64,000 bases of DNA from contig JAJFGG010000097.1 of assembly GCA_021776235.1 (NCBI GenBank), forward strand, positions 1 through 64,000, read 5' to 3'. Position numbers and translations under genes: made by a program. The stretch is from Alphaproteobacteria bacterium (lineage in GTDB: Bacteria; Pseudomonadota; Alphaproteobacteria; GCA-2731375). Numbering within the stretch: the stretch's first letter is position 1; every line of letters begins with the position of its first letter. Positions 1 to 64,000 of this stretch are shown here, one piece after another. The notes beneath the pieces are model-generated. The model was not told the DNA's origin. It searched no databases and was given only the letters and a program-made list of their open reading frames with translations.

Positions 1-1
1 C

Positions 2-937
2 AATGGCCATCCTGACTTCGTCGAGCTGAACCCCAATCTCAATTCTGCCAACGTCTGTGTCATCGGCAACGGCAATGTCGCCATTGATATCGCGCGTCTG
101 TTGGTAAAAAGCCGCCAGGAACTCGCCCCCTCGGATATCACCGACGACGCCATGGAGGCGATACTCGCTTCCGCCGTCACGGATGTTTACATGCTGGGCC
201 GGCGCGGTCCGGTGGAAGCAAAGTTCACCAACGTGGAATTGCGCGAGATGGGCAAGCTGGAACAATGCGTACCGCAAATTGATGCCGCCGTGATACCCGA
301 TGGCGTGCCCGAGGATTTGGAGATGTCCGATCGGGACCGCCGCCTGCGCGAGCGGAACCTGGCCACTCTGCGGGAGTTCGTCGGCCGTCCGCCGGACGCG
401 TTGCCCAAACGGGTGCATTTCGAATTCTATGCGGCGCCGCGTGAAATTTTGGGCGGCGCCAGTGTCGAAGCTATTCGCCTGGAACGCACCCAGGTCGTGG
501 ATGGCCGGGCCGTGGGCACCGGAGAATTTTTCGATATTGAGACCTCGTTGGTGCTGCCCGCGGTGGGCTATCGCTCCAGCGGTATGGACGGCATTCCCTT
601 TGACGATTACAACGGCATCGTTTTCAGCGACGACGGTCGGGTTGACGATGGATTGTATGCGGTGGGCTGGATAAAGCGCGGACCTACAGGCGTTATCGGC
701 ACCAACCGTCCGGACGGTCAGGCGGCTGCGAAACAGATCCTGGCAGACATTCCCATGGGGCAAAAGCCGGGCCGCGAGGCATTGGAAAAAGCCCTGGCGG
801 AGAAGGGCGCCCGCGTCGTTGATTATGACGATTGGCTGCGCCTGGATGCGCATGAAAAGGCCCGTGCCCGCGAGGGCGCCCCGCGAGAGAAAGAAATTAC
901 CGTCGCCGCCATGCTGGGGATTCTGGACGGCGCCTAG
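2..937 (+). CDS. NADPH-ferredoxin reductase, FprA/adrenodoxin-reductase type (5' partial)
   Basis: Open reading frame runs in from the window edge, so the FAD-binding N-terminus is missing. The first visible residues carry the NADP-binding stretch VCVIGNGNVAIDIARLL, and the C-terminus has GWIKRGPTGVIGTNRPDGQ; both are hallmarks of the FprA/adrenodoxin reductase family, flavoenzymes that pass electrons from NADPH to ferredoxins. The stop is 21 bases before the FAD subunit of a molybdenum hydroxylase, so it is probably part of the same transcript. In that setting it could supply reduced ferredoxin to the Fe-S reductase encoded at 4542-5990. Family call is firm; the physiological partner is inferred. 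Confidence 0.85.
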   Translation, partial: NGHPDFVELNPNLNSANVCVIGNGNVAIDIARLLVKSRQELAPSDITDDAMEAILASAVTDVYMLGRRGPVEAKFTNVELREMGKLEQCVPQIDAAVIPDGVPEDLEMSDRDRRLRERNLATLREFVGRPPDALPKRVHFEFYAAPREILGGASVEAIRLERTQVVDGRAVGTGEFFDIETSLVLPAVGYRSSGMDGIPFDDYNGIVFSDDGRVDDGLYAVGWIKRGPTGVIGTNRPDGQAAAKQILADIPMGQKPGREALEKALAEKGARVVDYDDWLRLDAHEKARAREGAPREKEITVAAMLGILDGA

Positions 938-958
938 GACCTCGCGTATCCTAAAGGT

Positions 959-1786
959 ATGGCAAGCTATTATCGCCCCACGGAACTTTCCCATGCCTTG
1001 GCGGCCCTGGCCGAACAAGAGCTGACGGTGATCGCCGGCGCGACGGACTATTTTCCCGCCCAGGTTGGCGGTAAATCCGATCACGACATACTGGATTTAA
1101 GCGCCATCGAGGCTCTGATAGGTATTAAGCCCTATGGGCCTTATTGGCGTATTGGCGCCATGACGACCTGGCGCCAACTGATGGACGCCGATCTGCCTCG
1201 CTGTTTCGACGGCCTGAAAGCTGCCGCCCGCCAGGTTGGCGGACAGCAGATTCAGAATACCGCGACCATCGCCGGTAACCTGTGCAATGCGTCGCCGGCG
1301 GCTGATGGTGTGCCGCCTCTATTGAGCCTGGATGCACAGGTGGAACTGCGTGATCAATCGGGCACGACGTTGCTGCCCCTGGCGGATTTCATCCGGGGCA
1401 ATCGGAGTACCTGCCTTGCACAGGGGCAATTATTGACTTCGATTCTGGTACCGCAGAGTTTGCAGCAGGGCCGTTCCGCCTTCCTCAAGCTTGGCGCGCG
1501 CAGTTATCTGGTGATCTCCATTGTCATGGTGGCGGGCCTGTTGATGTTGGATGAAGAGGGCCGGGTAACCCAGGCCAATCTTTCGGTCGGGGCCTGCTCC
1601 GAGGTTGCCCAACGGCTGCCAGCGTTGGAGGCTGAACTGACCGGGCAACGGCCAACCCATGAAGTCGTCAGGCCCGAGCATTTCGCGCATCTTTCGCCGC
1701 TGGACGATCATCGGGGTACGGCGGTCTATCGGCTGGATGCGGCGGCGACCTTGACCCGGCGTTTGCTGCGGGAGTTGAGCGGATGA
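959..1786 (+). CDS. Molybdenum hydroxylase FAD-binding (medium) subunit
   Basis: 275-residue protein of the xanthine dehydrogenase/CO dehydrogenase medium-subunit family (CoxM-like). The N-terminal FAD PCMH-type domain shows TVIAGATDYFP, where most relatives have AGGTD, and GGQQIQNTATIAGNLCNASPA, the second FAD-contact loop. The C-terminal part matches the CO-dehydrogenase flavoprotein C-terminal domain. It relays electrons from the Fe-S/Mo subunit to an acceptor. Its stop overlaps the start of the Mo subunit gene (ATGA), indicating translational coupling. Substrate cannot be read from this subunit. Confidence 0.88.
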   Translation: MASYYRPTELSHALAALAEQELTVIAGATDYFPAQVGGKSDHDILDLSAIEALIGIKPYGPYWRIGAMTTWRQLMDADLPRCFDGLKAAARQVGGQQIQNTATIAGNLCNASPAADGVPPLLSLDAQVELRDQSGTTLLPLADFIRGNRSTCLAQGQLLTSILVPQSLQQGRSAFLKLGARSYLVISIVMVAGLLMLDEEGRVTQANLSVGACSEVAQRLPALEAELTGQRPTHEVVRPEHFAHLSPLDDHRGTAVYRLDAAATLTRRLLRELSG

Positions 1787-4545
1787 ACGATGGCAAGGTG
1801 GCGCTGAGTTTCTTCCTCAACGGGCAACGGCGCGACACCAGGTTACGGCCCATGTCGCGGCTGTCGGAAACCTTGCGGGACGAATTTGGCTATACCGGCG
1901 TGAAGGTTGGTTGCGATGCCGGCGATTGCGGCGCCTGTACGGTTCTGTTGGATGGCCGGCAGGTGTGCGCCTGTCTGGTGCCGACGGGGCGGATCGACGG
2001 CGCCATTGTGGTCAGCGCAGAGGGCATGATGGCAAACGGCTATCTAAGCCGGGTGCAGCATGCCTTTTTGCGCCACGGCGCGGTGCAATGCGGGGCCTGC
2101 ATTCCCGGCATGCTGGCCGCCGCCACGGACATCGCCGCCGCCAACCATCATCCAAGCCGGCAGGATGTTCTGGACGGCCTGGGCGGCGTGTTGTGCCGCT
2201 GCACCGGTTACGAGAATATCGTTGCGGCGGTGCTGGACGCAGGCCGTGAGCCAAGCGCCATTGAAGTTGTGCCGGGGCCGGCGGTGGGTGCCAGTCTGCC
2301 GCGTACGGATGCGCTGGAAAAACTGACCGGCGCGGCGGAATTTGGCGCCGATGGCATTCCGGCTGACGCCTTGTGGCTGCGGGCGGTACGTTCGCCACAC
2401 CCGGCGGCGAACTGCACCATCGGTGATTTATCGCCCTTGTACCAACGCCATCCCGGCCTGATCAAAATCCTGACCGCGGCCGATGTGCCGGGCAGCAAAT
2501 GCTATGGCATCTATCCCGATTTGAAGGATCAACCGGTTTTCGCCGATGGCCAGGTGCGCTACCGTGGTGAAGCGGTTCTTGCCCTGGTGGGCGAAAGGGA
2601 GGCGCTGGCGGCCATCAGCGATGACGAGATACCCATAACCTACGAAGCTTTGGCGCCGGTGATCGGCCTGGATCAGGCCATGGCCGAGGGTGCACGGCAA
2701 CTGCATGCCGACCGGCCGGGCAATCTGTTGATCGCGGCCGCGTTGGACAAAGGCGAGGGGGCGGAGGCCCTGGCCGCCTGTCGTTACACTGCCAGCGGGC
2801 AATGGCAGACCAGTTTCGTGGAACACGCCTATATCGAGCCGGAGGCCGGCTTTGCCCGACGGCGCGATGACCGCCTGGAAATTCACGTCAGCACCCAGAC
2901 GCCTTATATGGACCGCGACGAGGTCGCCCTGATCATGGGCCTGGCACCGGAGCAGGTGCGCATTGTACCCACTGTTTGCGGCGGTGGTTTTGGTGGCAAG
3001 CTGGACCAATCGGTACAGCCCATGTTGGCGGTGGCGGCCTGGTTGCTGGACCGACCCGTGGCCTGTGTCTATGCCCGGCCCGAGAGCATGGCCGCCTCGA
3101 CCAAACGCCATCCCGCCCGGGTCCAGGCGCGCTTTGGTTGTGACCAGGACGGGCGCCTGCTGGCGGCGGAATTGACGGCGGACTTCGATACCGGCGCCTA
3201 TGCCTCCTGGGGCCCGACCGTGGCCGGCCGGGTGCCGGTACATGGCAGCGGTCCCTACCAGATCCCTCACATCACCATCAACGCCCAGGCCATTCTGACC
3301 AATGCGCCGCCCAGTGGCGCCTTTCGCGGCTTTGGCGTGCCACAGATTGCCCTGGCCCACGAGGCCCTGATGGATGACCTGGCGGCCCAGGCCGGTCTGG
3401 ATCCTCTGGAATTTCGCCTGGCCAACGCCTTGCGGGCGGGTGACCGCACGGCGACCGGGCAGTTGCTGCTGGCCAGTGCCGGTCTGGATCAATGTCTACT
3501 GGCTCTGCGGCCCCATTGGCGGCAAGCCCAGGCGGCGGTGCGCGACCACAACAAGGGTGAACCCATAATGCGTCTTGGCGTCGGCCTGGGCTGCATGTGG
3601 TACGGCTGCGGCAACACCGGTATGAGCAATCCGTCCCGGGTTCGGGTGGCTCTTTCCGCCGATGGCCGGATCACCCTGTACAACGGCGCGGTCGATATCG
3701 GCCAGGGCAGCTACACCATCATGCGGCAAATCTGCGCCGATGGCCTGGGGCTGCCCGTGGATGTCATCGACCAGGTCACGGGCGATACGGATTTGACGCC
3801 GGACGCCGGCAAGACTTCGGCCTCGCGGCAGACATATGTCACGGGCAAGGCGACCGAGTTGGCGGCTCGGGACCTGCGCCAGCAAATCCTGCGCCTGGCC
3901 AATGCCGAGGCCGGCGCGGCCATCACGCTGGCCGACGGCCGGTTGGAGGTAGGCGAGACACAGGTTACCCTGTCCCGTCTCAGCGCCAATGCCGACGGCA
4001 TGGTTCTGGAGGCGGAAGGAACATTTGATCCGCCCATAACGGCGCTGGATGCCCATGGCCAGGGGGAACCCTATGGCACCTATGCTTTCGCCGCCCAGAT
4101 GGCGATGGTGGAGGTCGATACGGAACTGGGGACCACCAAGGTACGCCGCATTGTCGCGGCTCACGACGTGGGCAAGGCGATCAATCCCGGTCTGGTCGAG
4201 GGGCAGATCCAGGGTGGCATCGCACAAGGTCTGGGTCTGGCCCTGATGGAAGAATATCTGCCCGGGCGGACCGAGAATCTGCACGACTATCTGATCCCTA
4301 CAGTAGGCGATATGCCCGAGATCGAAGTAATTCTGATAGAGGACCCCGATCCCAATGGTCCGCAGGGCGCCAAGGGCGTGGGCGAACCCGGCCTGGTGCC
4401 GACGGCGCCGGCCATCCTGGCGGCGATCAAATCTGCCACCGGGGTTGGCATCTATCGGGTCCCGGCAACGCCGGATCGTGTGCGCGCCGCCCTGCTGGCG
4501 GACAATCCGGTCGGGGACATGGATTATGGGAGCACCGAGCCATGA
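1783..4545 (+). CDS. Molybdenum hydroxylase, fused 2Fe-2S and molybdopterin subunit
   Basis: 920 residues joining a CoxS-like N-terminus to a CoxL-like large subunit. The plant-type 2Fe-2S cluster uses C44, C49, C52 and C64; the second cluster uses C103, C106, C138 and C140 (CGAC...CRCTGY). From about residue 175 the molybdopterin part follows, with GGGFGGKLDQ, GAFRGFGVPQ and, near the C-terminus, GAKGVGEPG, whose Glu is the catalytic base in the family. Such enzymes hydroxylate N-heterocycles, purines or aldehydes with water-derived oxygen. The small and large subunits are fused while the FAD subunit stays separate. The downstream 6-hydroxynicotinate-reductase homologue suggests an N-heteroaromatic substrate (inference). 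Confidence 0.88.
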   Translation: MNDGKVALSFFLNGQRRDTRLRPMSRLSETLRDEFGYTGVKVGCDAGDCGACTVLLDGRQVCACLVPTGRIDGAIVVSAEGMMANGYLSRVQHAFLRHGAVQCGACIPGMLAAATDIAAANHHPSRQDVLDGLGGVLCRCTGYENIVAAVLDAGREPSAIEVVPGPAVGASLPRTDALEKLTGAAEFGADGIPADALWLRAVRSPHPAANCTIGDLSPLYQRHPGLIKILTAADVPGSKCYGIYPDLKDQPVFADGQVRYRGEAVLALVGEREALAAISDDEIPITYEALAPVIGLDQAMAEGARQLHADRPGNLLIAAALDKGEGAEALAACRYTASGQWQTSFVEHAYIEPEAGFARRRDDRLEIHVSTQTPYMDRDEVALIMGLAPEQVRIVPTVCGGGFGGKLDQSVQPMLAVAAWLLDRPVACVYARPESMAASTKRHPARVQARFGCDQDGRLLAAELTADFDTGAYASWGPTVAGRVPVHGSGPYQIPHITINAQAILTNAPPSGAFRGFGVPQIALAHEALMDDLAAQAGLDPLEFRLANALRAGDRTATGQLLLASAGLDQCLLALRPHWRQAQAAVRDHNKGEPIMRLGVGLGCMWYGCGNTGMSNPSRVRVALSADGRITLYNGAVDIGQGSYTIMRQICADGLGLPVDVIDQVTGDTDLTPDAGKTSASRQTYVTGKATELAARDLRQQILRLANAEAGAAITLADGRLEVGETQVTLSRLSANADGMVLEAEGTFDPPITALDAHGQGEPYGTYAFAAQMAMVEVDTELGTTKVRRIVAAHDVGKAINPGLVEGQIQGGIAQGLGLALMEEYLPGRTENLHDYLIPTVGDMPEIEVILIEDPDPNGPQGAKGVGEPGLVPTAPAILAAIKSATGVGIYRVPATPDRVRAALLADNPVGDMDYGSTEP

Positions 4546-5990
4546 GCGATCTAGTGCGCTGCGATGCCTGTCCGGTGCTGTGCCGTATCCGCGAAGGCCG
4601 GGCAGGGGCCTGTGACCGTTACGCCAATCAGGCGGGCCAACTGGTGCGCCTGGATCCGTTGCAGGTGGCGCAGCGGACATTGGATCAGGACGGCGTCATG
4701 GTGCCGTTTTTGCAGAACGCGGAAGGCTGGGACGGCAGCCTGGTGGCAGGCGCCGAAAGCTTTGTCACCGGGGTTGGCGCCACAACCACCTATCCCGACT
4801 ATAAACCGGCACCCTTCATCGTTGCCTCCAAGCCCGATGGCGTCGATATGGTCACCGTGGTCTCGGAAGGCATTTTCAGCTACTGCGGCCTGAAGGTGAA
4901 GGTCGATACGGATCGTTTTCTGGGCGACGAGCAAAAAGCGGTGCGCTGCCAGGGCGAACAGGTCGGCCATGTCACGACGGCGGAGTACGGCAGCCAGATG
5001 CTGGCCCTGGGCGGGGTCCGCCATTTGACGGGCGGTTCGAAAAAGGAAGGTACGGTGACCTGCCGGATGATGCTGGAATTGTGCCAGGGCGAGGCGGTGG
5101 AGCTAAGCGTCGATGATGGCGCCGCGGTGATCGTTCAGGCCGGCCAGCCGCCGATCGTCGATGGTGAGCTGGAAACCCTGATGCGGGTCGGTTGCGGTTC
5201 CGCCACCCTGGGCATGTTCGCGCCGCAATGGCACGGTCTGGCCGATGAAGTGGTGGTGGTGGACGACCATATCACCGGGGTTTTAAGTGAACACCAGGCC
5301 GGAAAATTCCTCGATATGCCCGCCGCCGGGGTGCGGGTGCGCGGCCGCCGGTCCACGCCGGGGCGTTATTTTCAGGTCGCCGGTCATGGCCAGGGCTGGG
5401 GCGGTACGGACGTCAGAGACCCGCTTTCCATCATCGACCGGGTCGAGGCGAAAAACGCCTGGCCGGGATTGCGGCTTTTGATGGTCAGCACGACGGGTGA
5501 AGACTCCGCCTATTTCACCCTCGACGACGATCTGGTGCCGCAAGCCGCCGATATGCCGGCCGCTCTGCAATTGGTGGTCGACCGGATCGCAGAGAATTGC
5601 GAACCGGCATTATGCAGTGTTCTGTTCATGGCGGGCGCCGGCGGCTCGTTGCGGGCGGGGGTAACGGAAAACCCGGTGCGCCTGACCCGCTCCGTGCGCG
5701 AAAATATCACCCGGGTCAGCTGCGGCGGGGCCCCGGTCTATATCTGGCCTGGCGGTGGCATCACCTTGATGGTCGATGTGACCCGGATGCCCGCCGGCTC
5801 GTTCGGTTATGTTCCCACGCCGGCCCTGGTGGCGCCCATAGAGTTTACCCTGCCGCTGGCGGATTATGAGGCTATTGGCGGTTATATGGGCGCGGTGCGG
5901 TCCGTGGAGGATGTCCTGGCGACGGTCAAGGCGAAAAGCCTGCCCTGGCATGACGGCAACCCCTGGCCCCTGACGCCGGGTACGCGCTGA
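4542..5990 (+). CDS. 6-hydroxynicotinate reductase family Fe-S protein
   Basis: 482 residues, recognised as the family annotated 6-hydroxynicotinate reductase. An N-terminal cluster motif C7-x2-C10-x3-C14-x9-C24 (CDACPVLC...GAC) would hold a 4Fe-4S centre. Conserved stretches include SEGIFSYCGLKVK, VGCGSATLGMFAPQWHG and GGAPVYIWPGGGITLMVDV. The characterised enzyme of Eubacterium barkeri reduces 6-hydroxynicotinate to the 1,4,5,6-tetrahydro-6-oxo acid with reduced ferredoxin and carries covalently bound flavin. The gene overlaps its neighbours on both sides by 4 and 1 bases. True substrate here is unknown; the lactam hydrolase that follows is not the enamidase of the classical pathway. Confidence 0.8.
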   Translation: MSDLVRCDACPVLCRIREGRAGACDRYANQAGQLVRLDPLQVAQRTLDQDGVMVPFLQNAEGWDGSLVAGAESFVTGVGATTTYPDYKPAPFIVASKPDGVDMVTVVSEGIFSYCGLKVKVDTDRFLGDEQKAVRCQGEQVGHVTTAEYGSQMLALGGVRHLTGGSKKEGTVTCRMMLELCQGEAVELSVDDGAAVIVQAGQPPIVDGELETLMRVGCGSATLGMFAPQWHGLADEVVVVDDHITGVLSEHQAGKFLDMPAAGVRVRGRRSTPGRYFQVAGHGQGWGGTDVRDPLSIIDRVEAKNAWPGLRLLMVSTTGEDSAYFTLDDDLVPQAADMPAALQLVVDRIAENCEPALCSVLFMAGAGGSLRAGVTENPVRLTRSVRENITRVSCGGAPVYIWPGGGITLMVDVTRMPAGSFGYVPTPALVAPIEFTLPLADYEAIGGYMGAVRSVEDVLATVKAKSLPWHDGNPWPLTPGTR

Positions 5991-6874
5991 TGCCCGGCGC
6001 AAAGATATCGCGGGGCCCGGACGGCCGGTTGTTTCTGCAGCACGGACCCATCGATCTGATTGTCGAGATGTTCGGCCCGGCTGCGGAGGTGGCCCAGGCC
6101 CAGGTTCAGGCCGGCCGGTTTTTCAACGGCCTGCTGGACGAACTGGTGCAAGAGCTGGCTTTGTTGCGCCGGCCCATTGGCGCGGCTTATCCGATGTTTC
6201 GCGGTGCGGTTGCCCGGGCCATGGCGCGGGCGGTCTGGCCCCATGCTGAAGACTTTATTACGCCCATGGCCGCCGTTGCCGGCGCCGTCGCCGACGGGGT
6301 GCTCGCCGCCAGCGTACTGGGGCGGGACCTGGAAAAGGGCTATGTCAACAATGGTGGCGATCTGGCGTTTTTTCTCGCACCCGGCGCCACTCTGGATGCG
6401 GGTGTGGTTGCGGACCTGGCGCATGGCGGATTATCGGGCCGGGTGCATCTGGAGCACGCCATGGCCGCCCGGGGCATTGCCACGTCGGGCTGGCGGGGAC
6501 GCAGCCATTCGCGCGGGATCGCCGACGCGGTGACAGTATTGGCGGCCACGGCCGCCCAGGCCGATGCTGCGGCCACGATGATCGCCAATCGGGTCGACAT
6601 GGATTATCCGGGTATCGAACGGGCACCGGCCAACAGTCTCGATCCTGATAGTGATCTTGGTGACCTTGCCGTGACCGTAGCGGTTGCCCCGCTGCCGCAT
6701 GGGGTGCGGCGCGCGGCTTTGCTGTCCGGCGTGGACCATGCCCGGGGGCTGCTGGGCCGCGGCCTTATCCAGGGCGCCATGTTGACCCTGGGTGACCAGG
6801 TCGCCACCGTCGGTTCCGTCGCGGGCGGTGTTCTGGAAGGCGCCTCGCGCCAGGATCAGAGTGAAGGGATATAG
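5990..6874 (+). CDS. UPF0280 family protein, ApbE-like superfamily
   Basis: 294 residues. The opening LFLQHGPIDLIVEMFGP and the later segments GRVHLEHAMAARGIATSGW and SHSRGIADAVTVLAATAAQADAAATMIAN fit the UPF0280 family, which belongs to the ApbE (FMN transferase)-like superfamily. The late Ala-rich stretch resembles the ApbE region that coordinates the metal and flavin substrate. The start codon overlaps the stop of the reductase gene by one base. UPF0280 genes commonly travel with 6-hydroxynicotinate-reductase homologues. Because that reductase carries covalent flavin, a flavinylation role is an attractive inference, but no member function is established to my knowledge. Confidence 0.78.
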   Translation: MPGAKISRGPDGRLFLQHGPIDLIVEMFGPAAEVAQAQVQAGRFFNGLLDELVQELALLRRPIGAAYPMFRGAVARAMARAVWPHAEDFITPMAAVAGAVADGVLAASVLGRDLEKGYVNNGGDLAFFLAPGATLDAGVVADLAHGGLSGRVHLEHAMAARGIATSGWRGRSHSRGIADAVTVLAATAAQADAAATMIANRVDMDYPGIERAPANSLDPDSDLGDLAVTVAVAPLPHGVRRAALLSGVDHARGLLGRGLIQGAMLTLGDQVATVGSVAGGVLEGASRQDQSEGI

Positions 6875-6877
6875 GAA

Positions 6878-8929
6878 TTGAGCAAGGTTATAGGCTGCGA
6901 CGTTGGCGGCACCTTCACCGATCTGATCCTCTTGGATGAGGCCGCCGGCGAGGTCAGAATTGCCAAAGTTCCCACCACGCCGGACAATCAGGCCATCGGC
7001 GTCATGCAGGCCGTGGCCGCCGCCGGCGCCGAGTGCAGGGATTTATCCTTGCTGGTGCACGGTACCACGACAACCACAAATGCCCTTTTGGAGAAAAAGA
7101 TCGCGCTGTGCGGTCTTATCACCACGGCTGGATTTCGCGATGTACTGGAACTGGGCCGGCGGACGCGGCCCAATGCCTATGGCCTGATCGGTTCGTTCGA
7201 ACCATTGGTCAGCCGCGAATACCGCCTGGAAGTGGATGAACGCATGGACGCCGGGGGCAATGTGGTTACCCCGCTGGACGAAGACGGCGTGCGCCGGGCG
7301 GCCCGGCAATTGGCCGATCAGGGCTGCGAAAGCCTGATTATTCATTTTCTCCACGCCTATGCCAATGACGCCCATGAGCGCCGGGCGGCGGAACTTGCCG
7401 CCGAGGTCTGGCCCAATGGCCACATCACGGTCGGCAGTGCTGTTTTGGCGGAATTTCGGGAATACGAGCGCGGCGTGGCGGCCTCGGTCAATGCCGCCGT
7501 GCAGCCCGTGCTGGCGCGTTATCTGGCGCGCCTGCGGAAGGAACTGATGGACGGCGGCTATGACCGCGATTTGCTGGTCATGCAGGGCAATGGCGGCACC
7601 GTATCCTCGGCGATCGTCGCGGATAGCGCGATTAACACGGTGATGTCCGGCCCGGCATCCGGCGTCATGGCCGCCGCATATACCGGCGCGCGCATTGGCT
7701 TCCAGCATATCGTCACCTACGACATGGGCGGCACATCGTCCGATGTGGGGCTGATCCAGGATGGTATTCCGGCAACCTCGTCGGAATTGCAACTTGAGTA
7801 CGGTATGCCGATCCACGTGCCCATGGTGGATGTGCATACCATTGGTGCGGGCGGCGGCTCCATCGCCTTTATCAATGATGCGGGCATGCTACAGGTCGGT
7901 CCGCGCTCGGCGGGCGCCGTGCCTGGCCCGATCTGCTATGGCAAGGGCGGCGAGGAACCGACCATCACCGACGCCAACCTGGTCCTGGGCCGCCTGAATC
8001 CCGAGGCCATGCTGGCCGTGGACAGCAGCGTCTCCATGGCGCGGCTGCGCCAGTGCCTGGTTGATACGGTGGGCGCGCCTTTGGACCTGGATGCCGAGGC
8101 CGCGGCGGCGGCCATTCTGCAAATCGCCAACGACCGGATGGCCGGCGCGATCCGCATGGTCAGTTTGGCCCGGGGCCATGACCCCCGCGATTTCGCGCTG
8201 TTTGCCTTCGGTGGCGCCGGTCCCCTGCATGCCACGGCCATGGCGGCTGAACTGGCCATTCCCAAGGTCCTGATCCCGGCCAGGCCAGGCATCACCAACG
8301 CCATCGGCTGTGTTGTCGCCGATGTGCGCCACGACTATGTCAACACCGTGAACCAGGCCATGGCGGATGTGGATATGGACCGGGTGCATCAGATCCTGGC
8401 GGCGCAGATCGCCGAAGGCCGGGCCACGATCCTGGGCGAAGGCGTCGAGGTGGAGGACGAAGTTCTGGTACATGCGGCGGAAATGCAGTTCCAGGGCCAA
8501 AGCCATATGCTGCGCATACCCCTGGACAGCGCCGTCGTCGGCCGGGACGCCATCCAGGCGGCGTTCGAGGAAGCTTATTTTAATCGCTTTTCCCTGCAAC
8601 TGCCCGAAATACGGGCCGTCCTGGTCACCTTGCACACGGCCGTCATCGGCCGCCGGCGCGAGGTTGCCCTGGCATCACTGATGGACCCCGCGATCCGCGC
8701 GGCGGATGTTGCGGGGGCCCAGCGCGGCAGCCGCCAGATCTGGTTTCAGGGCGGCTGGCAGGAAACCCCCGTCATCGCGCGCGACGCCCTGCCCATCGGG
8801 GCGCGCTTTACGGGACCGGCGGTTCTGGAACAGCTCGATACCACCATCATCATTGAACCGGGCAACGAGGTGATGGTGGATGATGCCGCCAATCTGGTGA
8901 TCGACGTGGCCCCGGCCTTTCGGAGTTGA
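6878..8929 (+). CDS. hyuA: Hydantoinase/oxoprolinase subunit A (ATP-dependent amidohydrolase)
   Basis: 683 residues starting with TTG three bases after the UPF0280 stop; AAGGGA lies upstream. The N-terminus IGCDVGGTFTDLILLD and HGTTTTTNALLEKK are the ATP-binding signatures of HyuA/5-oxoprolinase proteins. Further motifs are MSGPASGVMAAAYTG, DMGGTSSDVGLI and GAGGGSIAF, and the C-terminus fits the family. The family couples ATP hydrolysis to opening of cyclic amides such as 5-oxoproline, hydantoins and caprolactam, or to carboxylations in acetone/acetophenone carboxylases. With HyuB next door and a heteroaromatic reductase upstream, lactam opening is the preferred inference. Confidence 0.88.
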   Translation: MSKVIGCDVGGTFTDLILLDEAAGEVRIAKVPTTPDNQAIGVMQAVAAAGAECRDLSLLVHGTTTTTNALLEKKIALCGLITTAGFRDVLELGRRTRPNAYGLIGSFEPLVSREYRLEVDERMDAGGNVVTPLDEDGVRRAARQLADQGCESLIIHFLHAYANDAHERRAAELAAEVWPNGHITVGSAVLAEFREYERGVAASVNAAVQPVLARYLARLRKELMDGGYDRDLLVMQGNGGTVSSAIVADSAINTVMSGPASGVMAAAYTGARIGFQHIVTYDMGGTSSDVGLIQDGIPATSSELQLEYGMPIHVPMVDVHTIGAGGGSIAFINDAGMLQVGPRSAGAVPGPICYGKGGEEPTITDANLVLGRLNPEAMLAVDSSVSMARLRQCLVDTVGAPLDLDAEAAAAAILQIANDRMAGAIRMVSLARGHDPRDFALFAFGGAGPLHATAMAAELAIPKVLIPARPGITNAIGCVVADVRHDYVNTVNQAMADVDMDRVHQILAAQIAEGRATILGEGVEVEDEVLVHAAEMQFQGQSHMLRIPLDSAVVGRDAIQAAFEEAYFNRFSLQLPEIRAVLVTLHTAVIGRRREVALASLMDPAIRAADVAGAQRGSRQIWFQGGWQETPVIARDALPIGARFTGPAVLEQLDTTIIIEPGNEVMVDDAANLVIDVAPAFRS

Positions 8930-8933
8930 ATGC

Positions 8934-10643
8934 ATGCAACAGATAAAAAACCGGCAAATCGATCACGTCACACTGGCCGTGCTGCAAAACGGTCTCAATC
9001 AGGTTTGCAATGAGATGGATCTGGCCTTTCAACGGGCCGCCTTCAGCCCGGTGATCGCCGAGGCCATGGACCGCTCCGACGGCATCTACCACCGCGATGA
9101 TGGCGCCCTGATCGCCCAGGGCGAACTGGGCCTGCCCATCTTCGTCGGCACCATGCAATATTCCACCCGCAACGTGATTGCCCAGGCCAAGGACCTGGTC
9201 CCGGGTGATATTTATATCGTCAATGACCCCTATCTGGGCGGCACCCATCTGATGGACGTGCGTATGGCCATGCCCTTCTTCCATAAAGGCGAGATCTTTT
9301 GCTGGCTATCCAATACGGGCCATTGGCGGGATACGGGCGGCGCCGTGCCGGGTGGCTTTTCCGCCACGGCCACGGAAGTGGAGCAGGAAGGCCTGCGCCT
9401 GCCCCCGGTCAAACTCTACAAGGGCGGCGTGGTGGATGAAGAAATTCAGGCCATCATCATGTCCAATATACGCGTGGCCGGCGAAACCATTGGCGATATC
9501 AAGGCACAGGCGGCAGCCCTGTGGGTTGGTGAGCGACGCCTGAGCGCGCTTTTGGACCGTTACGGAAGCGATCTGGTCGAGGCGGCCATTGTCGAAATGC
9601 GCCAGAGATCGGCGCAACAGATGCGGGCCTGCATCGCCCAAATCCCAGATGGCCGGTATCCCGGCGTGTCCTGGGTGGATTCAGATGGCGTTGTGAACGA
9701 GCCCCTGAAGATCGACCTGACCATCGAAAAACGCGACGGCGATCTCTATTTCGATTTGTCCAACTCCTCGCCCCCCTGCAAGGGGCCGATGAATTCGGTG
9801 ATTGCCACGACCCGGTCCGCCATTTATCTGGCCATGAAGCATATCTTTCCCGAGGTGCCCATCAACGCCGGTACGTTCGAGCCGTTGCACATCGACGATC
9901 CCGTCGGAACCTTCCTCTATGCGGAATATCCGCGCCCGGTCTCCGGCTGCGCGGCCGAGGTTAGCCAGCGCATCGCCGAGGCCGTATTCGCCGCCCTGGT
10001 CGCGGCGCTGCCCGACCGCCTGTTTGCCGCACCGGCGGGAACCTCGGGCAATTTTGCTCTGGGCGGCATCGATCAACGCCATGACAAGCCCTATGTCATG
10101 TATCTGTTTTCAGGCGGTGGCTATGGCGGCAGTGCCCGGCTTGACGGCTTGACCAATGGCTGTTCCACCATCGGCATTTCCACCATGCAGCCCATAGAGG
10201 TACTGGAACAGCGCTATCCCGTGCTGTTCAAGGAATTCGCCCTGCGCGAGGGGTCGGGCGGCGCCGGCCGGCAGCGCGGCGGTTTCGGCGTCAACTACAC
10301 CATTCAGTTGCGCCAGGGCTGGGGCCGGGCCTCGTTTGTCATGGATCACGGCCGCTATGGCCCGCAGGGAGTGCTGGGCGGCGAGGACGGGGCCGTGAAC
10401 GTGGTGCGCATAGAACGCGATGGCGAGATATATGCGCCGCCGCATTTTTCCAAGGCTCAGGATATCGAGGTCGCCGAAGGCGATATCGTCCGGGTCTCCA
10501 CCCCGGGCGGCGGCGGCTATGGCGAGGCCCGGTTGCGCGATCCGGCGTTGATCGAAACGGATCTGCGCCGGGGCTATTACAGTGCCGCCGAAGCGCAAGC
10601 CCTGTGGGGCGGCGGCGCATCATCCGAACCGGCTAAAAGCTGA
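8934..10643 (+). CDS. hyuB: Hydantoinase/oxoprolinase subunit B
   Basis: 569 residues of the HyuB family, partner of the HyuA-like protein four bases upstream. Typical blocks: AFQRAAFSPVIAEAMDRSD, GDIYIVNDPYLGGTHLMD, NTGHWRDTGG, MNSVIATTRSAIYLAMKHI, and the C-terminal glycine-rich VSTPGGGGYG. A and B subunits together form the ATP-dependent cyclic-amide hydrolase. A CGGAG lies just before the ATG at 8934; an alternative ATG at 8930 is out of frame. This is the last gene of the operon, followed by about 100 bases without a recognisable terminator. Confidence 0.88.
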   Translation: MQQIKNRQIDHVTLAVLQNGLNQVCNEMDLAFQRAAFSPVIAEAMDRSDGIYHRDDGALIAQGELGLPIFVGTMQYSTRNVIAQAKDLVPGDIYIVNDPYLGGTHLMDVRMAMPFFHKGEIFCWLSNTGHWRDTGGAVPGGFSATATEVEQEGLRLPPVKLYKGGVVDEEIQAIIMSNIRVAGETIGDIKAQAAALWVGERRLSALLDRYGSDLVEAAIVEMRQRSAQQMRACIAQIPDGRYPGVSWVDSDGVVNEPLKIDLTIEKRDGDLYFDLSNSSPPCKGPMNSVIATTRSAIYLAMKHIFPEVPINAGTFEPLHIDDPVGTFLYAEYPRPVSGCAAEVSQRIAEAVFAALVAALPDRLFAAPAGTSGNFALGGIDQRHDKPYVMYLFSGGGYGGSARLDGLTNGCSTIGISTMQPIEVLEQRYPVLFKEFALREGSGGAGRQRGGFGVNYTIQLRQGWGRASFVMDHGRYGPQGVLGGEDGAVNVVRIERDGEIYAPPHFSKAQDIEVAEGDIVRVSTPGGGGYGEARLRDPALIETDLRRGYYSAAEAQALWGGGASSEPAKS

Positions 10644-10743
10644 CGGATACCGCGCCGCCATCACAACGGCCGCGCCAGTCCCGTAACGCGCCGTTAATCA
10701 TTTTCCGGCAATCTCCGCTTGCAATGTGAGCGGAGGGCCGAGC

Positions 10744-11292
10744 ATGGCCGATTATAATTTTGGATTGTTTTCCTGTCTGGTGGTTGATGATAGCTCCTAT
10801 CTGCGGACGCTGATCTCATCATCACTGCGGGCCATTGGTGTTGGCAATATCAAAACCGTTGATCATGGCGGCCAGGGCATCGAGTTTCTGCAGGCCGTGC
10901 GGGACGACCCCATGAAAGCCGGCATGCAGAACGTAGACCTGATTTTCTCCAACTGGCAGATGAACCCGGTTGACGGGATGATGCTGCTGCGCTGGGTGCG
11001 CCGGCACAAGGACAGCCCGAACCGCTTTGTCCCCTTTGTCATGGTCACCGGCTATGCCGATCGTGAGAAAGTCCGCGAGGCCCGCGCCATGGGCGTGACC
11101 GAGATGCTGGCGAAACCATTCTCCGTGGTCAATTTGGGCCAACGGCTTTTGCAGGTGGTCGACCGGCCGCGCAAGTTCGTCCATACCTCGAAATACTTCG
11201 GGCCCGACCGGCGCCGTACCCAGCGCGAGATACCGCCGGACAAGGACCGGCGCAAAATCAACGAACGGGATGTAGAGGTGGTCCATGTCTAA
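10744..11292 (+). CDS. Degenerate CheY-like receiver protein
   Basis: Response-regulator receiver domain followed by a basic C-terminal tail (PDRRRTQREIPPDKDRRK). The ATG at 10744 is preferred over the upstream GTG at 10726 because GGAGGG sits 6 bases before it. Acidic pair D15-D16 (VVDDSSYL), T102 (VMVTGYAD) and K124 (LAKPFS) are present. The residue that should be the phospho-acceptor Asp at the end of beta-3 is Asn70 (DLIFSNWQM). It overlaps the following Hpt gene by 8 bases, so the two are probably co-expressed. A phosphorylation-independent or decoy role is inference. Confidence 0.85.
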   Translation: MADYNFGLFSCLVVDDSSYLRTLISSSLRAIGVGNIKTVDHGGQGIEFLQAVRDDPMKAGMQNVDLIFSNWQMNPVDGMMLLRWVRRHKDSPNRFVPFVMVTGYADREKVREARAMGVTEMLAKPFSVVNLGQRLLQVVDRPRKFVHTSKYFGPDRRRTQREIPPDKDRRKINERDVEVVHV

Positions 11293-11827
11293 TACAGCAA
11301 CCAAGGGCAAGGCAGACAAGGTTCCCGGCGTTCGTTTTTACGTGATCCGCAATGTGCTGAAGGAGAAAGCCGGCAGCGCCGACTCCGAGCCGGGCGAAGC
11401 CGGCGGCATTTCCCTCGAGGCAATCAAGGCCGCCGAGGCGGAATTTCAGAAAATGTCCGAGGATTATCCCGACTGGGTGCAGAGCCTGGTTGATGAATTG
11501 ATGGAAAGTTATCGCCGTTGCATCGATACGCCCGAACTGCGGCACGAAAGAATGGCCGCCATTCACGATATCGCCCATGATATGAAGGGCCAGGGCGGCA
11601 CCTTCGGCTATCCGCTGATTACCAATTTTGGTGAATCACTGTACAAGTGTACGCACAAGTCCGAAGAATGCAGCGACAACCTGGTCGCCTTGGTAAAGGC
11701 CCACGTGGACGGCATGAAGGCGGTCATAAACGGACGCATCAGCGGCGACGGCGGCGAAACCGGCCAGGCATTGCTCGAATCCTTAAATCAAGCCATCCAG
11801 AAATATTCCAGCGACGAGGCCGCATAG
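11285..11827 (+). CDS. Hpt (histidine phosphotransfer) domain protein
   Basis: 180 residues. The segment MAAIHDIAHDMKGQGGTFGYPLI (given here as its key parts AAIHDIAHDMKGQG and FGYPLI) matches the Hpt helix, with candidate phospho-acceptor His98 in the AHDMKG context where relatives read AHSLKG. The N-terminal 60 residues are charged and not recognised. The start lies inside the receiver gene upstream, implying translational coupling. The pairing of a His-containing Hpt with a receiver that lacks its Asp is notable. No histidine kinase is present nearby. Confidence 0.75.
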   Translation: MSNTATKGKADKVPGVRFYVIRNVLKEKAGSADSEPGEAGGISLEAIKAAEAEFQKMSEDYPDWVQSLVDELMESYRRCIDTPELRHERMAAIHDIAHDMKGQGGTFGYPLITNFGESLYKCTHKSEECSDNLVALVKAHVDGMKAVINGRISGDGGETGQALLESLNQAIQKYSSDEAA

Positions 11828-11879
11828 CCGGCGTTCATTGGATTACGGCACATATTTCAAGATTTGACCTGGTGTCTTA

Positions 11880-12075
11880 CGCTGGGCCGTTTCAGCGAAG
11901 ACAACACGGAACCGTCTTGCGCCGTCCGCGGCCTTCCACCCGAACACACTGCCGATCACGAACGCCTGCCACGGCAGGAGCACGAACGGCTTGCCCTCGA
12001 ACTTGCCGCCATTGAGACGCAGGACATCCGGGAAGAACCTCATGGCCCGGTTGGGGGCGTCGGTGCCGAGCTCAG
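11880..12075 (-). pseudogene. Phage terminase large-subunit fragment
   Basis: On the minus strand, codons around 12070-11890 read MRFFPDVLRLNGGKFEGKPF, LLPWQAFVIGSVFGWK and GARRFRVVFAETA. These match the N-terminal ATPase region of phage terminase large subunits just before the Walker A loop. Nothing of the rest of the gene is present, and the reading frame runs into unrelated sequence on both sides. The upstream edge coincides with the start of an IS66 remnant at about 12076, so this is debris joined by recombination. Confidence 0.6.
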
Positions 12076-12440
12076 CACCCGGTTCAGATGGGCCGCTGCG
12101 GTGGTCTGGTTTGGCACCGTCGAACACACTCGATCACGGATTTTCGGAATTTGACAACAACACCGCCGAGCGGTCCTTGGCGCCCATCACTCTGGGTCGT
12201 AAAAATTATCTCTTCATGGGGTCCGAGGGCGGCGGCAATTCGGCCGCCATCGCCTCCACGCTGATCGAAACGGCGAAACTCAACGGTGTCGATCCCCAAG
12301 CCTGGCTGACCGGCGTTCTTGGACGCATTGCCGAGCACTGGATTGCCAAGCTCGACGAACTCATGCCGTGGCGTTACGCTGAAGTCTCAGCGTAACAGGG
12401 ATAGCCATCCCGAGATAGGGCGGCGGCGCCGGACGGTGAC
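12076..12440 (+). mobile_element. IS66-family 3' end, copy 1
   Basis: Codons from about 12150 to 12395 encode the C-terminus of an IS66 TnpC transposase: [32 protein letters not shown]-type helix ([14 protein letters not shown]) and LDELMPW, ending at a TAA. The non-coding tail ends in CCGGACGGTGAC, near the right inverted end. The 5' part of the element is gone. About 362 bases are repeated in direct orientation at 13974-14338, and the last 139 bases again, inverted, at 17358-17496. Confidence 0.8.
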
Positions 12441-12526
12441 GTTGGTCGTTACAAACAACTAGTACCAAAGGGTACGATCAATAACCCTTGGTGTGAGACC
12501 GGTCCGAGCGACAAGGAGTGAGCCAA

Positions 12527-13633
12527 ATGACAACTGCTTTTTTTCATGACGAGCGGTGCCTCTGGCACACGGCGGGGGAACACGCGCTGACATTGCCGGT
12601 CGGCGGCTGGGTGCAGCCGCCCGCTTCCGGCGGCCACCCGGAATCGCCCGAAAGCAAGCGCCGGCTGAAGGCGCTGATGGATGTCTCGGGCCTGACCCGG
12701 CAGCTGGAAAACCGGACGGCCGAGCCGGCAACTGAAGAAGACCTGCTGCGGGTGCACGACCGGGACTACCTGGCACGCTTCAAGGCCCAGAGCGACGACC
12801 GCGGCGGCGAGGTTGGCTTCTACGCGCCCTTCGGCAAGGGTTCCTACGAGATCGCCCAATTGTCCGCCGGGCTGGCCAAGGCCGCCGTGGAAGGCGTGCT
12901 GAAGGGCGAATTCCGCAATGCCTACAGTCTGTCCCGGCCCCCCGGCCATCATTGCCTGCCCGACCAGGCCATGGGCTTCTGCCTGCTGTCCAACATTTCC
13001 ATTGCCGTCGAGGCGGCGCTGACGGCGGGTCTGACCGAGCGGGTGGCCATCATCGACTGGGATGTTCATCACGGCAACGGCACCCAGGCGATCTTCTACG
13101 ATCGGCCCGAGGTGCTGACCGTGTCCCTGCACCAGGAAAACTGCTTTCCGCCAGGTTCCGGCACAGTGGAGGAACGGGGCGAGGGGGCCGGCGAAGGCGC
13201 GGCCGTCAACGTGCCGCTGGTACCGGGCGGCGGCCACGATGCCTACATGTATGCCATGCGCCGGATCGTCGAACCGTCGGTCATGGCCTTCAAGCCGGAC
13301 CTGATCGTCGTTGCCAGCGGTTTCGATGCCAACGGGGTCGATCCGCTGGCCCGCATGCTGCTGCACAGCGAGTCCTACCGCGAGATGATGCGTATGGTCA
13401 TGGCCATGGCCGACGCGCTTTGCAATGGCCGCGTCGCCGTGACCCACGAGGGCGGCTATGCCGAGACCTGCGTACCGTTCTGCGGCCATGCCCTTATAGA
13501 AGTGATGTCCGGCCACAACATGGGCGTCGAGGATCCATTCCTGGAACTGTTCGAAGCCCAGCAGCCGACGGCGCGTTTCGCCGCTTTCCAGCGTGGCCTG
13601 ATTGACGAGATGGCCGACCTTTACGGCCTTTAA
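12527..13633 (+). CDS. Class II histone deacetylase / acetylpolyamine amidohydrolase family protein
   Basis: 368 residues from the ATG at 12527, chosen because AAGGAG ends nine bases upstream; a GTG at 12518 would add three residues. Active-site motifs are RPPGHHCLP with H141-H142, IIDWDVHHGNGTQ with zinc ligands D179 and H181, and VASGFDANGVDPLAR with the third zinc ligand Asp. Bacterial members deacetylate small molecules such as acetylpolyamines rather than histones. The gene is bracketed by two direct IS66 3'-end remnants (12076-12440 and 13974-14338), so it may have arrived or been duplicated around with them. Confidence 0.9.
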   Translation: MTTAFFHDERCLWHTAGEHALTLPVGGWVQPPASGGHPESPESKRRLKALMDVSGLTRQLENRTAEPATEEDLLRVHDRDYLARFKAQSDDRGGEVGFYAPFGKGSYEIAQLSAGLAKAAVEGVLKGEFRNAYSLSRPPGHHCLPDQAMGFCLLSNISIAVEAALTAGLTERVAIIDWDVHHGNGTQAIFYDRPEVLTVSLHQENCFPPGSGTVEERGEGAGEGAAVNVPLVPGGGHDAYMYAMRRIVEPSVMAFKPDLIVVASGFDANGVDPLARMLLHSESYREMMRMVMAMADALCNGRVAVTHEGGYAETCVPFCGHALIEVMSGHNMGVEDPFLELFEAQQPTARFAAFQRGLIDEMADLYGL

Positions 13634-13734
13634 GATTGGCTGGCGAAACAATTGACGCTTGGGGTCGGCGAGGCACTTCGCCGATTTATGATACAATGGC
13701 GCTCGGAGCATTCGTGGGAGTTCTTACCGCATGC

Positions 13735-13881
13735 TAGACCAGTTTTGATTTCTAATTACGCAAACCAGGCTGCGACGGCGGCCCGGCGCTAATGCGCCGC
13801 CCTCGCGGAGCGGTGCGCATTTGCGCACGAGCGTGAGCGACAATAGCTAGACCTGATTCGATGAATATCGAAACTGGTCTA
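13735..13881. repeat. Short inverted-repeat element
   Basis: TAGACCAGTTTTGA at 13735-13748 is the reverse complement, with one mismatch, of TCGAAACTGGTCTA at 13868-13881. Inside lies a 16-base palindrome GTGCGCATTTGCGCAC at 13813-13828 and a further partial copy of the end sequence near 13846-13860. The layout resembles a small non-autonomous element or strong hairpin. It follows the deacetylase gene and precedes IS66 copy 2. The stretch 13634-13973 holds no recognisable gene. Confidence 0.5.
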
Positions 13882-13973
13882 AGCTCCGCCCGCTGGCGCG
13901 CTGGACCTGCCTTGTTGCGATTTGGGTTGGACCTCGCCACTGTACACGCTCTCGGCGTAGCCGCTGCGCTCAA

Positions 13974-14338
13974 CACCCAGTTCAGATGGGCCGCTGCCGT
14001 GGTCTGGTTTGTCACCGCCGAACACACTCGATCACGGATTTTTGGAATTGGACAACAACACCGCCGAGCGGTCCTTGGGGCCCATTACCCTGGGTCGTAA
14101 GAACTATCTCTTCATGGGGTCCGAGGGCGGCGGCAAATCGGCCGCCATCGCCTCCACGCTGATCGAAACGGCGAAACTCAACGGTGTCGATCCCCAAGAC
14201 TGGCTGACTGACGTTCTTGGCCGCATTGCCGAGCACAAGATCACCAGGCTCCATGAACTCATGCCTTGGCGTTGCGCTGAAGCCTCAGCGCAACAGGGCT
14301 ATCCATCCCGAGATAGGGCGGCATCGCCGGACGGTCAC
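13974..14338 (+). mobile_element. IS66-family 3' end, copy 2
   Basis: Near-identical to copy 1 at 12076-12440, starting from the same point (CACCCAGTTCAGATGGGCCG). It encodes [24 protein letters not shown] and LHELMPW. The transposase stop codon seen in copy 1 is CAA here, so the frame reads through to 14341. The element end is CCGGACGGTCAC. Sharing the same 5' truncation as copy 1 suggests duplication of an already broken fragment rather than two separate insertions. Confidence 0.8.
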
Positions 14339-14510
14339 TGATCTTGTCAATCAGCTGCGGACAAACGGTATTGGTTTTCCCATTATCTTGATGACCGGCG
14401 ATACCAATGCGGCCGAACAGGTTTGGACCAGTGGGTTGGCGGACGTGCAGTTGCTCATGAAACCGTTTGAGCTGGAAGACCCGCGGACAATGCTGATCAA
14501 TTCCCTTTAG
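14339..14510 (+). pseudogene. Receiver-domain C-terminal remnant
   Basis: Immediately after the IS66 end the frame reads VNQLRTNGIGFPIILMTGDT, then LADVQLLMKPFELEDPRTML, then a stop. PIILMTGDT and LLMKPF match the beta-4 Thr and beta-5 Lys-Pro signatures of response-regulator receivers. The N-terminal half with the Asp pocket is missing, cut at the IS66 boundary. It is likely the 3' end of a regulator gene disrupted by the element. Confidence 0.6.
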
Positions 14511-14519
14511 GGGCGGGCC

Positions 14520-16139
14520 CTAATCAGCCGCGTTTTCGAACATTTCAACAAGTTTGAATTTTTGGATTTTACCGCTCGGCGTCATGGGCATTTCATCCAG
14601 CAACGCCAAGTGTTCGGGGTATTTGTACCTGGCGACACCGGCGGCATCGAGATAGTCGGTCATTTCATCGAAGGTGAAGTCGTGGCCGTCGCGGGTGATC
14701 ACATAGGCGCAGCTGCGCTCGCCCAACCGGGCATCGCTGATCGGCACCAGGGCCGTCTGAATGATGGCGGGATGTTTGAGCAATAGCTCCTCAATCTCCC
14801 GGGCGCTGACTTTCAGGCCGCCGCGATTGATGATGTCCTTTTTACGCCCCACAATGCGTATGTAGCCGTCTTCATCCATGGTCGCCAGATCATTGCTGAA
14901 CAGCCAGCCATCGTCTGCAAAGGCGCCGCGTGTTCGCTCCGGGTCGTTGAAATAGCCCAACGCCACATGCGGCCCGTGGGCGGCCAATTCGCCGACCTCG
15001 CCCACCGCCAACTGACGGCTGCGGTCTTCGTCATAGATCGCTGCCGCGCATCCGGGCATGGCGCGGCCATCTGTATTGTATAATTTTTCCACCGGCTCGT
15101 CCGGGCCCGATGCCGTACCCACATAGCATTCGGACATGCCCCACATGCCGATCAGCTGGCAGCCGATCTTGTCCTTGGCGGCGGCGCCGACCTGTTCGGG
15201 AATGGGCGCGCCGGCACAGGCGAAAATACGAAAACTGCTCAGGTCATGCTCGGCCAGACCGGGCGCTTCCAACAGCATGGAGACGAAGGGCGTCGCCGAC
15301 AGGGTAAAGCTGCAGCGTTCCGCCTCAATCAGGTGCAGGGCCTCCTCAACATCCCAGATATCCTGCAGAACAAGGGTCCCGCCCAGGGTGATAGCCTGGC
15401 GGATACCCCAGATAAAGCCCGTACCATGGCCTACGGGCGAGGCCATCCAGATCACATCGCCCGCGTTCAGGCCGAGCAAGCTGGCCATGGTCAGGGTGGA
15501 ATACATGCAGGTGTTATGGCTATGCATGACGCCTTTGGGCGTGGATTCGGTGCCGGAGGTGAAAATCAACGCGGTCACGTCGTCGCCCTCCGCCTTGTGA
15601 TCGGCGACCTTGTCACAGGGGGTCTCAAGCTCGGAAAACGCTTCGAAATCCGCCGGTGGGTTCTCATCGACGACAAAGACATGGCGTAAATCAGGCAGGT
15701 CAGCCCGCATCTCCCGGTACATGGCGGGGAAATCGAAATTGCGATAGTGATTGGGAATAAAGACAGCAGCGGTCTTGGCGAACTTCAGGATGTAGGAAAG
15801 CTCTTTTTGCCGATAGATGGGCAGCAATGGATTGGTGATGGCGCCAATGCGGCTGGCGGCCATGTGGACGGTGGCTGTTTCGGCCCAGTTGGGCAGCTGG
15901 ATTGCGATGACATCGCCGGCCCCGATGCCGCGCGCCGCCATGTTTGCGGCCAGGCAATCGACCCGCCTGGACATCTCAGCATAGCTCAATCGCCGCCCCA
16001 GGGGATCGATGACCGCGATTTTTTCCGGGTCTCTGGCAACGGCGGCATCGAAGAATTCGACCAGGGTCTGATCGGTCCAAAAACCGTCCCGCCTGAAGCG
16101 CGCGGCATCTTCGGGGGTTGGCATGGCTTCGGCTAACAT
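14520..16139 (-). CDS. AMP-forming acyl-CoA synthetase (cyclohexanecarboxylate/aryl acid-CoA ligase-like)
   Basis: 539 residues; GAGGAGG lies six bases before the ATG. Adenylate-forming signatures are LIFTSGTESTPKGVMHSH (AMP-binding P-loop), MWGMSECYVGT, and DGYIRIVGRKKDIINRGGLK with the hinge and C-terminal Lys region (TPSGKIQKFKL). The family activates carboxylic acids as acyl-adenylates and then CoA thioesters in the cytoplasm. Sequence style resembles cyclohexanecarboxylate-CoA ligase and related alicyclic/aryl ligases, but the substrate is not decided. It is a lone minus-strand gene facing IS66 debris. Confidence 0.88.
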   Translation of the reverse strand: MLAEAMPTPEDAARFRRDGFWTDQTLVEFFDAAVARDPEKIAVIDPLGRRLSYAEMSRRVDCLAANMAARGIGAGDVIAIQLPNWAETATVHMAASRIGAITNPLLPIYRQKELSYILKFAKTAAVFIPNHYRNFDFPAMYREMRADLPDLRHVFVVDENPPADFEAFSELETPCDKVADHKAEGDDVTALIFTSGTESTPKGVMHSHNTCMYSTLTMASLLGLNAGDVIWMASPVGHGTGFIWGIRQAITLGGTLVLQDIWDVEEALHLIEAERCSFTLSATPFVSMLLEAPGLAEHDLSSFRIFACAGAPIPEQVGAAAKDKIGCQLIGMWGMSECYVGTASGPDEPVEKLYNTDGRAMPGCAAAIYDEDRSRQLAVGEVGELAAHGPHVALGYFNDPERTRGAFADDGWLFSNDLATMDEDGYIRIVGRKKDIINRGGLKVSAREIEELLLKHPAIIQTALVPISDARLGERSCAYVITRDGHDFTFDEMTDYLDAAGVARYKYPEHLALLDEMPMTPSGKIQKFKLVEMFENAAD

Positions 16140-16204
16140 GGCGCCTCCTCTGTACAGATGTTATGGCAGCAGTCTGCCACAGATCGTCGGTGTTTTTGAA
16201 GAAT

Positions 16205-16390
16205 TCAGGTTTCCGCCTGCGTCTCCAGATGGAACGCGTACAGGCCGCTACTGGCGATGACGGCGGCGCCCGGTACGGTCCAAAGGTCCGGCGGATCGCC
16301 GAAAACCGTGTAACCGATTACCGTGGCCCACAGCACTACAATGTAATGAAACGGCTGCAGGCTGGAGGCCGCTTTTGCTGTTGACGTGAT
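16205..16390 (-). pseudogene. EamA/DMT transporter C-terminal fragment
   Basis: Minus-strand codons read [20 protein letters not shown], then GDPPDLWTVPGAAVIASSGL and YAFHLE. This is the last transmembrane pair of EamA (DMT superfamily) exporters, usually ending FGDxPDxWTxxGAAxIxxSGLY. The rest of the roughly 300-residue protein is absent, and the reading frame is lost close to the tRNA-Pro gene. It looks like a gene cut off by events at the tRNA locus. Confidence 0.62.
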
Positions 16391-16417
16391 ATGTGGAATA
16401 GTAGAGAAAACCGCCAT

Positions 16418-16494
<77 letters not shown>

Positions 16495-16544
16495 AATTTC
16501 TATTTATTTACAATCACTTATGGCGTTCTTGATTTATTCTTTTC

Positions 16545-16665
16545 GAAAGTTTGCCACTTTGCGCTAAGTCATTGAGGTATATACGCTAAGTCATTGAGGT
16601 ATATAAGGGTGAACAGGGCGCGAACTATGGCAAACCCCATTGATTGCATTGAGATTAGACGTACT
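16545..16665 (+). repeat. Direct repeat A beside tRNA-Pro, with a 22-base tandem duplication
   Basis: From GAAAGTTTGCCACTTT to GATTAGACGTACT this block is repeated, nearly identical, at 17718-17817. Copy A contains two tandem units of CGCTAAGTCATTGAGGTATA(TA) at 16562-16583 and 16584-16605, whereas copy B has one. Together with the duplicated tRNA 3' half it brackets a 1.2-1.3 kb islet. Similar AAGTCATTGA-containing sequence is often seen near integrase attachment sites in this bacterial group, but that link is inference. Confidence 0.75.
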
Positions 16666-16723
16666 TCACAAAGATCAGCTTTTCAGAAGAGGATCGAATG
16701 AACAACCTAGTGAGAGATCAAAT

Positions 16724-17224
16724 CTAGCGTTCCTTGCCGCAGGTCGGATCTTTCCAACGCGGATCCGCCCTGTACCTCACCGTGCCTTCCAAGAAATAGG
16801 CTCTGGCGAAGCGATCCATGTCGCAACCCATCGCGACTGCCTGAGGTTTCAGTCTCTCGTCAATGAACTTGCAAAGACGATCCGCTTCGTCGTGACCAGC
16901 CTTTGCGTCCATGGCTCGCACCATAGTGACCGCAAAACCTGCGTGGGTCTGCTCCAACCCGCCCAAGGAAAGAGAAACAGGTCTTTTGCGGTCATAGATT
17001 TCGGCCCTGATACGGGCCGCCTCGACATACGTCTCGTCGCAACTGAGGGATTTCTCAGCAAAATTTGTGGTCCGGACCGGAATTCCTGCACAACCCACGA
17101 GGACCACGCACACCAGCATGGCGAATCCAAGCTTAAGTGATGCCGGCTTTCGTTGTCGGATAAAAATCTTCCTAGAACGGCCGAGCCGTTGTCGCTCCGC
17201 AGCCATCCTCAATTTGTGAAGCAT
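16724..17224 (-). CDS. Small putative lipoprotein in the tRNA-bounded islet
   Basis: Up to 166 residues. A hydrophobic stretch LGFAMLVCVVLVGCAG ends in a lipobox (LVGC), predicting export and lipidation. The mature part has several Cys residues (LSCDETY, DRLCKF, GCDMDRF, DPTCGKER) but no domain I recognise. The start is uncertain: the longest frame begins at 17224, with a shorter choice at Met7. It lies between the two direct repeats at 16545 and 17718, so it may be cargo of a small integrated element. Confidence 0.5.
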   Translation of the reverse strand: MLHKLRMAAERQRLGRSRKIFIRQRKPASLKLGFAMLVCVVLVGCAGIPVRTTNFAEKSLSCDETYVEAARIRAEIYDRKRPVSLSLGGLEQTHAGFAVTMVRAMDAKAGHDEADRLCKFIDERLKPQAVAMGCDMDRFARAYFLEGTVRYRADPRWKDPTCGKER

Positions 17225-17357
17225 AGTCTAGCCGCCATTTATCAAGACAAATCATCAATTCGATAATAATGTGCGTCGTTAAAACAACAAGTGACGATAA
17301 GTGGTGGGTAGTGGGTCAGTTTGAATTATCTGCAAGCGCGGCGATGTCTTCTAAGTT

Positions 17358-17496
17358 GTAACCGTCCGGCGTTGCCGCCCTATCTCGGGACGGATGGCCC
17401 TGTTAGGCTGAGGCTTCAACGTAACGCCAAGGCATGAGTTCGTCGAGCTTGGTGATTTTGTGCTCGGCGATGCGACCCAGAACATCGGTGAGCCAC
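17358..17496 (-). mobile_element. IS66-family 3' end, copy 3
   Basis: Inverted relative to copies 1 and 2. The outermost bases are GTAACCGTCCGGCG at 17358-17371, starting with the GTAA typical of IS66 ends. Minus-strand codons give [29 protein letters not shown] and a stop. Only the last 139 bases of the element remain. The adjoining stretch 17497-17717 contains an unrecognised minus-strand open frame and no supported gene. Confidence 0.72.
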
Positions 17497-17717
17497 GAAC
17501 AGGCAAGGGGTCGCGTCTTGAATTGTGCATTTCGCGTCCTGATTCAAGAATGCGCCGTTAAGCCGGGTTCTCAATATTGCGTCGTTGATATCCGCCGGCG
17601 CCGTGGCCGCATCGCTACCGCGCGGCACGATATCAAAGCTAAAGCCTTCCTCCGTGCCAGGTGCGACGATTTTGACGCGGCCTGGTCGGGCGTTTAAGCG
17701 ACCATTATTCTTACTAG

Positions 17718-17817
17718 GAAAGTTTGCCACTTTGCGCTAAGTCATTGAGGTATATAAAGGTGAACAGGGCGCGAACTTTGGCAAACCCCATTGATTGCAT
17801 TGAGATTAGACTTACTT
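17718..17817 (+). repeat. Direct repeat B
   Basis: Second copy of the block at 16545-16665 with a single rather than double CGCTAAGTCATTGAGGTATA(TA) unit. It runs straight into the tRNA-Pro 3' fragment at 17815. Confidence 0.75.
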
Positions 17818-17861
17818 TGGGAGCAGAGGGTCGGAGGTTCGAATCCTCTCTCCCCGACCAA
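17815..17861 (+). repeat. Duplicated 3' half of tRNA-Pro (attachment-site-like)
   Basis: 47 bases from CTTTGGGAGCAGAGGG to CTCCCCGACCAA equal 16449-16495 except for one A/G change in the T-loop. The 5' half of the tRNA is missing, so it is not a functional tRNA. A full tRNA at one side and its 3' half at the other is the classic footprint of tRNA-site integration. Confidence 0.8.
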
Positions 17862-17900
17862 TATTTTCAGGGTCCGACCCGGATCTCGCCGGATCACCGG

Positions 17901-18167
17901 CTAACAATGGTCCTGGTCTTTTTTCTTTCTCGCGGCGTGCCAACCGGCAACCAGCACAGCGGCGCCTAAAATGCCGCCGAAAATTATCGCAAGTTTACTG
18001 GGTTGGGGATAAATCCACAGGGCCAGATAGCTGCCGCCGAAAGCATCCACGGTGCTGGCAACGAAATAGCCGACCGCAAGCAGGAGGTCCTTTTTCACAA
18101 AGACGGCGGGAATAAAGCCGATGCAGCAGGCGATGGATATCACGATGATGGTATCGAAGGGGTGCAT
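17901..18167 (-). CDS. Small membrane protein, unknown function
   Basis: 88 residues with two or three predicted transmembrane helices: FDTIIVISIACCIGFIPAVF, LLLAVGYFVASTVDAFGGSY and LAIIFGGILGAAVLVAGW. The tail is basic and hydrophilic (HAARKKKDQDHC). No family recognised. It lies just beyond the tRNA-derived repeat and upstream of another small exported protein on the same strand. Confidence 0.5.
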   Translation of the reverse strand: MHPFDTIIVISIACCIGFIPAVFVKKDLLLAVGYFVASTVDAFGGSYLALWIYPQPSKLAIIFGGILGAAVLVAGWHAARKKKDQDHC

Positions 18168-18189
18168 TGAGCGTTGTTTCGTGGCGATT

Positions 18190-18519
18190 TCAGCGATGCT
18201 CCGAAATGCAGTCGTAACCGTACAGGCGGGTGATGTCGGACTCCGTTATTGCCGTGGAACCGATCTTGACCGCATGCTTGCCAAATCTCTCGCAGTATTT
18301 TTGCGCAAAGTCATAGGGGTCGGTTATCTTTCCCGCCTCGATGCTGACCGTGTTTTCGTTGCCGCCAAGAATGGCGGGCGCATCAAGCATGGTCTTCGAA
18401 CATTGCGGCAATACGGCGCTTGCCAGCAACAGCAACGCAAGGCCGATTGAACGATTGGCTCCAGGCCGGGGCAATCGCCATGCTGTGAAAATTTTCTTGT
18501 CATTCATGCGCCACAGCAT
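18190..18519 (-). CDS. Small putative lipoprotein
   Basis: The frame allows a start at 18558, 18519 or 18507; 18519 (MLWRMNDKK) is used here without a clear ribosome binding site to decide. A hydrophobic segment SIGLALLLLASAVLPQC ends in Cys and predicts a lipoprotein signal peptide. The mature part of about 75 residues contains ITDPYDFAQKYCERFGKHA and is not recognised. Unknown function. Confidence 0.45.
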   Translation of the reverse strand: MLWRMNDKKIFTAWRLPRPGANRSIGLALLLLASAVLPQCSKTMLDAPAILGGNENTVSIEAGKITDPYDFAQKYCERFGKHAVKIGSTAITESDITRLYGYDCISEHR

Positions 18520-18612
18520 AACCGAAGCAGGTGGTTTCAGCGGAGCGAAAAAATCCACATGGGCACGGCATTGGACCTCAGCGGACAGCCCGGATTCAAA
18601 CGGACATGGGCT

Positions 18613-19287
18613 TTAATCGGCGGCGAAGCAGTAGAGCAGGCCGGCGCCGCCCGTCGATACCAGATTGGCCTGGCTGCAGCCGCGCGAGCCGTGGGCTGCG
18701 TTCCAGGAAATATTGCCGCCGCCATGGCGGTCATGATGCCCGACACTGGCGCTGCCCTTGTCGTTGCTGGTCCAGTTGCTGCAGGTATGATCGCCCTTTT
18801 CCCAGGGGAAATAGGCGGTGCCGTCATCCTTGGAGCCGGTCAGAATGTCATGCCGGTTAGGCTTGTCGCCGCGGCCATTGACCAGTTTGCCATTTTCATC
18901 CACCGCCGTGCGCTTCACCAGGTTGGGGCTGATATGCAGCTGATCAAGATCGCTGGCAATCAAATCGCCCTTGGCATTGTACCAGGGCCCCTGACCGATC
19001 CGGTCCCGGGCGGAAATGCCGCGCTTGCCTTCAACCTGGGTGGAAAGATAGGCGCGCCAGGTGCGGCCGTTTGAGCCGGCCGCCTCGGCCAGCTTTTTAC
19101 AATGGGCATCGCCACCCGCCAGGCCGCCCAGATTGGCGCCATCACCGACGCCGACACTGGTGACGAAGAAACCCATGGAGTGATCCCCGGCCAGCGCCGA
19201 CGGGCTGCCGAGCAAAAGCACCAACCCCGCGGCGGCCCCAAACGCAGTAAATCCATTGCTGATCTTCATTGTGGCGTCCTTTTCCAT
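18613..19287 (-). CDS. Exported lectin-like conserved protein
   Basis: 224 residues; the Met at residue 7 (MKISNGF) is an alternative start. A cleavable signal peptide ends near SPSALAG. The mature protein shows FFVTSVGVGDGANLGGLAGG, RTWRAYLSTQ, ARDRIGQGPWYNAKG, PNRHDILTGS, TCSNWTS, VGHHDRHGGG and RGCSQANL. This set of motifs marks a common exported family in alphaproteobacteria often labelled lectin. Conserved cysteines suggest disulphides. Likely periplasmic or secreted; function not known. Confidence 0.72.
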   Translation of the reverse strand: MEKDATMKISNGFTAFGAAAGLVLLLGSPSALAGDHSMGFFVTSVGVGDGANLGGLAGGDAHCKKLAEAAGSNGRTWRAYLSTQVEGKRGISARDRIGQGPWYNAKGDLIASDLDQLHISPNLVKRTAVDENGKLVNGRGDKPNRHDILTGSKDDGTAYFPWEKGDHTCSNWTSNDKGSASVGHHDRHGGGNISWNAAHGSRGCSQANLVSTGGAGLLYCFAAD

Positions 19288-19684
19288 GGTAAATTTGCTG
19301 AAAATTCTAGTGCCGTCACCATTGCCTGCCTAGGGCCTGCGGCACGACCTCACGGATTTATGAACGGCTCGGCCTATGCACGGCAGACCCTCGGCCAATA
19401 CCGCCGCCGCCGCCCGGCGCAGCTAATTGGCCGCCACGGCCGCAAATTGATTTGCAGGGTTATCCGTGCGACAGTTGACTTTGGCGCTGCTCCGGCTTGA
19501 TGGGATTAATCTTGCCGGGGGGCGGTCGGATTGGGGCAAACTCGAAAGACCCCAGTGGCTGTCGTAAGGGGCCTGAATAACATGCCATTGGCCGCCAAGC
19601 GGTCAAAAGGCACAACGACAACAAGACTGTGACAACAAAACCGTGACAACAAAACTGCGAAAACAAAACTGCAGGGGGTGCACT
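19288..19684. other. Intergenic region upstream of phnD with 14-base tandem repeats
   Basis: No supported gene in these 397 bases. Just before the phnD ribosome binding site lie three tandem 14-base units: GTGACAACAAAACC (19629), GTGACAACAAAACT (19643) and GCGAAAACAAAACT (19657), with a partial unit before them. The unit length keeps no codon frame. It may be a regulatory repeat or a slippage product. Confidence 0.6.
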
Positions 19685-20722
19685 ATGACTTTATTTCCGA
19701 CGACACGGCGCTATTCCATGGCCGCTCTTCTCGCCACCGCTAGCGTAGCGTTCTCGATCGTCGCCGCCAGCCCGGCATTCGCGGCTTGTCAGAGCCGCGG
19801 CAATCTTGACGCCCGTTACTGCGACGACAACGGTGATCTCGTCGCCGATACGCCGACCGACGCGAGCAAGTGGATTGATCCCGATACTTTGATTTTCTCC
19901 TACACGCCGGTCGAAGATCCTTCGGTCTACGAGAACGTGTTTACCGAATTCATGGACTACCTGGCCAAAAAAACCGGCAAGAAGGTCAGATGGTATGGCG
20001 CCGAATCCTATGCGGCACAGGTCGAGGCAATGCGTTCCGGCCGACTGCATGTGGCCGGCATCTCGACCGGTCCAACCGTATTCGGCGTCAACCTCGCCGG
20101 TTACGTGCCGGTTGCGATGATGGGCAAGGCCGACGGCTCGTTCGGCTACCGCTTGGCGCTGATCACCCATAAGAGTTCCGACATCAAGAAGGTTACCGAT
20201 ATCAAGGGCCGTAAAATCGCCCATGTCACGCCATCATCCAACTCTGGAAATCAGGCGCCGCGCGCCCTGTTCAAATCCATGGGCGTGGTGCCGGACAAGG
20301 ATTACAAGGTGATCTACTCCGGCAAGCACGATAACTCGATCATGGGTGTTGCCAACAAGGACTATGATGCCGCGCCAATCGCCGATGTCGTGATGGAACG
20401 GATGCACGACAAGGGCGTGGTCAACAAGGACGAACTGCGTATTATCTGGCAGTCGCGGCTGTTTCCGACCACCTCCTATGGCTTTGCCCATAACCTTACG
20501 CCGGACCTGCAACGCCAGATTACCCATGCTTTCCTGTCTTTTGACTGGACCGGCACGGCCCTGAAGAAAGAGTTCGGCAAGAAGTCGGATCGTTTCATCT
20601 CGATCAGCTTTAAAGACAACTGGTTGGATATTCGGACCATCCAGGAAACCAACGGCGTGCAGTACACGGATGCCGCTTTGAAGGGCCTGAAACTGAAGAA
20701 GAAGAAAAAGAAGAAAAAATAG
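19685..20722 (+). CDS. phnD: Phosphonate-type ABC transporter substrate-binding protein
   Basis: 345 residues from the ATG at 19685, preceded by AGGGGG. A signal peptide ends at SPAFA. The mature protein has IFSYTPVEDPSVYENVF, MDYLAKKTGKKVRWYGAESY, VAGISTGPTVFGVNLAGYVP and KGRKIAHVTPSSNSGNQAPR, the fingerprint of PhnD-type phosphonate/phosphite/phosphate receptors. The gene order phnD-C-E-E supports it. The C-terminus ends in an unusual run KLKKKKKKKK not expected in the family. No C-P lyase genes are in the window, so the ligand is open. Confidence 0.9.
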   Translation: MTLFPTTRRYSMAALLATASVAFSIVAASPAFAACQSRGNLDARYCDDNGDLVADTPTDASKWIDPDTLIFSYTPVEDPSVYENVFTEFMDYLAKKTGKKVRWYGAESYAAQVEAMRSGRLHVAGISTGPTVFGVNLAGYVPVAMMGKADGSFGYRLALITHKSSDIKKVTDIKGRKIAHVTPSSNSGNQAPRALFKSMGVVPDKDYKVIYSGKHDNSIMGVANKDYDAAPIADVVMERMHDKGVVNKDELRIIWQSRLFPTTSYGFAHNLTPDLQRQITHAFLSFDWTGTALKKEFGKKSDRFISISFKDNWLDIRTIQETNGVQYTDAALKGLKLKKKKKKKK

Positions 20723-20841
20723 CGAGCAAAACGCGGAACGTATTACGAATCTGGTTGCGGTTGTCCGTGATGTCTCGGCGTGCGGGGCATGTCACGCGGG
20801 CACCGCAGTCTAACGTATCGGGCGAACGTATCGGGTAGGCC

Positions 20842-21687
20842 ATGCTGACAATCACCGATCTGACCAAACAGTATCCGACCGGGCTCAAGGCCCTGCATGG
20901 CATCAGCCTCACCGTCGATGAACCGCAGGTGGTGGCCATCATTGGTCCGTCCGGCGCCGGCAAATCGACGTTGATCCGCTGCGTCAATCGGCTGGTCGAG
21001 CCAACCAGCGGATCTGTGCTACTCGACGGCACGGATATCACCAAACTGGGCCGCGGCCCGCTGCGCCGGGCGCGCCGGCGTATGGGCATGATCTTCCAGG
21101 AATACAATCTGGTGGACCGGTTGACGGTGATGGAGAACCTGCTGTCCGGCCGGCTTGGCTATGTCGGGTTTTGGCGCGCCTTTCGGCGCAATTATCCGGC
21201 TGCCGACGTACAGGCGGCCTATGCGTTGCTGGACCGTGTCGGCCTGCATGGTTACGAAAACACCCGCGCGGACGCACTGTCCGGTGGGCAGCGGCAACGG
21301 GTGGGCATCGGCCGAGCGTTGATGCAGCAACCCGATTTGTTGCTGGTCGACGAGCCGACGGCGAGCCTCGATCCCAAGACCTCGCGTCAAATCATGCGCA
21401 TCATCGTCGAATTGGCCCATGAGCGAGGCACGCCGGCGCTGCTTAACATCCACGATGTGCCGTTGGCGCGTTCCCATGCCGACCGCATCATTGGCCTGAC
21501 GGCCGGCGCGATCGTGTTTGATGGCAAACCGGATGACTTGAACGAAGCGGTCCTGACCGAGATTTACGGCGAAGAGGATTGGAGCAAAACCGTCGGCCGT
21601 GACGATGACGACGATGGCGGTGGGAACGCTGCCCCTGGGCGTTCGGGACGGCCCGGCGATCTGGATAGTGCGGCCGTGGCCGGATGA
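20842..21687 (+). CDS. phnC: Phosphonate-type ABC transporter ATP-binding protein
   Basis: 281 residues with Walker [10 protein letters not shown], signature [15 protein letters not shown] and Walker [13 protein letters not shown]. PhnC-specific features include [20 protein letters not shown] and a C-terminal acidic/glycine extension (DDDDDGGGN). It energises import with the two PhnE permeases that follow. Its stop overlaps the first permease start (ATGA). About 120 bases separate it from phnD. Confidence 0.92.
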
Positions 21688-22493
21688 GCGCACCCTCGAC
21701 GGAAAGCTACCCGGCAACCTGGAAACCCCCGGGGCTGATCGCAAATCCCCTGATGCAGCGCGGTGTTGTGGCCCTGACCGTGCTGTACATATTGTGGTCA
21801 ATTGGCTCGTTGGAAATTGACTGGTCGCGCATCGCCCAGGGTTTCGACCGCGCCGGCAATTTGTTCGGGCGCATGTTTCCGCCCAGTTTCGAGCGCTGGG
21901 AGTTGCTGCTGAAAGGGTTTCGCGAGAGCCTCCAAATGGCTCTGGCGGCGAGCTTTTTTGGCATGGTCCTGGCTATCCCCGTCGGTCTCTGCGCAGCGCG
22001 CAATCTGGCCCCCAGGCCGGTCTATCTTGTCGCGCGGGGCATTATCGTCATCACCAGAACCTTTCACGAAGTCATCATCGCAATCATCTTCGTCAAGATT
22101 TTCGGCTTCGGCCCCCTTGCCGGTGTGCTGACCTTGATTGTGGCAAGCGTCAGCTTCATCTCGAAAATGCTGGCCGAGGACATCGAGAACATGACGCCGG
22201 GCGCAATGGAAGCGGTCCGGGCCACCGGCGCCAGTTTTCCAAAATTCCTGATCTACGCCATCACGCCGCAGATCATGCCGCGCTATCTGGGCCTCTCGAT
22301 CTATCGCCTCGACGCCAATATCCGTCACTCGACCGTGGTCGGCATCGTGGGCGCGGGGGGTATTGGCCAGGTGTTGCAGGCCTCTTTCAACCGCTACGAC
22401 TATGACTTCAGTCTGGCGATCCTGATCTCCATCGTCGCGCTGGTCTTCATCGGCGAGTTTTTCAGCGCCTGGATCAGGGGCCGGCTGCGATGA
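21684..22493 (+). CDS. phnE: Phosphonate-type ABC transporter permease 1
   Basis: 269 residues with about six transmembrane helices. The EAA-loop region reads [20 protein letters not shown] and the downstream stretch [18 protein letters not shown] is typical of PhnE. An N-terminal helix begins near [14 protein letters not shown]. Inner-membrane channel half; start and stop overlap both neighbours by four bases. Confidence 0.9.
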
Positions 22494-23302
22494 CCCTTGA
22501 CGAACATGCCAAACGCTATCCGGAGGTCTGGCGCCGCTTCCAGCCACGCCAAACGCTGATCCGCTATGCCTGGTACGTGGGTATCGTATTCGTTGCCGTC
22601 TGGTCGGTGCAGCAGTTGGAAGTGCCGTGGTTCTATTTTCTTGATGCCCATGTCCAGGCGGCGGATTTGTTTGTCCGCATGTTCCCGCCTGATTGGGCGT
22701 TTTTCGAAGAGGTGCTCGACCCGCTGATCGAGACCATGCACATCGCCACGCTCGGCACCGCGATTGCCTTCTTCATGGCGTTCCCCATCGCTTTCCTGTC
22801 GGCCCGCAACACCACCTTCAACACCGCGACCTGGTTATTGGGCCGCTTCATTCTGGTGACGTCGCGCTCTGTCAACACCATTGTCTGGGGCTTGTTGTTC
22901 ATCGCCATATTCGGGCCGGGACCGGTGGCCGGCATCTGCGCCATCGCGGCACGCTCTATCGGCTTCCTGGGCAAGCTGATCGCCGAGGCGATCGAGGAGG
23001 CTGACGAAGGCGCCATTGAAGCCATCGAAGCGACCGGGGCCTCGCGCCTTCAGGTGCTTTGGCTGGGCGTATTGCCGCAGGTATTGCCGGTCATCTGGGG
23101 CACCACGGTTTATCGCTGGGACATCAATATCCGGGAATCCACGGTGCTTGGTTTCGTCGGCGGCGGCGGCATCGGCATCATGCTCTATTCGTCGATCAAT
23201 CAGTTCGCCTGGCGCGAGGTCGGCATCATGCTGATTGCCATCTTCGCCGTGGTCATCGTTGGCGAATTCATATCAGCGGCGATCCGTCAGCGCATTACCT
23301 AA
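22490..23302 (+). CDS. phnE: Phosphonate-type ABC transporter permease 2
   Basis: 270 residues, paralogous to the preceding permease. The EAA loop reads IEAIEATGASRLQVLWLGVL and is followed by RESTVLGFVGGGGIGIML. Helices include AFFMAFPIAFLSARNT and FILVTSRSVNTIVWGLLFIA. Two different PhnE subunits presumably form a heterodimeric channel with PhnC. Last gene of the transporter operon; no clear terminator follows. Confidence 0.9.
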   Translation: MTLDEHAKRYPEVWRRFQPRQTLIRYAWYVGIVFVAVWSVQQLEVPWFYFLDAHVQAADLFVRMFPPDWAFFEEVLDPLIETMHIATLGTAIAFFMAFPIAFLSARNTTFNTATWLLGRFILVTSRSVNTIVWGLLFIAIFGPGPVAGICAIAARSIGFLGKLIAEAIEEADEGAIEAIEATGASRLQVLWLGVLPQVLPVIWGTTVYRWDINIRESTVLGFVGGGGIGIMLYSSINQFAWREVGIMLIAIFAVVIVGEFISAAIRQRIT

Positions 23303-23353
23303 TACCACCTTGCGATGATAGGGGCTGGCAATCCGGCGAACTTTGAAAATAGT

Positions 23354-23539
23354 CTAGAAGCAGCTAAACCGGTCCCATTGCATGGCCATGAAATGCTGTA
23401 TCAAGCCATCCATGAAGAAAGACCAGACAGGCGTCAAGGCGCCGGTCACTGCCGCAACCAGAACGCCGCCAAATACGGCACCGCCACCAATTATGGCGTA
23501 ATTCGCATTCCTGTCTTCCATGCCCTCAATATAACCCAA
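23354..23539 (-). CDS. Possible small membrane protein
   Basis: 61 residues, or 55 from the internal Met7, with one strong hydrophobic helix IIGGGAVFGGVLVAAVTGAL. No family recognised and no strong ribosome binding site. It is on the same strand as the downstream-located copper cluster but separated from it. Could be a chance frame. Confidence 0.3.
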   Translation of the reverse strand: MGYIEGMEDRNANYAIIGGGAVFGGVLVAAVTGALTPVWSFFMDGLIQHFMAMQWDRFSCF

Positions 23540-23572
23540 CCGCCGGCGATGGCAAAACTGGATGCTGCATTG

Positions 23573-24127
23573 CTAAGGCGAATACCTCCTCTGCAAGCAG
23601 AATCCTTGTGCCGGCACATCAAGGGCGCTGTTGAACTTGCTCGACATGTTTTGAAACGCGATGAGGCCGGTCAACTCGACCAAAGCGTCATCGTCGAAAT
23701 GTTGCTTAAGCCGTGCAATGAGTTCATCGTCGACCTTTCGGTCCGAGTGAGTCATGGCTTCGGTATATTCGAGCGCATCACGCTCAAGAATATCAAACAG
23801 CTTGCTGTCACGCCAACCGTGAAGAGCCTCGACTTTTTCCATTGAAACGCCGCGTTTCAATAGCGACGAGGCATTGATGTCTACGCAAAACGCGCAGTCG
23901 TTGATCTGAGAAACACGGACGGTGACGAGGGACCGAAGGGCGGCATCAAGGGGCGAGAGCTTCCGGTTCAAGGCGCCATACAGAAGCGCCAGCGTAGCGA
24001 AGACCCACGGCGACCGACCCCACAACATGCCTGGTTCAAGAACCTTCCCGTAAGTCTCCTTCTGTTTCCAAAAGAACGCGCGAATAAACCAAGGATATTC
24101 TGAAATGGGTTTTACTTGAATATGCAC
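23573..24127 (-). CDS. Carboxymuconolactone decarboxylase / AhpD-like protein
   Basis: 184 residues starting with GTG; AAAGGATC lies upstream. The core SPLDAALRSLVTVRVSQIND followed by CAFCVDINAS carries the CxxC of AhpD-type alkylhydroperoxidase proteins in the CMD family. Such proteins are usually small cytoplasmic thiol peroxidase-like enzymes. It lies at the distal end of the copper-linked gene group, which fits a role in redox stress, but no direct evidence ties it to copper. Confidence 0.8.
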   Translation of the reverse strand: MHIQVKPISEYPWFIRAFFWKQKETYGKVLEPGMLWGRSPWVFATLALLYGALNRKLSPLDAALRSLVTVRVSQINDCAFCVDINASSLLKRGVSMEKVEALHGWRDSKLFDILERDALEYTEAMTHSDRKVDDELIARLKQHFDDDALVELTGLIAFQNMSSKFNSALDVPAQGFCLQRRYSP

Positions 24128-24258
24128 GGATTCGATCCTTTTCCCATGGTTGCGCTAAGGCCGAATTACAATCAACATGGAGCCATCAGTGGATGCAGCG
24201 CATGTGGCGTCCGCGCTGGCAGGCAAGAATGCGAAAGTTCCAAAGGTCCGTTGCGCGG

Positions 24259-24606
24259 CTATTTTTCAAGTTCCGCGCACCTGGCTCGATAATCGTCCGC
24301 GTCGATTTCGCCACGGGCAAAGCGTTCATCGAGTATCCCGCGCGCGTTTGAAATTGCCGAATTGGCCGAAGCTGATGTGGGCAGGAACCATCTCGCCATA
24401 AAAAGGGCGACGGCGACAACAACAACAACGATGATGATCATCATGAGAGGTCCCATGAACATCATGGGCCAGCCTCCACCCCATCCATGATGATGACCGA
24501 ACCCGCTGGATTGACTATCGGCTAAAGCCGTCAAAGTGAATCCCAACGTTATCGAAACAGCCATCGCGGCACTCACACACCGTATTCCCGACGCGGATAT
24601 GGACAT
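24259..24606 (-). CDS. Exported/membrane SHOCT-domain small protein
   Basis: 115 residues from the ATG at 24606, chosen because AAGGAGA sits just before it. An N-terminal signal segment (CVSAAMAVSITLGFTLTALA) is followed by a Gly/His/Trp-rich stretch (SSGFGHHHGWGGGWPMM) and a long transmembrane helix (MMIIIVVVVVAVALFM). The C-terminal ARGILDERFARGEIDADDY is a SHOCT domain. The histidine-rich loop could bind copper, which suits the location. Function unknown. Confidence 0.72.
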   Translation of the reverse strand: MSISASGIRCVSAAMAVSITLGFTLTALADSQSSGFGHHHGWGGGWPMMFMGPLMMIIIVVVVVAVALFMARWFLPTSASANSAISNARGILDERFARGEIDADDYRARCAELEK

Positions 24607-24631
24607 ATTCGTCTCCTTTTCCATCAGCGTT

Positions 24632-24868
24632 CTAACCTTTGATGCTGAGTTGAAAATCAAGCACGGCGCGCTGGACTTCCTTGAGTCTGAGTTTGATCTC
24701 GGCCACGGCCTGATGCGTCGCCCTACTGTCAAGGTGGATCTCGACGTGGCACATCGGGCACCAATACGCCTTGTTATCCTTGATCCATTCGAATGTCTTT
24801 TCGATTTCGCCGCCGCAATCCGGGCAGGTAATAGCAATCGACAGTTGATCAAGCTGTTGCGCGTTCAT
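24632..24868 (-). CDS. Small zinc-ribbon protein
   Basis: 78 residues with two Cys pairs, CPDCGG and CPMC, forming a likely zinc ribbon, followed by a helical region (AVAEIKLRLKEVQRAVLDF). GGGAGA precedes the ATG. It sits between a copper-inducible cytochrome gene and the SHOCT protein on the same strand. No named family recognised; a metal-binding or regulatory adaptor is possible. Confidence 0.6.
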   Translation of the reverse strand: MNAQQLDQLSIAITCPDCGGEIEKTFEWIKDNKAYWCPMCHVEIHLDSRATHQAVAEIKLRLKEVQRAVLDFQLSIKG

Positions 24869-24922
24869 TATTTTAGTCTCCCGCGTGTTTTCTATTCACT
24901 GCGCTCCTGGCGGCGCTGTCTC

Positions 24923-25393
24923 CTAGCGCATGCGGTGGGATTGATAGCCTATGCCGTTCGCAACCTGTAATTCACGGACATAGCCTATGATCGCCTTGGT
25001 GTCCGACGCGCTGACTTGGGGTTGTGGCGGCATGTTACCGAACCGCCAATGATGCTGAGTTACGCCCCTTTGCAGAGCGAGCGAAAACGCACCATCTGCG
25101 TGATGTCCGGGATTATAGATCTTGTGCACCAGTGGCGGTCCGCCGTCACCGCCGGCGGCGTTCTGGCCATGGCAAGAGGCACAATTCGCCGCGAACGCTT
25201 TCTCGCCTTTCTGGCCAATCATCGAAAGCGCCGGAATTTTGACATTGATGACCGACACTGAACCGCTCTTGTCCAATGATTGATTGATCATGACCCAGGC
25301 GCCGCCAGCCACAACAGCCAGAACCAGCAATGCCGGCAGCTTCTCCTTCAGGCGTTCCGTGATGTCCTTGGTCTCAACTGATTTCTTGCTCAT
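24923..25393 (-). CDS. Membrane-anchored cytochrome c, CueR-promoter driven
   Basis: 156 residues from the ATG at 25393. An N-terminal helix LPALLVLAVVAGGAWVMI anchors it. The haem motif CASCH sits in AFAANCASCHGQNAAGGDGG, and a distal Met is available in NMPPQPQVSA. The single-haem domain faces the periplasm. A CueR-type promoter lies at 25444-25474, with its -10 about 50 bases before the start, so copper induction is likely. The open frame extends far upstream, but that part overlaps the promoter and is not coding. Confidence 0.82.
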   Translation of the reverse strand: MSKKSVETKDITERLKEKLPALLVLAVVAGGAWVMINQSLDKSGSVSVINVKIPALSMIGQKGEKAFAANCASCHGQNAAGGDGGPPLVHKIYNPGHHADGAFSLALQRGVTQHHWRFGNMPPQPQVSASDTKAIIGYVRELQVANGIGYQSHRMR

Positions 25394-25443
25394 GACATGC
25401 AGCTCTAAATTCACGGGCCCATAGGTTTCATGCTTCCACAACG

Positions 25444-25474
25444 AGTATCGTTGTTCCCGCCACTGGAAGGTAAA
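25444..25474 (-). promoter_or_regulatory. CueR-type promoter of the cytochrome c gene
   Basis: On the minus strand, -35 TTTACC (25469-25474) and -10 GATACT (25444-25449) are separated by exactly 19 bases containing TTCCAGTGGCGGGAA. A 19-base spacer with a dyad is the hallmark of MerR/CueR-activated promoters. Confidence 0.7.
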
Positions 25475-25538
25475 GCTGTTTTCTCGTGAATTTCGAGGGA
25501 TGGTCAAAATGCCGCGGGCCTTTCGACATGATGCGGTA

Positions 25539-25569
25539 TTGACCTTCCAGTCGGTGGAATTCTCATCTC
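25539..25569 (+). promoter_or_regulatory. Possible CueR operator/promoter antisense to cueR
   Basis: TTGACC (25539-25544) followed by a 19-base stretch with the dyad TTCCAGTCGGTGGAA, then a weak -10 CATCTC. It points towards cueR on the opposite strand and no plus-strand gene follows. It may be a binding site without promoter function. Confidence 0.4.
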
Positions 25570-25604
25570 TCGCTGGAGCGGCCCAGAGCGGCACCGACTG
25601 GTTA

Positions 25605-26027
25605 TCAGTGCAATTTCGAGGTTCCCTTGGCCGTTTCGTGAACTGTCCCGGATAACCCGTCCATGATCGGACAATCCGGGCGGTGATCGCCGGCGCAATG
25701 CGCCACAAGATGGGACAGTGTTTCCTGCAGGTCCTGCAGTTCGTTGATCTTTGCCTCGATCTCTTCGAGGTGTTTTTGAGCGATGTTCTTCACTTCGGCA
25801 CTGGCCCGGTTCCGATCCTCGTATAGTGATAGAAGCGCCCGGCAATCTTCAATTGAAAAGCCCAAGCCGCGGGCTCTTTGCACGAACCGTAACTTGTGAA
25901 TATGCGCATCGGCGTAATCGCGATAGCCATTGCTCAATCGATCGGCAATGACAAGATTGATGCTTTCATAATAGCGAATGGTCTTGGGAGATAAATTTGT
26001 CGCCTTCGCCGCATCACCGATATTCAT
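25605..26027 (-). CDS. cueR: Cu(I)-responsive MerR-family regulator CueR
   Basis: 140 residues. An N-terminal winged helix-turn-helix (MNIGDAAKATNLSPKTIRYY) leads into a long dimerisation helix. Metal-binding cysteines C111 and C119 lie in CAGDHRPDCPIMDG, aligning with C112 and C120 of E. coli CueR. AGGAGG precedes the ATG by six bases. It lies 45 bases downstream of the copA ATPase gene on the same strand, so it is probably transcribed from the copA promoter and is thus self-regulating. Confidence 0.9.
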   Translation of the reverse strand: MNIGDAAKATNLSPKTIRYYESINLVIADRLSNGYRDYADAHIHKLRFVQRARGLGFSIEDCRALLSLYEDRNRASAEVKNIAQKHLEEIEAKINELQDLQETLSHLVAHCAGDHRPDCPIMDGLSGTVHETAKGTSKLH

Positions 26028-26072
26028 GATCTAACCTCCTATCAAATCATCAAACAGTTTTTCAACAGCCTG

Positions 26073-28526
26073 CTAGGTCTTGATGTATCGCAGTCTAAGC
26101 GCATTGCTGATTACCGATACCGAACTCAGGCTCATCGCGGCCGCCGCGATGATGGGGCTAAGCAGCAGCCCGAAGATGGGATACAGCACGCCCGCTGCCA
26201 AAGGCACGCCAAGGGCGTTGTAGAAAAACGCAAAGAACAGGTTCTGCCGGATATTCCGCATGGTTGCGCGGCTGATCCGGCGGGCCCGCACAATGCCGTT
26301 AAGGTCGCCTTTGACCAGGGTAACGCCGGCGCTTTCCATCGCCACGTCGGTGCCTGTTCCCATGGCAATGCCAATATCGGCCTGGGCCAGGGCCGGGGCA
26401 TCGTTGACACCGTCGCCGGCCATGGCCACGACGTGGCCTTGATCCTGCAACCGGCGCACCGCGGCGCTTTTTTCGTCCGGCAAGACATCGGCGACGATCT
26501 CGTCAATATTGAGCTGACTGGCCACGGCCTCCGCCGTCGTCTGATTATCGCCTGTCAACATCACGATCCGAAGACCCTCGGCATGCAGCGCCCGAATGGC
26601 GCCCGGGGTGGTGTCCTTGATAGGGTCGGCCACGGCGATCAACCCGGCGGCGCTGCCGTCAACGGAGGCAAACATGGCGGTCGCCCCCTGGCGGCGTAGT
26701 TCGTCCGCCGGAAAAGCGGAGATATCCGCGCCCTGTTCAGCCATCATGGCGGCGTTGCCAAAGGCGACCGCACGGCCGTTCACGTCTCCCGCGACGCCCT
26801 TGCCGATGATCGCCGTGAACCCGGCCGGTTCGACCAGGGCAAGATCCCGCGCCCGCGCGCCCGAGACGACCGCCTCCGCCAGCGGATGTTCACTGGCGCG
26901 CTCCAGGCTGGCGACCAACGCCAAAACCTCGTTCTCGTCGAAGCCGGGCGCCGGCATTACTTTCGTCAAGGCCGGCTTGCCCATGGTCAACGTACCAGTC
27001 TTGTCAACAATGAGCGTGTCGACCTTCTCAAACCGCTCCAGAGCTTCCGCGCTCTTGATCAAGACGCCGGCCTGGGCGCCGCGCCCGGTCCCGACCATGA
27101 TCGACATGGGCGTTGCCAGGCCCAGGGCGCAGGGGCAGGCGATGATCAACACCGAAACAGCGGCAAGCAGGCCATAGGCGAGCGGCGGCGTGGGCCCCCA
27201 GATGGCCCAGGCGATGAATGCGGCAACGGCGCAGGCTACAACGACCGGGACGAAATATCCGGCGACCGTATCGGCAACGCGCTGAATAGGCGCGCGGCTG
27301 CGCTGCGCCTCTGCCACCATCTGCACGATGCGGGCCAGCATGGTTTCCGAACCGACCTTGTCGGCGCGCATGATTAACGCACCAGTACCGTTGAGGGTGC
27401 CGCCAATCACCGTATCGCCGGCCAATTTTTCCACCGGTATGGACTCTCCGGTGATCATTGACTCATCAACCGCGCTGTGGCCGTCCAGGATCTCTCCGTC
27501 CACCGGAACCCCTTCACCGGGGCGTACCCGCAGCCGGTCGCCAATATGCACTTTGGCGAGATCGATTTCCTCTTCCGCGCCATCTTCGGACAGGCGCCGG
27601 GCTGTTTTGGGCGCCAGATCCAACAGAGCCCGCAAGGCGCCGGAGGTGCGCTCACGGGCGCGGAGTTCCATGACCTGCCCCAACAGCACCAAGGTGATGA
27701 TGACCGCCGAGGCTTCCAGATAGATCGCGACCCGGCCCTCGGCATCGCGAAAGCCCTCTGGGAAGACTTCGGGCAGTAATATGGCGATGACGCTGTAGCC
27801 GTAGGCAGCCCCGGTGCCGATAGCGATCAGGGTGAACATGTTCAGCTTCATGGTAAAAAGTGATTTCCAACCGCGCTCGAAAAACGGCCAACCGGCCCAC
27901 AGGACGACCGGAGTGCCCAGGGCAAGTTGTACCCAGGGGTTCCAGGTTCCCCCAACGATGCTGGCTATTCCAGGGAGCATTTCACCCATCGCCAGCACCA
28001 ATACCGGCACGGTCAGGGCTGCGCCGATCCAGAAACGACGGGTCATATCGATCAGTTCCGGATTCGGTTCAGCCTCTATCGTTATCGTGACCGCTTCCAG
28101 CGCCATGCCGCAAATTGGGCAATCTCCGGGTTCATCCTCAATGATCTCCGGATGCATGGGACAGGTGTATTTGGTTTGTGTTGCGCCGATGACCACGTCG
28201 GCTTCCAGCGCCATGCCGCAGTCCGGGCAGCTTGCTGGCGTGGCGCTCCAAACGGCGGGGCACATGGGGCAGATATAACCGCCCCGACCCGACGTATCGC
28301 TTGACGCGCCTGCCTGCTTCACTTTTTCGGCTTTTGCGGCGGCCTGTGCGGTGCCGTCCAAATAACCTTGGGGGTTTGTCTCAAACTTTCCAGCACAATC
28401 GGCACAACAGAAATAGTATATCTCGCCGGCATGTTCGAACGAGGGTTTTTCGGTCGGCAATGAAACTTTCATCCCGCAGACCGGATCAATCGCCTGTTCG
28501 CCATGATACGCCGCCGCTTCGGTCAT
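26073..28526 (-). CDS. copA: Copper-exporting P1B-type ATPase
   Basis: 817 residues from the ATG at 28526. Longer starts are rejected because the CueR promoter at 28582-28613 overlaps them and a Met at 28586 lies inside its -10. The N-terminus has a YHS domain (DPVCGMKV, residues 14-57) and two Cys-rich heavy-metal-binding segments (CPMCPAV...CPDCGM at 84-108; CPMHPEI...CPICGM at 120-144) instead of an HMA domain. The transport Cys pair CPC is at 464-466, phosphorylation Asp508 is in DKTGT, and GDGVNDAP closes the ATP site. Exports Cu(I) to the periplasm. Confidence 0.93.
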
Positions 28527-28581
28527 CTTCCACTCCCGACCCAGAACCCCGTCACCCAGTGTAGAGGCGAGCTCACTCTTC

Positions 28582-28613
28582 AACATAGGGATTCCAGTGA
28601 CTGGAAGGTCAAG
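28582..28613 (-). promoter_or_regulatory. CueR-type promoter of copA-cueR
   Basis: Minus strand: -35 TTGACC (28608-28613), then 19 bases TTCCAGTCACTGGAATCCC with a perfect dyad TTCCAGT/ACTGGAA, then -10 TATGTT (28582-28587). It is the best CueR promoter of the three and fixes the downstream copA start. Confidence 0.85.
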
Positions 28614-28692
28614 GGTTAGATTGCAGTTCAAATTTACGTTTTACAGCATGTGGCATATTGCCTTGTGGGCGATGACCACGGCGCAGCCGCTG

Positions 28693-29151
28693 TTATCTGC
28701 GCTGCGTATTCATGCGATCATGGGATTGGCGGATTTCAAGCGGCCATCTGCTCTTGATATAGGACAGGATCGCGATTATCTCACCGTCCGACAAAACACC
28801 TTCGTAACCCGGCATATCGCTTTCGTGCCCACCACCGGCGAGGGCGGCGGGTCCTGACTTGGTAATGGCAACGAGCACGGCATCAGGGTGGTGCCAGGTA
28901 TGACCGGACGCATCGTGGGGCGGCGCCCGCAAGCGGCCATTCGGTTGGCGCTCACGCCAGTCAGGTTGGCCTTCTAGGTTGGCGCCATGGCATTCCGCGC
29001 AATGTTTGGTGTAAAGCTGCCCTCCAATTGCAATGGCCGTGGGATCATCCGGACGCAATGTATCTGCCTTTGCCTCGTTGACCGTTATCACGGTCATGGA
29101 ACCTGCAACGCATGCTGAAATTAGAATGGCCTTTGCTAATCTGTGCATCAT
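28693..29151 (-). CDS. Periplasmic cytochrome c
   Basis: About 152 residues from the ATG at 29151; GGGAAA precedes it and the longer frame is not supported. A signal peptide (AILISACVAGSMTVITVNEAKA) is followed by one class I haem domain with CAECH in LYTKHCAECHGANLEGQPDW, and Met ligand candidates in ESDMPGYEG. It lies between copB and copA ATPase in the copper cluster. Role may be as an electron acceptor in periplasmic copper handling; partner unknown. Confidence 0.82.
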   Translation of the reverse strand: MMHRLAKAILISACVAGSMTVITVNEAKADTLRPDDPTAIAIGGQLYTKHCAECHGANLEGQPDWRERQPNGRLRAPPHDASGHTWHHPDAVLVAITKSGPAALAGGGHESDMPGYEGVLSDGEIIAILSYIKSRWPLEIRQSHDRMNTQRR

Positions 29152-29248
29152 TTTCGTTTCCCTATCTTTAGAGGGCTGTCTCCCAAGCAATGCTTGCGGA
29201 GAGTGAGGCCGTGAGCATTGCCGCTGCCTCGCCGCAACAAACAAGGGA

Positions 29249-29974
29249 CTAGAACATCAGTCTTGTCCCGATCACTAAGCGCCAGCCGTCGATGTCATCA
29301 CCCTCAGCTTCTGCAAAATCTTCGGTTTGCCCAAATTTCCGTTCATAGACAAAGCCCAGGTAAGGCGAGAAGGTCCGGTCGATGAGGTCATAGCTGAGAC
29401 GCACGCCCGCTTCCATATCGCTGATACCTGAACCAACGCCGATTTCACGGTCATCGGAAAACGCGGCATTGATTTCCACTGATGGGGTCAGGATCAGGTA
29501 ATTTGTCAGCAACAACTCATACTCCACATCCAGCCGGGCCGATGTGTCGCCGGTTTCGCTTATGAACAGGTCTGCATCGATCTCGAACCATTGCGGCGCC
29601 AGCCCCGCTAGGCCAACGACGCCGTACCAACGGTCCGCATCCTTTGGTGTGTCGAGGCGGACGCCGCCTTTCACATCAAAGAACGTCGAAATGGGCACTT
29701 GCAGAACCAACCAGTTCTCCAGCGTCTCGAAATCGTCTTTATCAAGGTCGTACTCACCCTCACCCAGCCAACGCAACTTCATCTCATCAGTGCCGACAAA
29801 GGCATCGCCATTCCAAGCCAGAAAGTCGTCGTCTTGATCACCCAGGCGATACTCAAACTCCTCCAACTGCGCACCATAAAACAGCAGGCCTTTTTCCTGG
29901 GCCCAGGCCGGATTGACCAAGGCCAGGGAGACCACCACGCCTATCCACGCAAGCGAAGTGAATAATCTTTTCAT
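29249..29974 (-). CDS. copB: Outer-membrane copper resistance protein CopB
   Basis: 241 residues with a signal peptide ending PAWAQ. The mature part is a predicted beta-barrel with alternating aromatic strands (EEFEYRLGDQDDDFLAWNGD, FFDVKGGVRLDT, LTPSVEINAAF, FSPYLGFVYERKFG) and a terminal aromatic residue (RLMF). This is the CopB/PcoB family. The Met/His-rich N-terminal extension of the Pseudomonas and E. coli proteins is absent. It follows the multicopper oxidase by 12 bases, the usual copAB order. Confidence 0.88.
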   Translation of the reverse strand: MKRLFTSLAWIGVVVSLALVNPAWAQEKGLLFYGAQLEEFEYRLGDQDDDFLAWNGDAFVGTDEMKLRWLGEGEYDLDKDDFETLENWLVLQVPISTFFDVKGGVRLDTPKDADRWYGVVGLAGLAPQWFEIDADLFISETGDTSARLDVEYELLLTNYLILTPSVEINAAFSDDREIGVGSGISDMEAGVRLSYDLIDRTFSPYLGFVYERKFGQTEDFAEAEGDDIDGWRLVIGTRLMF

Positions 29975-29986
29975 CTTCGTTACTCC

Positions 29987-31768
29987 TTACTGCGTCATCG
30001 ACTGGGATGAGACGGCGGGTCTTGCTTGGGCGGTTTTGGGGCCACCTTCGACAACGATCCTGCGAAACATTCCGGAAGCGGCGTGGTAGGAGAGATGGCA
30101 GTGAAAAGCCCACTGGCCCGGTGCATCGACCTCGGTCTCCGTATAGACGGTGGTACCGGGGGCAACACTGACCACATGCTTGATGGGGTTCCACTTGCCG
30201 GCCCCGGTGTCCAGAATGGTCCACATGCCATGCAAATGCATGGGGTGGCTCATCATGGTTTCGTTGACAAACTTGAAGCGCACCCGCTCGCCAAACCGTA
30301 GGCGGATTTCCTCATCATCCTGATACTTCTTGCCGTTAATCGACCAGATGTACCGCTCCATGTTGCCCGTCAGGCGCAGTTCGATCTCCCGGGTCGCCTT
30401 GCGATGTTTGTAAAGTGGCCGTTGCGCCTTGAGATCTTTGTAGGACAAAAACTTGCCGCCATTGGCGGCCTTTGGTGCCAGGCCGCTGCCGGGAGCATAG
30501 AACGGGTCCGGTTTCGACGTCTTCATGCCGGACATCTTTGAATGATCCATGCCTTTCATTTTGGAATGGTCCATTTTCGCTGCCTTGCCGTGTTTCATGC
30601 CCGGCATCTGTGAATGATCCATTTTTTCGGGCTTGCCACGCTTCGTACCTGGCATTTTGGAATGGTCCATTTTTTTCATGTTGCCGTGGTCCATTCCAGC
30701 CATTGTGCCGTGATCCATGCCTTCATGGGCCATGCCCATATCCGCCATGGTCAGCAGTGGTCGCGTCTCAAGTACAGGCATATCCCCTGCCAGGTCCTGG
30801 CGCGGCGCCAGGGTGCCGCGGCCAAATGCCGACCGTCCCATGGAAGCGGCGAATATTGTGAAGGCCTTGTCGGCCTTGGGGCGCACGATCACGTCGTAGG
30901 TTTCCGCCACCGCAATGCGGAATTCGTCCACCTTGACCGGTTGGACATTGTTGCCATCCGCATTGACCACCAGCATCTTCAGTCCGGGAATGCGGATGTC
31001 GAAGTAGGTCATGGCGGACGAATTTATAAAGCGCAGGCGAATGCGTTCGCCCGGCTTGAAGACACCCGTCCAGTTCTGTTTCGGCCCCTTGCCATTGATC
31101 AAAGGCGTGAAGCCTTGCAGGTCTTCGATATCGGCGGGCATCATGCGCATCTCGCCCCATGCCATGCGGTCATCCACCGTCGCACCGAACCCGTTCTTGG
31201 CGACGTCGTCGAAGAAGTCGCCAACTGTTTGCTGCTGGCGGTTGTAGTAGTCCGCCATGGTCTTGAGGTTGCGCATGATGCGGGCGCCAGCGTGAGGGTG
31301 ACTGTCTGTCAGCTGCACCACATACTCGCGGTCATAACGGAATGGCTCCCGCTTCTTGGACTTGATCACAATGGCGCCATAGGCGCCATCAGGTTCCTGA
31401 AATCCTGAATGGCTGTGAAACCAATAGGTCCCGGATTGGCGAATAGGAAATTGGTAGGTGAAGGTTTCGCCCGGCTTGATGCCGTCGTAGCTGATAGTCG
31501 GCACGCCGTCCTGTTGATAGGGCAGGATCAGGCCATGCCAATGTACAGAGGTTGCGACATCAAGGTTATTGGTGACATTGATGGTAACGTCCTCGCCTTC
31601 CTTCCAGCGAAGCACGGGCCCGGGTGACGCACCATTGTAGCCGACGCCTTCCTTTTGGAAGGCTCCGGTGTCGATGGTGACTTTATCCACTGTCAGGTTG
31701 TAGGTATCGGCGATCGCGGCCATGGGAATGCCGGCAGCAAGATACGCCGCGCAAATTGCTACGCGCAT
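29987..31768 (-). CDS. copA: CopA/PcoA-family multicopper oxidase
   Basis: 593 residues, GGAGA before the ATG. A signal sequence ends around AAIA. Copper-site motifs: HWHGLILPYQQDG, YWFHSHSG, HPMHLHGMW and the T1 block HCHLSYHAASGMF. Between domains 2 and 3, residues about 344-415 form a Met/His repeat (units like MDHSKMPGM, MDHGTMAGM, MDHSKMKGM), a copper-sequestering region typical of CopA. It oxidises Cu(I) in the periplasm and works with CopB. The same symbol as the ATPase at 26073-28526 reflects two naming traditions. Confidence 0.93.
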   Translation of the reverse strand: MRVAICAAYLAAGIPMAAIADTYNLTVDKVTIDTGAFQKEGVGYNGASPGPVLRWKEGEDVTINVTNNLDVATSVHWHGLILPYQQDGVPTISYDGIKPGETFTYQFPIRQSGTYWFHSHSGFQEPDGAYGAIVIKSKKREPFRYDREYVVQLTDSHPHAGARIMRNLKTMADYYNRQQQTVGDFFDDVAKNGFGATVDDRMAWGEMRMMPADIEDLQGFTPLINGKGPKQNWTGVFKPGERIRLRFINSSAMTYFDIRIPGLKMLVVNADGNNVQPVKVDEFRIAVAETYDVIVRPKADKAFTIFAASMGRSAFGRGTLAPRQDLAGDMPVLETRPLLTMADMGMAHEGMDHGTMAGMDHGNMKKMDHSKMPGTKRGKPEKMDHSQMPGMKHGKAAKMDHSKMKGMDHSKMSGMKTSKPDPFYAPGSGLAPKAANGGKFLSYKDLKAQRPLYKHRKATREIELRLTGNMERYIWSINGKKYQDDEEIRLRFGERVRFKFVNETMMSHPMHLHGMWTILDTGAGKWNPIKHVVSVAPGTTVYTETEVDAPGQWAFHCHLSYHAASGMFRRIVVEGGPKTAQARPAVSSQSMTQ

Positions 31769-31801
31769 AAAATTAGTCTCCGTATACGTTGGGATTCAAG
31801 G

Positions 31802-32380
31802 CTAGCGGCCATGCTGCATATGTATTGGACCCGTCATACCGGATTCATAGTGACCCGGTACGTTGCAGGCGAATTCGAGTTCAGCCGCTTTTGTGAAACG
31901 CCAAATCACTTCGGCCTGCTTGGCGGGCTCCAGCAACACGCTGTTGGGATCATTATGCTCCATCATCTTCTTGCCATCACCATGGTCCATTTTCATCATC
32001 ATGTGGTCGATGCCTGTGGACGTGATCATGCCGTGTTCCATCATCTCAGCCATTTCCTTTTGATGGACAGCATGCATTGCCGCCGTGCCGATATTGAATT
32101 CATGCAGGAACTCACCCTTGTTTGTGACGACAAAACGAATGGTCTCACCTTCCTTGATGTTGATCTCTTCCGGCTCAAAGAAATTATCGCTCATGGTTAT
32201 AGCGATCGTACGGTCAACTTTTGCTGGATCGCCTGGCACTCCAATAGACGTTGCGTGGCCATGGCCCTTTTGGGCACCGTGGCCGCCGGAATGTGAACCG
32301 GCGGCCAATGCGCCATATGCGGTAATAGTAAAGGTGATTAGCGCGGCCAGCGCCGCTGTCTTTATGGCGTTTGAAGTCAT
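31802..32380 (-). CDS. Periplasmic cupredoxin-domain copper-resistance protein
   Basis: 192 residues; signal peptide ending YGALA. A His-rich stretch (SHSGGHGAQKGHGHA) precedes a cupredoxin fold with type 1 copper ligands: His in GEFLHEFNIG, then Cys, His and Met in FACNVPGHYESGMTG. A Met/His-rich insertion (MMEHGMITSTGIDHMMMKMD) lies between strands. Close to the CopI/plastocyanin-like proteins of copper clusters. Thirty-three bases separate it from the multicopper oxidase, so they likely share a transcript. Confidence 0.87.
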   Translation of the reverse strand: MTSNAIKTAALAALITFTITAYGALAAGSHSGGHGAQKGHGHATSIGVPGDPAKVDRTIAITMSDNFFEPEEINIKEGETIRFVVTNKGEFLHEFNIGTAAMHAVHQKEMAEMMEHGMITSTGIDHMMMKMDHGDGKKMMEHNDPNSVLLEPAKQAEVIWRFTKAAELEFACNVPGHYESGMTGPIHMQHGR

Positions 32381-32589
32381 TTTATTTCTCCTATTCGGGG
32401 CACTTTCAGTGCGGGCGGAACAACTGATCAGTGTCTGCTGAAGACGGTCATAATCAGAATTCTTGAAACTGATGTTTGAGTATCTTTGGCGGCCGCGGTT
32501 GGCCGGGCAATGCGATATCGATTGCCAGGTTTGTCACGCCGAGACGTCGGCCGTCACGACGCCCAGGCCGCAGCCCGGGCGGCCAGAAT

Positions 32590-32958
32590 TCAAATTCGTT
32601 CAGGCGGGTGTAAAAGAGGCAGGGGCTGCAAACCGGCAGGAAATGCAATTCCGTATATTCGCTTAGCCCGCGCCGATGAAAGCACAATGAGACCTGCATT
32701 ATCTACGCCGATCGCTGGGACCCCCGATGCGCAATGGCCGGCTTCGGCTTGGCAATCTCTGTAATCGGCAGGTTCGTGTCGATGCTTGTGTTCGGCGGTG
32801 CCGTTTTCGCTGCCGTAATGCTGGAACATTGGGGTGCTGGCTATTGTGAACAAAGAAACGCTGTCGTTGCTGTCATTCGTCTCGTGCATAGGCCATAGGG
32901 CCAATACGAGGCTCAAAAAAACCGATCCCACTACGAAGAGTTGCCGCGCGTTGTTCAC
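32590..32958 (-). CDS. Small copper-linked membrane/periplasmic protein
   Basis: 122 residues from the GTG at 32958, chosen because a CueR-type promoter (32982-33012) lies inside the longer frame and GGGGA precedes the GTG. The N-terminal helix LFVVGSVFLSLVLALWP suggests an anchored or exported protein. Then come His/Cys-containing stretches (EHKHRHEPADYRDCQAEAGH) and a conserved-looking tail (YGIAFPAGLQPLPLLHPPERI). No named family recognised. The promoter makes a copper-response role likely. Confidence 0.65.
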   Translation of the reverse strand: MNNARQLFVVGSVFLSLVLALWPMHETNDSNDSVSLFTIASTPMFQHYGSENGTAEHKHRHEPADYRDCQAEAGHCASGVPAIGVDNAGLIVLSSARAKRIYGIAFPAGLQPLPLLHPPERI

Positions 32959-32981
32959 TGAGTTCCCCGTTCCATGAAAAC

Positions 32982-33012
32982 GATATGGCACTTCCCCCCG
33001 GTGGAAGGTCAA
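32982..33012 (-). promoter_or_regulatory. CueR-type promoter of the small copper-linked gene
   Basis: Minus strand: -35 TTGACC (33007-33012), a 19-base spacer TTCCACCGGGGGGAAGTGC, and -10 CATATC (32982-32987). Spacer length and the TTCC/GGAA half-sites match the copA promoter. Leader to the GTG start is only about 20 bases. Confidence 0.72.
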
Positions 33013-33144
33013 GTGCTTTAAGTTCGTTATCGACAGCAGGAACCCGTGATATCGGGGCAACATTGCCCCAACGGAGGCAGTCCCCCGCATGACCGGCGAA
33101 CGTTATGGTAGTGGGACCAGGCGGGTTTCCAAGCCGGCTTTGGA

Positions 33145-33819
33145 CTATTGGACGATTCTGGCAAGGTCCTCGGCCATGGAGTCCGGTTCGGCGCTTTGCG
33201 AAAAATGGCCGATGTATTCGCCGTCCGGCCCTAGCAGATAAATCGCTGTCGAGTGCACCAAAAGATACTCTTCCTCGCCCTCATTTTCGCGCGTTTCTGC
33301 CCCACTCTTGCCGCTATCCGTCTGCGTCTCCGTCATGACTTTGTAGTATTTCGCGCCGAAGGCGCGGGCAACCTCGCCCACTTGTTTCTCGTTACCAGTG
33401 AGGCCGATCAGCCGGGGATGGAAGCTGGCCACATACGCCGCCAGGACTTCCACCGTATCCCGGGCCGGATCGATGGTAATGAAAATGGGCTGTACTCGCT
33501 TAGCCTTTTCGCCCATCAATTCCAGCGTCGTTGATATGGCCTGAAGGTCCGTTGGGCACACGTCCGGACAAAACGTGTAGCCCAGATAGATCAGCATATA
33601 GCGTCCGCGAAAGTCGCTGCTGCGCACGACTTTTCCCGTGTGGCCAAGCAGCTCGAACGGCCCGCCGATGAGCGTGTCGGTCGCTGCCTCGCCGGGCCCG
33701 CCCGATTCTTTGGTCTTCGAGTCATCGGCGTACGCCGAGGTTTGTAGCGTCGACAATCCGATCCCCGCCAGGAAGATGACGGCGGCACAGCGCATTGAGA
33801 GATCTGGCATTGTTACCAT
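33145..33819 (-). CDS. SCO1/SenC copper chaperone
   Basis: 224 residues. A signal or anchor segment (CAAVIFLAGIGLSTLQTSAYA) is followed by a thioredoxin-like domain with the copper-binding CxxxC in YTFCPDVCPTDLQ and a distal His in LLVHSTAIYLLGPDG. Blocks FITIDPARDT and FHPRLIGLTG are family-typical. An insertion with acidic residues (KSGAETRENEGEEE) precedes the distal His. Sco proteins deliver copper to cytochrome oxidase or act as thiol reductants in the periplasm. Start is uncertain among clustered Met codons. Confidence 0.9.
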   Translation of the reverse strand: MVTMPDLSMRCAAVIFLAGIGLSTLQTSAYADDSKTKESGGPGEAATDTLIGGPFELLGHTGKVVRSSDFRGRYMLIYLGYTFCPDVCPTDLQAISTTLELMGEKAKRVQPIFITIDPARDTVEVLAAYVASFHPRLIGLTGNEKQVGEVARAFGAKYYKVMTETQTDSGKSGAETRENEGEEEYLLVHSTAIYLLGPDGEYIGHFSQSAEPDSMAEDLARIVQ

Positions 33820-33927
33820 TTCAACGTCACGACGCTCCGATGCCGTTAGCCGGGATCGGGATCCAGCTCAGAAACGCAACTCTATGTCAATTCGCGGCCC
33901 AGACAAGGGACAACGCAATTGTCACTG

Positions 33928-34437
33928 CTAGTTTTTCATCTTCATCTTCATTTTGCCGTGACCGCCGTGCGTGGCGTCTTTGCCGGCGCCCATGGCGCCA
34001 ACGCCCAATATCTTAACCTCCACGGTAACCTTGCCGGCATTGGCGAAGTGCAGGGTCACGGGGAAACTTTCGCCTTCTTTCAGGGCGTGTTTCAACTTCA
34101 TCAGCATGATGTGGTAGCCGCCCGGTTTCAGCATGGCCATGCCGCTGGCCGGTATTTCCACGCCGTCGACCCTGTGCATTTTCATAACGCCGTTTTCGTT
34201 TTTATGACCATGCAGTTCGGTCCGTTTGGCGACATCGCTTTCGACGCTGGTTAGTTGATCGTCGCTGGCACCGCCCTTGATGGTCAGATAGGCGCCGCCG
34301 TTGCGCGGCGTGCCCGGCGTGGCGCGGGCCCAGGGATCGACGATGGTGATATCGCCGATTTTGTATTCCGCCGCCGTGGCGGGCGCGATCGCGGCAAGTG
34401 TCAGCGCGAAAGCGCCGACCGTGAACAAACTTCTCAT
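33928..34437 (-). CDS. PCuAC periplasmic copper chaperone
   Basis: 169 residues from the ATG at 34437 (MRSLFTVGAF); the longer frame has no support. Signal peptide ends PATAA. The PCuAC copper motif is visible as His/Met ligands in NGVMKMHRVDG and HIMLMKLKHALK, and DPWARATPGTPRNGGAYL is the family start block. A Lys/Met/His tail (HGGHGKMKMKMKN) adds further ligands. PCuAC hands Cu(I) to Sco or cytochrome oxidase, fitting the sco gene 100 bases downstream. Confidence 0.9.
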   Translation of the reverse strand: MRSLFTVGAFALTLAAIAPATAAEYKIGDITIVDPWARATPGTPRNGGAYLTIKGGASDDQLTSVESDVAKRTELHGHKNENGVMKMHRVDGVEIPASGMAMLKPGGYHIMLMKLKHALKEGESFPVTLHFANAGKVTVEVKILGVGAMGAGKDATHGGHGKMKMKMKN

Positions 34438-34505
34438 ATCCCAAAACCTCGTATGATGGCAAATATCATGGCCGCGCGCCCAGGCGCACCGCCGTTTCCG
34501 TGGCA

Positions 34506-34895
34506 TCACACGAGCAGGGGTGGTCCGCGCGGTTCACCGCCCCACTTGTCGGTGGACGAGCACCGCGGGGCCCTTTTGGGCATAATTGCGAACGGGACGC
34601 CTGGCGCCGTGGCGGCGCTGGCGGTGGTGGTCAGGCCGATGTACATGCCGCAGCCAAAAAAATGGGCGCAACCTGAACCTTCATGGCCTTGCTGCGCCGG
34701 CGTTCCGTCCTGATCCAGGCGAACGGTCTTGTAGCCGTCCGGGGTACAGATTACGACGGACTCGCTGGCATTGGCGGCCTTTGCCATAACCATGGCCGGC
34801 AGCAGGGCGTTGAGGCAAAGCGAAAACGCCGCAATCAAAACGATCACGCGCCGGCGAAGGCTGTTGCTTCGGTATTTTGCCTGCCTGTGGGTCAT
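34506..34895 (-). CDS. DUF2946-like small exported protein
   Basis: 129 residues. N-terminal helix VIVLIAAFSLCLNALLPAMV, then VVICTPDGYKTVRLDQDG and a Cys/His cluster GCAHFFGCGMYIG. The CTPDG...Cys-x-Cys-type arrangement resembles DUF2946 proteins found with copper genes. It heads the copper cluster on the minus strand. Function not known; metal binding is plausible. Confidence 0.65.
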   Translation of the reverse strand: MTHRQAKYRSNSLRRRVIVLIAAFSLCLNALLPAMVMAKAANASESVVICTPDGYKTVRLDQDGTPAQQGHEGSGCAHFFGCGMYIGLTTTASAATAPGVPFAIMPKRAPRCSSTDKWGGEPRGPPLLV

Positions 34896-34953
34896 GGTGG
34901 CTACAAAATAGCCTGTCGAAATTGGTTGGGCAATGATTTAGCCCGGAGGTGCT

Positions 34954-36618
34954 CTAAATTGGCTCTAGAGCCAGAGTCTTGGCGGCGGTCAGTGTAAAGC
35001 CTTCATAACCTTTGGCGGCGATCTCGTCGCAAACTTGCTTGTAGCGGTCAAAGCCGCCCACATAGGGCATGAAAATACGCGGTTTGCCCGGAATGTTGGC
35101 GCCCATATACCAGGAATTTGCCAGGGGATAGAGAGTTGAATTGGCGACTTCATTGTTGTGCGCCACCCAGGAGTCCTCTGCCGCCTGGGTGGTCTCGATG
35201 CGCACCAGGCGATGGCTCTCCATATAACCAAGACAATCGACGATCCAGTCGGTGTGCTGTTCGCAGGCGAGGATCATCTGGGCCTTGACCGAAGGGCTCT
35301 GGGGACCGGTGATCAGGAACATGTTGGGGAAGCCCGCTATCATCAGGCCGAGGTTGGAGCGCGGGCCGTCAGCCCATTTATCCTTCAGGCTTGCACCGGC
35401 TGCACCGTGCAGGTCGATATCCAGCAGGGCGCCGGTCATGGCATCGAAGCCGGTGGCGAAGACAATGGCGTCGAAGTCGTACTCCGCCTCGGTGGTGCGC
35501 AGGCCCGCGGGCGTAATCTCCTCGATCGGCGCGCTGCGGGCATCGACCAAAGTGACGTTATCGCGGTTGTAGGTCTCGTAATAGCCGGTATCGAGGATCA
35601 GACGCTTGGTGCCGATAGGATGATCCCTGGGCAGCAGCAATTCGGCCACCGCAGGGTCATTGACCAATCCGCGGATCTTCCTGCGCACGAATTCCGCCGC
35701 TGTGTCGTTGGCCGCCTTGTTCAGCAACAGGTCATTATAGGCGTAGAGGAAACTAATGGAGCCGCCTTCGGCCCATTTTGCCTCGTAGGCGGCATCGCGC
35801 TCTTCTTGGGTGGCTTCGAGCGCCGATTTCACCGGCGGCGGATGGCCGGCGATGCCGAACGGCGTCGCCAGGGCCGCCCGGCGGCGTTCCGCGTATTCCG
35901 CCTTTTGCCGCTGTTCCGTGCCGGCGTCCAGGGCTGCGTTGCGGGCCGGCAGGATGAAGTTCGCAGTGCGTTGAAAAACGTGCAGATGTTTGGCCTGCTT
36001 GGCGATCAGCGGGATTGACTGTACGCCGGACGAACCGGTGCCGATGACACCGACCCGAAGTCCAGTGAAGTCCACGCCCTCATGGGGCCACAGGCCGGTG
36101 TGGTACCACTTGCCCGCGAAGCTCTGCAGTCCGGGGAAGTCCGGCACCCTGGGGGTAGACAGATTGCCGGTCGCCATGATGCAGAACCGGGCCGATACCG
36201 CACCGTGCCGGTCGGTCTGCAAAGTCCAATGGTTGCTTGCCGCATCGAAGTGGCCAGAAATGACGCGGGTGTCAAAGCGGATATCGCGGCGCAGATCGAA
36301 GCGGTCGGCGACATGGTTGACGTAGCGCAGGATCTCCGGCTGGGTGCCGTAGCGTTCGGGCCAATGCCATTCCTGTTGCAGGTCATCGGAGAACGAATAG
36401 GAATACTCCATGCTTTCGACGTCGCAACGGCAGCCCGGATAGCGGTTCCAATACCAGGTGCCGCCCACGTCGCCGCCGGCCTCGAAGACCCCGACGTTGA
36501 GGCCCAGTCCGCGCAGGCGATGCAGCGCATAAAGCCCGCCGACCCCCGCACCGACCACGATGGCATCGAATTCCGTGGCCGGTTTTTCACTCACTGATGC
36601 GCTTGCTTGCCATGACAT
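34954..36618 (-). CDS. Flavin-containing (Baeyer-Villiger-type) monooxygenase
   Basis: 554 residues from the ATG at 36618 (GGGAGAG upstream); the 36666 start lacks a site. Two Rossmann motifs, VVGAGVGGLYALHRL for FAD and GVIGTGSSGVQSIP for NADPH, flank the BVMO fingerprint FAGKWYHTGLWP. Such enzymes insert oxygen into ketones or oxygenate heteroatoms with NADPH and O2. It is the last gene of an operon led by a selenoprotein and D-amino-acid enzymes. Substrate unknown. Confidence 0.88.
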   Translation of the reverse strand: MSWQASASVSEKPATEFDAIVVGAGVGGLYALHRLRGLGLNVGVFEAGGDVGGTWYWNRYPGCRCDVESMEYSYSFSDDLQQEWHWPERYGTQPEILRYVNHVADRFDLRRDIRFDTRVISGHFDAASNHWTLQTDRHGAVSARFCIMATGNLSTPRVPDFPGLQSFAGKWYHTGLWPHEGVDFTGLRVGVIGTGSSGVQSIPLIAKQAKHLHVFQRTANFILPARNAALDAGTEQRQKAEYAERRRAALATPFGIAGHPPPVKSALEATQEERDAAYEAKWAEGGSISFLYAYNDLLLNKAANDTAAEFVRRKIRGLVNDPAVAELLLPRDHPIGTKRLILDTGYYETYNRDNVTLVDARSAPIEEITPAGLRTTEAEYDFDAIVFATGFDAMTGALLDIDLHGAAGASLKDKWADGPRSNLGLMIAGFPNMFLITGPQSPSVKAQMILACEQHTDWIVDCLGYMESHRLVRIETTQAAEDSWVAHNNEVANSTLYPLANSWYMGANIPGKPRIFMPYVGGFDRYKQVCDEIAAKGYEGFTLTAAKTLALEPI

Positions 36619-36709
36619 GGCGGGCTCTCCCAGAATAATAAAATCCGAACCGGGCTTCCCCGACATCCTCTAAGGGCATAGCCCTGAAATTCCGGCAGTC
36701 CGTTGACCT

Positions 36710-37768
36710 TCAATTGATCTTGCCCCGGGCCGCGACGTCCTGAACGGCGACGACGGCATCGCCCTGCATCAGATGCACCTGGTCCACCATATTGCTGACC
36801 ACGCAGGCGTGGTTGGGCACTATTCTGATGCGGTCGCCGACCGAGAAGCTGCCGCTGCTGCGGCTGCAATCGAGATGGCCGTGTTCCTCGCTTACGGCGG
36901 CAATGACCACGTCCGGATGATCGACCACCAGGCCATGGCCCTCCAGGCCGAACAGATCCGTGGTCAAAATCTTGCTGCCCGCATCGATGATGGCCCGGTC
37001 CGGCGTCGGTACGCTGACCACGGTGGCCAGGACGTGCAGCGCGCAATCGGCCAATCCGCAGACACCGCGCAGCAGCAGGCTGCGATCGTTGTAGATATAG
37101 GTCCCGACGCGATACTCATCGACGATGGGGGCCAGGTGGGCCTGCCAGCAATCGGGGCTGCCGCCGCTGGAAATCGTACCGCAGGCATAGCCCGCCTCGG
37201 CCAGCTGGGCCTTGGCCGCCGTCATGAAGGTCTGTACATCAGCCGTTCCACCGGTGGCCGGATAGGTCATCAGACCGGCGAAGCGCAGGCCCATGCTTTG
37301 CCCGATCTGTTGCGCCAGTTCGACGGCGGCCTCGGGCGTTTGTACGCCGCAACGGCCAGCCCCGGTATCGCATTCGATCAACACCGCGAGGGGCTTTTCG
37401 GCGTCCGCAAAGGCGCCGCTCAAGCCTTCGACGACGGTTCCGTTGTCCACGGTTACGGACAGTTTGATCTCGTCGTGCAGTTTGCGCAGCCGCGCCAGTT
37501 TGGCGGCGCCAAGGATATTGTAGGTAACCAGGATATTGTCCAAACCAGCGGCAGCCATGACCTCCGCCTCGCCAATTTTCTGACAGGTGATGCCGACCGC
37601 GCCGGTTTCCATCTGCGCCTTGGCGAGGCTGGGCAACTTGTGGGTTTTGATATGCGGCCGCAAGGCCAGGTCATGCTCGTCACAATAGGCCTGATAGGTC
37701 TGGATATTGTGTTCCACCACATCCAGGTCGATCACCACGGCCGGGGTGTCGATTTGGTCTATCGTCAT
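36710..37768 (-). CDS. D-threonine aldolase / DSD1-like PLP enzyme
   Basis: 352 residues from the ATG at 37768 (GGGAG upstream). The fold-III PLP Lys is in LRPHIKTHKLPSLAKAQ near the N-terminus, followed by GAVGITCQKIGEAEVMAAAG and LIECDTGAGRCGVQT. The C-terminal metal-binding beta domain has VVDHPDVVIAAVSEEHGHL and IVPNHACVVSNM with the Cys/His ligands of the DSD1 type. The family includes D-threonine aldolases and D-serine/3-hydroxyaspartate dehydratases. Located 20 bases after the N-acyl-D-amino-acid deacylase gene, which supports a D-amino-acid theme. Confidence 0.85.
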   Translation of the reverse strand: MTIDQIDTPAVVIDLDVVEHNIQTYQAYCDEHDLALRPHIKTHKLPSLAKAQMETGAVGITCQKIGEAEVMAAAGLDNILVTYNILGAAKLARLRKLHDEIKLSVTVDNGTVVEGLSGAFADAEKPLAVLIECDTGAGRCGVQTPEAAVELAQQIGQSMGLRFAGLMTYPATGGTADVQTFMTAAKAQLAEAGYACGTISSGGSPDCWQAHLAPIVDEYRVGTYIYNDRSLLLRGVCGLADCALHVLATVVSVPTPDRAIIDAGSKILTTDLFGLEGHGLVVDHPDVVIAAVSEEHGHLDCSRSSGSFSVGDRIRIVPNHACVVSNMVDQVHLMQGDAVVAVQDVAARGKIN

Positions 37769-37788
37769 GAAGAGAACTCCCAACCGGC

Positions 37789-39258
37789 TTAATGGTTCCT
37801 GACCACCCGGCCCGACCGTCCGGGGCCAAGATCGCCCTGCCGTAACGACAGGGCGCCGTTGACCAGCACATAATCAATACCGGCGGCTTGCTGCACCGGA
37901 TCTTCATAGGTCGCCAGGTCGATGATCCGCTCGGGATCGAACACCACCAGATCCGCATAGGCGCCCTCGCGGATAACGCCGCGATCCCTCAGGCCAAATG
38001 TTTTCGCGGGCAGCCCGGTCATTTTATGGATTGCGGTCGCCAGATCGAACAGACCCAGATCACGGCAATAATGGCCCAGGACCCGTGGAAATGTGCCCCA
38101 CAGGCGGGGATGGGGATGTTCATCATGGGGCAGGCCGTCAGAGCCGATCATGGTGGGCGGATAAGCGAGGATCCGCTGCATATCCGCCTCGTCGATCTGA
38201 AAATAGATGGCCCCGGCCGGCGCCAGCCTGGCGGCGGCATCTTGCAGAGAGCATTGCCATTCCCCTGCGATGTCGCTCAGGTCCCGGCCCTTGGCCTCCG
38301 GATAGGGTTGCGAGGTGGTGATCATGATGCGGATCTGATCGCTGACCCAATCGGGATCCAGCACCGTGGAGCCGGCGGCATAGGGATAGGCGTCCAGGCC
38401 CATGGTGACGGATTCGCGCGCCGTCTCGATAAATGCCAGGGTCTCGCCGCTGCGGCCCCAATTGGCGGGCCCCGAACACTTGTGGTGCGAGACCACCACG
38501 GGGACATTGGCACGCTGGGCCGTGGTCTGGGTTTCCTGGAGGGATGCCATTATCTGATCGGCTTCGTCCCGCATGTGGGTGGTATAAATGCCGCCGGTTT
38601 CCGCCAGAACTTCGGCCAAGGCGATGACTTCCGCCGTATCGGCGGCGTGGGAGGTTTTGTAGTGCAGACCGGTGCTGAGGCCGATGGCGCCGGCGGCAAG
38701 TGAGGCGGCCAGTTTGTCCCGCATGTCGGCGATTTCAACCGCCGTCGCGCTCCGGTCCACGTCATCCATGCGGCCGACCCGCAGGGTGCCGTGACCGACC
38801 AGGGCAGCAACATTGACGCTGGGCCGGGCTGTCTCTACCGCCGCCAGATACCCCGCCATGCTGCCAAATTGAAAGCTGTCGCGGCCGCCCAGCAAATTCA
38901 GGGGCGGCGGCGGATCGATGTCGGTGATCGGGGCCAGCGAGATACCGCAGTTGCCCACAATCACCGTGGTCACACCTTGGCTGATCTTCGCCGGCATGGC
39001 GGGATCGATCAATACTGCATTGTCGTCATGGGTATGCACATCGATAAAGCCCGGCGCCAGCACCCGGTTGGCGGCATCGATATCCAGCAGCCCATGCCAA
39101 TTGGCGCTGTCTTCCGGTGCCGCGATCGCCGCGATCCGCTCGCCCGTTATGGCGACATCCATTGCCCGGGCCGGGGCGCCGGTGCCGTCGAGGACTTGGC
39201 CGCCGCGGATCACGGCATCAAATTGTTTCGTTTCCGTTTCGCCCGCCGCGTCGCTCAT
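37789..39258 (-). CDS. N-acyl-D-amino-acid deacylase (D-aminoacylase) family
   Basis: 489 residues; GGGAGC precedes the ATG. Amidohydrolase motifs: VLAPGFIDVHTHDD (metal HxH), VIVGNCGIS, LVGHGTLR, GLSTGLHY and TTHMRDEADQ, and VVVSHHKCSGPANWG. The C-terminus has DLVVFDPERIIDL. This arrangement is the D-aminoacylase/N-acyl-D-glutamate deacylase group, zinc enzymes releasing D-amino acids from N-acyl forms. It follows the selenoprotein gene by 34 bases. Confidence 0.9.
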   Translation of the reverse strand: MSDAAGETETKQFDAVIRGGQVLDGTGAPARAMDVAITGERIAAIAAPEDSANWHGLLDIDAANRVLAPGFIDVHTHDDNAVLIDPAMPAKISQGVTTVIVGNCGISLAPITDIDPPPPLNLLGGRDSFQFGSMAGYLAAVETARPSVNVAALVGHGTLRVGRMDDVDRSATAVEIADMRDKLAASLAAGAIGLSTGLHYKTSHAADTAEVIALAEVLAETGGIYTTHMRDEADQIMASLQETQTTAQRANVPVVVSHHKCSGPANWGRSGETLAFIETARESVTMGLDAYPYAAGSTVLDPDWVSDQIRIMITTSQPYPEAKGRDLSDIAGEWQCSLQDAAARLAPAGAIYFQIDEADMQRILAYPPTMIGSDGLPHDEHPHPRLWGTFPRVLGHYCRDLGLFDLATAIHKMTGLPAKTFGLRDRGVIREGAYADLVVFDPERIIDLATYEDPVQQAAGIDYVLVNGALSLRQGDLGPGRSGRVVRNH

Positions 39259-39292
39259 TTATGCTCCCATCGTGAAAATCGACCAGCCGGCC

Positions 39293-40174
39293 TTAAACCT
39301 TGCCTTCGTCTTTCAAGGCCTTGTAGCGCTTTTTCGCTTCGATCCAGTCATCGTAGGCATCGCCCTCCAGGAACGGTTGTTCGTCCGAGAAGATCAGCCG
39401 CTTCCAATCGTCGCCGCCGGGCCATTGCAGGGGGGCTTGTACGGTACTGCGCGGCGCCGTGGCGTTTTCCAATTGCGCCAGGGCCAGCTCAAAGACCTGT
39501 TGTTGTTCGGCCACCTGAAACGGCCGGCCGCAGGGATTGCCCAGGGGATAGTCAACGAAGACCAGGCGGGCCACACCGCAATATTCGACAATATCGCGGG
39601 CATTGGCGATTAAGACCGTGGGAATGCCGTTTTCTTCCAGGTACCGGGCGACCAGACTCACGGTCTGGTGGCAGACCGGTCAGACCGGCGTCAGGATAAC
39701 CGCGTCGACCTTGTCCTCGCGGCAGCGGCGCAGCACTTCCGGCCCGTCCACGGTCAGGGTGCGGCGGTGGCTGTAGGCGGTAAAGACACCATGCAGCCGC
39801 GGCGCCACACTGCCAATTCGGCCATTCGCCGCCGCCTCTTGCAGGCGCGTGATCGGGAAGTAGCTGTCGACATCATCCAGGTTGGTGGCGTATTTGTCGT
39901 AATGCTCCTGGCGGCTGTATAGCCGATCCAGGGGCGTGTCGGCGGCAATGGAGTAGACGTTGCCAACGAACAGTTGCTCGGCGTGATTTTCGTCATCGCC
40001 CTCGCCGCGCACGGTAACGTCCGAGGTCGAGACCAGAGATATTCGGGCCTCCGATAAAGGCTTATCCAGTCTGGTAAAGGGGACTTCGTCAAAATGGGCC
40101 CACACATAGGGCTTTTCATATCCCTGACCGAGGTAGTATTCCCGCGTTTTGTCGATATATTTTACATGGGACAC
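39293..40174 (-). CDS. GrdB/PrdB-family selenoprotein with in-frame UGA (Sec165)
   Basis: Two same-frame segments of 164 and 128 codons are joined by a TGA at 39680-39682. Reading it as selenocysteine gives a 293-residue protein with LTPV-U-PVCHQTVSLVARYLE, a UxxC redox motif. The N-terminus (KTREYYLGQGYEKPYVWAHFD) and the post-UGA IPTVLIANARDIVEYCG match the glycine/sarcosine/betaine/D-proline reductase selenoprotein B family, whose members carry Sec or Cys at this place. Start is GTG with AAGGAA upstream. A SECIS-like hairpin follows the UGA. Genes for Sec synthesis are not in the window. First gene of a four-gene operon. Confidence 0.82.
39644..39679 (-). promoter_or_regulatory. Candidate bacterial SECIS hairpin
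   Basis: Directly 3' of the UGA on the minus strand: CCGG, 7 bases, CCAGAC, loop CGTGA, GTCTGG, 4 bases, CCGG. The six-base-pair upper stem and outer CCGG/CCGG stem place the loop 18 bases after the UGA, with G second in the loop, as bacterial SECIS rules expect. A competing 7 bp hairpin (CGGTCTG/CAGACCG) could also form. Confidence 0.65.
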
Positions 40175-40276
40175 TATAGGTTCCTTCGTTTGGTCTGATG
40201 CGGATGCCGTTATGGCGCGGCGACGCCCAGTTTGGGCGCAAGCGCGCGTGTGACGGCAAGCAAATGGGATTTTGCC

Positions 40277-40966
40277 ATGTTAAGCCTGTTTTTGGCCAGC
40301 TTGTTGTTCCTGGCAATTCACGCCTTTATTTCCGGCACCTCTCTGCGCGCCAAGCTGGTCGCCAAACTGGGCGAGAAGCTCTATATGGCAGCCTTCGCCA
40401 CCCTCTCGGCGGGCGCGCTGTTTTGGCTGATTTTGTCATATGGCGCAGCGCCCCATGTGGAATTGTGGGCCGATATCACCGGCCTGCAGCATTTGTCCAT
40501 GTTGTTGATGCTGATCGCCATTGTCCTGGCAGTGCTGGCTTTCAGTACGCCGAACCCCACGGCGACAGGGGGTGACGGCGCCTTGAAGCGGGAACAGGCG
40601 GCCAGGGGCATCATCAAGGTTACGCGGCATCCCTTTCTGGTCGGGGTCAGCTTTTGGGCCCTGGCCCATATTCTGGCCAATGGCCACCTGGCATCGTTGA
40701 TATTCTTTGGCGGTTTCCTGGCCCTGTCCCTGATTGGCCCGCCTCAGATCGATGCCAAACGGGCCGCCAAATTCCCCGAAGACTGGCCCCGGTTCCTGGC
40801 CCAGACCTCCTGGCTGCCGTTCGCCGCCATTCTGCAGGGCCGCACCAGGGTGACCATGGCCGAGATCGGATGGGGCCGGATCGCCGGCGGCGTGGCGCTC
40901 TACCTGGTAATTCTGTTGCTGTTGCATCAATGGGCCTTTGGCGTCACGCCCCACCCCTTCCCATAA
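40277..40966 (+). CDS. NnrU family membrane protein
   Basis: 229 residues from the ATG at 40277, with no strong ribosome binding site. About six hydrophobic helices, and the family block RGIIKVTRHPFLVGVSFWAL with GPPQIDAKRAAKFPEDWPRF. NnrU proteins are inner-membrane proteins linked to nitric oxide/nitrite metabolism or carotenoid isomerase-like chemistry. Divergent from the selenoprotein operon (about 100 bases between starts) and followed by hemN. Confidence 0.85.
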   Translation: MLSLFLASLLFLAIHAFISGTSLRAKLVAKLGEKLYMAAFATLSAGALFWLILSYGAAPHVELWADITGLQHLSMLLMLIAIVLAVLAFSTPNPTATGGDGALKREQAARGIIKVTRHPFLVGVSFWALAHILANGHLASLIFFGGFLALSLIGPPQIDAKRAAKFPEDWPRFLAQTSWLPFAAILQGRTRVTMAEIGWGRIAGGVALYLVILLLLHQWAFGVTPHPFP

Positions 40967-41067
40967 AGGGAGATTTCTTTACCATTGGCAGGTAAACTTG
41001 ATAATCGCTTGCAGTTGGCCGGTCGGCGTGGAATGTGTCGGCACCGGATTATGGAGACCTGAGGGCC

Positions 41068-42426
41068 ATGGATTCTGCTGTCCTTCTAAAATATGACCAG
41101 CGTGTACCGCGCTATACCTCCTATCCAACGGCGGTCCAGTTCACTGATCAGGTGGGCCCGGAGCAACACGCCCAATGGTTGGGTGAAGTGGGCCGGGAGG
41201 AACCGGTTTCACTATATGTCCACGTCCCGTTTTGCGAGGTATTGTGCTGGTATTGCGGCTGCAATACCCAGGTGGGCCGGCATCAGAATACGTTCGAAAA
41301 CTATACCGATCTGGTCTGCCGGGAAATTGACATGGCGGCGGCGCACCTGCACACCAAGCCACGGGCGGCGGCAGTGCACTGGGGCGGCGGCACGCCCAGC
41401 AGCATCGGGCCCGCGCGCATGGCCCGGATCATGGCCAAATTGCGCCAGCATTTCGACTTTTTGCCCGATGCGGAAATTGCCGTGGAAATGGACCCCCGGG
41501 TTCTCTCTGCCGATGATATTGTCACGCTGACCCGTGACATGGGCGTCAATCGGACCTCCATCGGGGTGCAGGATTTCGACGCCGAGGTGCAGCGGGCGGT
41601 GAACCGGGTACAGCCCTATGAACTGGTGGCCGAGACAGTGAAGAATTTGCGGGCCGGGGGCATTGCCGATCTGAATCTGGATCTGATGTACGGCCTGCCG
41701 TTTCAGCGCCAGGATAATTTTGGCACCTCAGCCGACCTGGCGGTTGGTCTGGCGCCGGAGCGGATGACCCTGTTCGGCTATGCCCATGTGCCCTGGATGT
41801 TCTCGCACATGAAGTTGATCAAGGATGAAGATCTGCCGAATGCGGAAGAGCGCCTGACCCTGTTCGACGAGGCCCTGCAACGGCTGAATGCGGCCGGTTA
41901 TATCCACATCGGTCTGGATCATTTTTCCAAGGCCGGTTCGGAAATGGCGGTGGCCCAAGAGGAAGGCCGCTTGCACCGCAATTTTCAGGGCTATACCACC
42001 GACACCGCCAAGACCCTTCTGGCCTTTGGCGCCTCGGCCATTTCCACCCTGCCCAGCGGCTTCATCCAGAATAAATCCGCCGCCAGGGCCTATATGCAGG
42101 CCATCAAGGACGGCGGTCTGGCCACTGCCCGCGGCGTCGGCCTCAGCGACGAGGACCGCCTGCGCTCCCATATTATCGAGCGTTTGATGTGCGACTTCCA
42201 GATCGACCTGGAAGCGATCTGCGATCAATACAACGTGCCGGTCAGGCATCTCGCGGATGATATGGACAAGCTGCGGCCCCTGATCGACGATGATCTGGTG
42301 GCGGTGGACGGCTGGCGCGTCGATGTGCTGCCCCGGGGCCGCATGCTGGTGCGCATGGCCTGCGCCGCCTTTGATCAATATCACGCGCCCGACCCGGAGA
42401 AACCGGCCCACGCCCGGGCCATTTAA
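41068..42426 (+). CDS. hemN: Oxygen-independent coproporphyrinogen III dehydrogenase
   Basis: 452 residues from the ATG at 41068 (GAGGG upstream); a GTG at 41035 would add 11 residues. The N-terminus KYDQRVPRYTSYPTA is typical. Radical-SAM cysteines are CEVLCWYCGC (CxxxCxxC), followed by GGGTPSSIG and EMDPR. It converts coproporphyrinogen III to protoporphyrinogen IX without O2. Presence argues for growth at low oxygen, which fits the oxygen-independent heterocycle operon. Confidence 0.93.
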   Translation: MDSAVLLKYDQRVPRYTSYPTAVQFTDQVGPEQHAQWLGEVGREEPVSLYVHVPFCEVLCWYCGCNTQVGRHQNTFENYTDLVCREIDMAAAHLHTKPRAAAVHWGGGTPSSIGPARMARIMAKLRQHFDFLPDAEIAVEMDPRVLSADDIVTLTRDMGVNRTSIGVQDFDAEVQRAVNRVQPYELVAETVKNLRAGGIADLNLDLMYGLPFQRQDNFGTSADLAVGLAPERMTLFGYAHVPWMFSHMKLIKDEDLPNAEERLTLFDEALQRLNAAGYIHIGLDHFSKAGSEMAVAQEEGRLHRNFQGYTTDTAKTLLAFGASAISTLPSGFIQNKSAARAYMQAIKDGGLATARGVGLSDEDRLRSHIIERLMCDFQIDLEAICDQYNVPVRHLADDMDKLRPLIDDDLVAVDGWRVDVLPRGRMLVRMACAAFDQYHAPDPEKPAHARAI

Positions 42427-42440
42427 CGGGACCTAGGGCC

Positions 42441-43280
42441 ATGCGCCGGCGACAGCGGTTTTGTCTGGCATTGCTTTCCGGGCTTTTGCTTGGTGCATGC
42501 GTCACGGCCGGCCCACCGACCGGCCCGGTGGCGGCGACATTTCAGAAGGCAGCCGTCCGCGCGCCGGAAAACCTGCTGGGTAAAGCCGGGCGCGAAATCG
42601 ACCAGGCCGCATTCCGGGCTGAAGACGCCGCCTTCGAGCAGCGCCGCCGGCCCCGCTATCCCGAGGGTCGATTGCAGTTTCTGGCAAGCAATGTTCCGCC
42701 CGGGGTTAAACTGCCGCTGATCGTCTATTTCCATGGTTGCGCCGGCATAGTCAGAGCCAGTATCGGCCACCTGCGCTGGTTGGCGACACTGGATGATTTT
42801 GCCGTCATCGCACCGGATTCCTTTGCCCGTCAGCGGCCGGAGTATTGTTTCCGGAACTTCACGGTGAATCTTGCGATCCGGCACGACGTCAGGCAGATGC
42901 GCCTGGCGGAACTGGAAAACGCCATGGCCCAGATCGCCAAGCTGCCCTGGGTCGACAAGGACAACATTTTTCTGATGGGCCATTCCCAGGGCGGCGGCGT
43001 GGTCGCCGCCTACGACGGGCCCATGAAAGTGCGGGGCCGTATCATTCTCAACGGCTATTGCAATGACGTATGGGGTAACGGCCTGCGCGATGACGAGGCC
43101 CTGCTGACCTTCGATACTGGGCGGGACCCTTGGTTTCGGACCTATCCATCCGAATGCCGCGCCTTCGTGCTGCGTCGTGACAATGGAAAATCCATCTACG
43201 AAGGCAATGGCGTGACCCATGATCTGGTGCTGAGCCATTGGCCCGAGGTCAAGGCGTTCCTGACCGAAAATCGCCGTTAG
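42441..43280 (+). CDS. Lipoprotein alpha/beta hydrolase
   Basis: 279 residues. The signal peptide ends in a lipobox (LLLGAC). The hydrolase core has FHGCAGIVRA (oxyanion region), the nucleophile elbow GHSQGGG, and a likely catalytic His in GVTHDLVLSHW. Dienelactone-hydrolase-like proportions. Predicted lipid-anchored periplasmic esterase or peptidase of unknown substrate. Fourteen bases after hemN, possibly by read-through. Confidence 0.75.
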   Translation: MRRRQRFCLALLSGLLLGACVTAGPPTGPVAATFQKAAVRAPENLLGKAGREIDQAAFRAEDAAFEQRRRPRYPEGRLQFLASNVPPGVKLPLIVYFHGCAGIVRASIGHLRWLATLDDFAVIAPDSFARQRPEYCFRNFTVNLAIRHDVRQMRLAELENAMAQIAKLPWVDKDNIFLMGHSQGGGVVAAYDGPMKVRGRIILNGYCNDVWGNGLRDDEALLTFDTGRDPWFRTYPSECRAFVLRRDNGKSIYEGNGVTHDLVLSHWPEVKAFLTENRR

Positions 43281-43445
43281 CCGGTATCGGCCAGGACAGT
43301 CGCCTGAATGTCGGTCTCGTCGCGCCCACGCTTAGGAAAATACCTTGTTGGCAATCAACGTTGTATTGGGCGTATGTTCGGCGGACCCGTGTCACCCGGC
43401 GGGTAACTCAAGAAACACCCGTTTACCCACCAAAGGACAAAAACA

Positions 43446-44642
43446 GTGACACGGCGGCTTTGGATAATGTTGCTCTGCGGCGTTTTGATCGTTCTGGCGA
43501 GCAACGGCCTGCGTTTGACCTTTGGCATATTTTTGCGCCCGATCTCGGTCGATTTGGACATCGGCCGGCAGGTGTTCGGGTTGGTCATTGCTGTGCAGAC
43601 CCTATTATTTGGCCTGTTCCAGCCCATCGCCGGTATGGTCGCGGACCGCTTCGGCGCGGTAAAGGTGATCGTGACGGGCGCGCTGTTGTATGCGGCGGGA
43701 TTATGGCTGTTGAGCAGTGCCGCCAACGCGCTCGACCTTTACCTCTCGCTTGGCGTGCTGATCGGCCTGGGCTTGAGCGGCGCCACCAATGTGATCATCC
43801 TCGGCGCGGTCGGCAAGGTGGTGCCGAACGAACGCCGCGGCGTCGTCTTCGGCACCGTGATCGCGGCCGGGTCGCTTGGTATGTTTTTGCTGGTACCTGG
43901 CGTACAGGGCTTGCTCGACCTCTTCGGCTGGCGCGAAACCCTGGTGTTGATGGCGATTTTCATTGCCGTCATTCCCTTCCTGTCCATTGGGCTGCGGGTT
44001 GAACAATCGGGCGGTGACGGCGGTGCCAGGCAATCATTGCGGGCCGCAGTGCAAGAGGCGCGGGGGCATTCGGGATATTTGCTGCTGACCGCCGGGTTTT
44101 TCGTTTGCGGCTTTCACGTCACCTTCATCGCCACGCATTTTCCGGCCTTCCTGGCCGACGAGAATGTCTCGCCCATCGCCGCCGCCTATGCCCTGGGGGT
44201 GATAGGTCTGTTCAATGTGATCGGCGCCTACGCCTTTGGCGCCGCCGGTGACCGCTTTCGTAAGAAGAATCTATTGACGCTGATTTATCTGCTGCGCGCC
44301 GTTCTGATGACGGTCCTGTTGCTGATGCCGATCAACGATGTGACAGCCGTGGTGTTCGGGGCTTTGCTGGGCCTGTTTTGGTTGGCGACGGTGCCGTTGA
44401 CCAGCGGCATCGTGGCCCAGGTCTTCGGCACACGGCACTTTTCCATGCTGTTTGGTGTGGTCTTCATGAGCCATCAGATCGGCGGCTTTACCGGCGCCTG
44501 GCTGGGCGGCGTCATTTATGATGTAACAAATTCCTACGATCTGATGTGGGCCATCTCGGTCGCCCTCGGTCTGGTGGCGGCGGCCCTGCACTGGCCGATC
44601 AGTGACCGGCCCCTGGACCGGCTGAGCCAGCGGGCGGCGTAG
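43446..44642 (+). CDS. MFS transporter
   Basis: 398 residues starting with GTG (AAAGGAC upstream), twelve predicted helices. The loop 2-3 motif reads GMVADRFGAVKV, and AAGDRFRKKNLL is the repeat in the second half. Style is that of monocarboxylate-type/OFA exporters. Substrate not readable. No tight partner gene; the hydroxyacid dehydrogenase follows on the same strand. Confidence 0.87.
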   Translation: MTRRLWIMLLCGVLIVLASNGLRLTFGIFLRPISVDLDIGRQVFGLVIAVQTLLFGLFQPIAGMVADRFGAVKVIVTGALLYAAGLWLLSSAANALDLYLSLGVLIGLGLSGATNVIILGAVGKVVPNERRGVVFGTVIAAGSLGMFLLVPGVQGLLDLFGWRETLVLMAIFIAVIPFLSIGLRVEQSGGDGGARQSLRAAVQEARGHSGYLLLTAGFFVCGFHVTFIATHFPAFLADENVSPIAAAYALGVIGLFNVIGAYAFGAAGDRFRKKNLLTLIYLLRAVLMTVLLLMPINDVTAVVFGALLGLFWLATVPLTSGIVAQVFGTRHFSMLFGVVFMSHQIGGFTGAWLGGVIYDVTNSYDLMWAISVALGLVAAALHWPISDRPLDRLSQRAA

Positions 44643-44802
44643 CCGCCTGTCGCCGCGGTCCGGGCGTATTTCGGGGCGCGGTGGGGAAGTTGTGGGGCGC
44701 CAGAGGGTTGAAGGCACGGCGTGACATCTGGGCGTTGGCATGTATCCTTGGCGGCAACATATTACGTCTGGCGTGAATTCATTGGGGGAACAGCAAGACA
44801 CC

Positions 44803-45867
44803 ATGTCGCAAGCGGAAACAGGCGCCGGCCGGACCGGCGAAAAACGTATTGTCTTCTTTGAGAAATGGGCCGACCCGGTGACCGGAACCATCCTGGCCCG
44901 GGATCCCTCAATCGCGGTGCAGAAATTGCACCTGAGCGATAGCGACGCCGAGAATTGGCAGGCCTTGTCGGCGGCGCACGGCTATCAGATCCGGGCGGCG
45001 CGGGACGAATTGCCGGGACATTTTTTTGCCAACAGCGAGTTTCTGGCCCGCTGCCCCAATATGCTGGCGATATCCTCCATGGGCGCGGGTTTTGACACGG
45101 TCGATCTAGCGGCCTGTTCGGTGGCGGGGGTGATCGTGGTGAACCAGGCGGGGGGCAATGCCGAGGCGGTGGCGGAGCATGCCCTGGGCATGATGCTGGC
45201 GCTGTCCAAGCGGCTTGGCGAGACCGATCAGTTCATGCGCAGCCAGGACGGTATCGCGCGGAATACTTACATGGGCCGCAATATTCAGGGCAAGACCCTG
45301 GGCATCATCGGCCTGGGCCATGTGGGCCGGCGCATGGCGGAACTGTGCGGCGCTTTGTTTGGTATGCGGATCCTGGCCTACGACCCTTACCTGGAGGAGG
45401 ATGATTTTATCGAGCGTGGGGCCACGGCCACGGCCTTTGCCGGTCTGCTGGCGAACTCGGACTTCGTTACCGTCCACTGCCCGCGCACGGCGGAAACGGA
45501 GAATATGCTGGATGCCCGCGCTTTTGAGCAGATGAAGCCTGGCGCAATTTTCATCAACACGGCGCGCGGCGGTATACATGACGAAGCAGCCCTGTTCGCC
45601 GCTCTGCACAGGGGCCATCTGGGCGCGGCCGGTCTGGACGTCTGGGCCGTCGAACCGCCATCCAAGGATCACCCGCTGCTAAGCTTACCCAATGTCCTGG
45701 CCAGCCCGCATACCGCCGGTGTAACCCACGAATCCCGCCACCAGGTGGCCAGCTACGCCGGCGAGCAGCTGTTGGATATCTTCGCCGGCCGCCGCCCGCC
45801 CCGGCTGCTTAATCCGGAAATCTGGCCGGTCTTTCAAGAACGCTACCGGGCCCTGTTCGGGCGGTAA
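44803..45867 (+). CDS. D-2-hydroxyacid dehydrogenase (NAD-dependent)
   Basis: 354 residues from the ATG at 44803; an upstream ATG at 44740 would add 21. Rossmann motif LGIIGLGHVGRRMAELCGAL, then INTARGGIHDEAAL and catalytic-His region ASPHTAGVTHESR. The family reduces 2-keto acids or oxidises D-2-hydroxyacids. Alone on the plus strand between the transporter and a dioxygenase; pathway unclear. Confidence 0.87.
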   Translation: MSQAETGAGRTGEKRIVFFEKWADPVTGTILARDPSIAVQKLHLSDSDAENWQALSAAHGYQIRAARDELPGHFFANSEFLARCPNMLAISSMGAGFDTVDLAACSVAGVIVVNQAGGNAEAVAEHALGMMLALSKRLGETDQFMRSQDGIARNTYMGRNIQGKTLGIIGLGHVGRRMAELCGALFGMRILAYDPYLEEDDFIERGATATAFAGLLANSDFVTVHCPRTAETENMLDARAFEQMKPGAIFINTARGGIHDEAALFAALHRGHLGAAGLDVWAVEPPSKDHPLLSLPNVLASPHTAGVTHESRHQVASYAGEQLLDIFAGRRPPRLLNPEIWPVFQERYRALFGR

Positions 45868-45898
45868 CCATGAACGGGCGGGCCTAAGGAGGGTGCAG

Positions 45899-46750
45899 AT
45901 GCAAAACGGACAGATTGACGTCAAGGCCGAGGCAAATGATTTTGCTGCTGAAATTGGCGGTGTGGACCTTGCCGCCGGGTTTTCCGAGGAGACCTTCCGG
46001 GCGATCCGCGGCGCCATAACCCGGCACAAGGTTCTGGTTTTTCGCGATCAACATCTTGATGACGATGCTCATCTGGCCTTCGCGGAGCGCTTTGGGCCGC
46101 TGGAAGGCCATATCAATACCGCAACCCGCCACGACCGTTTGCCGAAGATCCAGGTTTTCCAAAACGTCGATCAGGCCGGCGAACCGACGGGCGTCCACCC
46201 GGAACGCGGCACCCTGGTCTGGCATACGGATAAATCCTATGTCGCCCGCCCTTCGCTGTTTACCATCCTGCGCTCGCCCTCGGTGGCAAAAACCGGTGGC
46301 GAGACGCTGTTCGCTGACATGGCGCGGGCCTATGGGGCGCTCGCTGGGCCGGCGGTGCAACGCCTCGACGGCCTGCGCGCGGTCCACGATTGGAAACGCA
46401 GCCGGGAAAAATCGGACGAACGCCCAGCCACGGCAGCGGAGATCGCCGCGGCACCCCCCGTTGACCACCCCCTGGTCCGGACCCACCCCGATACCGGCGC
46501 CCGGACGCTCTATATGGGCAATCACGCGTCGCATATTCTTGACATGGACCGGGCCGAAGGCGAGGCGCTGCTGGCGGATTTGGAACGCCATGCGACCCAG
46601 GACAAATTCATCTATCGCCACCGCTGGCGCGACAACGATGTTCTGCTATGGGACAACCGCTGCACCATGCATTGCGTCATGCCTTATGACGCCGCCAAGG
46701 AGCGGCGCATCGTCCGCCGCGCGGTGGTTCAGGGCGACCCTCCCGGGTAG
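45899..46750 (+). CDS. TauD/TfdA family 2-oxoglutarate dioxygenase
   Basis: 283 residues; AAGGAGG five bases before the ATG. The Fe(II) triad is visible as HxD in LVWHTDKSYVARPS and the distal His in WDNRCTMHCVMPYD, with the oxoglutarate-binding Arg in ERRIVRRAVVQG. N-terminal AEIGGVDLAAG and HKVLVFRDQ are family blocks. Acts on small organic acids or sulfonates; substrate unknown. Confidence 0.9.
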   Translation: MQNGQIDVKAEANDFAAEIGGVDLAAGFSEETFRAIRGAITRHKVLVFRDQHLDDDAHLAFAERFGPLEGHINTATRHDRLPKIQVFQNVDQAGEPTGVHPERGTLVWHTDKSYVARPSLFTILRSPSVAKTGGETLFADMARAYGALAGPAVQRLDGLRAVHDWKRSREKSDERPATAAEIAAAPPVDHPLVRTHPDTGARTLYMGNHASHILDMDRAEGEALLADLERHATQDKFIYRHRWRDNDVLLWDNRCTMHCVMPYDAAKERRIVRRAVVQGDPPG

Positions 46751-46829
46751 TATCCACAGTGTTACATCCCTGAATGGCAAGAGCCATTATACGTTGACTG
46801 CACCGGTCGCCAGGTACGACTATGCAGCC

Positions 46830-47471
46830 ATGCAGGACACGGACGATCATGGTTGGCTAAAGCAAGGCAGTACCTCCAGCACCGAGGTGGCCAAAACTTA
46901 CGACGACTGGGCGGACACCTACGACGTCACATTGGCGGACTGGGATTACCGGGCGCCGAAACAGGCCGCCGATCTGTTGGCGGCCCGGATGCCTCGGGCC
47001 TCAACTATTCTCGATGCCGGCTGTGGCACCGGGCTCACCGGTGCGGCGTTACGGTCGGCGGGCTTTACCGGCCCCATCGACGGCCTCGACATCTCGGCGG
47101 CGTCACTCAGCAGGGCGGAAATACGCGGCGTCTACCGCAATTTGGCAACCGCCAATCTGCAAACGCTGCCGTTGGACATTACCAGCGGCATTTATGACGC
47201 GTTGATCTGCATCGGTGTACTGACATATGTACCCGACAGCAAAGGGGTGCTGTGCGAGTTCGCGCGCCTGGTTCGCGCCGGCGGTACGGTATTGCTCAGC
47301 CAGCGCAATGATCTTTACAGGGAACGGAATTTCGGCGCCGAGGTTCAGGCGCTGGCCGACGCCGGGGTTTTTACCGATGTTGCCATAAGCGAACCGCAGG
47401 CCTATCTGCCGGACAATCCCGACTTCGGTCCGGACATCAAGGTCATTTACATCACCTTGACGGTAGCTTGA
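46830..47471 (+). CDS. SAM-dependent methyltransferase (class I)
   Basis: 213 residues from the ATG at 46830; the frame extends upstream through the dioxygenase gene but is a shadow there. SSTEVAKTYDDWADTYD is the family start and ILDAGCGTGLTGAALRSAG is motif I. Further, PIDGLDIS and YDALICIGVLTYV are motifs II and IV. Resembles Williams-Beuren-region-27-like methyltransferases. Substrate unknown. Confidence 0.82.
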   Translation: MQDTDDHGWLKQGSTSSTEVAKTYDDWADTYDVTLADWDYRAPKQAADLLAARMPRASTILDAGCGTGLTGAALRSAGFTGPIDGLDISAASLSRAEIRGVYRNLATANLQTLPLDITSGIYDALICIGVLTYVPDSKGVLCEFARLVRAGGTVLLSQRNDLYRERNFGAEVQALADAGVFTDVAISEPQAYLPDNPDFGPDIKVIYITLTVA

Positions 47472-47484
47472 ACTATTGCGCAGC

Positions 47485-48045
47485 CTATTCCTTGCGGAAT
47501 TGATCCAGGGTGATGATGTTATCGACTGAATCGGCGTCATCGGATCTTTTCTCCGGCGCTGCGGCCATCTCATCGGCCGGGCTTTTGGCCCCGGTTTCAG
47601 GCGCTGTCTCCGCCGCGGATTCGGACTTCGTAGCTGCTATGGGGTTGGCGCTTTTGCCGCCCGGGTGGTCTTTTTCCAGGCCCTGATCCTCCGGCTTGCC
47701 GAACTGCAGGCCGAATTGCACGCTGGGATCAAGGAACGAGGTCAAGGCCTGGAAGGGTATGAGCAGCCGTTGACCCTGACCGCCGAAGCTCAGGGTAATC
47801 TCGAAGTCATCCTCGCGGACCTCCAGGCCCCAGAATTTATGCTGTATGACGATGGTCATTTCTTCCGGGTATTGTGACCGCAGATGCGCCGGGATGTCGA
47901 CGCCCGGTGCCTGGGTTTTAAAGCCGATATAAAAATGATGATCTCCCAACAGACCATCCGTGGCGGCACGCCTAAGTGCCGTGCGCACCACGCCGCGCAG
48001 GCTGTCTTCGACCATTTGGCCATACTGCATGAGATCTTGCGCCAT
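47485..48045 (-). CDS. sspB: SspB-family ClpXP adaptor (alphaproteobacterial type)
   Basis: 186 residues. The N-terminal domain has MVEDSLRGVVRTALRRAATD, HHFYIGFKT, PEEMTIVIQHKFWGLEV and FGGQGQRLLIPFQALTSFLD, which is the SspB-alpha fold that binds ssrA tags. A long acidic/Ala-rich linker leads to the C-terminal DADSVDNIITLDQFRKE, the ClpX-binding tail. It lies about 80 bases downstream of, and on the same strand as, the tmRNA gene whose tagged products it would deliver. Confidence 0.88.
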   Translation of the reverse strand: MAQDLMQYGQMVEDSLRGVVRTALRRAATDGLLGDHHFYIGFKTQAPGVDIPAHLRSQYPEEMTIVIQHKFWGLEVREDDFEITLSFGGQGQRLLIPFQALTSFLDPSVQFGLQFGKPEDQGLEKDHPGGKSANPIAATKSESAAETAPETGAKSPADEMAAAPEKRSDDADSVDNIITLDQFRKE

Positions 48046-48129
48046 TCCGGCCCCACAAATTGTCTATACAAGCGCATTTTTGCGATGCCACCATTGTCAC
48101 ATCGCGTACATACTCCGGGGCCGGTGGGT

Positions 48130-48445
48130 GGGTCCAGGAATTAGTGGGGGGCTTCTGTTGCCCGGTGCCCCCCGAACCGCGCTTGCCTTTTAATTAGGCA
48201 GCGAGCACCATTTCATTATCATTGGCACTTGTAGAAATGGCCCGATAACGGTGGAGCCATACCGAACGCAAACCTTGTCTTTACCACGCGCGTCGATCCT
48301 GTTTCGCCCCCATCAGCAATGCACCGAAGGGCCGATATCAACACCGATCTGCGGCGATTCGACCACTCATGCACTCCTGGTGGAGGCGCCGGGTACTGCC
48401 CCCGGGTCCGCTACGTTTATTCCACAAGGCGTTTAGCGCCATAGC
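48130..48445 (-). ncRNA. ssrA: Two-piece (circularly permuted) tmRNA
   Basis: Minus strand. The acceptor piece ends CGCCTCC-ACCA at 48378, and its T-arm is CCCGGGGGCAGTACCCGG. After a spacer the coding piece starts at 48311 with GGGGGCGAAACAGGATCGAC, and GGGGGCG pairs with CGCCTCC (one G-U) to rebuild the acceptor stem. The tag frame from GCC at 48226 reads ANDNEMVLAA and stops at TAA (48194-48196). A strong GGGGGGC/GCCCCCC hairpin follows. Outer boundaries are estimates. Permuted tmRNA is typical of alphaproteobacteria. Confidence 0.9.
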
Positions 48446-48616
48446 CGGACAAGCCGGCACTGCAAATATAAGCAATTTTGCCCCATTTTTAAAGGGCCTC
48501 GGGCAATCTGCCTGAAAAAACCCGATTTCCCGGGCGCCGCGATTGGCCCTCAGGCGCCGACGGGGTATCTTGCCCTTGGCCGGTGTACGCGGCTTTTCGT
48601 CAACAGGGAGATTTCG

Positions 48617-49555
48617 ATGCCGGTAAGCGAGGCGCAACAACAGGAAATAGAACAGCTTCGCGACGGCGCCAGGAAGACTCTGCGGGCCACGGTTCCGGCC
48701 CTTGAAGAGATGCTGTACCGGCCTTTGCCGGTTCTTGACCAAGGCTTTATCCGGGTCATTGATTACATGGGCGACGATGCCGCGGTGGTGCAGGCCGCCC
48801 GGGTTTCCTATGGCCGTGGCACACGCAAGGTAAGCGAGGACCGCGGTTTACTGCGCTATCTCATGCGGCATCGCCATACCACCCCATTCGAGATGTGCGA
48901 GATCAAGTTTCACGTCAAACTGCCGGTCTTTGTGGCACGGCAATGGATCAGACACCGCACAGCCTCGGTCAACGAATACTCTGCCCGTTATTCTATTCTG
49001 AATCGCGAGTTTTATATTCCGGCCCCGGAACAATTGTCGGCCCAGTCAAAGGATAACCGCCAGGGCCGCGGTGATGTCCTGCAGGGTGATGAAGCCGCCC
49101 GTGTGCTGGCGATTTTGCGCGAGGACGCGGCCCGCAATTATGCCGACTATCAGGAAATGCTGAACGAGGATGACGAGGGCACCGTTCTCGACCCTGACCG
49201 TCAGGGCTTGGCGCGGGAATTGGCCCGAATGAACCTGCCTCTGAACATTTATACCGAATGGTACTGGAAGTGCGATTTGCATAATCTGTTGCATTTCCTA
49301 TCGTTACGGGCAGATTCTCATGCACAATATGAAATACGGGTGTACGCCGATGCGATGATGCAGGCCCTGCGCGCCTGGGTGCCCCTGACGGCGGAGGCGT
49401 TCGAGGATTACCGCCTGGGCAGCACTCATCTCTCCAAGGCTGGGCTGGATGCGGTTAAGCGGATGCTGGCCGGCGAGGCGGTTACGGCCAAGGATAGCGG
49501 ATTATCAATGCGCGAATGGCGCGAGCTTATGGCGACACTGGGGCGCGAAGGGTAA
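48617..49555 (+). CDS. thyX: FAD-dependent thymidylate synthase
   Basis: 312 residues; AGGGAG lies upstream. The ThyX signature [15 protein letters not shown] (RHRx7S) is intact, with [20 protein letters not shown] and HLSKAGLDA-type C-terminal helices. It methylates dUMP using methylene-tetrahydrofolate and NADPH. Divergent from ssrA. Longer than minimal ThyX (about 220-250 residues), as in other alphaproteobacteria. Confidence 0.93.
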
Positions 49556-49624
49556 CATCTGATGCCGCGACGGGGCAGCGAGTGTAAATTCGGACTATAT
49601 GCGCAATAGCAGGTTGCCGGCGGC

Positions 49625-50920
49625 TCATTTTAAATGGGCGTCCGACATATTTGTTCCCTCTAACTTCGCATCCGTCAGGTCGGCGCCCCGGAACGAGGCA
49701 TCGGCTACATCTGCCTCGGACAGATCGGCGCCGCGCAAGTTGGCGTCGTCAAAGCTTGCGCCTTTCAGCTCAGCGCCAATCAGTCTGGCGCCGGTCAGGT
49801 CCGCCTTGCGAAAACGAGCATACGACAGGGCGCTATGCCAGATCCGACCCGAGGCACCGGTACTTTTAAGGAGACCTAGATTGGCCCCGGCCAATTTTGC
49901 ACCGTTCAAAGTGGCCCGCTCCATCCGAATGCCGCGCATATCCGCCTTACGCAAGTCAGCGACCCGCAAATCGGTCCCGGAAAAATCGGCCATGCTGAGT
50001 ATGCTGCCCGACAAATTCGCCGTCTTGAGGAATGCGCTGGTCACGATCGCCGCGCCCAGGTTGATGCCATGTAAATCCAGGCCGCACAAATCAGCGTTGG
50101 AGAGATTGGCCTGGGCGCCGCCTTCGCCATTGGCCCATTTTCGGTGGGCCGCCAAAATTTCATCAAGACGAGCCGCAACCGTGGTGTCGGGTTTCGGCAA
50201 ATTGGCCTTTTGAAGTTCCGGCGCGAGCAGGGTTCTTGCATCGAGGATGGCGCCGGTCAAATTGGCGCCGCTGAGATCGGTTTTGTCGAGGACGACACCG
50301 CTTAGGTTGGCGCCGCTTAGATCGGCGCCGGTCATTTTTGACCCCGACAGGTTGGCGCCTTCCATCTGGGCCCCGACAAAAAGGCAATTGCGCATGTCGG
50401 CGCCTACCAGACTGGCATTGCGCAGGTTCGCATCGGTAAAATCGGTCTGCACGGCGAAGCTTTTAGACATTTTGGCGCCGGTGAAATCAGCGCGTAGGGC
50501 GATGACCGCGGAGATTTCGGCGACACGGTGTCCGTATGCCGAATCCCTTCCCTCGTGCATGCCCAACACTCCTTCGCGCAGATCGGCGTTAATCATGATG
50601 GCGTCGGTCAAATCGGTGCCGCGCATGCAGGCGCCGCGCATATCACAGCGGGTCATGTTGGCCCGGCGCAGATTGGCGACCCGAAGATCGGTGCAAAACA
50701 TTGTCGCCCGCGTGAAATTGGATCGGCTCAGGACGGCATGTTGCAGGTCGGCGCCGGAAAAGTCTGAACTGGAAAAATCGAGACCGGATAATCTCTTATT
50801 GGCCAGGTCATGAAATGAAAGGTTGGCGCGCGGTACACCGCTGCGCTGATTCAGCGCGCCCTGATGCGCGCGGACAATTTCCGTCAGTTCGGCCTGCGTG
50901 ATTTTCTTCAGCTCAGCCAT
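49625..50920 (-). CDS. Pentapeptide-repeat protein
   Basis: 431 residues from the ATG at 50920 (AGGAG upstream). After residue 40 it is almost wholly A(D/N)LXX repeats, for example LSGLDFSSSDFSGADLQHAV and NLSGVVLDKTDLSGANL, broken once by an Ala/Asp-rich linker near the middle (NGEGGAQA). Such repeats form a right-handed beta-helix, in some cases mimicking DNA. Two repeat blocks suggest two helices. No signal peptide, so probably cytoplasmic; function unknown. Confidence 0.88.
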   Translation of the reverse strand: MAELKKITQAELTEIVRAHQGALNQRSGVPRANLSFHDLANKRLSGLDFSSSDFSGADLQHAVLSRSNFTRATMFCTDLRVANLRRANMTRCDMRGACMRGTDLTDAIMINADLREGVLGMHEGRDSAYGHRVAEISAVIALRADFTGAKMSKSFAVQTDFTDANLRNASLVGADMRNCLFVGAQMEGANLSGSKMTGADLSGANLSGVVLDKTDLSGANLTGAILDARTLLAPELQKANLPKPDTTVAARLDEILAAHRKWANGEGGAQANLSNADLCGLDLHGINLGAAIVTSAFLKTANLSGSILSMADFSGTDLRVADLRKADMRGIRMERATLNGAKLAGANLGLLKSTGASGRIWHSALSYARFRKADLTGARLIGAELKGASFDDANLRGADLSEADVADASFRGADLTDAKLEGTNMSDAHLK

Positions 50921-51237
50921 CCCACTCCTCATCAATGTTGACCTGCCGATAGACAACTTTCGGCGATCCTGCATTGGTCCTATGCGGAAGAATTCACACT
51001 AACCCAAAAATATTAACCGGGGGTTTCGAAGTAATCAGTGAATATATATAATACGCACACGAATTGATGTGATGCAGCTGGATACAACACGTATACCGCG
51101 CACAGATCGATAGGTATTTGTATATTCCGACCACCCGGCCTGGAAGCGGGCCCTTTGCTGGGCTCTACCCGTCTTTTCGTCGAAATTTTCGGCTTCGTGC
51201 GACGGCATCGAAGGATCGATCTGTCCGGCCGCCGGAA
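50921..51237. other. Intergenic region, no gene seen
   Basis: 317 bases between the pentapeptide gene and a CoA-transferase. A relatively AT-rich part lies near 51020-51070 (GTGAATATATATAATACGCA), which could hold a promoter reading towards the pentapeptide gene. Nothing else recognised. Confidence 0.4.
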
Positions 51238-52431
51238 CTAGACGATGTCGCTCTCGCGCAGGCGGGCGATATCGGTGTCGCTGATCTGCAGCAATTCGCG
51301 CAGCACGTCGTCGGTATGCTCGCCCAGTTCCGGCGGACGGGTGATCTCGACCGCCGACGCGGAAAGCTTGATCGGGCAGCCGACGGTCTGATAGGCACCG
51401 CGCTGCCCGTATTCGAGATCGACGATCATTTCACGCGCCTTCAGGTGCGGATCGGACAGCACTTCGCCGGTGTCCTGGCAGGCGCCGCAGGGCACGCCGG
51501 CCTCGCCCATCGCCTGCATGATTTCGTGCTTGCCGCGCTGGCAAGTCCACTCAGAGATGATGGCGTCCAAGGCTTCGCGGTTCTCCCAACGGGCCTCCAG
51601 GGTTGCGAAACGTGTATCCCCGGCCAACTCCGGCTGGCCGATTACCTCCAGAAAGGCCGGCCACATCTGCGGCTGGGCAAAAATAAAGATGTAATCGTTC
51701 GGGCCGCCCGGGTGGCAGGGATAGATGGTGCCGGGGACGTTGCGGCCAAGCTGATTGCCCTGGCGCGGCATGGCCTGACCAAGGCGCTGATGGTCGCGCA
51801 GACTGACCCGGCAAAGGTTTACCACGGCGTCCTGCATGGAGACCTCCACATGCTGACCGAGGCTGGTGGTATGGCGCTGTTGCAGTGCCGCCAGGATGCC
51901 GATCACCATATGCATGCCGGTCCCGGAATCGCCGATCGACGGCCAGATATAAGTCGGCGGTCCTTCCGGGAAGCCGGTAACGCTCATGGCGCCGCCCATG
52001 GCCTGGGCAATCGGCTCGAAACTCTTGTAGGTACTGTAGGGGCCATAAGTGCCGAAACCCTTGATGGTGGCGTAGATCAGGCCGGGGTTGATCTCCTTCA
52101 ACACATCGTACCCCAGGCCCAGACGGTCCAGCGCGCCGGGTGCGAAGTTCTCCACCAAGACGTCTGATTCCGCAATCAGCTTCTTGAAGATTTCTTTACC
52201 CTCGTCCGACTTCAGGTTCAGGGTCAGGCTGCGCTTGTTGGCGTTCAAGACCAGGAAAAACAGACTGTCTCCGTGCTCGTCAGCCATGTTTCGGCGCGCC
52301 ACGTCGCCGCCTGTCGGTTCCTCCAGCTTGATTACGTCGGCGCCGAGGAAACCCAAAATCTGTCCGCAGGCCGGACCGGCCTGATTATGGGTCATGTCGA
52401 TAACGCGAATGCCGTCAAGCGCTGCGGTCAT
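51238..52431 (-). CDS. Class III CoA-transferase, formyl-CoA transferase-like
   Basis: 397 residues. LDGIRVIDMTHNQAGPACGQ, LGADVIKLEEPTGGD, DVLVENFAPGALDRLGLGYD and the catalytic Asp in VSMQDAVVN are family III hallmarks. The segment VPCGACQDTGEVLSDPHLKA resembles formyl-CoA:oxalate transferases. It moves CoA between carboxylic acids. Acyl substrate unknown; another family III enzyme lies just upstream, but no oxalyl-CoA decarboxylase is seen. Confidence 0.88.
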   Translation of the reverse strand: MTAALDGIRVIDMTHNQAGPACGQILGFLGADVIKLEEPTGGDVARRNMADEHGDSLFFLVLNANKRSLTLNLKSDEGKEIFKKLIAESDVLVENFAPGALDRLGLGYDVLKEINPGLIYATIKGFGTYGPYSTYKSFEPIAQAMGGAMSVTGFPEGPPTYIWPSIGDSGTGMHMVIGILAALQQRHTTSLGQHVEVSMQDAVVNLCRVSLRDHQRLGQAMPRQGNQLGRNVPGTIYPCHPGGPNDYIFIFAQPQMWPAFLEVIGQPELAGDTRFATLEARWENREALDAIISEWTCQRGKHEIMQAMGEAGVPCGACQDTGEVLSDPHLKAREMIVDLEYGQRGAYQTVGCPIKLSASAVEITRPPELGEHTDDVLRELLQISDTDIARLRESDIV

Positions 52432-52454
52432 ATCCGTATTCCTTCATTGTCGTC

Positions 52455-52600
52455 CTAGCAGTCTGTCGGATTTAGGGGAGTTTTGAAATAATCTTCCGAA
52501 ATATCGGCATTTTTTATCATATTCTGATGTTTTTTGACGACATGCTTTCTAATTATTTCAAAAAATTGTCGAAAACCACCTAAATCCGACAGACTGCTAG
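52455..52600. repeat. 146-base MITE-like element with perfect 22-base inverted ends
   Basis: CTAGCAGTCTGTCGGATTTA(GG) at 52455-52476 is exactly inverted at 52579-52600. The interior is AT-rich and has no frame. A small palindromic-ended AT-rich unit between two genes is typical of a non-autonomous transposon derivative. Confidence 0.78.
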
Positions 52601-52699
52601 AGCACATTTAATCTAAATGTGCTCAGACTCTTTAAGATAGAGCAATTGAACCAATCACTTGAGTCGCGCCAGCGACTCCAATTAATTGAAAATTGCTCT
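52601..52699. repeat. Two adjacent hairpin/REP-like repeats
   Basis: AGCACATTTA-ATC-TAAATGTGCT (52601-52623) is a perfect 10 bp hairpin. Next, AGAGCAATT (52639) pairs with AATTGCTCT (52691), enclosing GAGTCGC-GCCA-GCGACTC (661-678 of the 52 kb block). They abut the MITE-like element; together they fill most of 52432-52787, which has no gene. Confidence 0.65.
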
Positions 52700-52787
52700 T
52701 GATTGACACCTGGTTCAGATCCAGGATCGATACCAGCCGGCCCGTCTTTTCGAACTGCCAGCCGGGGCTGCGGCCGCAGGGCGCGGC

Positions 52788-53957
52788 TTAGCCCTGCCAG
52801 CCCACGGCCTTTTCTTCCATCAACGCGGCAATCTCGTCAGCGCCCAGACCCCAGGCGGCCAGCCCGGCGGCGGTATCGGCGCCCATCTCGGGCGGCGGTG
52901 ATTTGATCGCCGACGGTGTGCGGCTAAAGCGCGGCGCCGGGCCAGGCTGCCTCACACCATCAACCTCGACGAAACTGCCGCGGTCACGATTGTGGGGATG
53001 TTCGAAGGCTTCATCAAAGGTCAGGACCGGGGCGAAACAAATGTCCGTGCCTTCCATGATAGCGCACCATTCGTCGCGTGATTTCCCGGCAAAAAGCGCC
53101 TCGAATTTCAAGGCCATGTCAGGCCAGGTCGGGCGGTCCATCTGGGCCGGCAGATCGGCCGGGTCCAGGCTAAGTTTTTCAAGCAGGATGGCGTAGAATT
53201 TGGCCTCGATAGAGGCAATCGAGACAAATTTACCATCTGATGTCTTGTAGCAACGGTAGAAATGCGCGCCGCCATCCAGGATGTTGGAAGTCCGCTCGTG
53301 CACCCAATCACCTGCGGCGAGAGAGCCAAAGGCGCCGGTACCAAGGAAGGCCGAGCCTTCGGTCATGGCCGTATCGACCACCTGGCCTTGGCCAGAACGC
53401 TGGGCCTCGATGACCCCGGCCAGGACACCGACGGCCAGGAACATGGCGCCGCCGCCCATATCCGCTACCACATTCAGGGGTGGGACAGGCAGTTCCTTGG
53501 GGCCGATGGCGTGCAGTACGCCGGTCAGCGCCAGATAATTGAGATCATGGCCCGCGGCCTGGCTAAGCGTGCCATCCTGGCCCCAGCCGGTCATGCGGCC
53601 ATAGACCAGCTTGGGGTTGCGCGCCATGCAGTCTTCAGGCCCCAGGCCCAGGCGTTCGGTGACGCCGGGGCGAAAGGGGTCAATGACGACGTCCGCTTGC
53701 GCCACCAGGCGCAGCAGGGTGGCGATGCCGGACGGGTGTTTCATGTCGATGGAGACCGAGGGCCGGCCGCGGCGCAACAGATCGGTGCGTGGAGTCCGGG
53801 GGCTGCCCAGGCCCGAAGGCACATTGCGGTCGATGCGCAGAACATCGGCGCCCATGTCCGACAGCAGGGTGCAACAAAGAGGCGCGGGTCCAATGCCCGC
53901 CAGTTCGATGACTTTTATTCCTGCCAGAGGACCATGTGATTGTTTGTCCGTATTCAT
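52788..53957 (-). CDS. Alpha-methylacyl-CoA racemase-like (class III CoA-transferase family)
   Basis: 389 residues. GIKVIELAGIGPAPLCCTLL, DMGADVLRIDR, GRMTGWGQDGTLSQAAGHDL and NYLALTGVLHAIG are typical of AMACR-type proteins, as is the catalytic region VVDTAMTEGSAFL. It epimerises 2-methylacyl-CoA esters or a related function. On the same strand as the following CoA-transferase but separated by repeats. Confidence 0.88.
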   Translation of the reverse strand: MNTDKQSHGPLAGIKVIELAGIGPAPLCCTLLSDMGADVLRIDRNVPSGLGSPRTPRTDLLRRGRPSVSIDMKHPSGIATLLRLVAQADVVIDPFRPGVTERLGLGPEDCMARNPKLVYGRMTGWGQDGTLSQAAGHDLNYLALTGVLHAIGPKELPVPPLNVVADMGGGAMFLAVGVLAGVIEAQRSGQGQVVDTAMTEGSAFLGTGAFGSLAAGDWVHERTSNILDGGAHFYRCYKTSDGKFVSIASIEAKFYAILLEKLSLDPADLPAQMDRPTWPDMALKFEALFAGKSRDEWCAIMEGTDICFAPVLTFDEAFEHPHNRDRGSFVEVDGVRQPGPAPRFSRTPSAIKSPPPEMGADTAAGLAAWGLGADEIAALMEEKAVGWQG

Positions 53958-54081
53958 TGCTGCTTCTTCTCCGTACGTTGTTCTAAAGTTTAGGCAATCT
54001 GTATGTGTCCAGGTAATCGTAAATAGATATTTTAAACCAAAGACTTAAGGCGCCTCCCGCCCTCGCCCATTGACAGCCGTC

Positions 54082-54981
54082 CTACCGGTTCTTGCCGGCG
54101 GGGCCAACTTGCTGGTCCATGATGTCTTCATAGACTTTCAAAACCGCGGTGACGTTTTCACCACCCTGGTCCTTGCCCCGGGCCATGCGCATGACGTTGT
54201 GAACCTGCGGCCCCAAAAGCAGCGGCATGTCCAATTCGTCCGCCAGTTCCAAGGCCAGACGCAGATCCTTGTAAGCCAGATCGACGGTAAAGGCGGGGGC
54301 GAAATCCCTTTCAAGGGCGCTTTTCGCGACGCCGCGGTAACCCATGCTGTTGCCGCTGCTGTTACGGACCACCTGATCCAGGACATCGGGATCGATACCG
54401 GCGGCGGTGCCCAGCATCAGGCCTTCGGCCGCAGCCGTCATATTGGTGAAAGCCACCATGTTGTTCACCAGTTTGGCGATGCAGCCATTACCCAATTTGC
54501 CGGTATGGATGATGTTGGCGCCAAACGACTCAAAAACCGGCATACAGGTATCGAAAGCGGCCCTATCGCCGCCAACCATGATGGCGATAGTGGCTTTTTC
54601 CGCCCCCACCACACCACCGCTGACCGGGCCGTCCAGGGTGATAATGTCCTTTTTGGCCAGTTCCGCCGCGATTTTGCGCATCATGGCGGGAGAATTGGTG
54701 GAAAGATCAATATAGATCGTGCCGGGCCGGGCATTTTCACCAATGCCGCCCGGGCCCAGGGCGACCGCCTCAACGTCCTTTGGCATGGGCAGAGAGGTCA
54801 TCACGACCTCCACCTCCGATACGGTGTTGGCGATGGAGCCGCCCGCGGTGGCGCCCAAGTCTACACAGCGCTGGACCGCATCCGCCACCAGATCATGGAC
54901 AACGACTTGGTGCCCGCCTTTGATGATGTTGCGGCACATCGGTCCACCCATATGCCCCAACCCGATAAATCCAACTTTCAT
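54082..54981 (-). CDS. Beta-hydroxyacid dehydrogenase (3-hydroxyisobutyrate/tartronate semialdehyde type)
   Basis: 299 residues from the ATG at 54981 (GAGAGGGA upstream). The NAD motif KVGFIGLGHMGGPM, the substrate loop LDGPVSGGVVGAEKA and the catalytic Lys in GKLGNGCIAKLVNNM are standard for the family. The C-terminal DLRLALELADELDMPL helix follows. Reversible oxidation of a 3-hydroxyacid; substrate unknown. Confidence 0.9.
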   Translation of the reverse strand: MKVGFIGLGHMGGPMCRNIIKGGHQVVVHDLVADAVQRCVDLGATAGGSIANTVSEVEVVMTSLPMPKDVEAVALGPGGIGENARPGTIYIDLSTNSPAMMRKIAAELAKKDIITLDGPVSGGVVGAEKATIAIMVGGDRAAFDTCMPVFESFGANIIHTGKLGNGCIAKLVNNMVAFTNMTAAAEGLMLGTAAGIDPDVLDQVVRNSSGNSMGYRGVAKSALERDFAPAFTVDLAYKDLRLALELADELDMPLLLGPQVHNVMRMARGKDQGGENVTAVLKVYEDIMDQQVGPAGKNR

Positions 54982-55069
54982 GACATTCCCTCTCGATGCT
55001 TCCGCCATTATCCAGGCTTGCGAAGGGAATGACCATGATGAAGATGCCAGTGGGCCGATTTTGCCCTGT

Positions 55070-55113
55070 ACAAAACAAAACCGCCCGCCACGCGATCAGG
55101 CGTGGCAGGCGGC
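55070..55113 (-). terminator. Probable rho-independent terminator
   Basis: Strong GC hairpin (CCGCC-GCCACGC/GCGTGGC-GGCGG, about 55081-55112) followed on the minus strand by TTTTGTTTTG. Sits 30 bases after the end of the DOPA-dioxygenase-like gene. Confidence 0.7.
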
Positions 55114-55141
55114 AATTGTTATGGTTGAAGGCTGATCCCGC

Positions 55142-55498
55142 TTAGGACTTATCCTCGAAAATACTCAATTTCAGCGGCAGCATCTCACCCATCCAGACCG
55201 GCCAGTCCCGGTGGTCCTCCAGATCCTGGCTGGTGTTCGGATGCAGAAAGATCGTCAGGCCGCGGCGGTTTTGCATGAGCCAGGGTACCAATTCGGCAAA
55301 CAAATCAGTGCCGAACTTGATCTGATAGCTCCACCGCGGGTGCGGCCCGACCGTTTTTTCATGCCAGCGCCCCATTTCGATATCGAAATTTTCCTCCACC
55401 TCGTCGCGCAAGGCTTGGGCGGGCTCCCGGCTATCGGCGTCAAAATAGACGTGGGCGTGATAGTCCTGGACCGGCTCTGGTGTGTTTGGCGTGGCCAT
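55142..55498 (-). CDS. DOPA 4,5-dioxygenase family protein
   Basis: 118 residues. The start DYHAHVYFDADSREPAQALR, with WSYQIKFGTDLFAELVPWLM and GLTIFLHPNTSQDLEDH, matches the small DOPA-dioxygenase family. Candidate metal-ligand His residues are in YHAHVY, RWHEKTVGPH and FLHPN. Small ferredoxin-like fold; bacterial role largely unknown. Confidence 0.87.
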   Translation of the reverse strand: MATPNTPEPVQDYHAHVYFDADSREPAQALRDEVEENFDIEMGRWHEKTVGPHPRWSYQIKFGTDLFAELVPWLMQNRRGLTIFLHPNTSQDLEDHRDWPVWMGEMLPLKLSIFEDKS

Positions 55499-55511
55499 GG
55501 CGGCGACGTGT

Positions 55512-55850
55512 CTATGCCGCTTCTGTTTCGACGCCCTTGGCCTTTAGGGTTTCCTGCAACTCGCCGGCCTCGAACATTTCGCGGATAATGTCGCAGCCGC
55601 CGACAAATTCGCCCTTAACGTAAAGCTGCGGAATGGTCGGCCAATTGGAGAATTCCTTGATGCCGTTGCGCACGTCATCGTTGGCCAGGACGTCGATGCC
55701 CTTGAACTTGACGCCGACATGGCTCAAGACCTGAACGACCATGGAGGAAAAACCGCATTGCGGGAATACCGGCGTGCCCTTCATGAACAACACCACATCA
55801 TTGGCATCAATTTCGCTCTGAATGCTGTCGAATACTGGATTGTCACTCAT
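55512..55850 (-). CDS. grxD: Monothiol glutaredoxin (Grx4 type)
   Basis: 112 residues from the ATG at 55850 (AAGGAA upstream). The CGFS active site occurs in VFPQCGFSSMVVQVL, followed by WPTIPQLYVKGEFVGGCDI. Carries or delivers 2Fe-2S clusters with BolA. The bolA gene lies 75 bases upstream on the same strand, the usual pairing. Confidence 0.93.
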   Translation of the reverse strand: MSDNPVFDSIQSEIDANDVVLFMKGTPVFPQCGFSSMVVQVLSHVGVKFKGIDVLANDDVRNGIKEFSNWPTIPQLYVKGEFVGGCDIIREMFEAGELQETLKAKGVETEAA

Positions 55851-55925
55851 TGTTCGGTTCCTTTGTGTTTGGGTGGCTCCCCACGGCCACCACCTGAATT
55901 TCATCGGACTAAGCTAACAAAAATT

Positions 55926-56171
55926 TCACGACGCTTCAGCGTCCGGCACGGCCGTTTGCAGGGCCAATGCATGCAATTGCCCACCCATGCGTCCTTGCAG
56001 GGCCTGGTAAACCATCTGGTGCTGTTGCACCCTTGACTTGCCGGCAAACTCGGCGGAAACCACCAGGGCCGCGTAATGATCGCCGTCGCCGCGCAGGTCC
56101 TCGATCGTGACCTGGGCATCGGCGATACTCTGTTTGATCAATTGCTCGATCTCTATGGCATCCATGGCCAT
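55926..56171 (-). CDS. bolA: BolA family protein
   Basis: 81 residues. IEQLIKQSIADAQVTIEDLR, HYAALVVSAEFAGKSRVQQH and MVYQALQGRMGGQLHALAL are the BolA/KH-like fold with the conserved His used in cluster binding. Partner of the glutaredoxin gene downstream; together they act in iron-sulphur trafficking and iron sensing. Confidence 0.92.
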   Translation of the reverse strand: MAMDAIEIEQLIKQSIADAQVTIEDLRGDGDHYAALVVSAEFAGKSRVQQHQMVYQALQGRMGGQLHALALQTAVPDAEAS

Positions 56172-56220
56172 GGACGTCTCTCCTATCCTCTAGCGCAATA
56201 TCGCCATTAGGTTAATCTGC

Positions 56221-58407
56221 CTAGGCGCTTTGCATATAATCAGGAAGCCATGCTTCGTGTGATCGACGCAGTTCGCTTAGAGATATAGGTGCCCCGGCGT
56301 TCAGGGTCAACGCCTGACCGCCCGTTCGGCCCACCGTGCGGGCCGGGATCTGCCGCTTTTCCGCCAATTGCAAAATGCTGTCCACAATTGCGCCAGGTAC
56401 CGCCAGCAAATATCGGCCCTGATCCTCGCCGAACCAAAAGCCGGCTTCGTCAGGCCCTTCCAGATCCAGGCCAATATCACCCGCCATCGCCATCTCGGCC
56501 GCGGCAACCAGCAATCCGCCGTCCGCGAGGTCATGGCAGGTATCGACCGTGCCGTCAGCAATCAGTCCGCGCACAAAATCGCCGTTGCGCCGTTCCGTGG
56601 CCAAATCAACAGGCGGCGGTGGCCCGTCCTGAAGCTGCAACAGCTGGCGCACATAGATGCTTTGGCCCAGATGGCCACTGCTCTCACCAATCAGGATCAG
56701 CTGATCATCATGCCTGGACAAGGCCAGATCGGCGTACCTTTCCAGATCATCCAGGACACCGATGCCGCCAATGGCCGGGGTGGGCAGGATAGCCTGCCCA
56801 TGGGTTTCGTTGTAAAGCGAGACATTGCCCGAGACCACTGGAAAATCAAGCTCCCGGCAGGCCGCGCCCATACCCTGGATACAACCTACGAACTGACCCA
56901 TGGTCTCGGGCCGTTCCGGATTGCCGAAGTTCAGGCAATCGGTGACCGCCAACGGCCGGGCGCCCACCGCCGTCAAATTCCGCCACACTTCCGCCACCGC
57001 CTGCGCCCCGCCCTGGTGGGGATCGGCCAGGCAGTAACGCGGCGTGCAATCCGTGGCGATGGCCAGTCCGCGGTTGCTGCCATGGATACGAACAATGGCG
57101 GCATCACCACCTGGTTTGCGCACCGTATCGGCCATCACGCTATTGTCATATTGCTCCCACACCCAGCGCCGCGACGACAAATCGGGCCCGCTCAGCAGGG
57201 CTTGCAAGGCTGCCATATGGGTCATAGGTGCGGTTACGGAGGCCAGCGGCTGGGGTGCAGGTGTCTTGACCCAAGGTCGTTCGTATTCGGGGGATTCGTC
57301 CACCAACGGGCGGACGGGAATATCAAATACCTGCGCGCCAGCAACCCGGCCAATAAAACGGCCCGAGTCGGTGACCCGGCCCACCACCGCGAAATCCAGC
57401 TGCCATTTATCAAAGATCGCCCTGGCCGTGGCCTCCGCACCGGGGCGCAAGACCATCAACATACGCTCCTGGCTTTCCGAAAGCATGACCTCGTATGGGG
57501 TCATGCCCGTTTCGCGCTGGGGTACCTTGTCGATATCCAGGTCGATGCCAACACCGCCCTTGTCCGCCATTTCCACCGAGGAACAGGTCAGTCCCGCGGC
57601 CCCCATGTCCTGGATCGCTACGATGGCGTCCGTCGCCATCAGCTCCAGACAGGCCTCGATCAGCAGCTTCTCGGTGAAGGGGTCACCAACCTGGACGGTC
57701 GGGCGTTTTTCTTCCGTGGCGTCGTCGAACTCGGCCGACGCCATGGTGGCGCCGTGGATCCCATCACGGCCGGTCTTGGAGCCCACATAGACCACCGGAT
57801 TGCCGATCCCGGCGGCGGCGGAATAGAAAATCCGGTCCGCATCCGCCAGCCCGACCGTCATGGCGTTGACCAGGATGTTGCCGTTATAGGCGGCGTCGAA
57901 ATTCACTTCACCGCCCACCGTCGGCACACCGACGCAATTGCCGTAGCCGCCGACACCGGCGACCACGCCCGCCACCAGATGGCGCGTCCTGGCGTCTTCC
58001 GGCGCACCGAAGCGCAAGGCGTTCATATTGGCGATGGGCCGTGCGCCCATGGTGAAAACATCACGCAGGATACCGCCCACGCCCGTCGCGGCACCCTGGT
58101 AGGGTTCGATGAAAGAGGGATGGTTGTGGCTTTCCATCTTGAAGATGGCCGCCTTGCCATCGCCGATATCCACCACGCCGGCATTCTCGCCGGGCCCGCA
58201 AATCACCCATGGCGCCTCGGTCGGCAGGGTTTTCAGCCAGTATTTTGATGATTTATAAGAGCAATGCTCCGACCACATGACAGAGAAGATGCCCAGTTCG
58301 GTCAGGTTCGGCTCCCGTCCCAGAACATTCAAGATCGTCTGGTATTCATCCTGCGACAGGCCGTGTTCGCTGACCTGGGCGGGCGTAATGCTTGGTTCGT
58401 TACGCAC
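56221..58407 (-). CDS. purL: Phosphoribosylformylglycinamidine synthase subunit PurL
   Basis: 728 residues from the GTG at 58407 ([12 protein letters not shown]); the longer frame overlaps purQ. Blocks [60 protein letters not shown] and [17 protein letters not shown] are the ATP/FGAR domains. The short-form PurL works with PurQ and PurS to make FGAM, the fourth step of purine synthesis. Eleven bases after purQ. Confidence 0.95.
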
Positions 58408-58417
58408 GGCGGCAATC

Positions 58418-59119
58418 CTAAGCGAGGGCCGAGACGAGGCTGGCCAACAGGCCTCGGCCGTCGGTGCCGCCATGTACGGGATCGGCGGCCCGTTCCGGGT
58501 GGGGCATCAGGCCCAATACGGTCTTGCGGTCATTGAAGATACCGGCGATGTCGTCGATGGAGCCATTCGGATTATCCCTTGGCCCGGCGGCGCCGTCTTC
58601 ATCGCCGCCAACACCGCAATAGCGAAAGGCGATCCGATCTGCCGCGCGTAATTCCACCAGGGTATCGGGATCGGCGAAGTACTGGCCGTCATGATGCGCC
58701 ACGGGGATGCGCAGGACCTGGCCCTGTTCATAGCCATTGGTGAAGGGAGTCTGGCTGTTCTCGACCCGGATATTGACGTCACGGCAAACAAAATTACGGC
58801 CGGCGTTAAGCAACAGGGCGCCGGGCAGCAAGCCGGCCTCCAACAGGATTTGAAAGCCATTGCAGATGCCCAGCACAGCGACGCCCTGTTCGGCCCGCGC
58901 CACCACTTCGCGCATCACCGGCGAGCGCGCCGACATCGCGCCGCAACGCAGGTAGTCACCATAGGAGAAGCCGCCCGGCAGCACGATCAGGTCGGTTTTG
59001 GCCATCTCGGTCTCGCCATGCCAAACCATATCGACGGGGCCGCCCATGCTGTTTGCCAGGGCTACCTGGATATCGCGGTCACAATTGGAACCGGGGAATA
59101 CAATCACCGAAGCTTTCAT
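58418..59119 (-). CDS. purQ: FGAM synthase glutaminase subunit PurQ
   Basis: 233 residues. Class I glutamine amidotransferase with nucleophile Cys in [29 protein letters not shown] at the N-terminus and [11 protein letters not shown] with the catalytic His/Glu. Supplies ammonia to PurL. Six bases after purS. Confidence 0.95.
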
Positions 59120-59125
59120 GGCCGC

Positions 59126-59371
59126 TTATTCATTATCCAATTCGATGGCGTAATTTTCGATGACCGTATTGGCGAGTAGTTTTTCGCACATGGCCTCGAC
59201 CGATACCCGCGCCTTGTCCGCATTGGTCTCGGCCAGTTCAAGTTCGATCAATTTACCTTGCCGCACGTCGCCGACGCCGGCAAATCCCAAATTTGCCAGG
59301 GTTAGGCCTATGGCCTTGCCCTGGGGGTCGAGGACGCCGGTTTTATAGGAAATATGCACCCGTGCCTTCAT
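59126..59371 (-). CDS. purS: FGAM synthase subunit PurS
   Basis: 81 residues: [20 protein letters not shown] and [20 protein letters not shown] are the PurS fold. It bridges PurL and PurQ. Start overlaps the purC stop by four bases. Confidence 0.94.
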
Positions 59372-60132
59372 TGCATTACCGCCGGACCTTTCAGATCGTT
59401 GGGCCCGCCCTCGGGCAGGATGCCCAGGCGGCGGGCGACCTCCTGATAGGCCTCGGCGACGCCGCCCAGATCGCGGCGAAAGCGGTCCTTGTCCAGTTTT
59501 TCATTGCTGCGGATGTCCCAGAGGCGGCAGCTATCAGGACTGATTTCATCGGCCAGCACGGTGCGAATGTCTTCCTCATCGTAAAGCCGGCCAAATTCGA
59601 TCTTGAAATCTACCAGGCGGATGCCGACGCCGGCGAACAGGCCGAACAGAATGTCATTAATACGCAGCGCCATGGCCATCATGTCATCAATTTCGGGCGG
59701 GCTGGCCCAGCCGAAAGCGGCGATATGTTCCTCGCTGACCAACGGATCTCCCAAATCGTCCGATTTATAGCAGAATTCAACGATGGAGCGGGGCAGGGGC
59801 GTGCCCTCGGGAATGCCCAGGCGCTTGGACATGGAACCGGCGGCAACATTGCGCACGATCACCTCAACCGGAATGATCTCCACCTCCCGGATCAGCTGTT
59901 CCCGCATATTCAGGCGGCGCACGAAATGGGTCGGAATGCCGATCTCCGCCAGGCGCAGCATGATATATTCGGAAATCCGGTTGTTCAGGACGCCCTTGCC
60001 GGTAATCAAGCCCTTTTTTTCATTATTGAAGGCGGTGGCATCATCCTTGAAATATTGCACCAGCGTGCCCGGTTCCGGTCCTTCGTAAAGGACTTTCGCC
60101 TTGCCTTCGTAGACTTTTCTACGCCTGGCCAT
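59368..60132 (-). CDS. purC: SAICAR synthetase
   Basis: 254 residues. [56 protein letters not shown] and [15 protein letters not shown] are the PurC ATP and CAIR binding blocks. First gene of the purCSQL minus-strand operon. Ligates aspartate to CAIR. Confidence 0.95.
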
Positions 60133-60555
60133 AGTAACCTCAATGTTAAGGGGCGGTGGTTTCTCAGCCGGGCGTTCAGCCCCTCACCGTAGGCTTCGAC
60201 GTATAGCCGATAAGCGCCGGCAAAACAACGCCGTCCTGGGACTTTGGCAAGGGTTGGCGCGGGCCGTGGTGTTGTCAGCCGGGCGTTGACGGCCAAGGCC
60301 CGTGGCACCATCCGGGCGGCACCGAAAATTTCCCGAATCAGCCTTGAGCTTACAGTAACTGGAAGCGCTATTTGGCGATGTGCGTTGATTGAGACCCATG
60401 GCGACCGCCCGCACCCATTCCCGGAATTTACGGTTCAGGGTTGATGGGGTGGTAATCAAGGGCGAAAAGACCCAGATATCAGGTTGCTTCATCTGCTTTG
60501 GCCAGCTATGGGTGGGGCAACCAGTGGATAATCCAAGCGCAGGAGCCGCGTCGCC
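60133..60555. other. Intergenic region between purC and the ATPase zeta gene
   Basis: 423 bases between divergent genes. A 102-codon minus-strand frame (60184-60492) shows no recognisable domain or ribosome binding site and is not called. Promoters for both neighbours should lie here, but none is clear enough to place. Confidence 0.4.
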
Positions 60556-60876
60556 ATGACCACCTTTGACAAGCGTGAAAAATCATTCGAAGCGAAATAC
60601 GCCCATGATCAGGAAACCGTCTTTAAAATCGGCGCCCGGCGTAACAAATTGCTTGGCCTTTGGATGGCTGAACATCTCGGTTTGGAAGGGGCGGATGCGG
60701 ATGCCTATGCCAAACAGGTAATCGCCTCGGATTTTGAGAAACCAGGCGACGAGGATGTCTTTGAAAAGGTTTGGGGCGATGTCCAGAGCAAAGGCCTGGA
60801 TTTGAGCGAAGACCAGGTGCGCAAGCAGATGCAGGCACTGTTGGAAGTGGCCCGGGAGCAGGTAACCTCGGAATAA
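60556..60876 (+). CDS. F1-ATPase inhibitor zeta subunit (DUF1476 family)
   Basis: 106 residues: FDKREKSFEAKYAHDQETVF, KIGARRNKLLGLWMAEHLGL and EDVFEKVWGDV are the DUF1476 family. The Paracoccus member is the zeta subunit that blocks ATP hydrolysis by F1Fo-ATP synthase via its N-terminal helix. Restricted to alphaproteobacteria, which supports the taxonomic placement. GGAG lies about ten bases before the ATG. Confidence 0.9.
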   Translation: MTTFDKREKSFEAKYAHDQETVFKIGARRNKLLGLWMAEHLGLEGADADAYAKQVIASDFEKPGDEDVFEKVWGDVQSKGLDLSEDQVRKQMQALLEVAREQVTSE

Positions 60877-60969
60877 GCATCCTTCGCACGCCGCGCCTTA
60901 GATCAAACAGCCTGATGATGGAATAAATTTTCGGCTGATTTTGCGATTAATTTTGACGCGTAAGCGCGG

Positions 60970-60991
60970 CCTGCGTTCCAATGAACGCAGG
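60970..60991. terminator. Hairpin between convergent genes
   Basis: CCTGCGTTC-CAAT-GAACGCAGG, nine perfect pairs and a four-base loop, sitting between the ATPase zeta and purB stops. No strong U-run follows on either strand, so it may be a weak bidirectional terminator. Confidence 0.5.
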
Positions 60992-60996
60992 TCGCT

Positions 60997-62319
60997 TTAA
61001 TCGTAGGGCTTCGGGTAGTCGTCGCGTTCGGCAAAGACCCGCGCGAAGATCGTGTCAACGTGTTTGGTGTGATAGCCCAGATCGAACATGGCCTCCAACT
61101 CCGCCGCTGATATGGCGGCCATGACGTCCCCGTCGGCCTGCAATAAATCGAGAAAATTGCCTTCGCCGCGCCAAACGGGCATGGCATTGCGCTGGACGTA
61201 AGTGTAGGCGTCCTCGCGGCTGACGCCCGCCTGGGTCAGGGCCAACAGCACCCGTTGTGAGAAGATCAAACCACCAAGGCGCTCCAGGTTCGCTTGCATG
61301 TTTTCCGGGTAAACCGTCAACTTGTCCATGACACCGATCAGACGGTTCAGGGCGAAATCCAAGGTCACCGTGGCGTCCGGCCCAATGCCCCGTTCGACGC
61401 TGGAATGGGAGATGTCCCTTTCGTGCCACAGGGCGACGTTCTCCAGGGCCGGTACGGCGCTCATGCGCACCAGGCGGGCCAGACCGGTCAGATTTTCCGT
61501 CAGCACCGGGTTGCGCTTGTGCGGCATGGCCGAGGACCCCTTTTGCCCTTCGGCAAAATACTCCTCCGCCTCCAAAACTTCCGAGCGCTGAAGATGGCGG
61601 ATTTCGGTTGCCAGCCGCTCGATACTGGAGGCGATGACCGCAAGCGTGGAAAAATACATGGCATGGCGGTCGCGGGGGATCACCTGGGTCGAAATCGGCT
61701 CTGCCGTCAGTCCCAGGGCCTCCGCTACATGTTGCTCTACCGCCGGATCGATGTTGGCGAAGGTGCCTACCGCGCCGGATATGGCGCAGGTCGCAACCTC
61801 TCTCCGGGCGCGGCGCAAACGGTCCCGGCAACGGTCGAATTCGGCATAGGCCTGGGCCAGTTTCAGGCCAAAGGTGGTTGGTTCCGCATGAATGCCGTGG
61901 CTGCGGCCGATACAGATATCGTTCTTGTGCTCATAGGCCCGGCGGCGCAACACCACCAAGAGGTGGTCCATGTCGCCCAGCAATATGTCCGTGGCGCGCA
62001 CCAGTTGCACATTGAAGGTGGTATCCAGCACGTCCGATGAGGTCATCCCCTGATGCACGAAACGGGCGGCGGGGCCCACGTGTTCAGCCAGGTTGGTCAG
62101 GAAGGCGATAACGTCGTGGTGGGTTTCCCGTTCGATCTGGTCGATCCGGGCCACTTCAAAGGCGCCTTTCTCCCAGATCTCCCTGGCCGCCTCCTCCGGG
62201 ATCACGCCCAGCTTGGCCTGGGCATCGCAGGCATGCGCCTCGATCTCGAACCAGATTTGAAATTTGCTTTCAGGCGACCAGATGGTGGTCATTTGGGGGC
62301 GCGAATAGCGCGGGATCAT
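60997..62319 (-). CDS. purB: Adenylosuccinate lyase
   Basis: 440 residues. Fumarase-superfamily signature GSSAMPHKRNPVLTENLTGL, with TSSDVLDTTFNVQL and GRSHGIHAEPTTFGLKLAQA carrying the catalytic His. Acts at two purine steps, cleaving SAICAR and adenylosuccinate. Separate transcript from purCSQL. Confidence 0.95.
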   Translation of the reverse strand: MIPRYSRPQMTTIWSPESKFQIWFEIEAHACDAQAKLGVIPEEAAREIWEKGAFEVARIDQIERETHHDVIAFLTNLAEHVGPAARFVHQGMTSSDVLDTTFNVQLVRATDILLGDMDHLLVVLRRRAYEHKNDICIGRSHGIHAEPTTFGLKLAQAYAEFDRCRDRLRRARREVATCAISGAVGTFANIDPAVEQHVAEALGLTAEPISTQVIPRDRHAMYFSTLAVIASSIERLATEIRHLQRSEVLEAEEYFAEGQKGSSAMPHKRNPVLTENLTGLARLVRMSAVPALENVALWHERDISHSSVERGIGPDATVTLDFALNRLIGVMDKLTVYPENMQANLERLGGLIFSQRVLLALTQAGVSREDAYTYVQRNAMPVWRGEGNFLDLLQADGDVMAAISAAELEAMFDLGYHTKHVDTIFARVFAERDDYPKPYD

Positions 62320-62625
62320 GGGCAGGATCCTTACGGTTGACCAAGATTAATGCAGGGGGGCATTCATACACTGATCGGAGCGCTCGGGGAAGGCGGCGTG
62401 CGGCCATTTGTCTGCCGCCGGACTTCGATGCCGCTTGGCCGCAGGCAGATCCAGGCCTGGTCGCCGTCAGCGCAAATACTGGTAGATTGCCGCAATGCAA
62501 CACGCTGTTCAACGGGCCGCCCGATTACGCTTGACGGGTATCCATGAATGTAGAATCGTGACTGCATGGCGCAATACGGCGGCATTGCCAGCACCGCTCA
62601 ATTTGGCAGGAAAAAGGCTTTGAAC
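62320..62625. other. Intergenic region upstream of the cysteine hydrolase
   Basis: 306 bases between divergent genes; no supported gene. AGGAAAAAGG ends about ten bases before the hydrolase ATG at 62626. No operator recognised. Confidence 0.4.
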
Positions 62626-63363
62626 ATGGGTGATACCTTATTGGCGCAGATCGAACAGGCCATGCCGCTGGCCTTGGACACATTGCAGCTCAGCCATGCG
62701 GCTTCCGTGACGGGGCAGCCCGGTCTGGTCCTGGTTGATATCGTCAACGGCTTCGCGACCGTCGGCGGCGGCAACCTGGCGCCGCCTACGACAAACGCCC
62801 AGGTCGACCAGATGGTTTCCGAAGCGGACCGTCTGGCCCGCGCCTTCGCGGCCCAGGGTTGGCCCATGCTGGCCTTTCTGGACAGCCACGAGCCGGGCAA
62901 GCCGGAACCGCCCTATCCGCCTCATTGCGAGATCGGTACGGGGGAGGAGAACCTTGTGCCCGAGCTGCTGTGGCTGGAGGGGGAAGCCAACGCGACCCTG
63001 CTGCGCAAGGATTGCATCAATGGTTTTGTCGGCGCCATTCAGCCGGACGGCTCCAATGGCTTTATGGATTGGCTGAACCGGCACGAAATAACGGATCTGC
63101 TGGTGGTTGGTATTTGTACGGATATCTGTGTCATGGATATGGTGCTGACCCTGCTGTCCGCGCGCAATCATGGTCTGGCGCCGGCGTTGCGGGAGATTCA
63201 TGTCCACGACCGGGGTTGCGCAACCTATGATCTGCCCCGCGCGATGGCGGAAGAACTGGAACTGGGCGCTGCCGCGGCCCATCCTCAGGGGGCGACCCAC
63301 CATATGGGTTTATATTTCATGGCGGCGCGCGGCGCGCACCTTGTCGGACAGGTGAACATTTAG
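62626..63363 (+). CDS. Isochorismatase-fold cysteine hydrolase (nicotinamidase-like)
   Basis: 245 residues from the ATG at 62626; an upstream start at 62566 lacks a site. The triad is visible as Asp in LVLVDIVNGF, Lys in TLLRKDCINGF and Cys in VVGICTDICVMDMV. FLDSHEPGKPEPPYPPHC holds the metal-binding His/Asp set of nicotinamidases. Closest in style to plant-type nicotinamidases. It would convert nicotinamide to nicotinate, but other amides are possible. Confidence 0.82.
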   Translation: MGDTLLAQIEQAMPLALDTLQLSHAASVTGQPGLVLVDIVNGFATVGGGNLAPPTTNAQVDQMVSEADRLARAFAAQGWPMLAFLDSHEPGKPEPPYPPHCEIGTGEENLVPELLWLEGEANATLLRKDCINGFVGAIQPDGSNGFMDWLNRHEITDLLVVGICTDICVMDMVLTLLSARNHGLAPALREIHVHDRGCATYDLPRAMAEELELGAAAAHPQGATHHMGLYFMAARGAHLVGQVNI

Positions 63364-63394
63364 TCCAACCTGGCGCCGTCAGAACCTGGGCCCG

Positions 63395-63604
63395 TCAATT
63401 GCCCTGCATTTTGTTCATGGCCCGGCGCACGGCCCGCCCCGCGGCCTTGGCGGGATCTTCGTCGCCGGCAATCTGCTTGGCTTCTTTGACCAGGCCGCGC
63501 GCGGCCCGGGTGGCCTGATCACGGGCCGCCGGGTCGGAGGCAATTTTTTGCGCCGCATAGCGGACGATATGCCGTAACAGAAAAGCCATTCCCCAACATA
63601 GCAA
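63395..63604 (-). CDS. Small conserved hypothetical protein
   Basis: 69 residues, or 64 from Met6, with no clear ribosome binding site. A short hydrophobic start (MAFLLRHIVRYAAQKIA) is followed by a basic Ala-rich helix (RGLVKEAKQIAGDEDPAKAA). No function recognised. Confidence 0.5.
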   Translation of the reverse strand: MLCWGMAFLLRHIVRYAAQKIASDPAARDQATRAARGLVKEAKQIAGDEDPAKAAGRAVRRAMNKMQGN

Positions 63605-63722
63605 AAATGCCGATCAACGGCCAGTGCCCCCCTTCTAATTGTGAGGCGCTTCATATTGACGAATGAACCCACACTGCCGATAGTCGCCGCAGCATCAGTT
63701 ACTCTGTACAGGTTTCTCTGCC

Positions 63723-64000
63723 ATGCCCAAGATTGCCTCTGAAATCGACCCCAAGGACCCGACCTTCAAGGAAAACCGGGCTGACTTTCTGACCCAGATC
63801 TCCGAATTGCGCGAATTGGAAAGCAAGGTCCGGGCGCGTTCGGAAAAGAGCCGGGCACGGTTCGAAAGCCGCGGGCAGTTGCTGCCGCGGGATCGGTTGA
63901 ACCTGTTGCTGGACCGCGGCGCGCCCTGGCTCGAGCTTTCCACCCTGGCGGGCTACGGGACCTATGACGACGACGGCGGCGAAAATATCTCCGGGGCCCG
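63723..64000 (+). CDS. Acyl-CoA carboxylase carboxyltransferase (beta) subunit, 3' partial
   Basis: Starts ATG at 63723 and runs off the window. The 92 visible residues include KENRADFLTQISELRELESK, RFESRGQLLPRDRLNLLLDR and APWLELSTLAGYGTYDDDGG, matching the N-terminus of methylcrotonyl/geranyl/propionyl-CoA carboxylase beta subunits. It transfers CO2 from carboxybiotin to an acyl-CoA. Which acyl-CoA cannot be told from this part. Confidence 0.88.
   Translation, partial: MPKIASEIDPKDPTFKENRADFLTQISELRELESKVRARSEKSRARFESRGQLLPRDRLNLLLDRGAPWLELSTLAGYGTYDDDGGENISGA

Follow-up and report, generated by a model that had tools for sequence, protein, structure and literature searches.

The locus at positions 39293..40174 of the window (the whole stretch of 64,000 nt that was analysed) raises the question of whether a TGA within a reading frame is decoded as selenocysteine (Sec) and, if so, what kind of protein results. 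The sequence-only reading had taken two segments in the same frame, separated only by the TGA, as one GrdB/PrdB-like protein of an alphaproteobacterium. The gene lies on the minus strand, which that reading did not state, and 40174-39293 is a single frame running from a GTG start at 40174 to a TAA stop at 39295-39293 with one internal TGA, confirming that the two segments belong together. The product has 293 residues, with U165 (codon at 39680..39682, minus strand) in the context DAVILTPV-U-PVCHQTVSLVARYLE. Comparison with homologues, in which Sec and Cys exchange at this codon, places it at the redox position in the motif U-P-V-C, as had been claimed. A plausible ribosome-binding site (AAGGAA, 40181..40186, minus strand) is located 6 nt 5' of the start, and the start position is shared with the closest orthologues, which use GTG or ATG. 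A TGA flanked by open frames of >100 codons on each side occurs at 20 places in the 64 kb of this GC-rich window, so the layout alone proves little and homology must carry the case. A permuted alphaproteobacterial tmRNA with the tag ANDNEMVLAA was also observed in the window (48103-48497, minus strand).

Homologues from named public genomes have TGA at the site in 11 of 14 cases, and TGC (Cys) is found in the three from Bradyrhizobium. The 70 distinct family sequences collected have TGA (65) or TGC (5), in line with the earlier expectation that relatives carry Sec or Cys there. In the tree, the five Cys sequences are nested among the Sec sequences and a single change is needed. The class-wide alphaproteobacterial sample adds further Cys members, including one of the UPLD type, and the exchange has therefore probably happened more than once. 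Two genomes with one TAG each (G084 and G209) were considered for UAG-coded Sec and rejected, because the site codes for Cys in each of them and the TAG falls elsewhere; in G084 (L175) the TAG lies in the N-terminal part of a Cys-type homologue, which suggests a pseudogene or an assembly error.

A bacterial-type SECIS hairpin follows the UGA at 39648..39672 (minus strand), with a core stem ACCAGAC/GUCUGGU at 39669-39651 and a loop CGUGA at 39662-39658. The stem begins 7 nt and the loop 17 nt after the UGA. Bacterial SECIS elements are described in PMC1088965 as a stem-loop directly 3' of the UGA with a small apical loop containing G, and the hairpin agrees with this description in its loop sequence and distance. 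Pairing was scored on 26 distinct Sec sequences, with columns 11-20 paired with columns 26-35 (numbered from the U of UGA). In this model, 90.2% of cells were paired versus 79.0% after shuffling, and sliding the partner by 1-3 columns reduced pairing to 23-37%. The covariation score was 0.376 versus 0.166 for shuffled alignments (0 of 500 shuffles as high), 27 cells were changed on both sides of the stem, and two members carry a synonymous double change across it (CAG..CTG to CAA..TTG). Codon choice is also frozen: of the 46 Sec genes with Ser at +8, 44 use AGT, a codon that accounts for 7% of Ser in the rest of these genes, and GTG encodes the Val at +7 in 64 of 65 Sec genes. This codon choice is mostly lost in the Cys members. 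When the hairpin was compared with resampled synonymous codons, its minimum-energy z-scores were modest (mean -0.83 for Sec genes and -0.28 for five Cys genes), so folding energy is weakly informative and the case for the SECIS rests on covariation and codon choice.

The search of the genome for Sec machinery recovered selA, selB, and selD, but not selC. The selA (583 bits) and selB (414 bits together with a neighbour in frame) genes adjoin on contig C166. A SelD gene at C46:22266-23192 (L019; 382 bits) is itself interrupted by an in-frame TGA, located where the catalytic residue is expected (GGG-U-GSK). A second SelD at C25:131418-132335 (L020) is without TGA and lies within a 760-residue frame, the first part of which looks like a pyridine-nucleotide-disulfide oxidoreductase, an apparent fusion. 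In this assembly of 174 contigs, searches for selC using Rfam, ARAGORN, and two sequence patterns returned tRNA-Ser, other tRNAs, and chance matches. Nesting of selC inside selB is known (Mukai 2021; PMC8124441); this was checked and rejected here, as the end of this selB and the next 330 nt hold no tRNA. The locus that carries it in relatives (hydrolase / tRNA-Sec / thiolase) was without an intact counterpart in this assembly, with scattered matches at 65-79%. ARAGORN found tRNA-Sec (UCA) in 13 of 15 relatives (ten from the same genus, two more from the same family, and G041), the two without it being G011 and G025. Since 12 of the 13 relatives within the family are positive, the simplest reading of the missing selC would be an assembly gap.

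The Sec/Cys exchange, the SECIS hairpin, the purifying selection across the UGA described below, and the presence of selA, selB, and selD uphold the proposal of a UGA-encoded Sec in an alphaproteobacterial protein, and the UGA at 39682-39680 is almost certainly decoded as Sec165, judged from these sequence comparisons. The AlphaFold model of the protein (pLDDT 91.7) places residue 165 after a strand (158-162) and directly before a helix (166-181). U/C165 and P166 are invariant in the family alignment, and C168, H169, and Q170 are nearly so. No useful sequence or fold match was obtained among solved structures in the copy of the PDB searched. The best overall explanation, to which a probability of roughly 0.7 is assigned, is a genuine Sec165 selenoprotein acting as a stand-alone selenol/thiol reductase within a set of paralogues with pathway-specific copies. 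The stand-alone reductase role taken by itself is reasonably probable from the motif, the homology, and the missing partner. In the proposed mechanism, SelA, SelB, SelD, and tRNA-Sec would decode the UGA as Sec165 under the direction of the downstream hairpin, the selenolate of Sec165 would attack the substrate, Cys168 would resolve the intermediate by forming a selenenyl-sulfide, and re-reduction of the enzyme would come from a thioredoxin-type dithiol donor. Asp replaces the resolving Cys in six paralogue sequences (UPLD), so resolution by Cys168 cannot be family-wide and the UPLD group would have to resolve differently.

Nine paralogues are present in the genome, each with one TGA and with 33-100% identity to the protein of the window. 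The eight other copies (G000, L047-L054) are on contigs C3, C60, C170, C38 (two), C140 (two), and C50. The C50 copy and the one at C140:88184 are of a longer form of ~410 residues, and the extra C-terminal part of this form, searched in L121, matched no Pfam family. Together with SelD, the nine copies bring the genome to at least 10 selenoprotein genes. Of the 60 relatives searched, 14 belong to the same family, and 13 of these have 2-11 copies. Among the 99 matches in relatives, 96 contain a single TGA and are otherwise free of stops, two contain a TAG in addition to the TGA, and one is a fragment at a contig edge, limited to residues beyond the TGA site. In an even sample of 240 alphaproteobacteria the family was present in 28, and the nine copies of this genome were the maximum there. 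The motif sub-groups are UPVCHQ (50), UPLDHQ (6), and UP[NLF]CT (8, mostly ~410 residues).

The gene neighbourhoods bear on what these proteins do. An amidohydrolase (PF07969, PF01979; 37789..39258, minus strand), which we take by resemblance to be of the N-acyl-D-amino-acid deacylase type, begins 34 nt downstream of the selenoprotein gene and is probably on the same transcript. It is followed after 5 nt by a PLP enzyme of the D-serine dehydratase / 3-hydroxy-D-aspartate aldolase type (PF01168, PF14031; 36710..37783, minus strand), which scores 198 bits with the BhcC model, under the cut-off of 690 bits. The order selenoprotein, amidohydrolase, PLP enzyme is kept in four genomes, and in one of them (G004) the amidohydrolase overlaps the selenoprotein stop. 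On the other side, the divergent gene for an NnrU-family protein (PF07298; 40232..40966, plus strand) is conserved in position, and is followed by a conserved gene (41035-42426) that is HemN-like by sequence. Class III CoA-transferases are found beside three paralogue groups and beside the Cys form of Bradyrhizobium sp. LHD-71, and other paralogues also adjoin acyl-CoA dehydrogenases and an enoyl-CoA hydratase. In a conserved cluster (L118, C38:1-16000, and similarly L150-L152), a UPVC and a UPLD paralogue were observed a few kb apart with two DUF2817 genes, acyl-CoA dehydrogenases, a luciferase-like monooxygenase, AAA and CoxE-like VWA proteins, and a class III CoA-transferase. Each paralogue probably serves a different catabolic pathway. 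A D-amino-acid-derived substrate for the window copy is a doubtful guess from the neighbouring genes, as neighbours differ between paralogues. These catabolic clusters, with their CoA-transferases, acyl-CoA dehydrogenases, and enoyl-CoA hydratase, speak against a general antioxidant or protein-disulfide oxidoreductase with a thioredoxin-like role, in place of a catabolic reductase, as does the lack of any match to the thioredoxin fold in sequence and Foldseek searches. Such a general role would fit the UxxC motif, which is generic for redox proteins, and the cytochrome oxidase gene near one paralogue; it is judged unlikely, and of the alternatives it survives best.

A true D-proline or glycine/betaine-type reductase subunit, with a pyruvoyl partner too diverged for the Pfam model or lost in an assembly gap, is less likely again and considered improbable. 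The protein passes the cut-off of PF07355 (GRDB superfamily; 30.6 bits versus 22). The best NCBIfam model is TIGR04483 (PrdB, equivalog; 95.4 bits, E 3.4e-27), which favours this alternative, as does an operon that appears related to D-amino acids, yet the family cut-off is 300 bits, about three times this score. TIGR01917 (GrdB) gave 40.2 bits versus a cut-off of 602.2. The pyruvoyl partner PrdA/GrdE (PF09338) had no match in any of 17 genomes, 13 of which are ≥90% complete and ≤5% contaminated; the control genomes gave no match either, and sensitivity was checked with a real PrdA, which the model recognised at 80 bits. The "GrdB/PrdB-like" designation of the sequence-only reading therefore holds for the clear homology to PrdB and GrdB and not for the function. 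As the scores reach at most a third of the equivalog cut-offs and PF09338 had no match, the names proline reductase and glycine reductase seem unwarranted and "PrdB-like" would be the appropriate term; since no pyruvoyl partner was found, a function as D-proline or glycine reductase is improbable. In Peptoclostridium acidaminophilum (L163, NZ_CP007453.1), the annotated prdB at 8016-8729 lacks an annotated prdA in the 8 kb flanking it on each side, and is possibly another stand-alone member, in a genome of Clostridia.

Conservation after the UGA bears on the alternative that it is a programmed or leaky stop, with a 164-residue N-terminal protein as the main product and read-through incidental. 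Open frames lie on both sides of the codon, and read-through in Sec decoding is commonly incomplete. The nearest orthologue, however, is 91% identical both upstream and downstream of the TGA, and dN/dS against three orthologues is 0.06-0.10 before the TGA and almost as low (0.09-0.15) after it, so the downstream half is translated and constrained. Invariant residues in that half include G183, R203, P210, G212, G216, and Q224, and the Cys homologues are full length; a stop is thus highly improbable. The chance of a sequencing error or pseudogene, in which the TGA would be a damaged TGC or TGT and with which the missing selC of this assembly would agree, is practically negligible, because the same TGA occurs in independent assemblies (MAGs) at 79-91% protein identity, 96 of the 99 family matches have exactly one, and each of the nine paralogues has one followed by a conserved hairpin.

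The Sec165 selenoprotein of the window is thus real and largely expected, and Sec in a PrdB-like family is not new; the expansion is the interesting part. As a tentative proposal, put at somewhat under even odds, the paralogues would form a new class of single-subunit, partner-less GrdB/PrdB-type selenoreductases, expanded family-wide in marine alphaproteobacteria with terminal oxidases, with every member linked to its own CoA- or D-amino-acid-based catabolic pathway. The paralogue group probably performs reductive chemistry other than that of D-proline reductase. Bacteria rich in selenoproteins (six or more genes) are mainly Deltaproteobacteria, Clostridia, and Synergistetes, mostly anaerobes (PMC5029168); the alphaproteobacterial lineage studied here is also selenoprotein-rich, and the family has almost always retained Sec in place of Cys. 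An annotation blind to Sec would cut all nine genes at the UGA. The open-access literature, to which the search was confined, contained no account of the multi-paralogue expansion, the missing partner, or the CoA-transferase, acyl-CoA dehydrogenase, and D-amino-acid neighbours.

The closest known sequences are the marine metagenomic "proline reductase PrdB" UxxC selenoproteins of Zhang and Gladyshev from 2005 and 2008, with 42 sequences from the Sargasso Sea and 235 from GOS (PMC1088965, PMC2398784). They share with the present family Sec in UxxC, PF07355, a bacterial SECIS, and a marine origin, and they are treated there as metagenomic sequences, whereas host genomes with multiple paralogues, no PrdA/GrdE found, and catabolic neighbours are available here. 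The "PrdB" label carried by abundant marine selenoproteins since 2005 may hide unrecognised enzymology, given that the search for a pyruvoyl partner found none and that acyl-CoA and D-amino-acid catabolism genes are among the neighbours. PrdB itself (TIGR04483; for example, Peptoclostridium and Terrisporobacter) is homologous over residues 33-248 of 293 with U-x-x-C-H at the same place, but is 31-33% identical, the window protein is ~50 residues longer, and no prdA was found in the genome. GrdB/GrdF/GrdH (TIGR01917/TIGR01918; glycine/sarcosine/betaine reductase selenoprotein B) have Sec at the same position and match in their C-terminal half, but the window protein is without their N-terminal half of ~200 residues, scores 40-50 bits versus cut-offs of 65-800, and has no GrdE (PF09338) found with it. 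Cloacibacillus porcorum MFA1, with the fluoroacetate reductase FarB/FarE and eight Sec GrdB paralogues (one without the conserved CxxC), resembles this genome in its many Sec GrdB-type paralogues and their substrate diversification; unlike here, it is an anaerobe, and a GrdE-type partner is encoded along with FarB, for which joint action with GrdA and GrdC is proposed (PMC10838667). As a precedent, it shows that diversification to other substrates is possible for GrdB-type selenoproteins, in that case alongside a GrdE-type partner (PMC10838667). The homologues of Roseomonas and Haematobacter (annotated as "glycine/sarcosine/betaine reductase selenoprotein B family protein") and Bradyrhizobium (unannotated) are 43-48% identical and have CPVCHQ or CPICHQ, with Cys in place of Sec, eroded SECIS codons, and a position nested within the Sec tree. 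As these genera are in culture, their Cys homologues make the reduced substrate directly testable.
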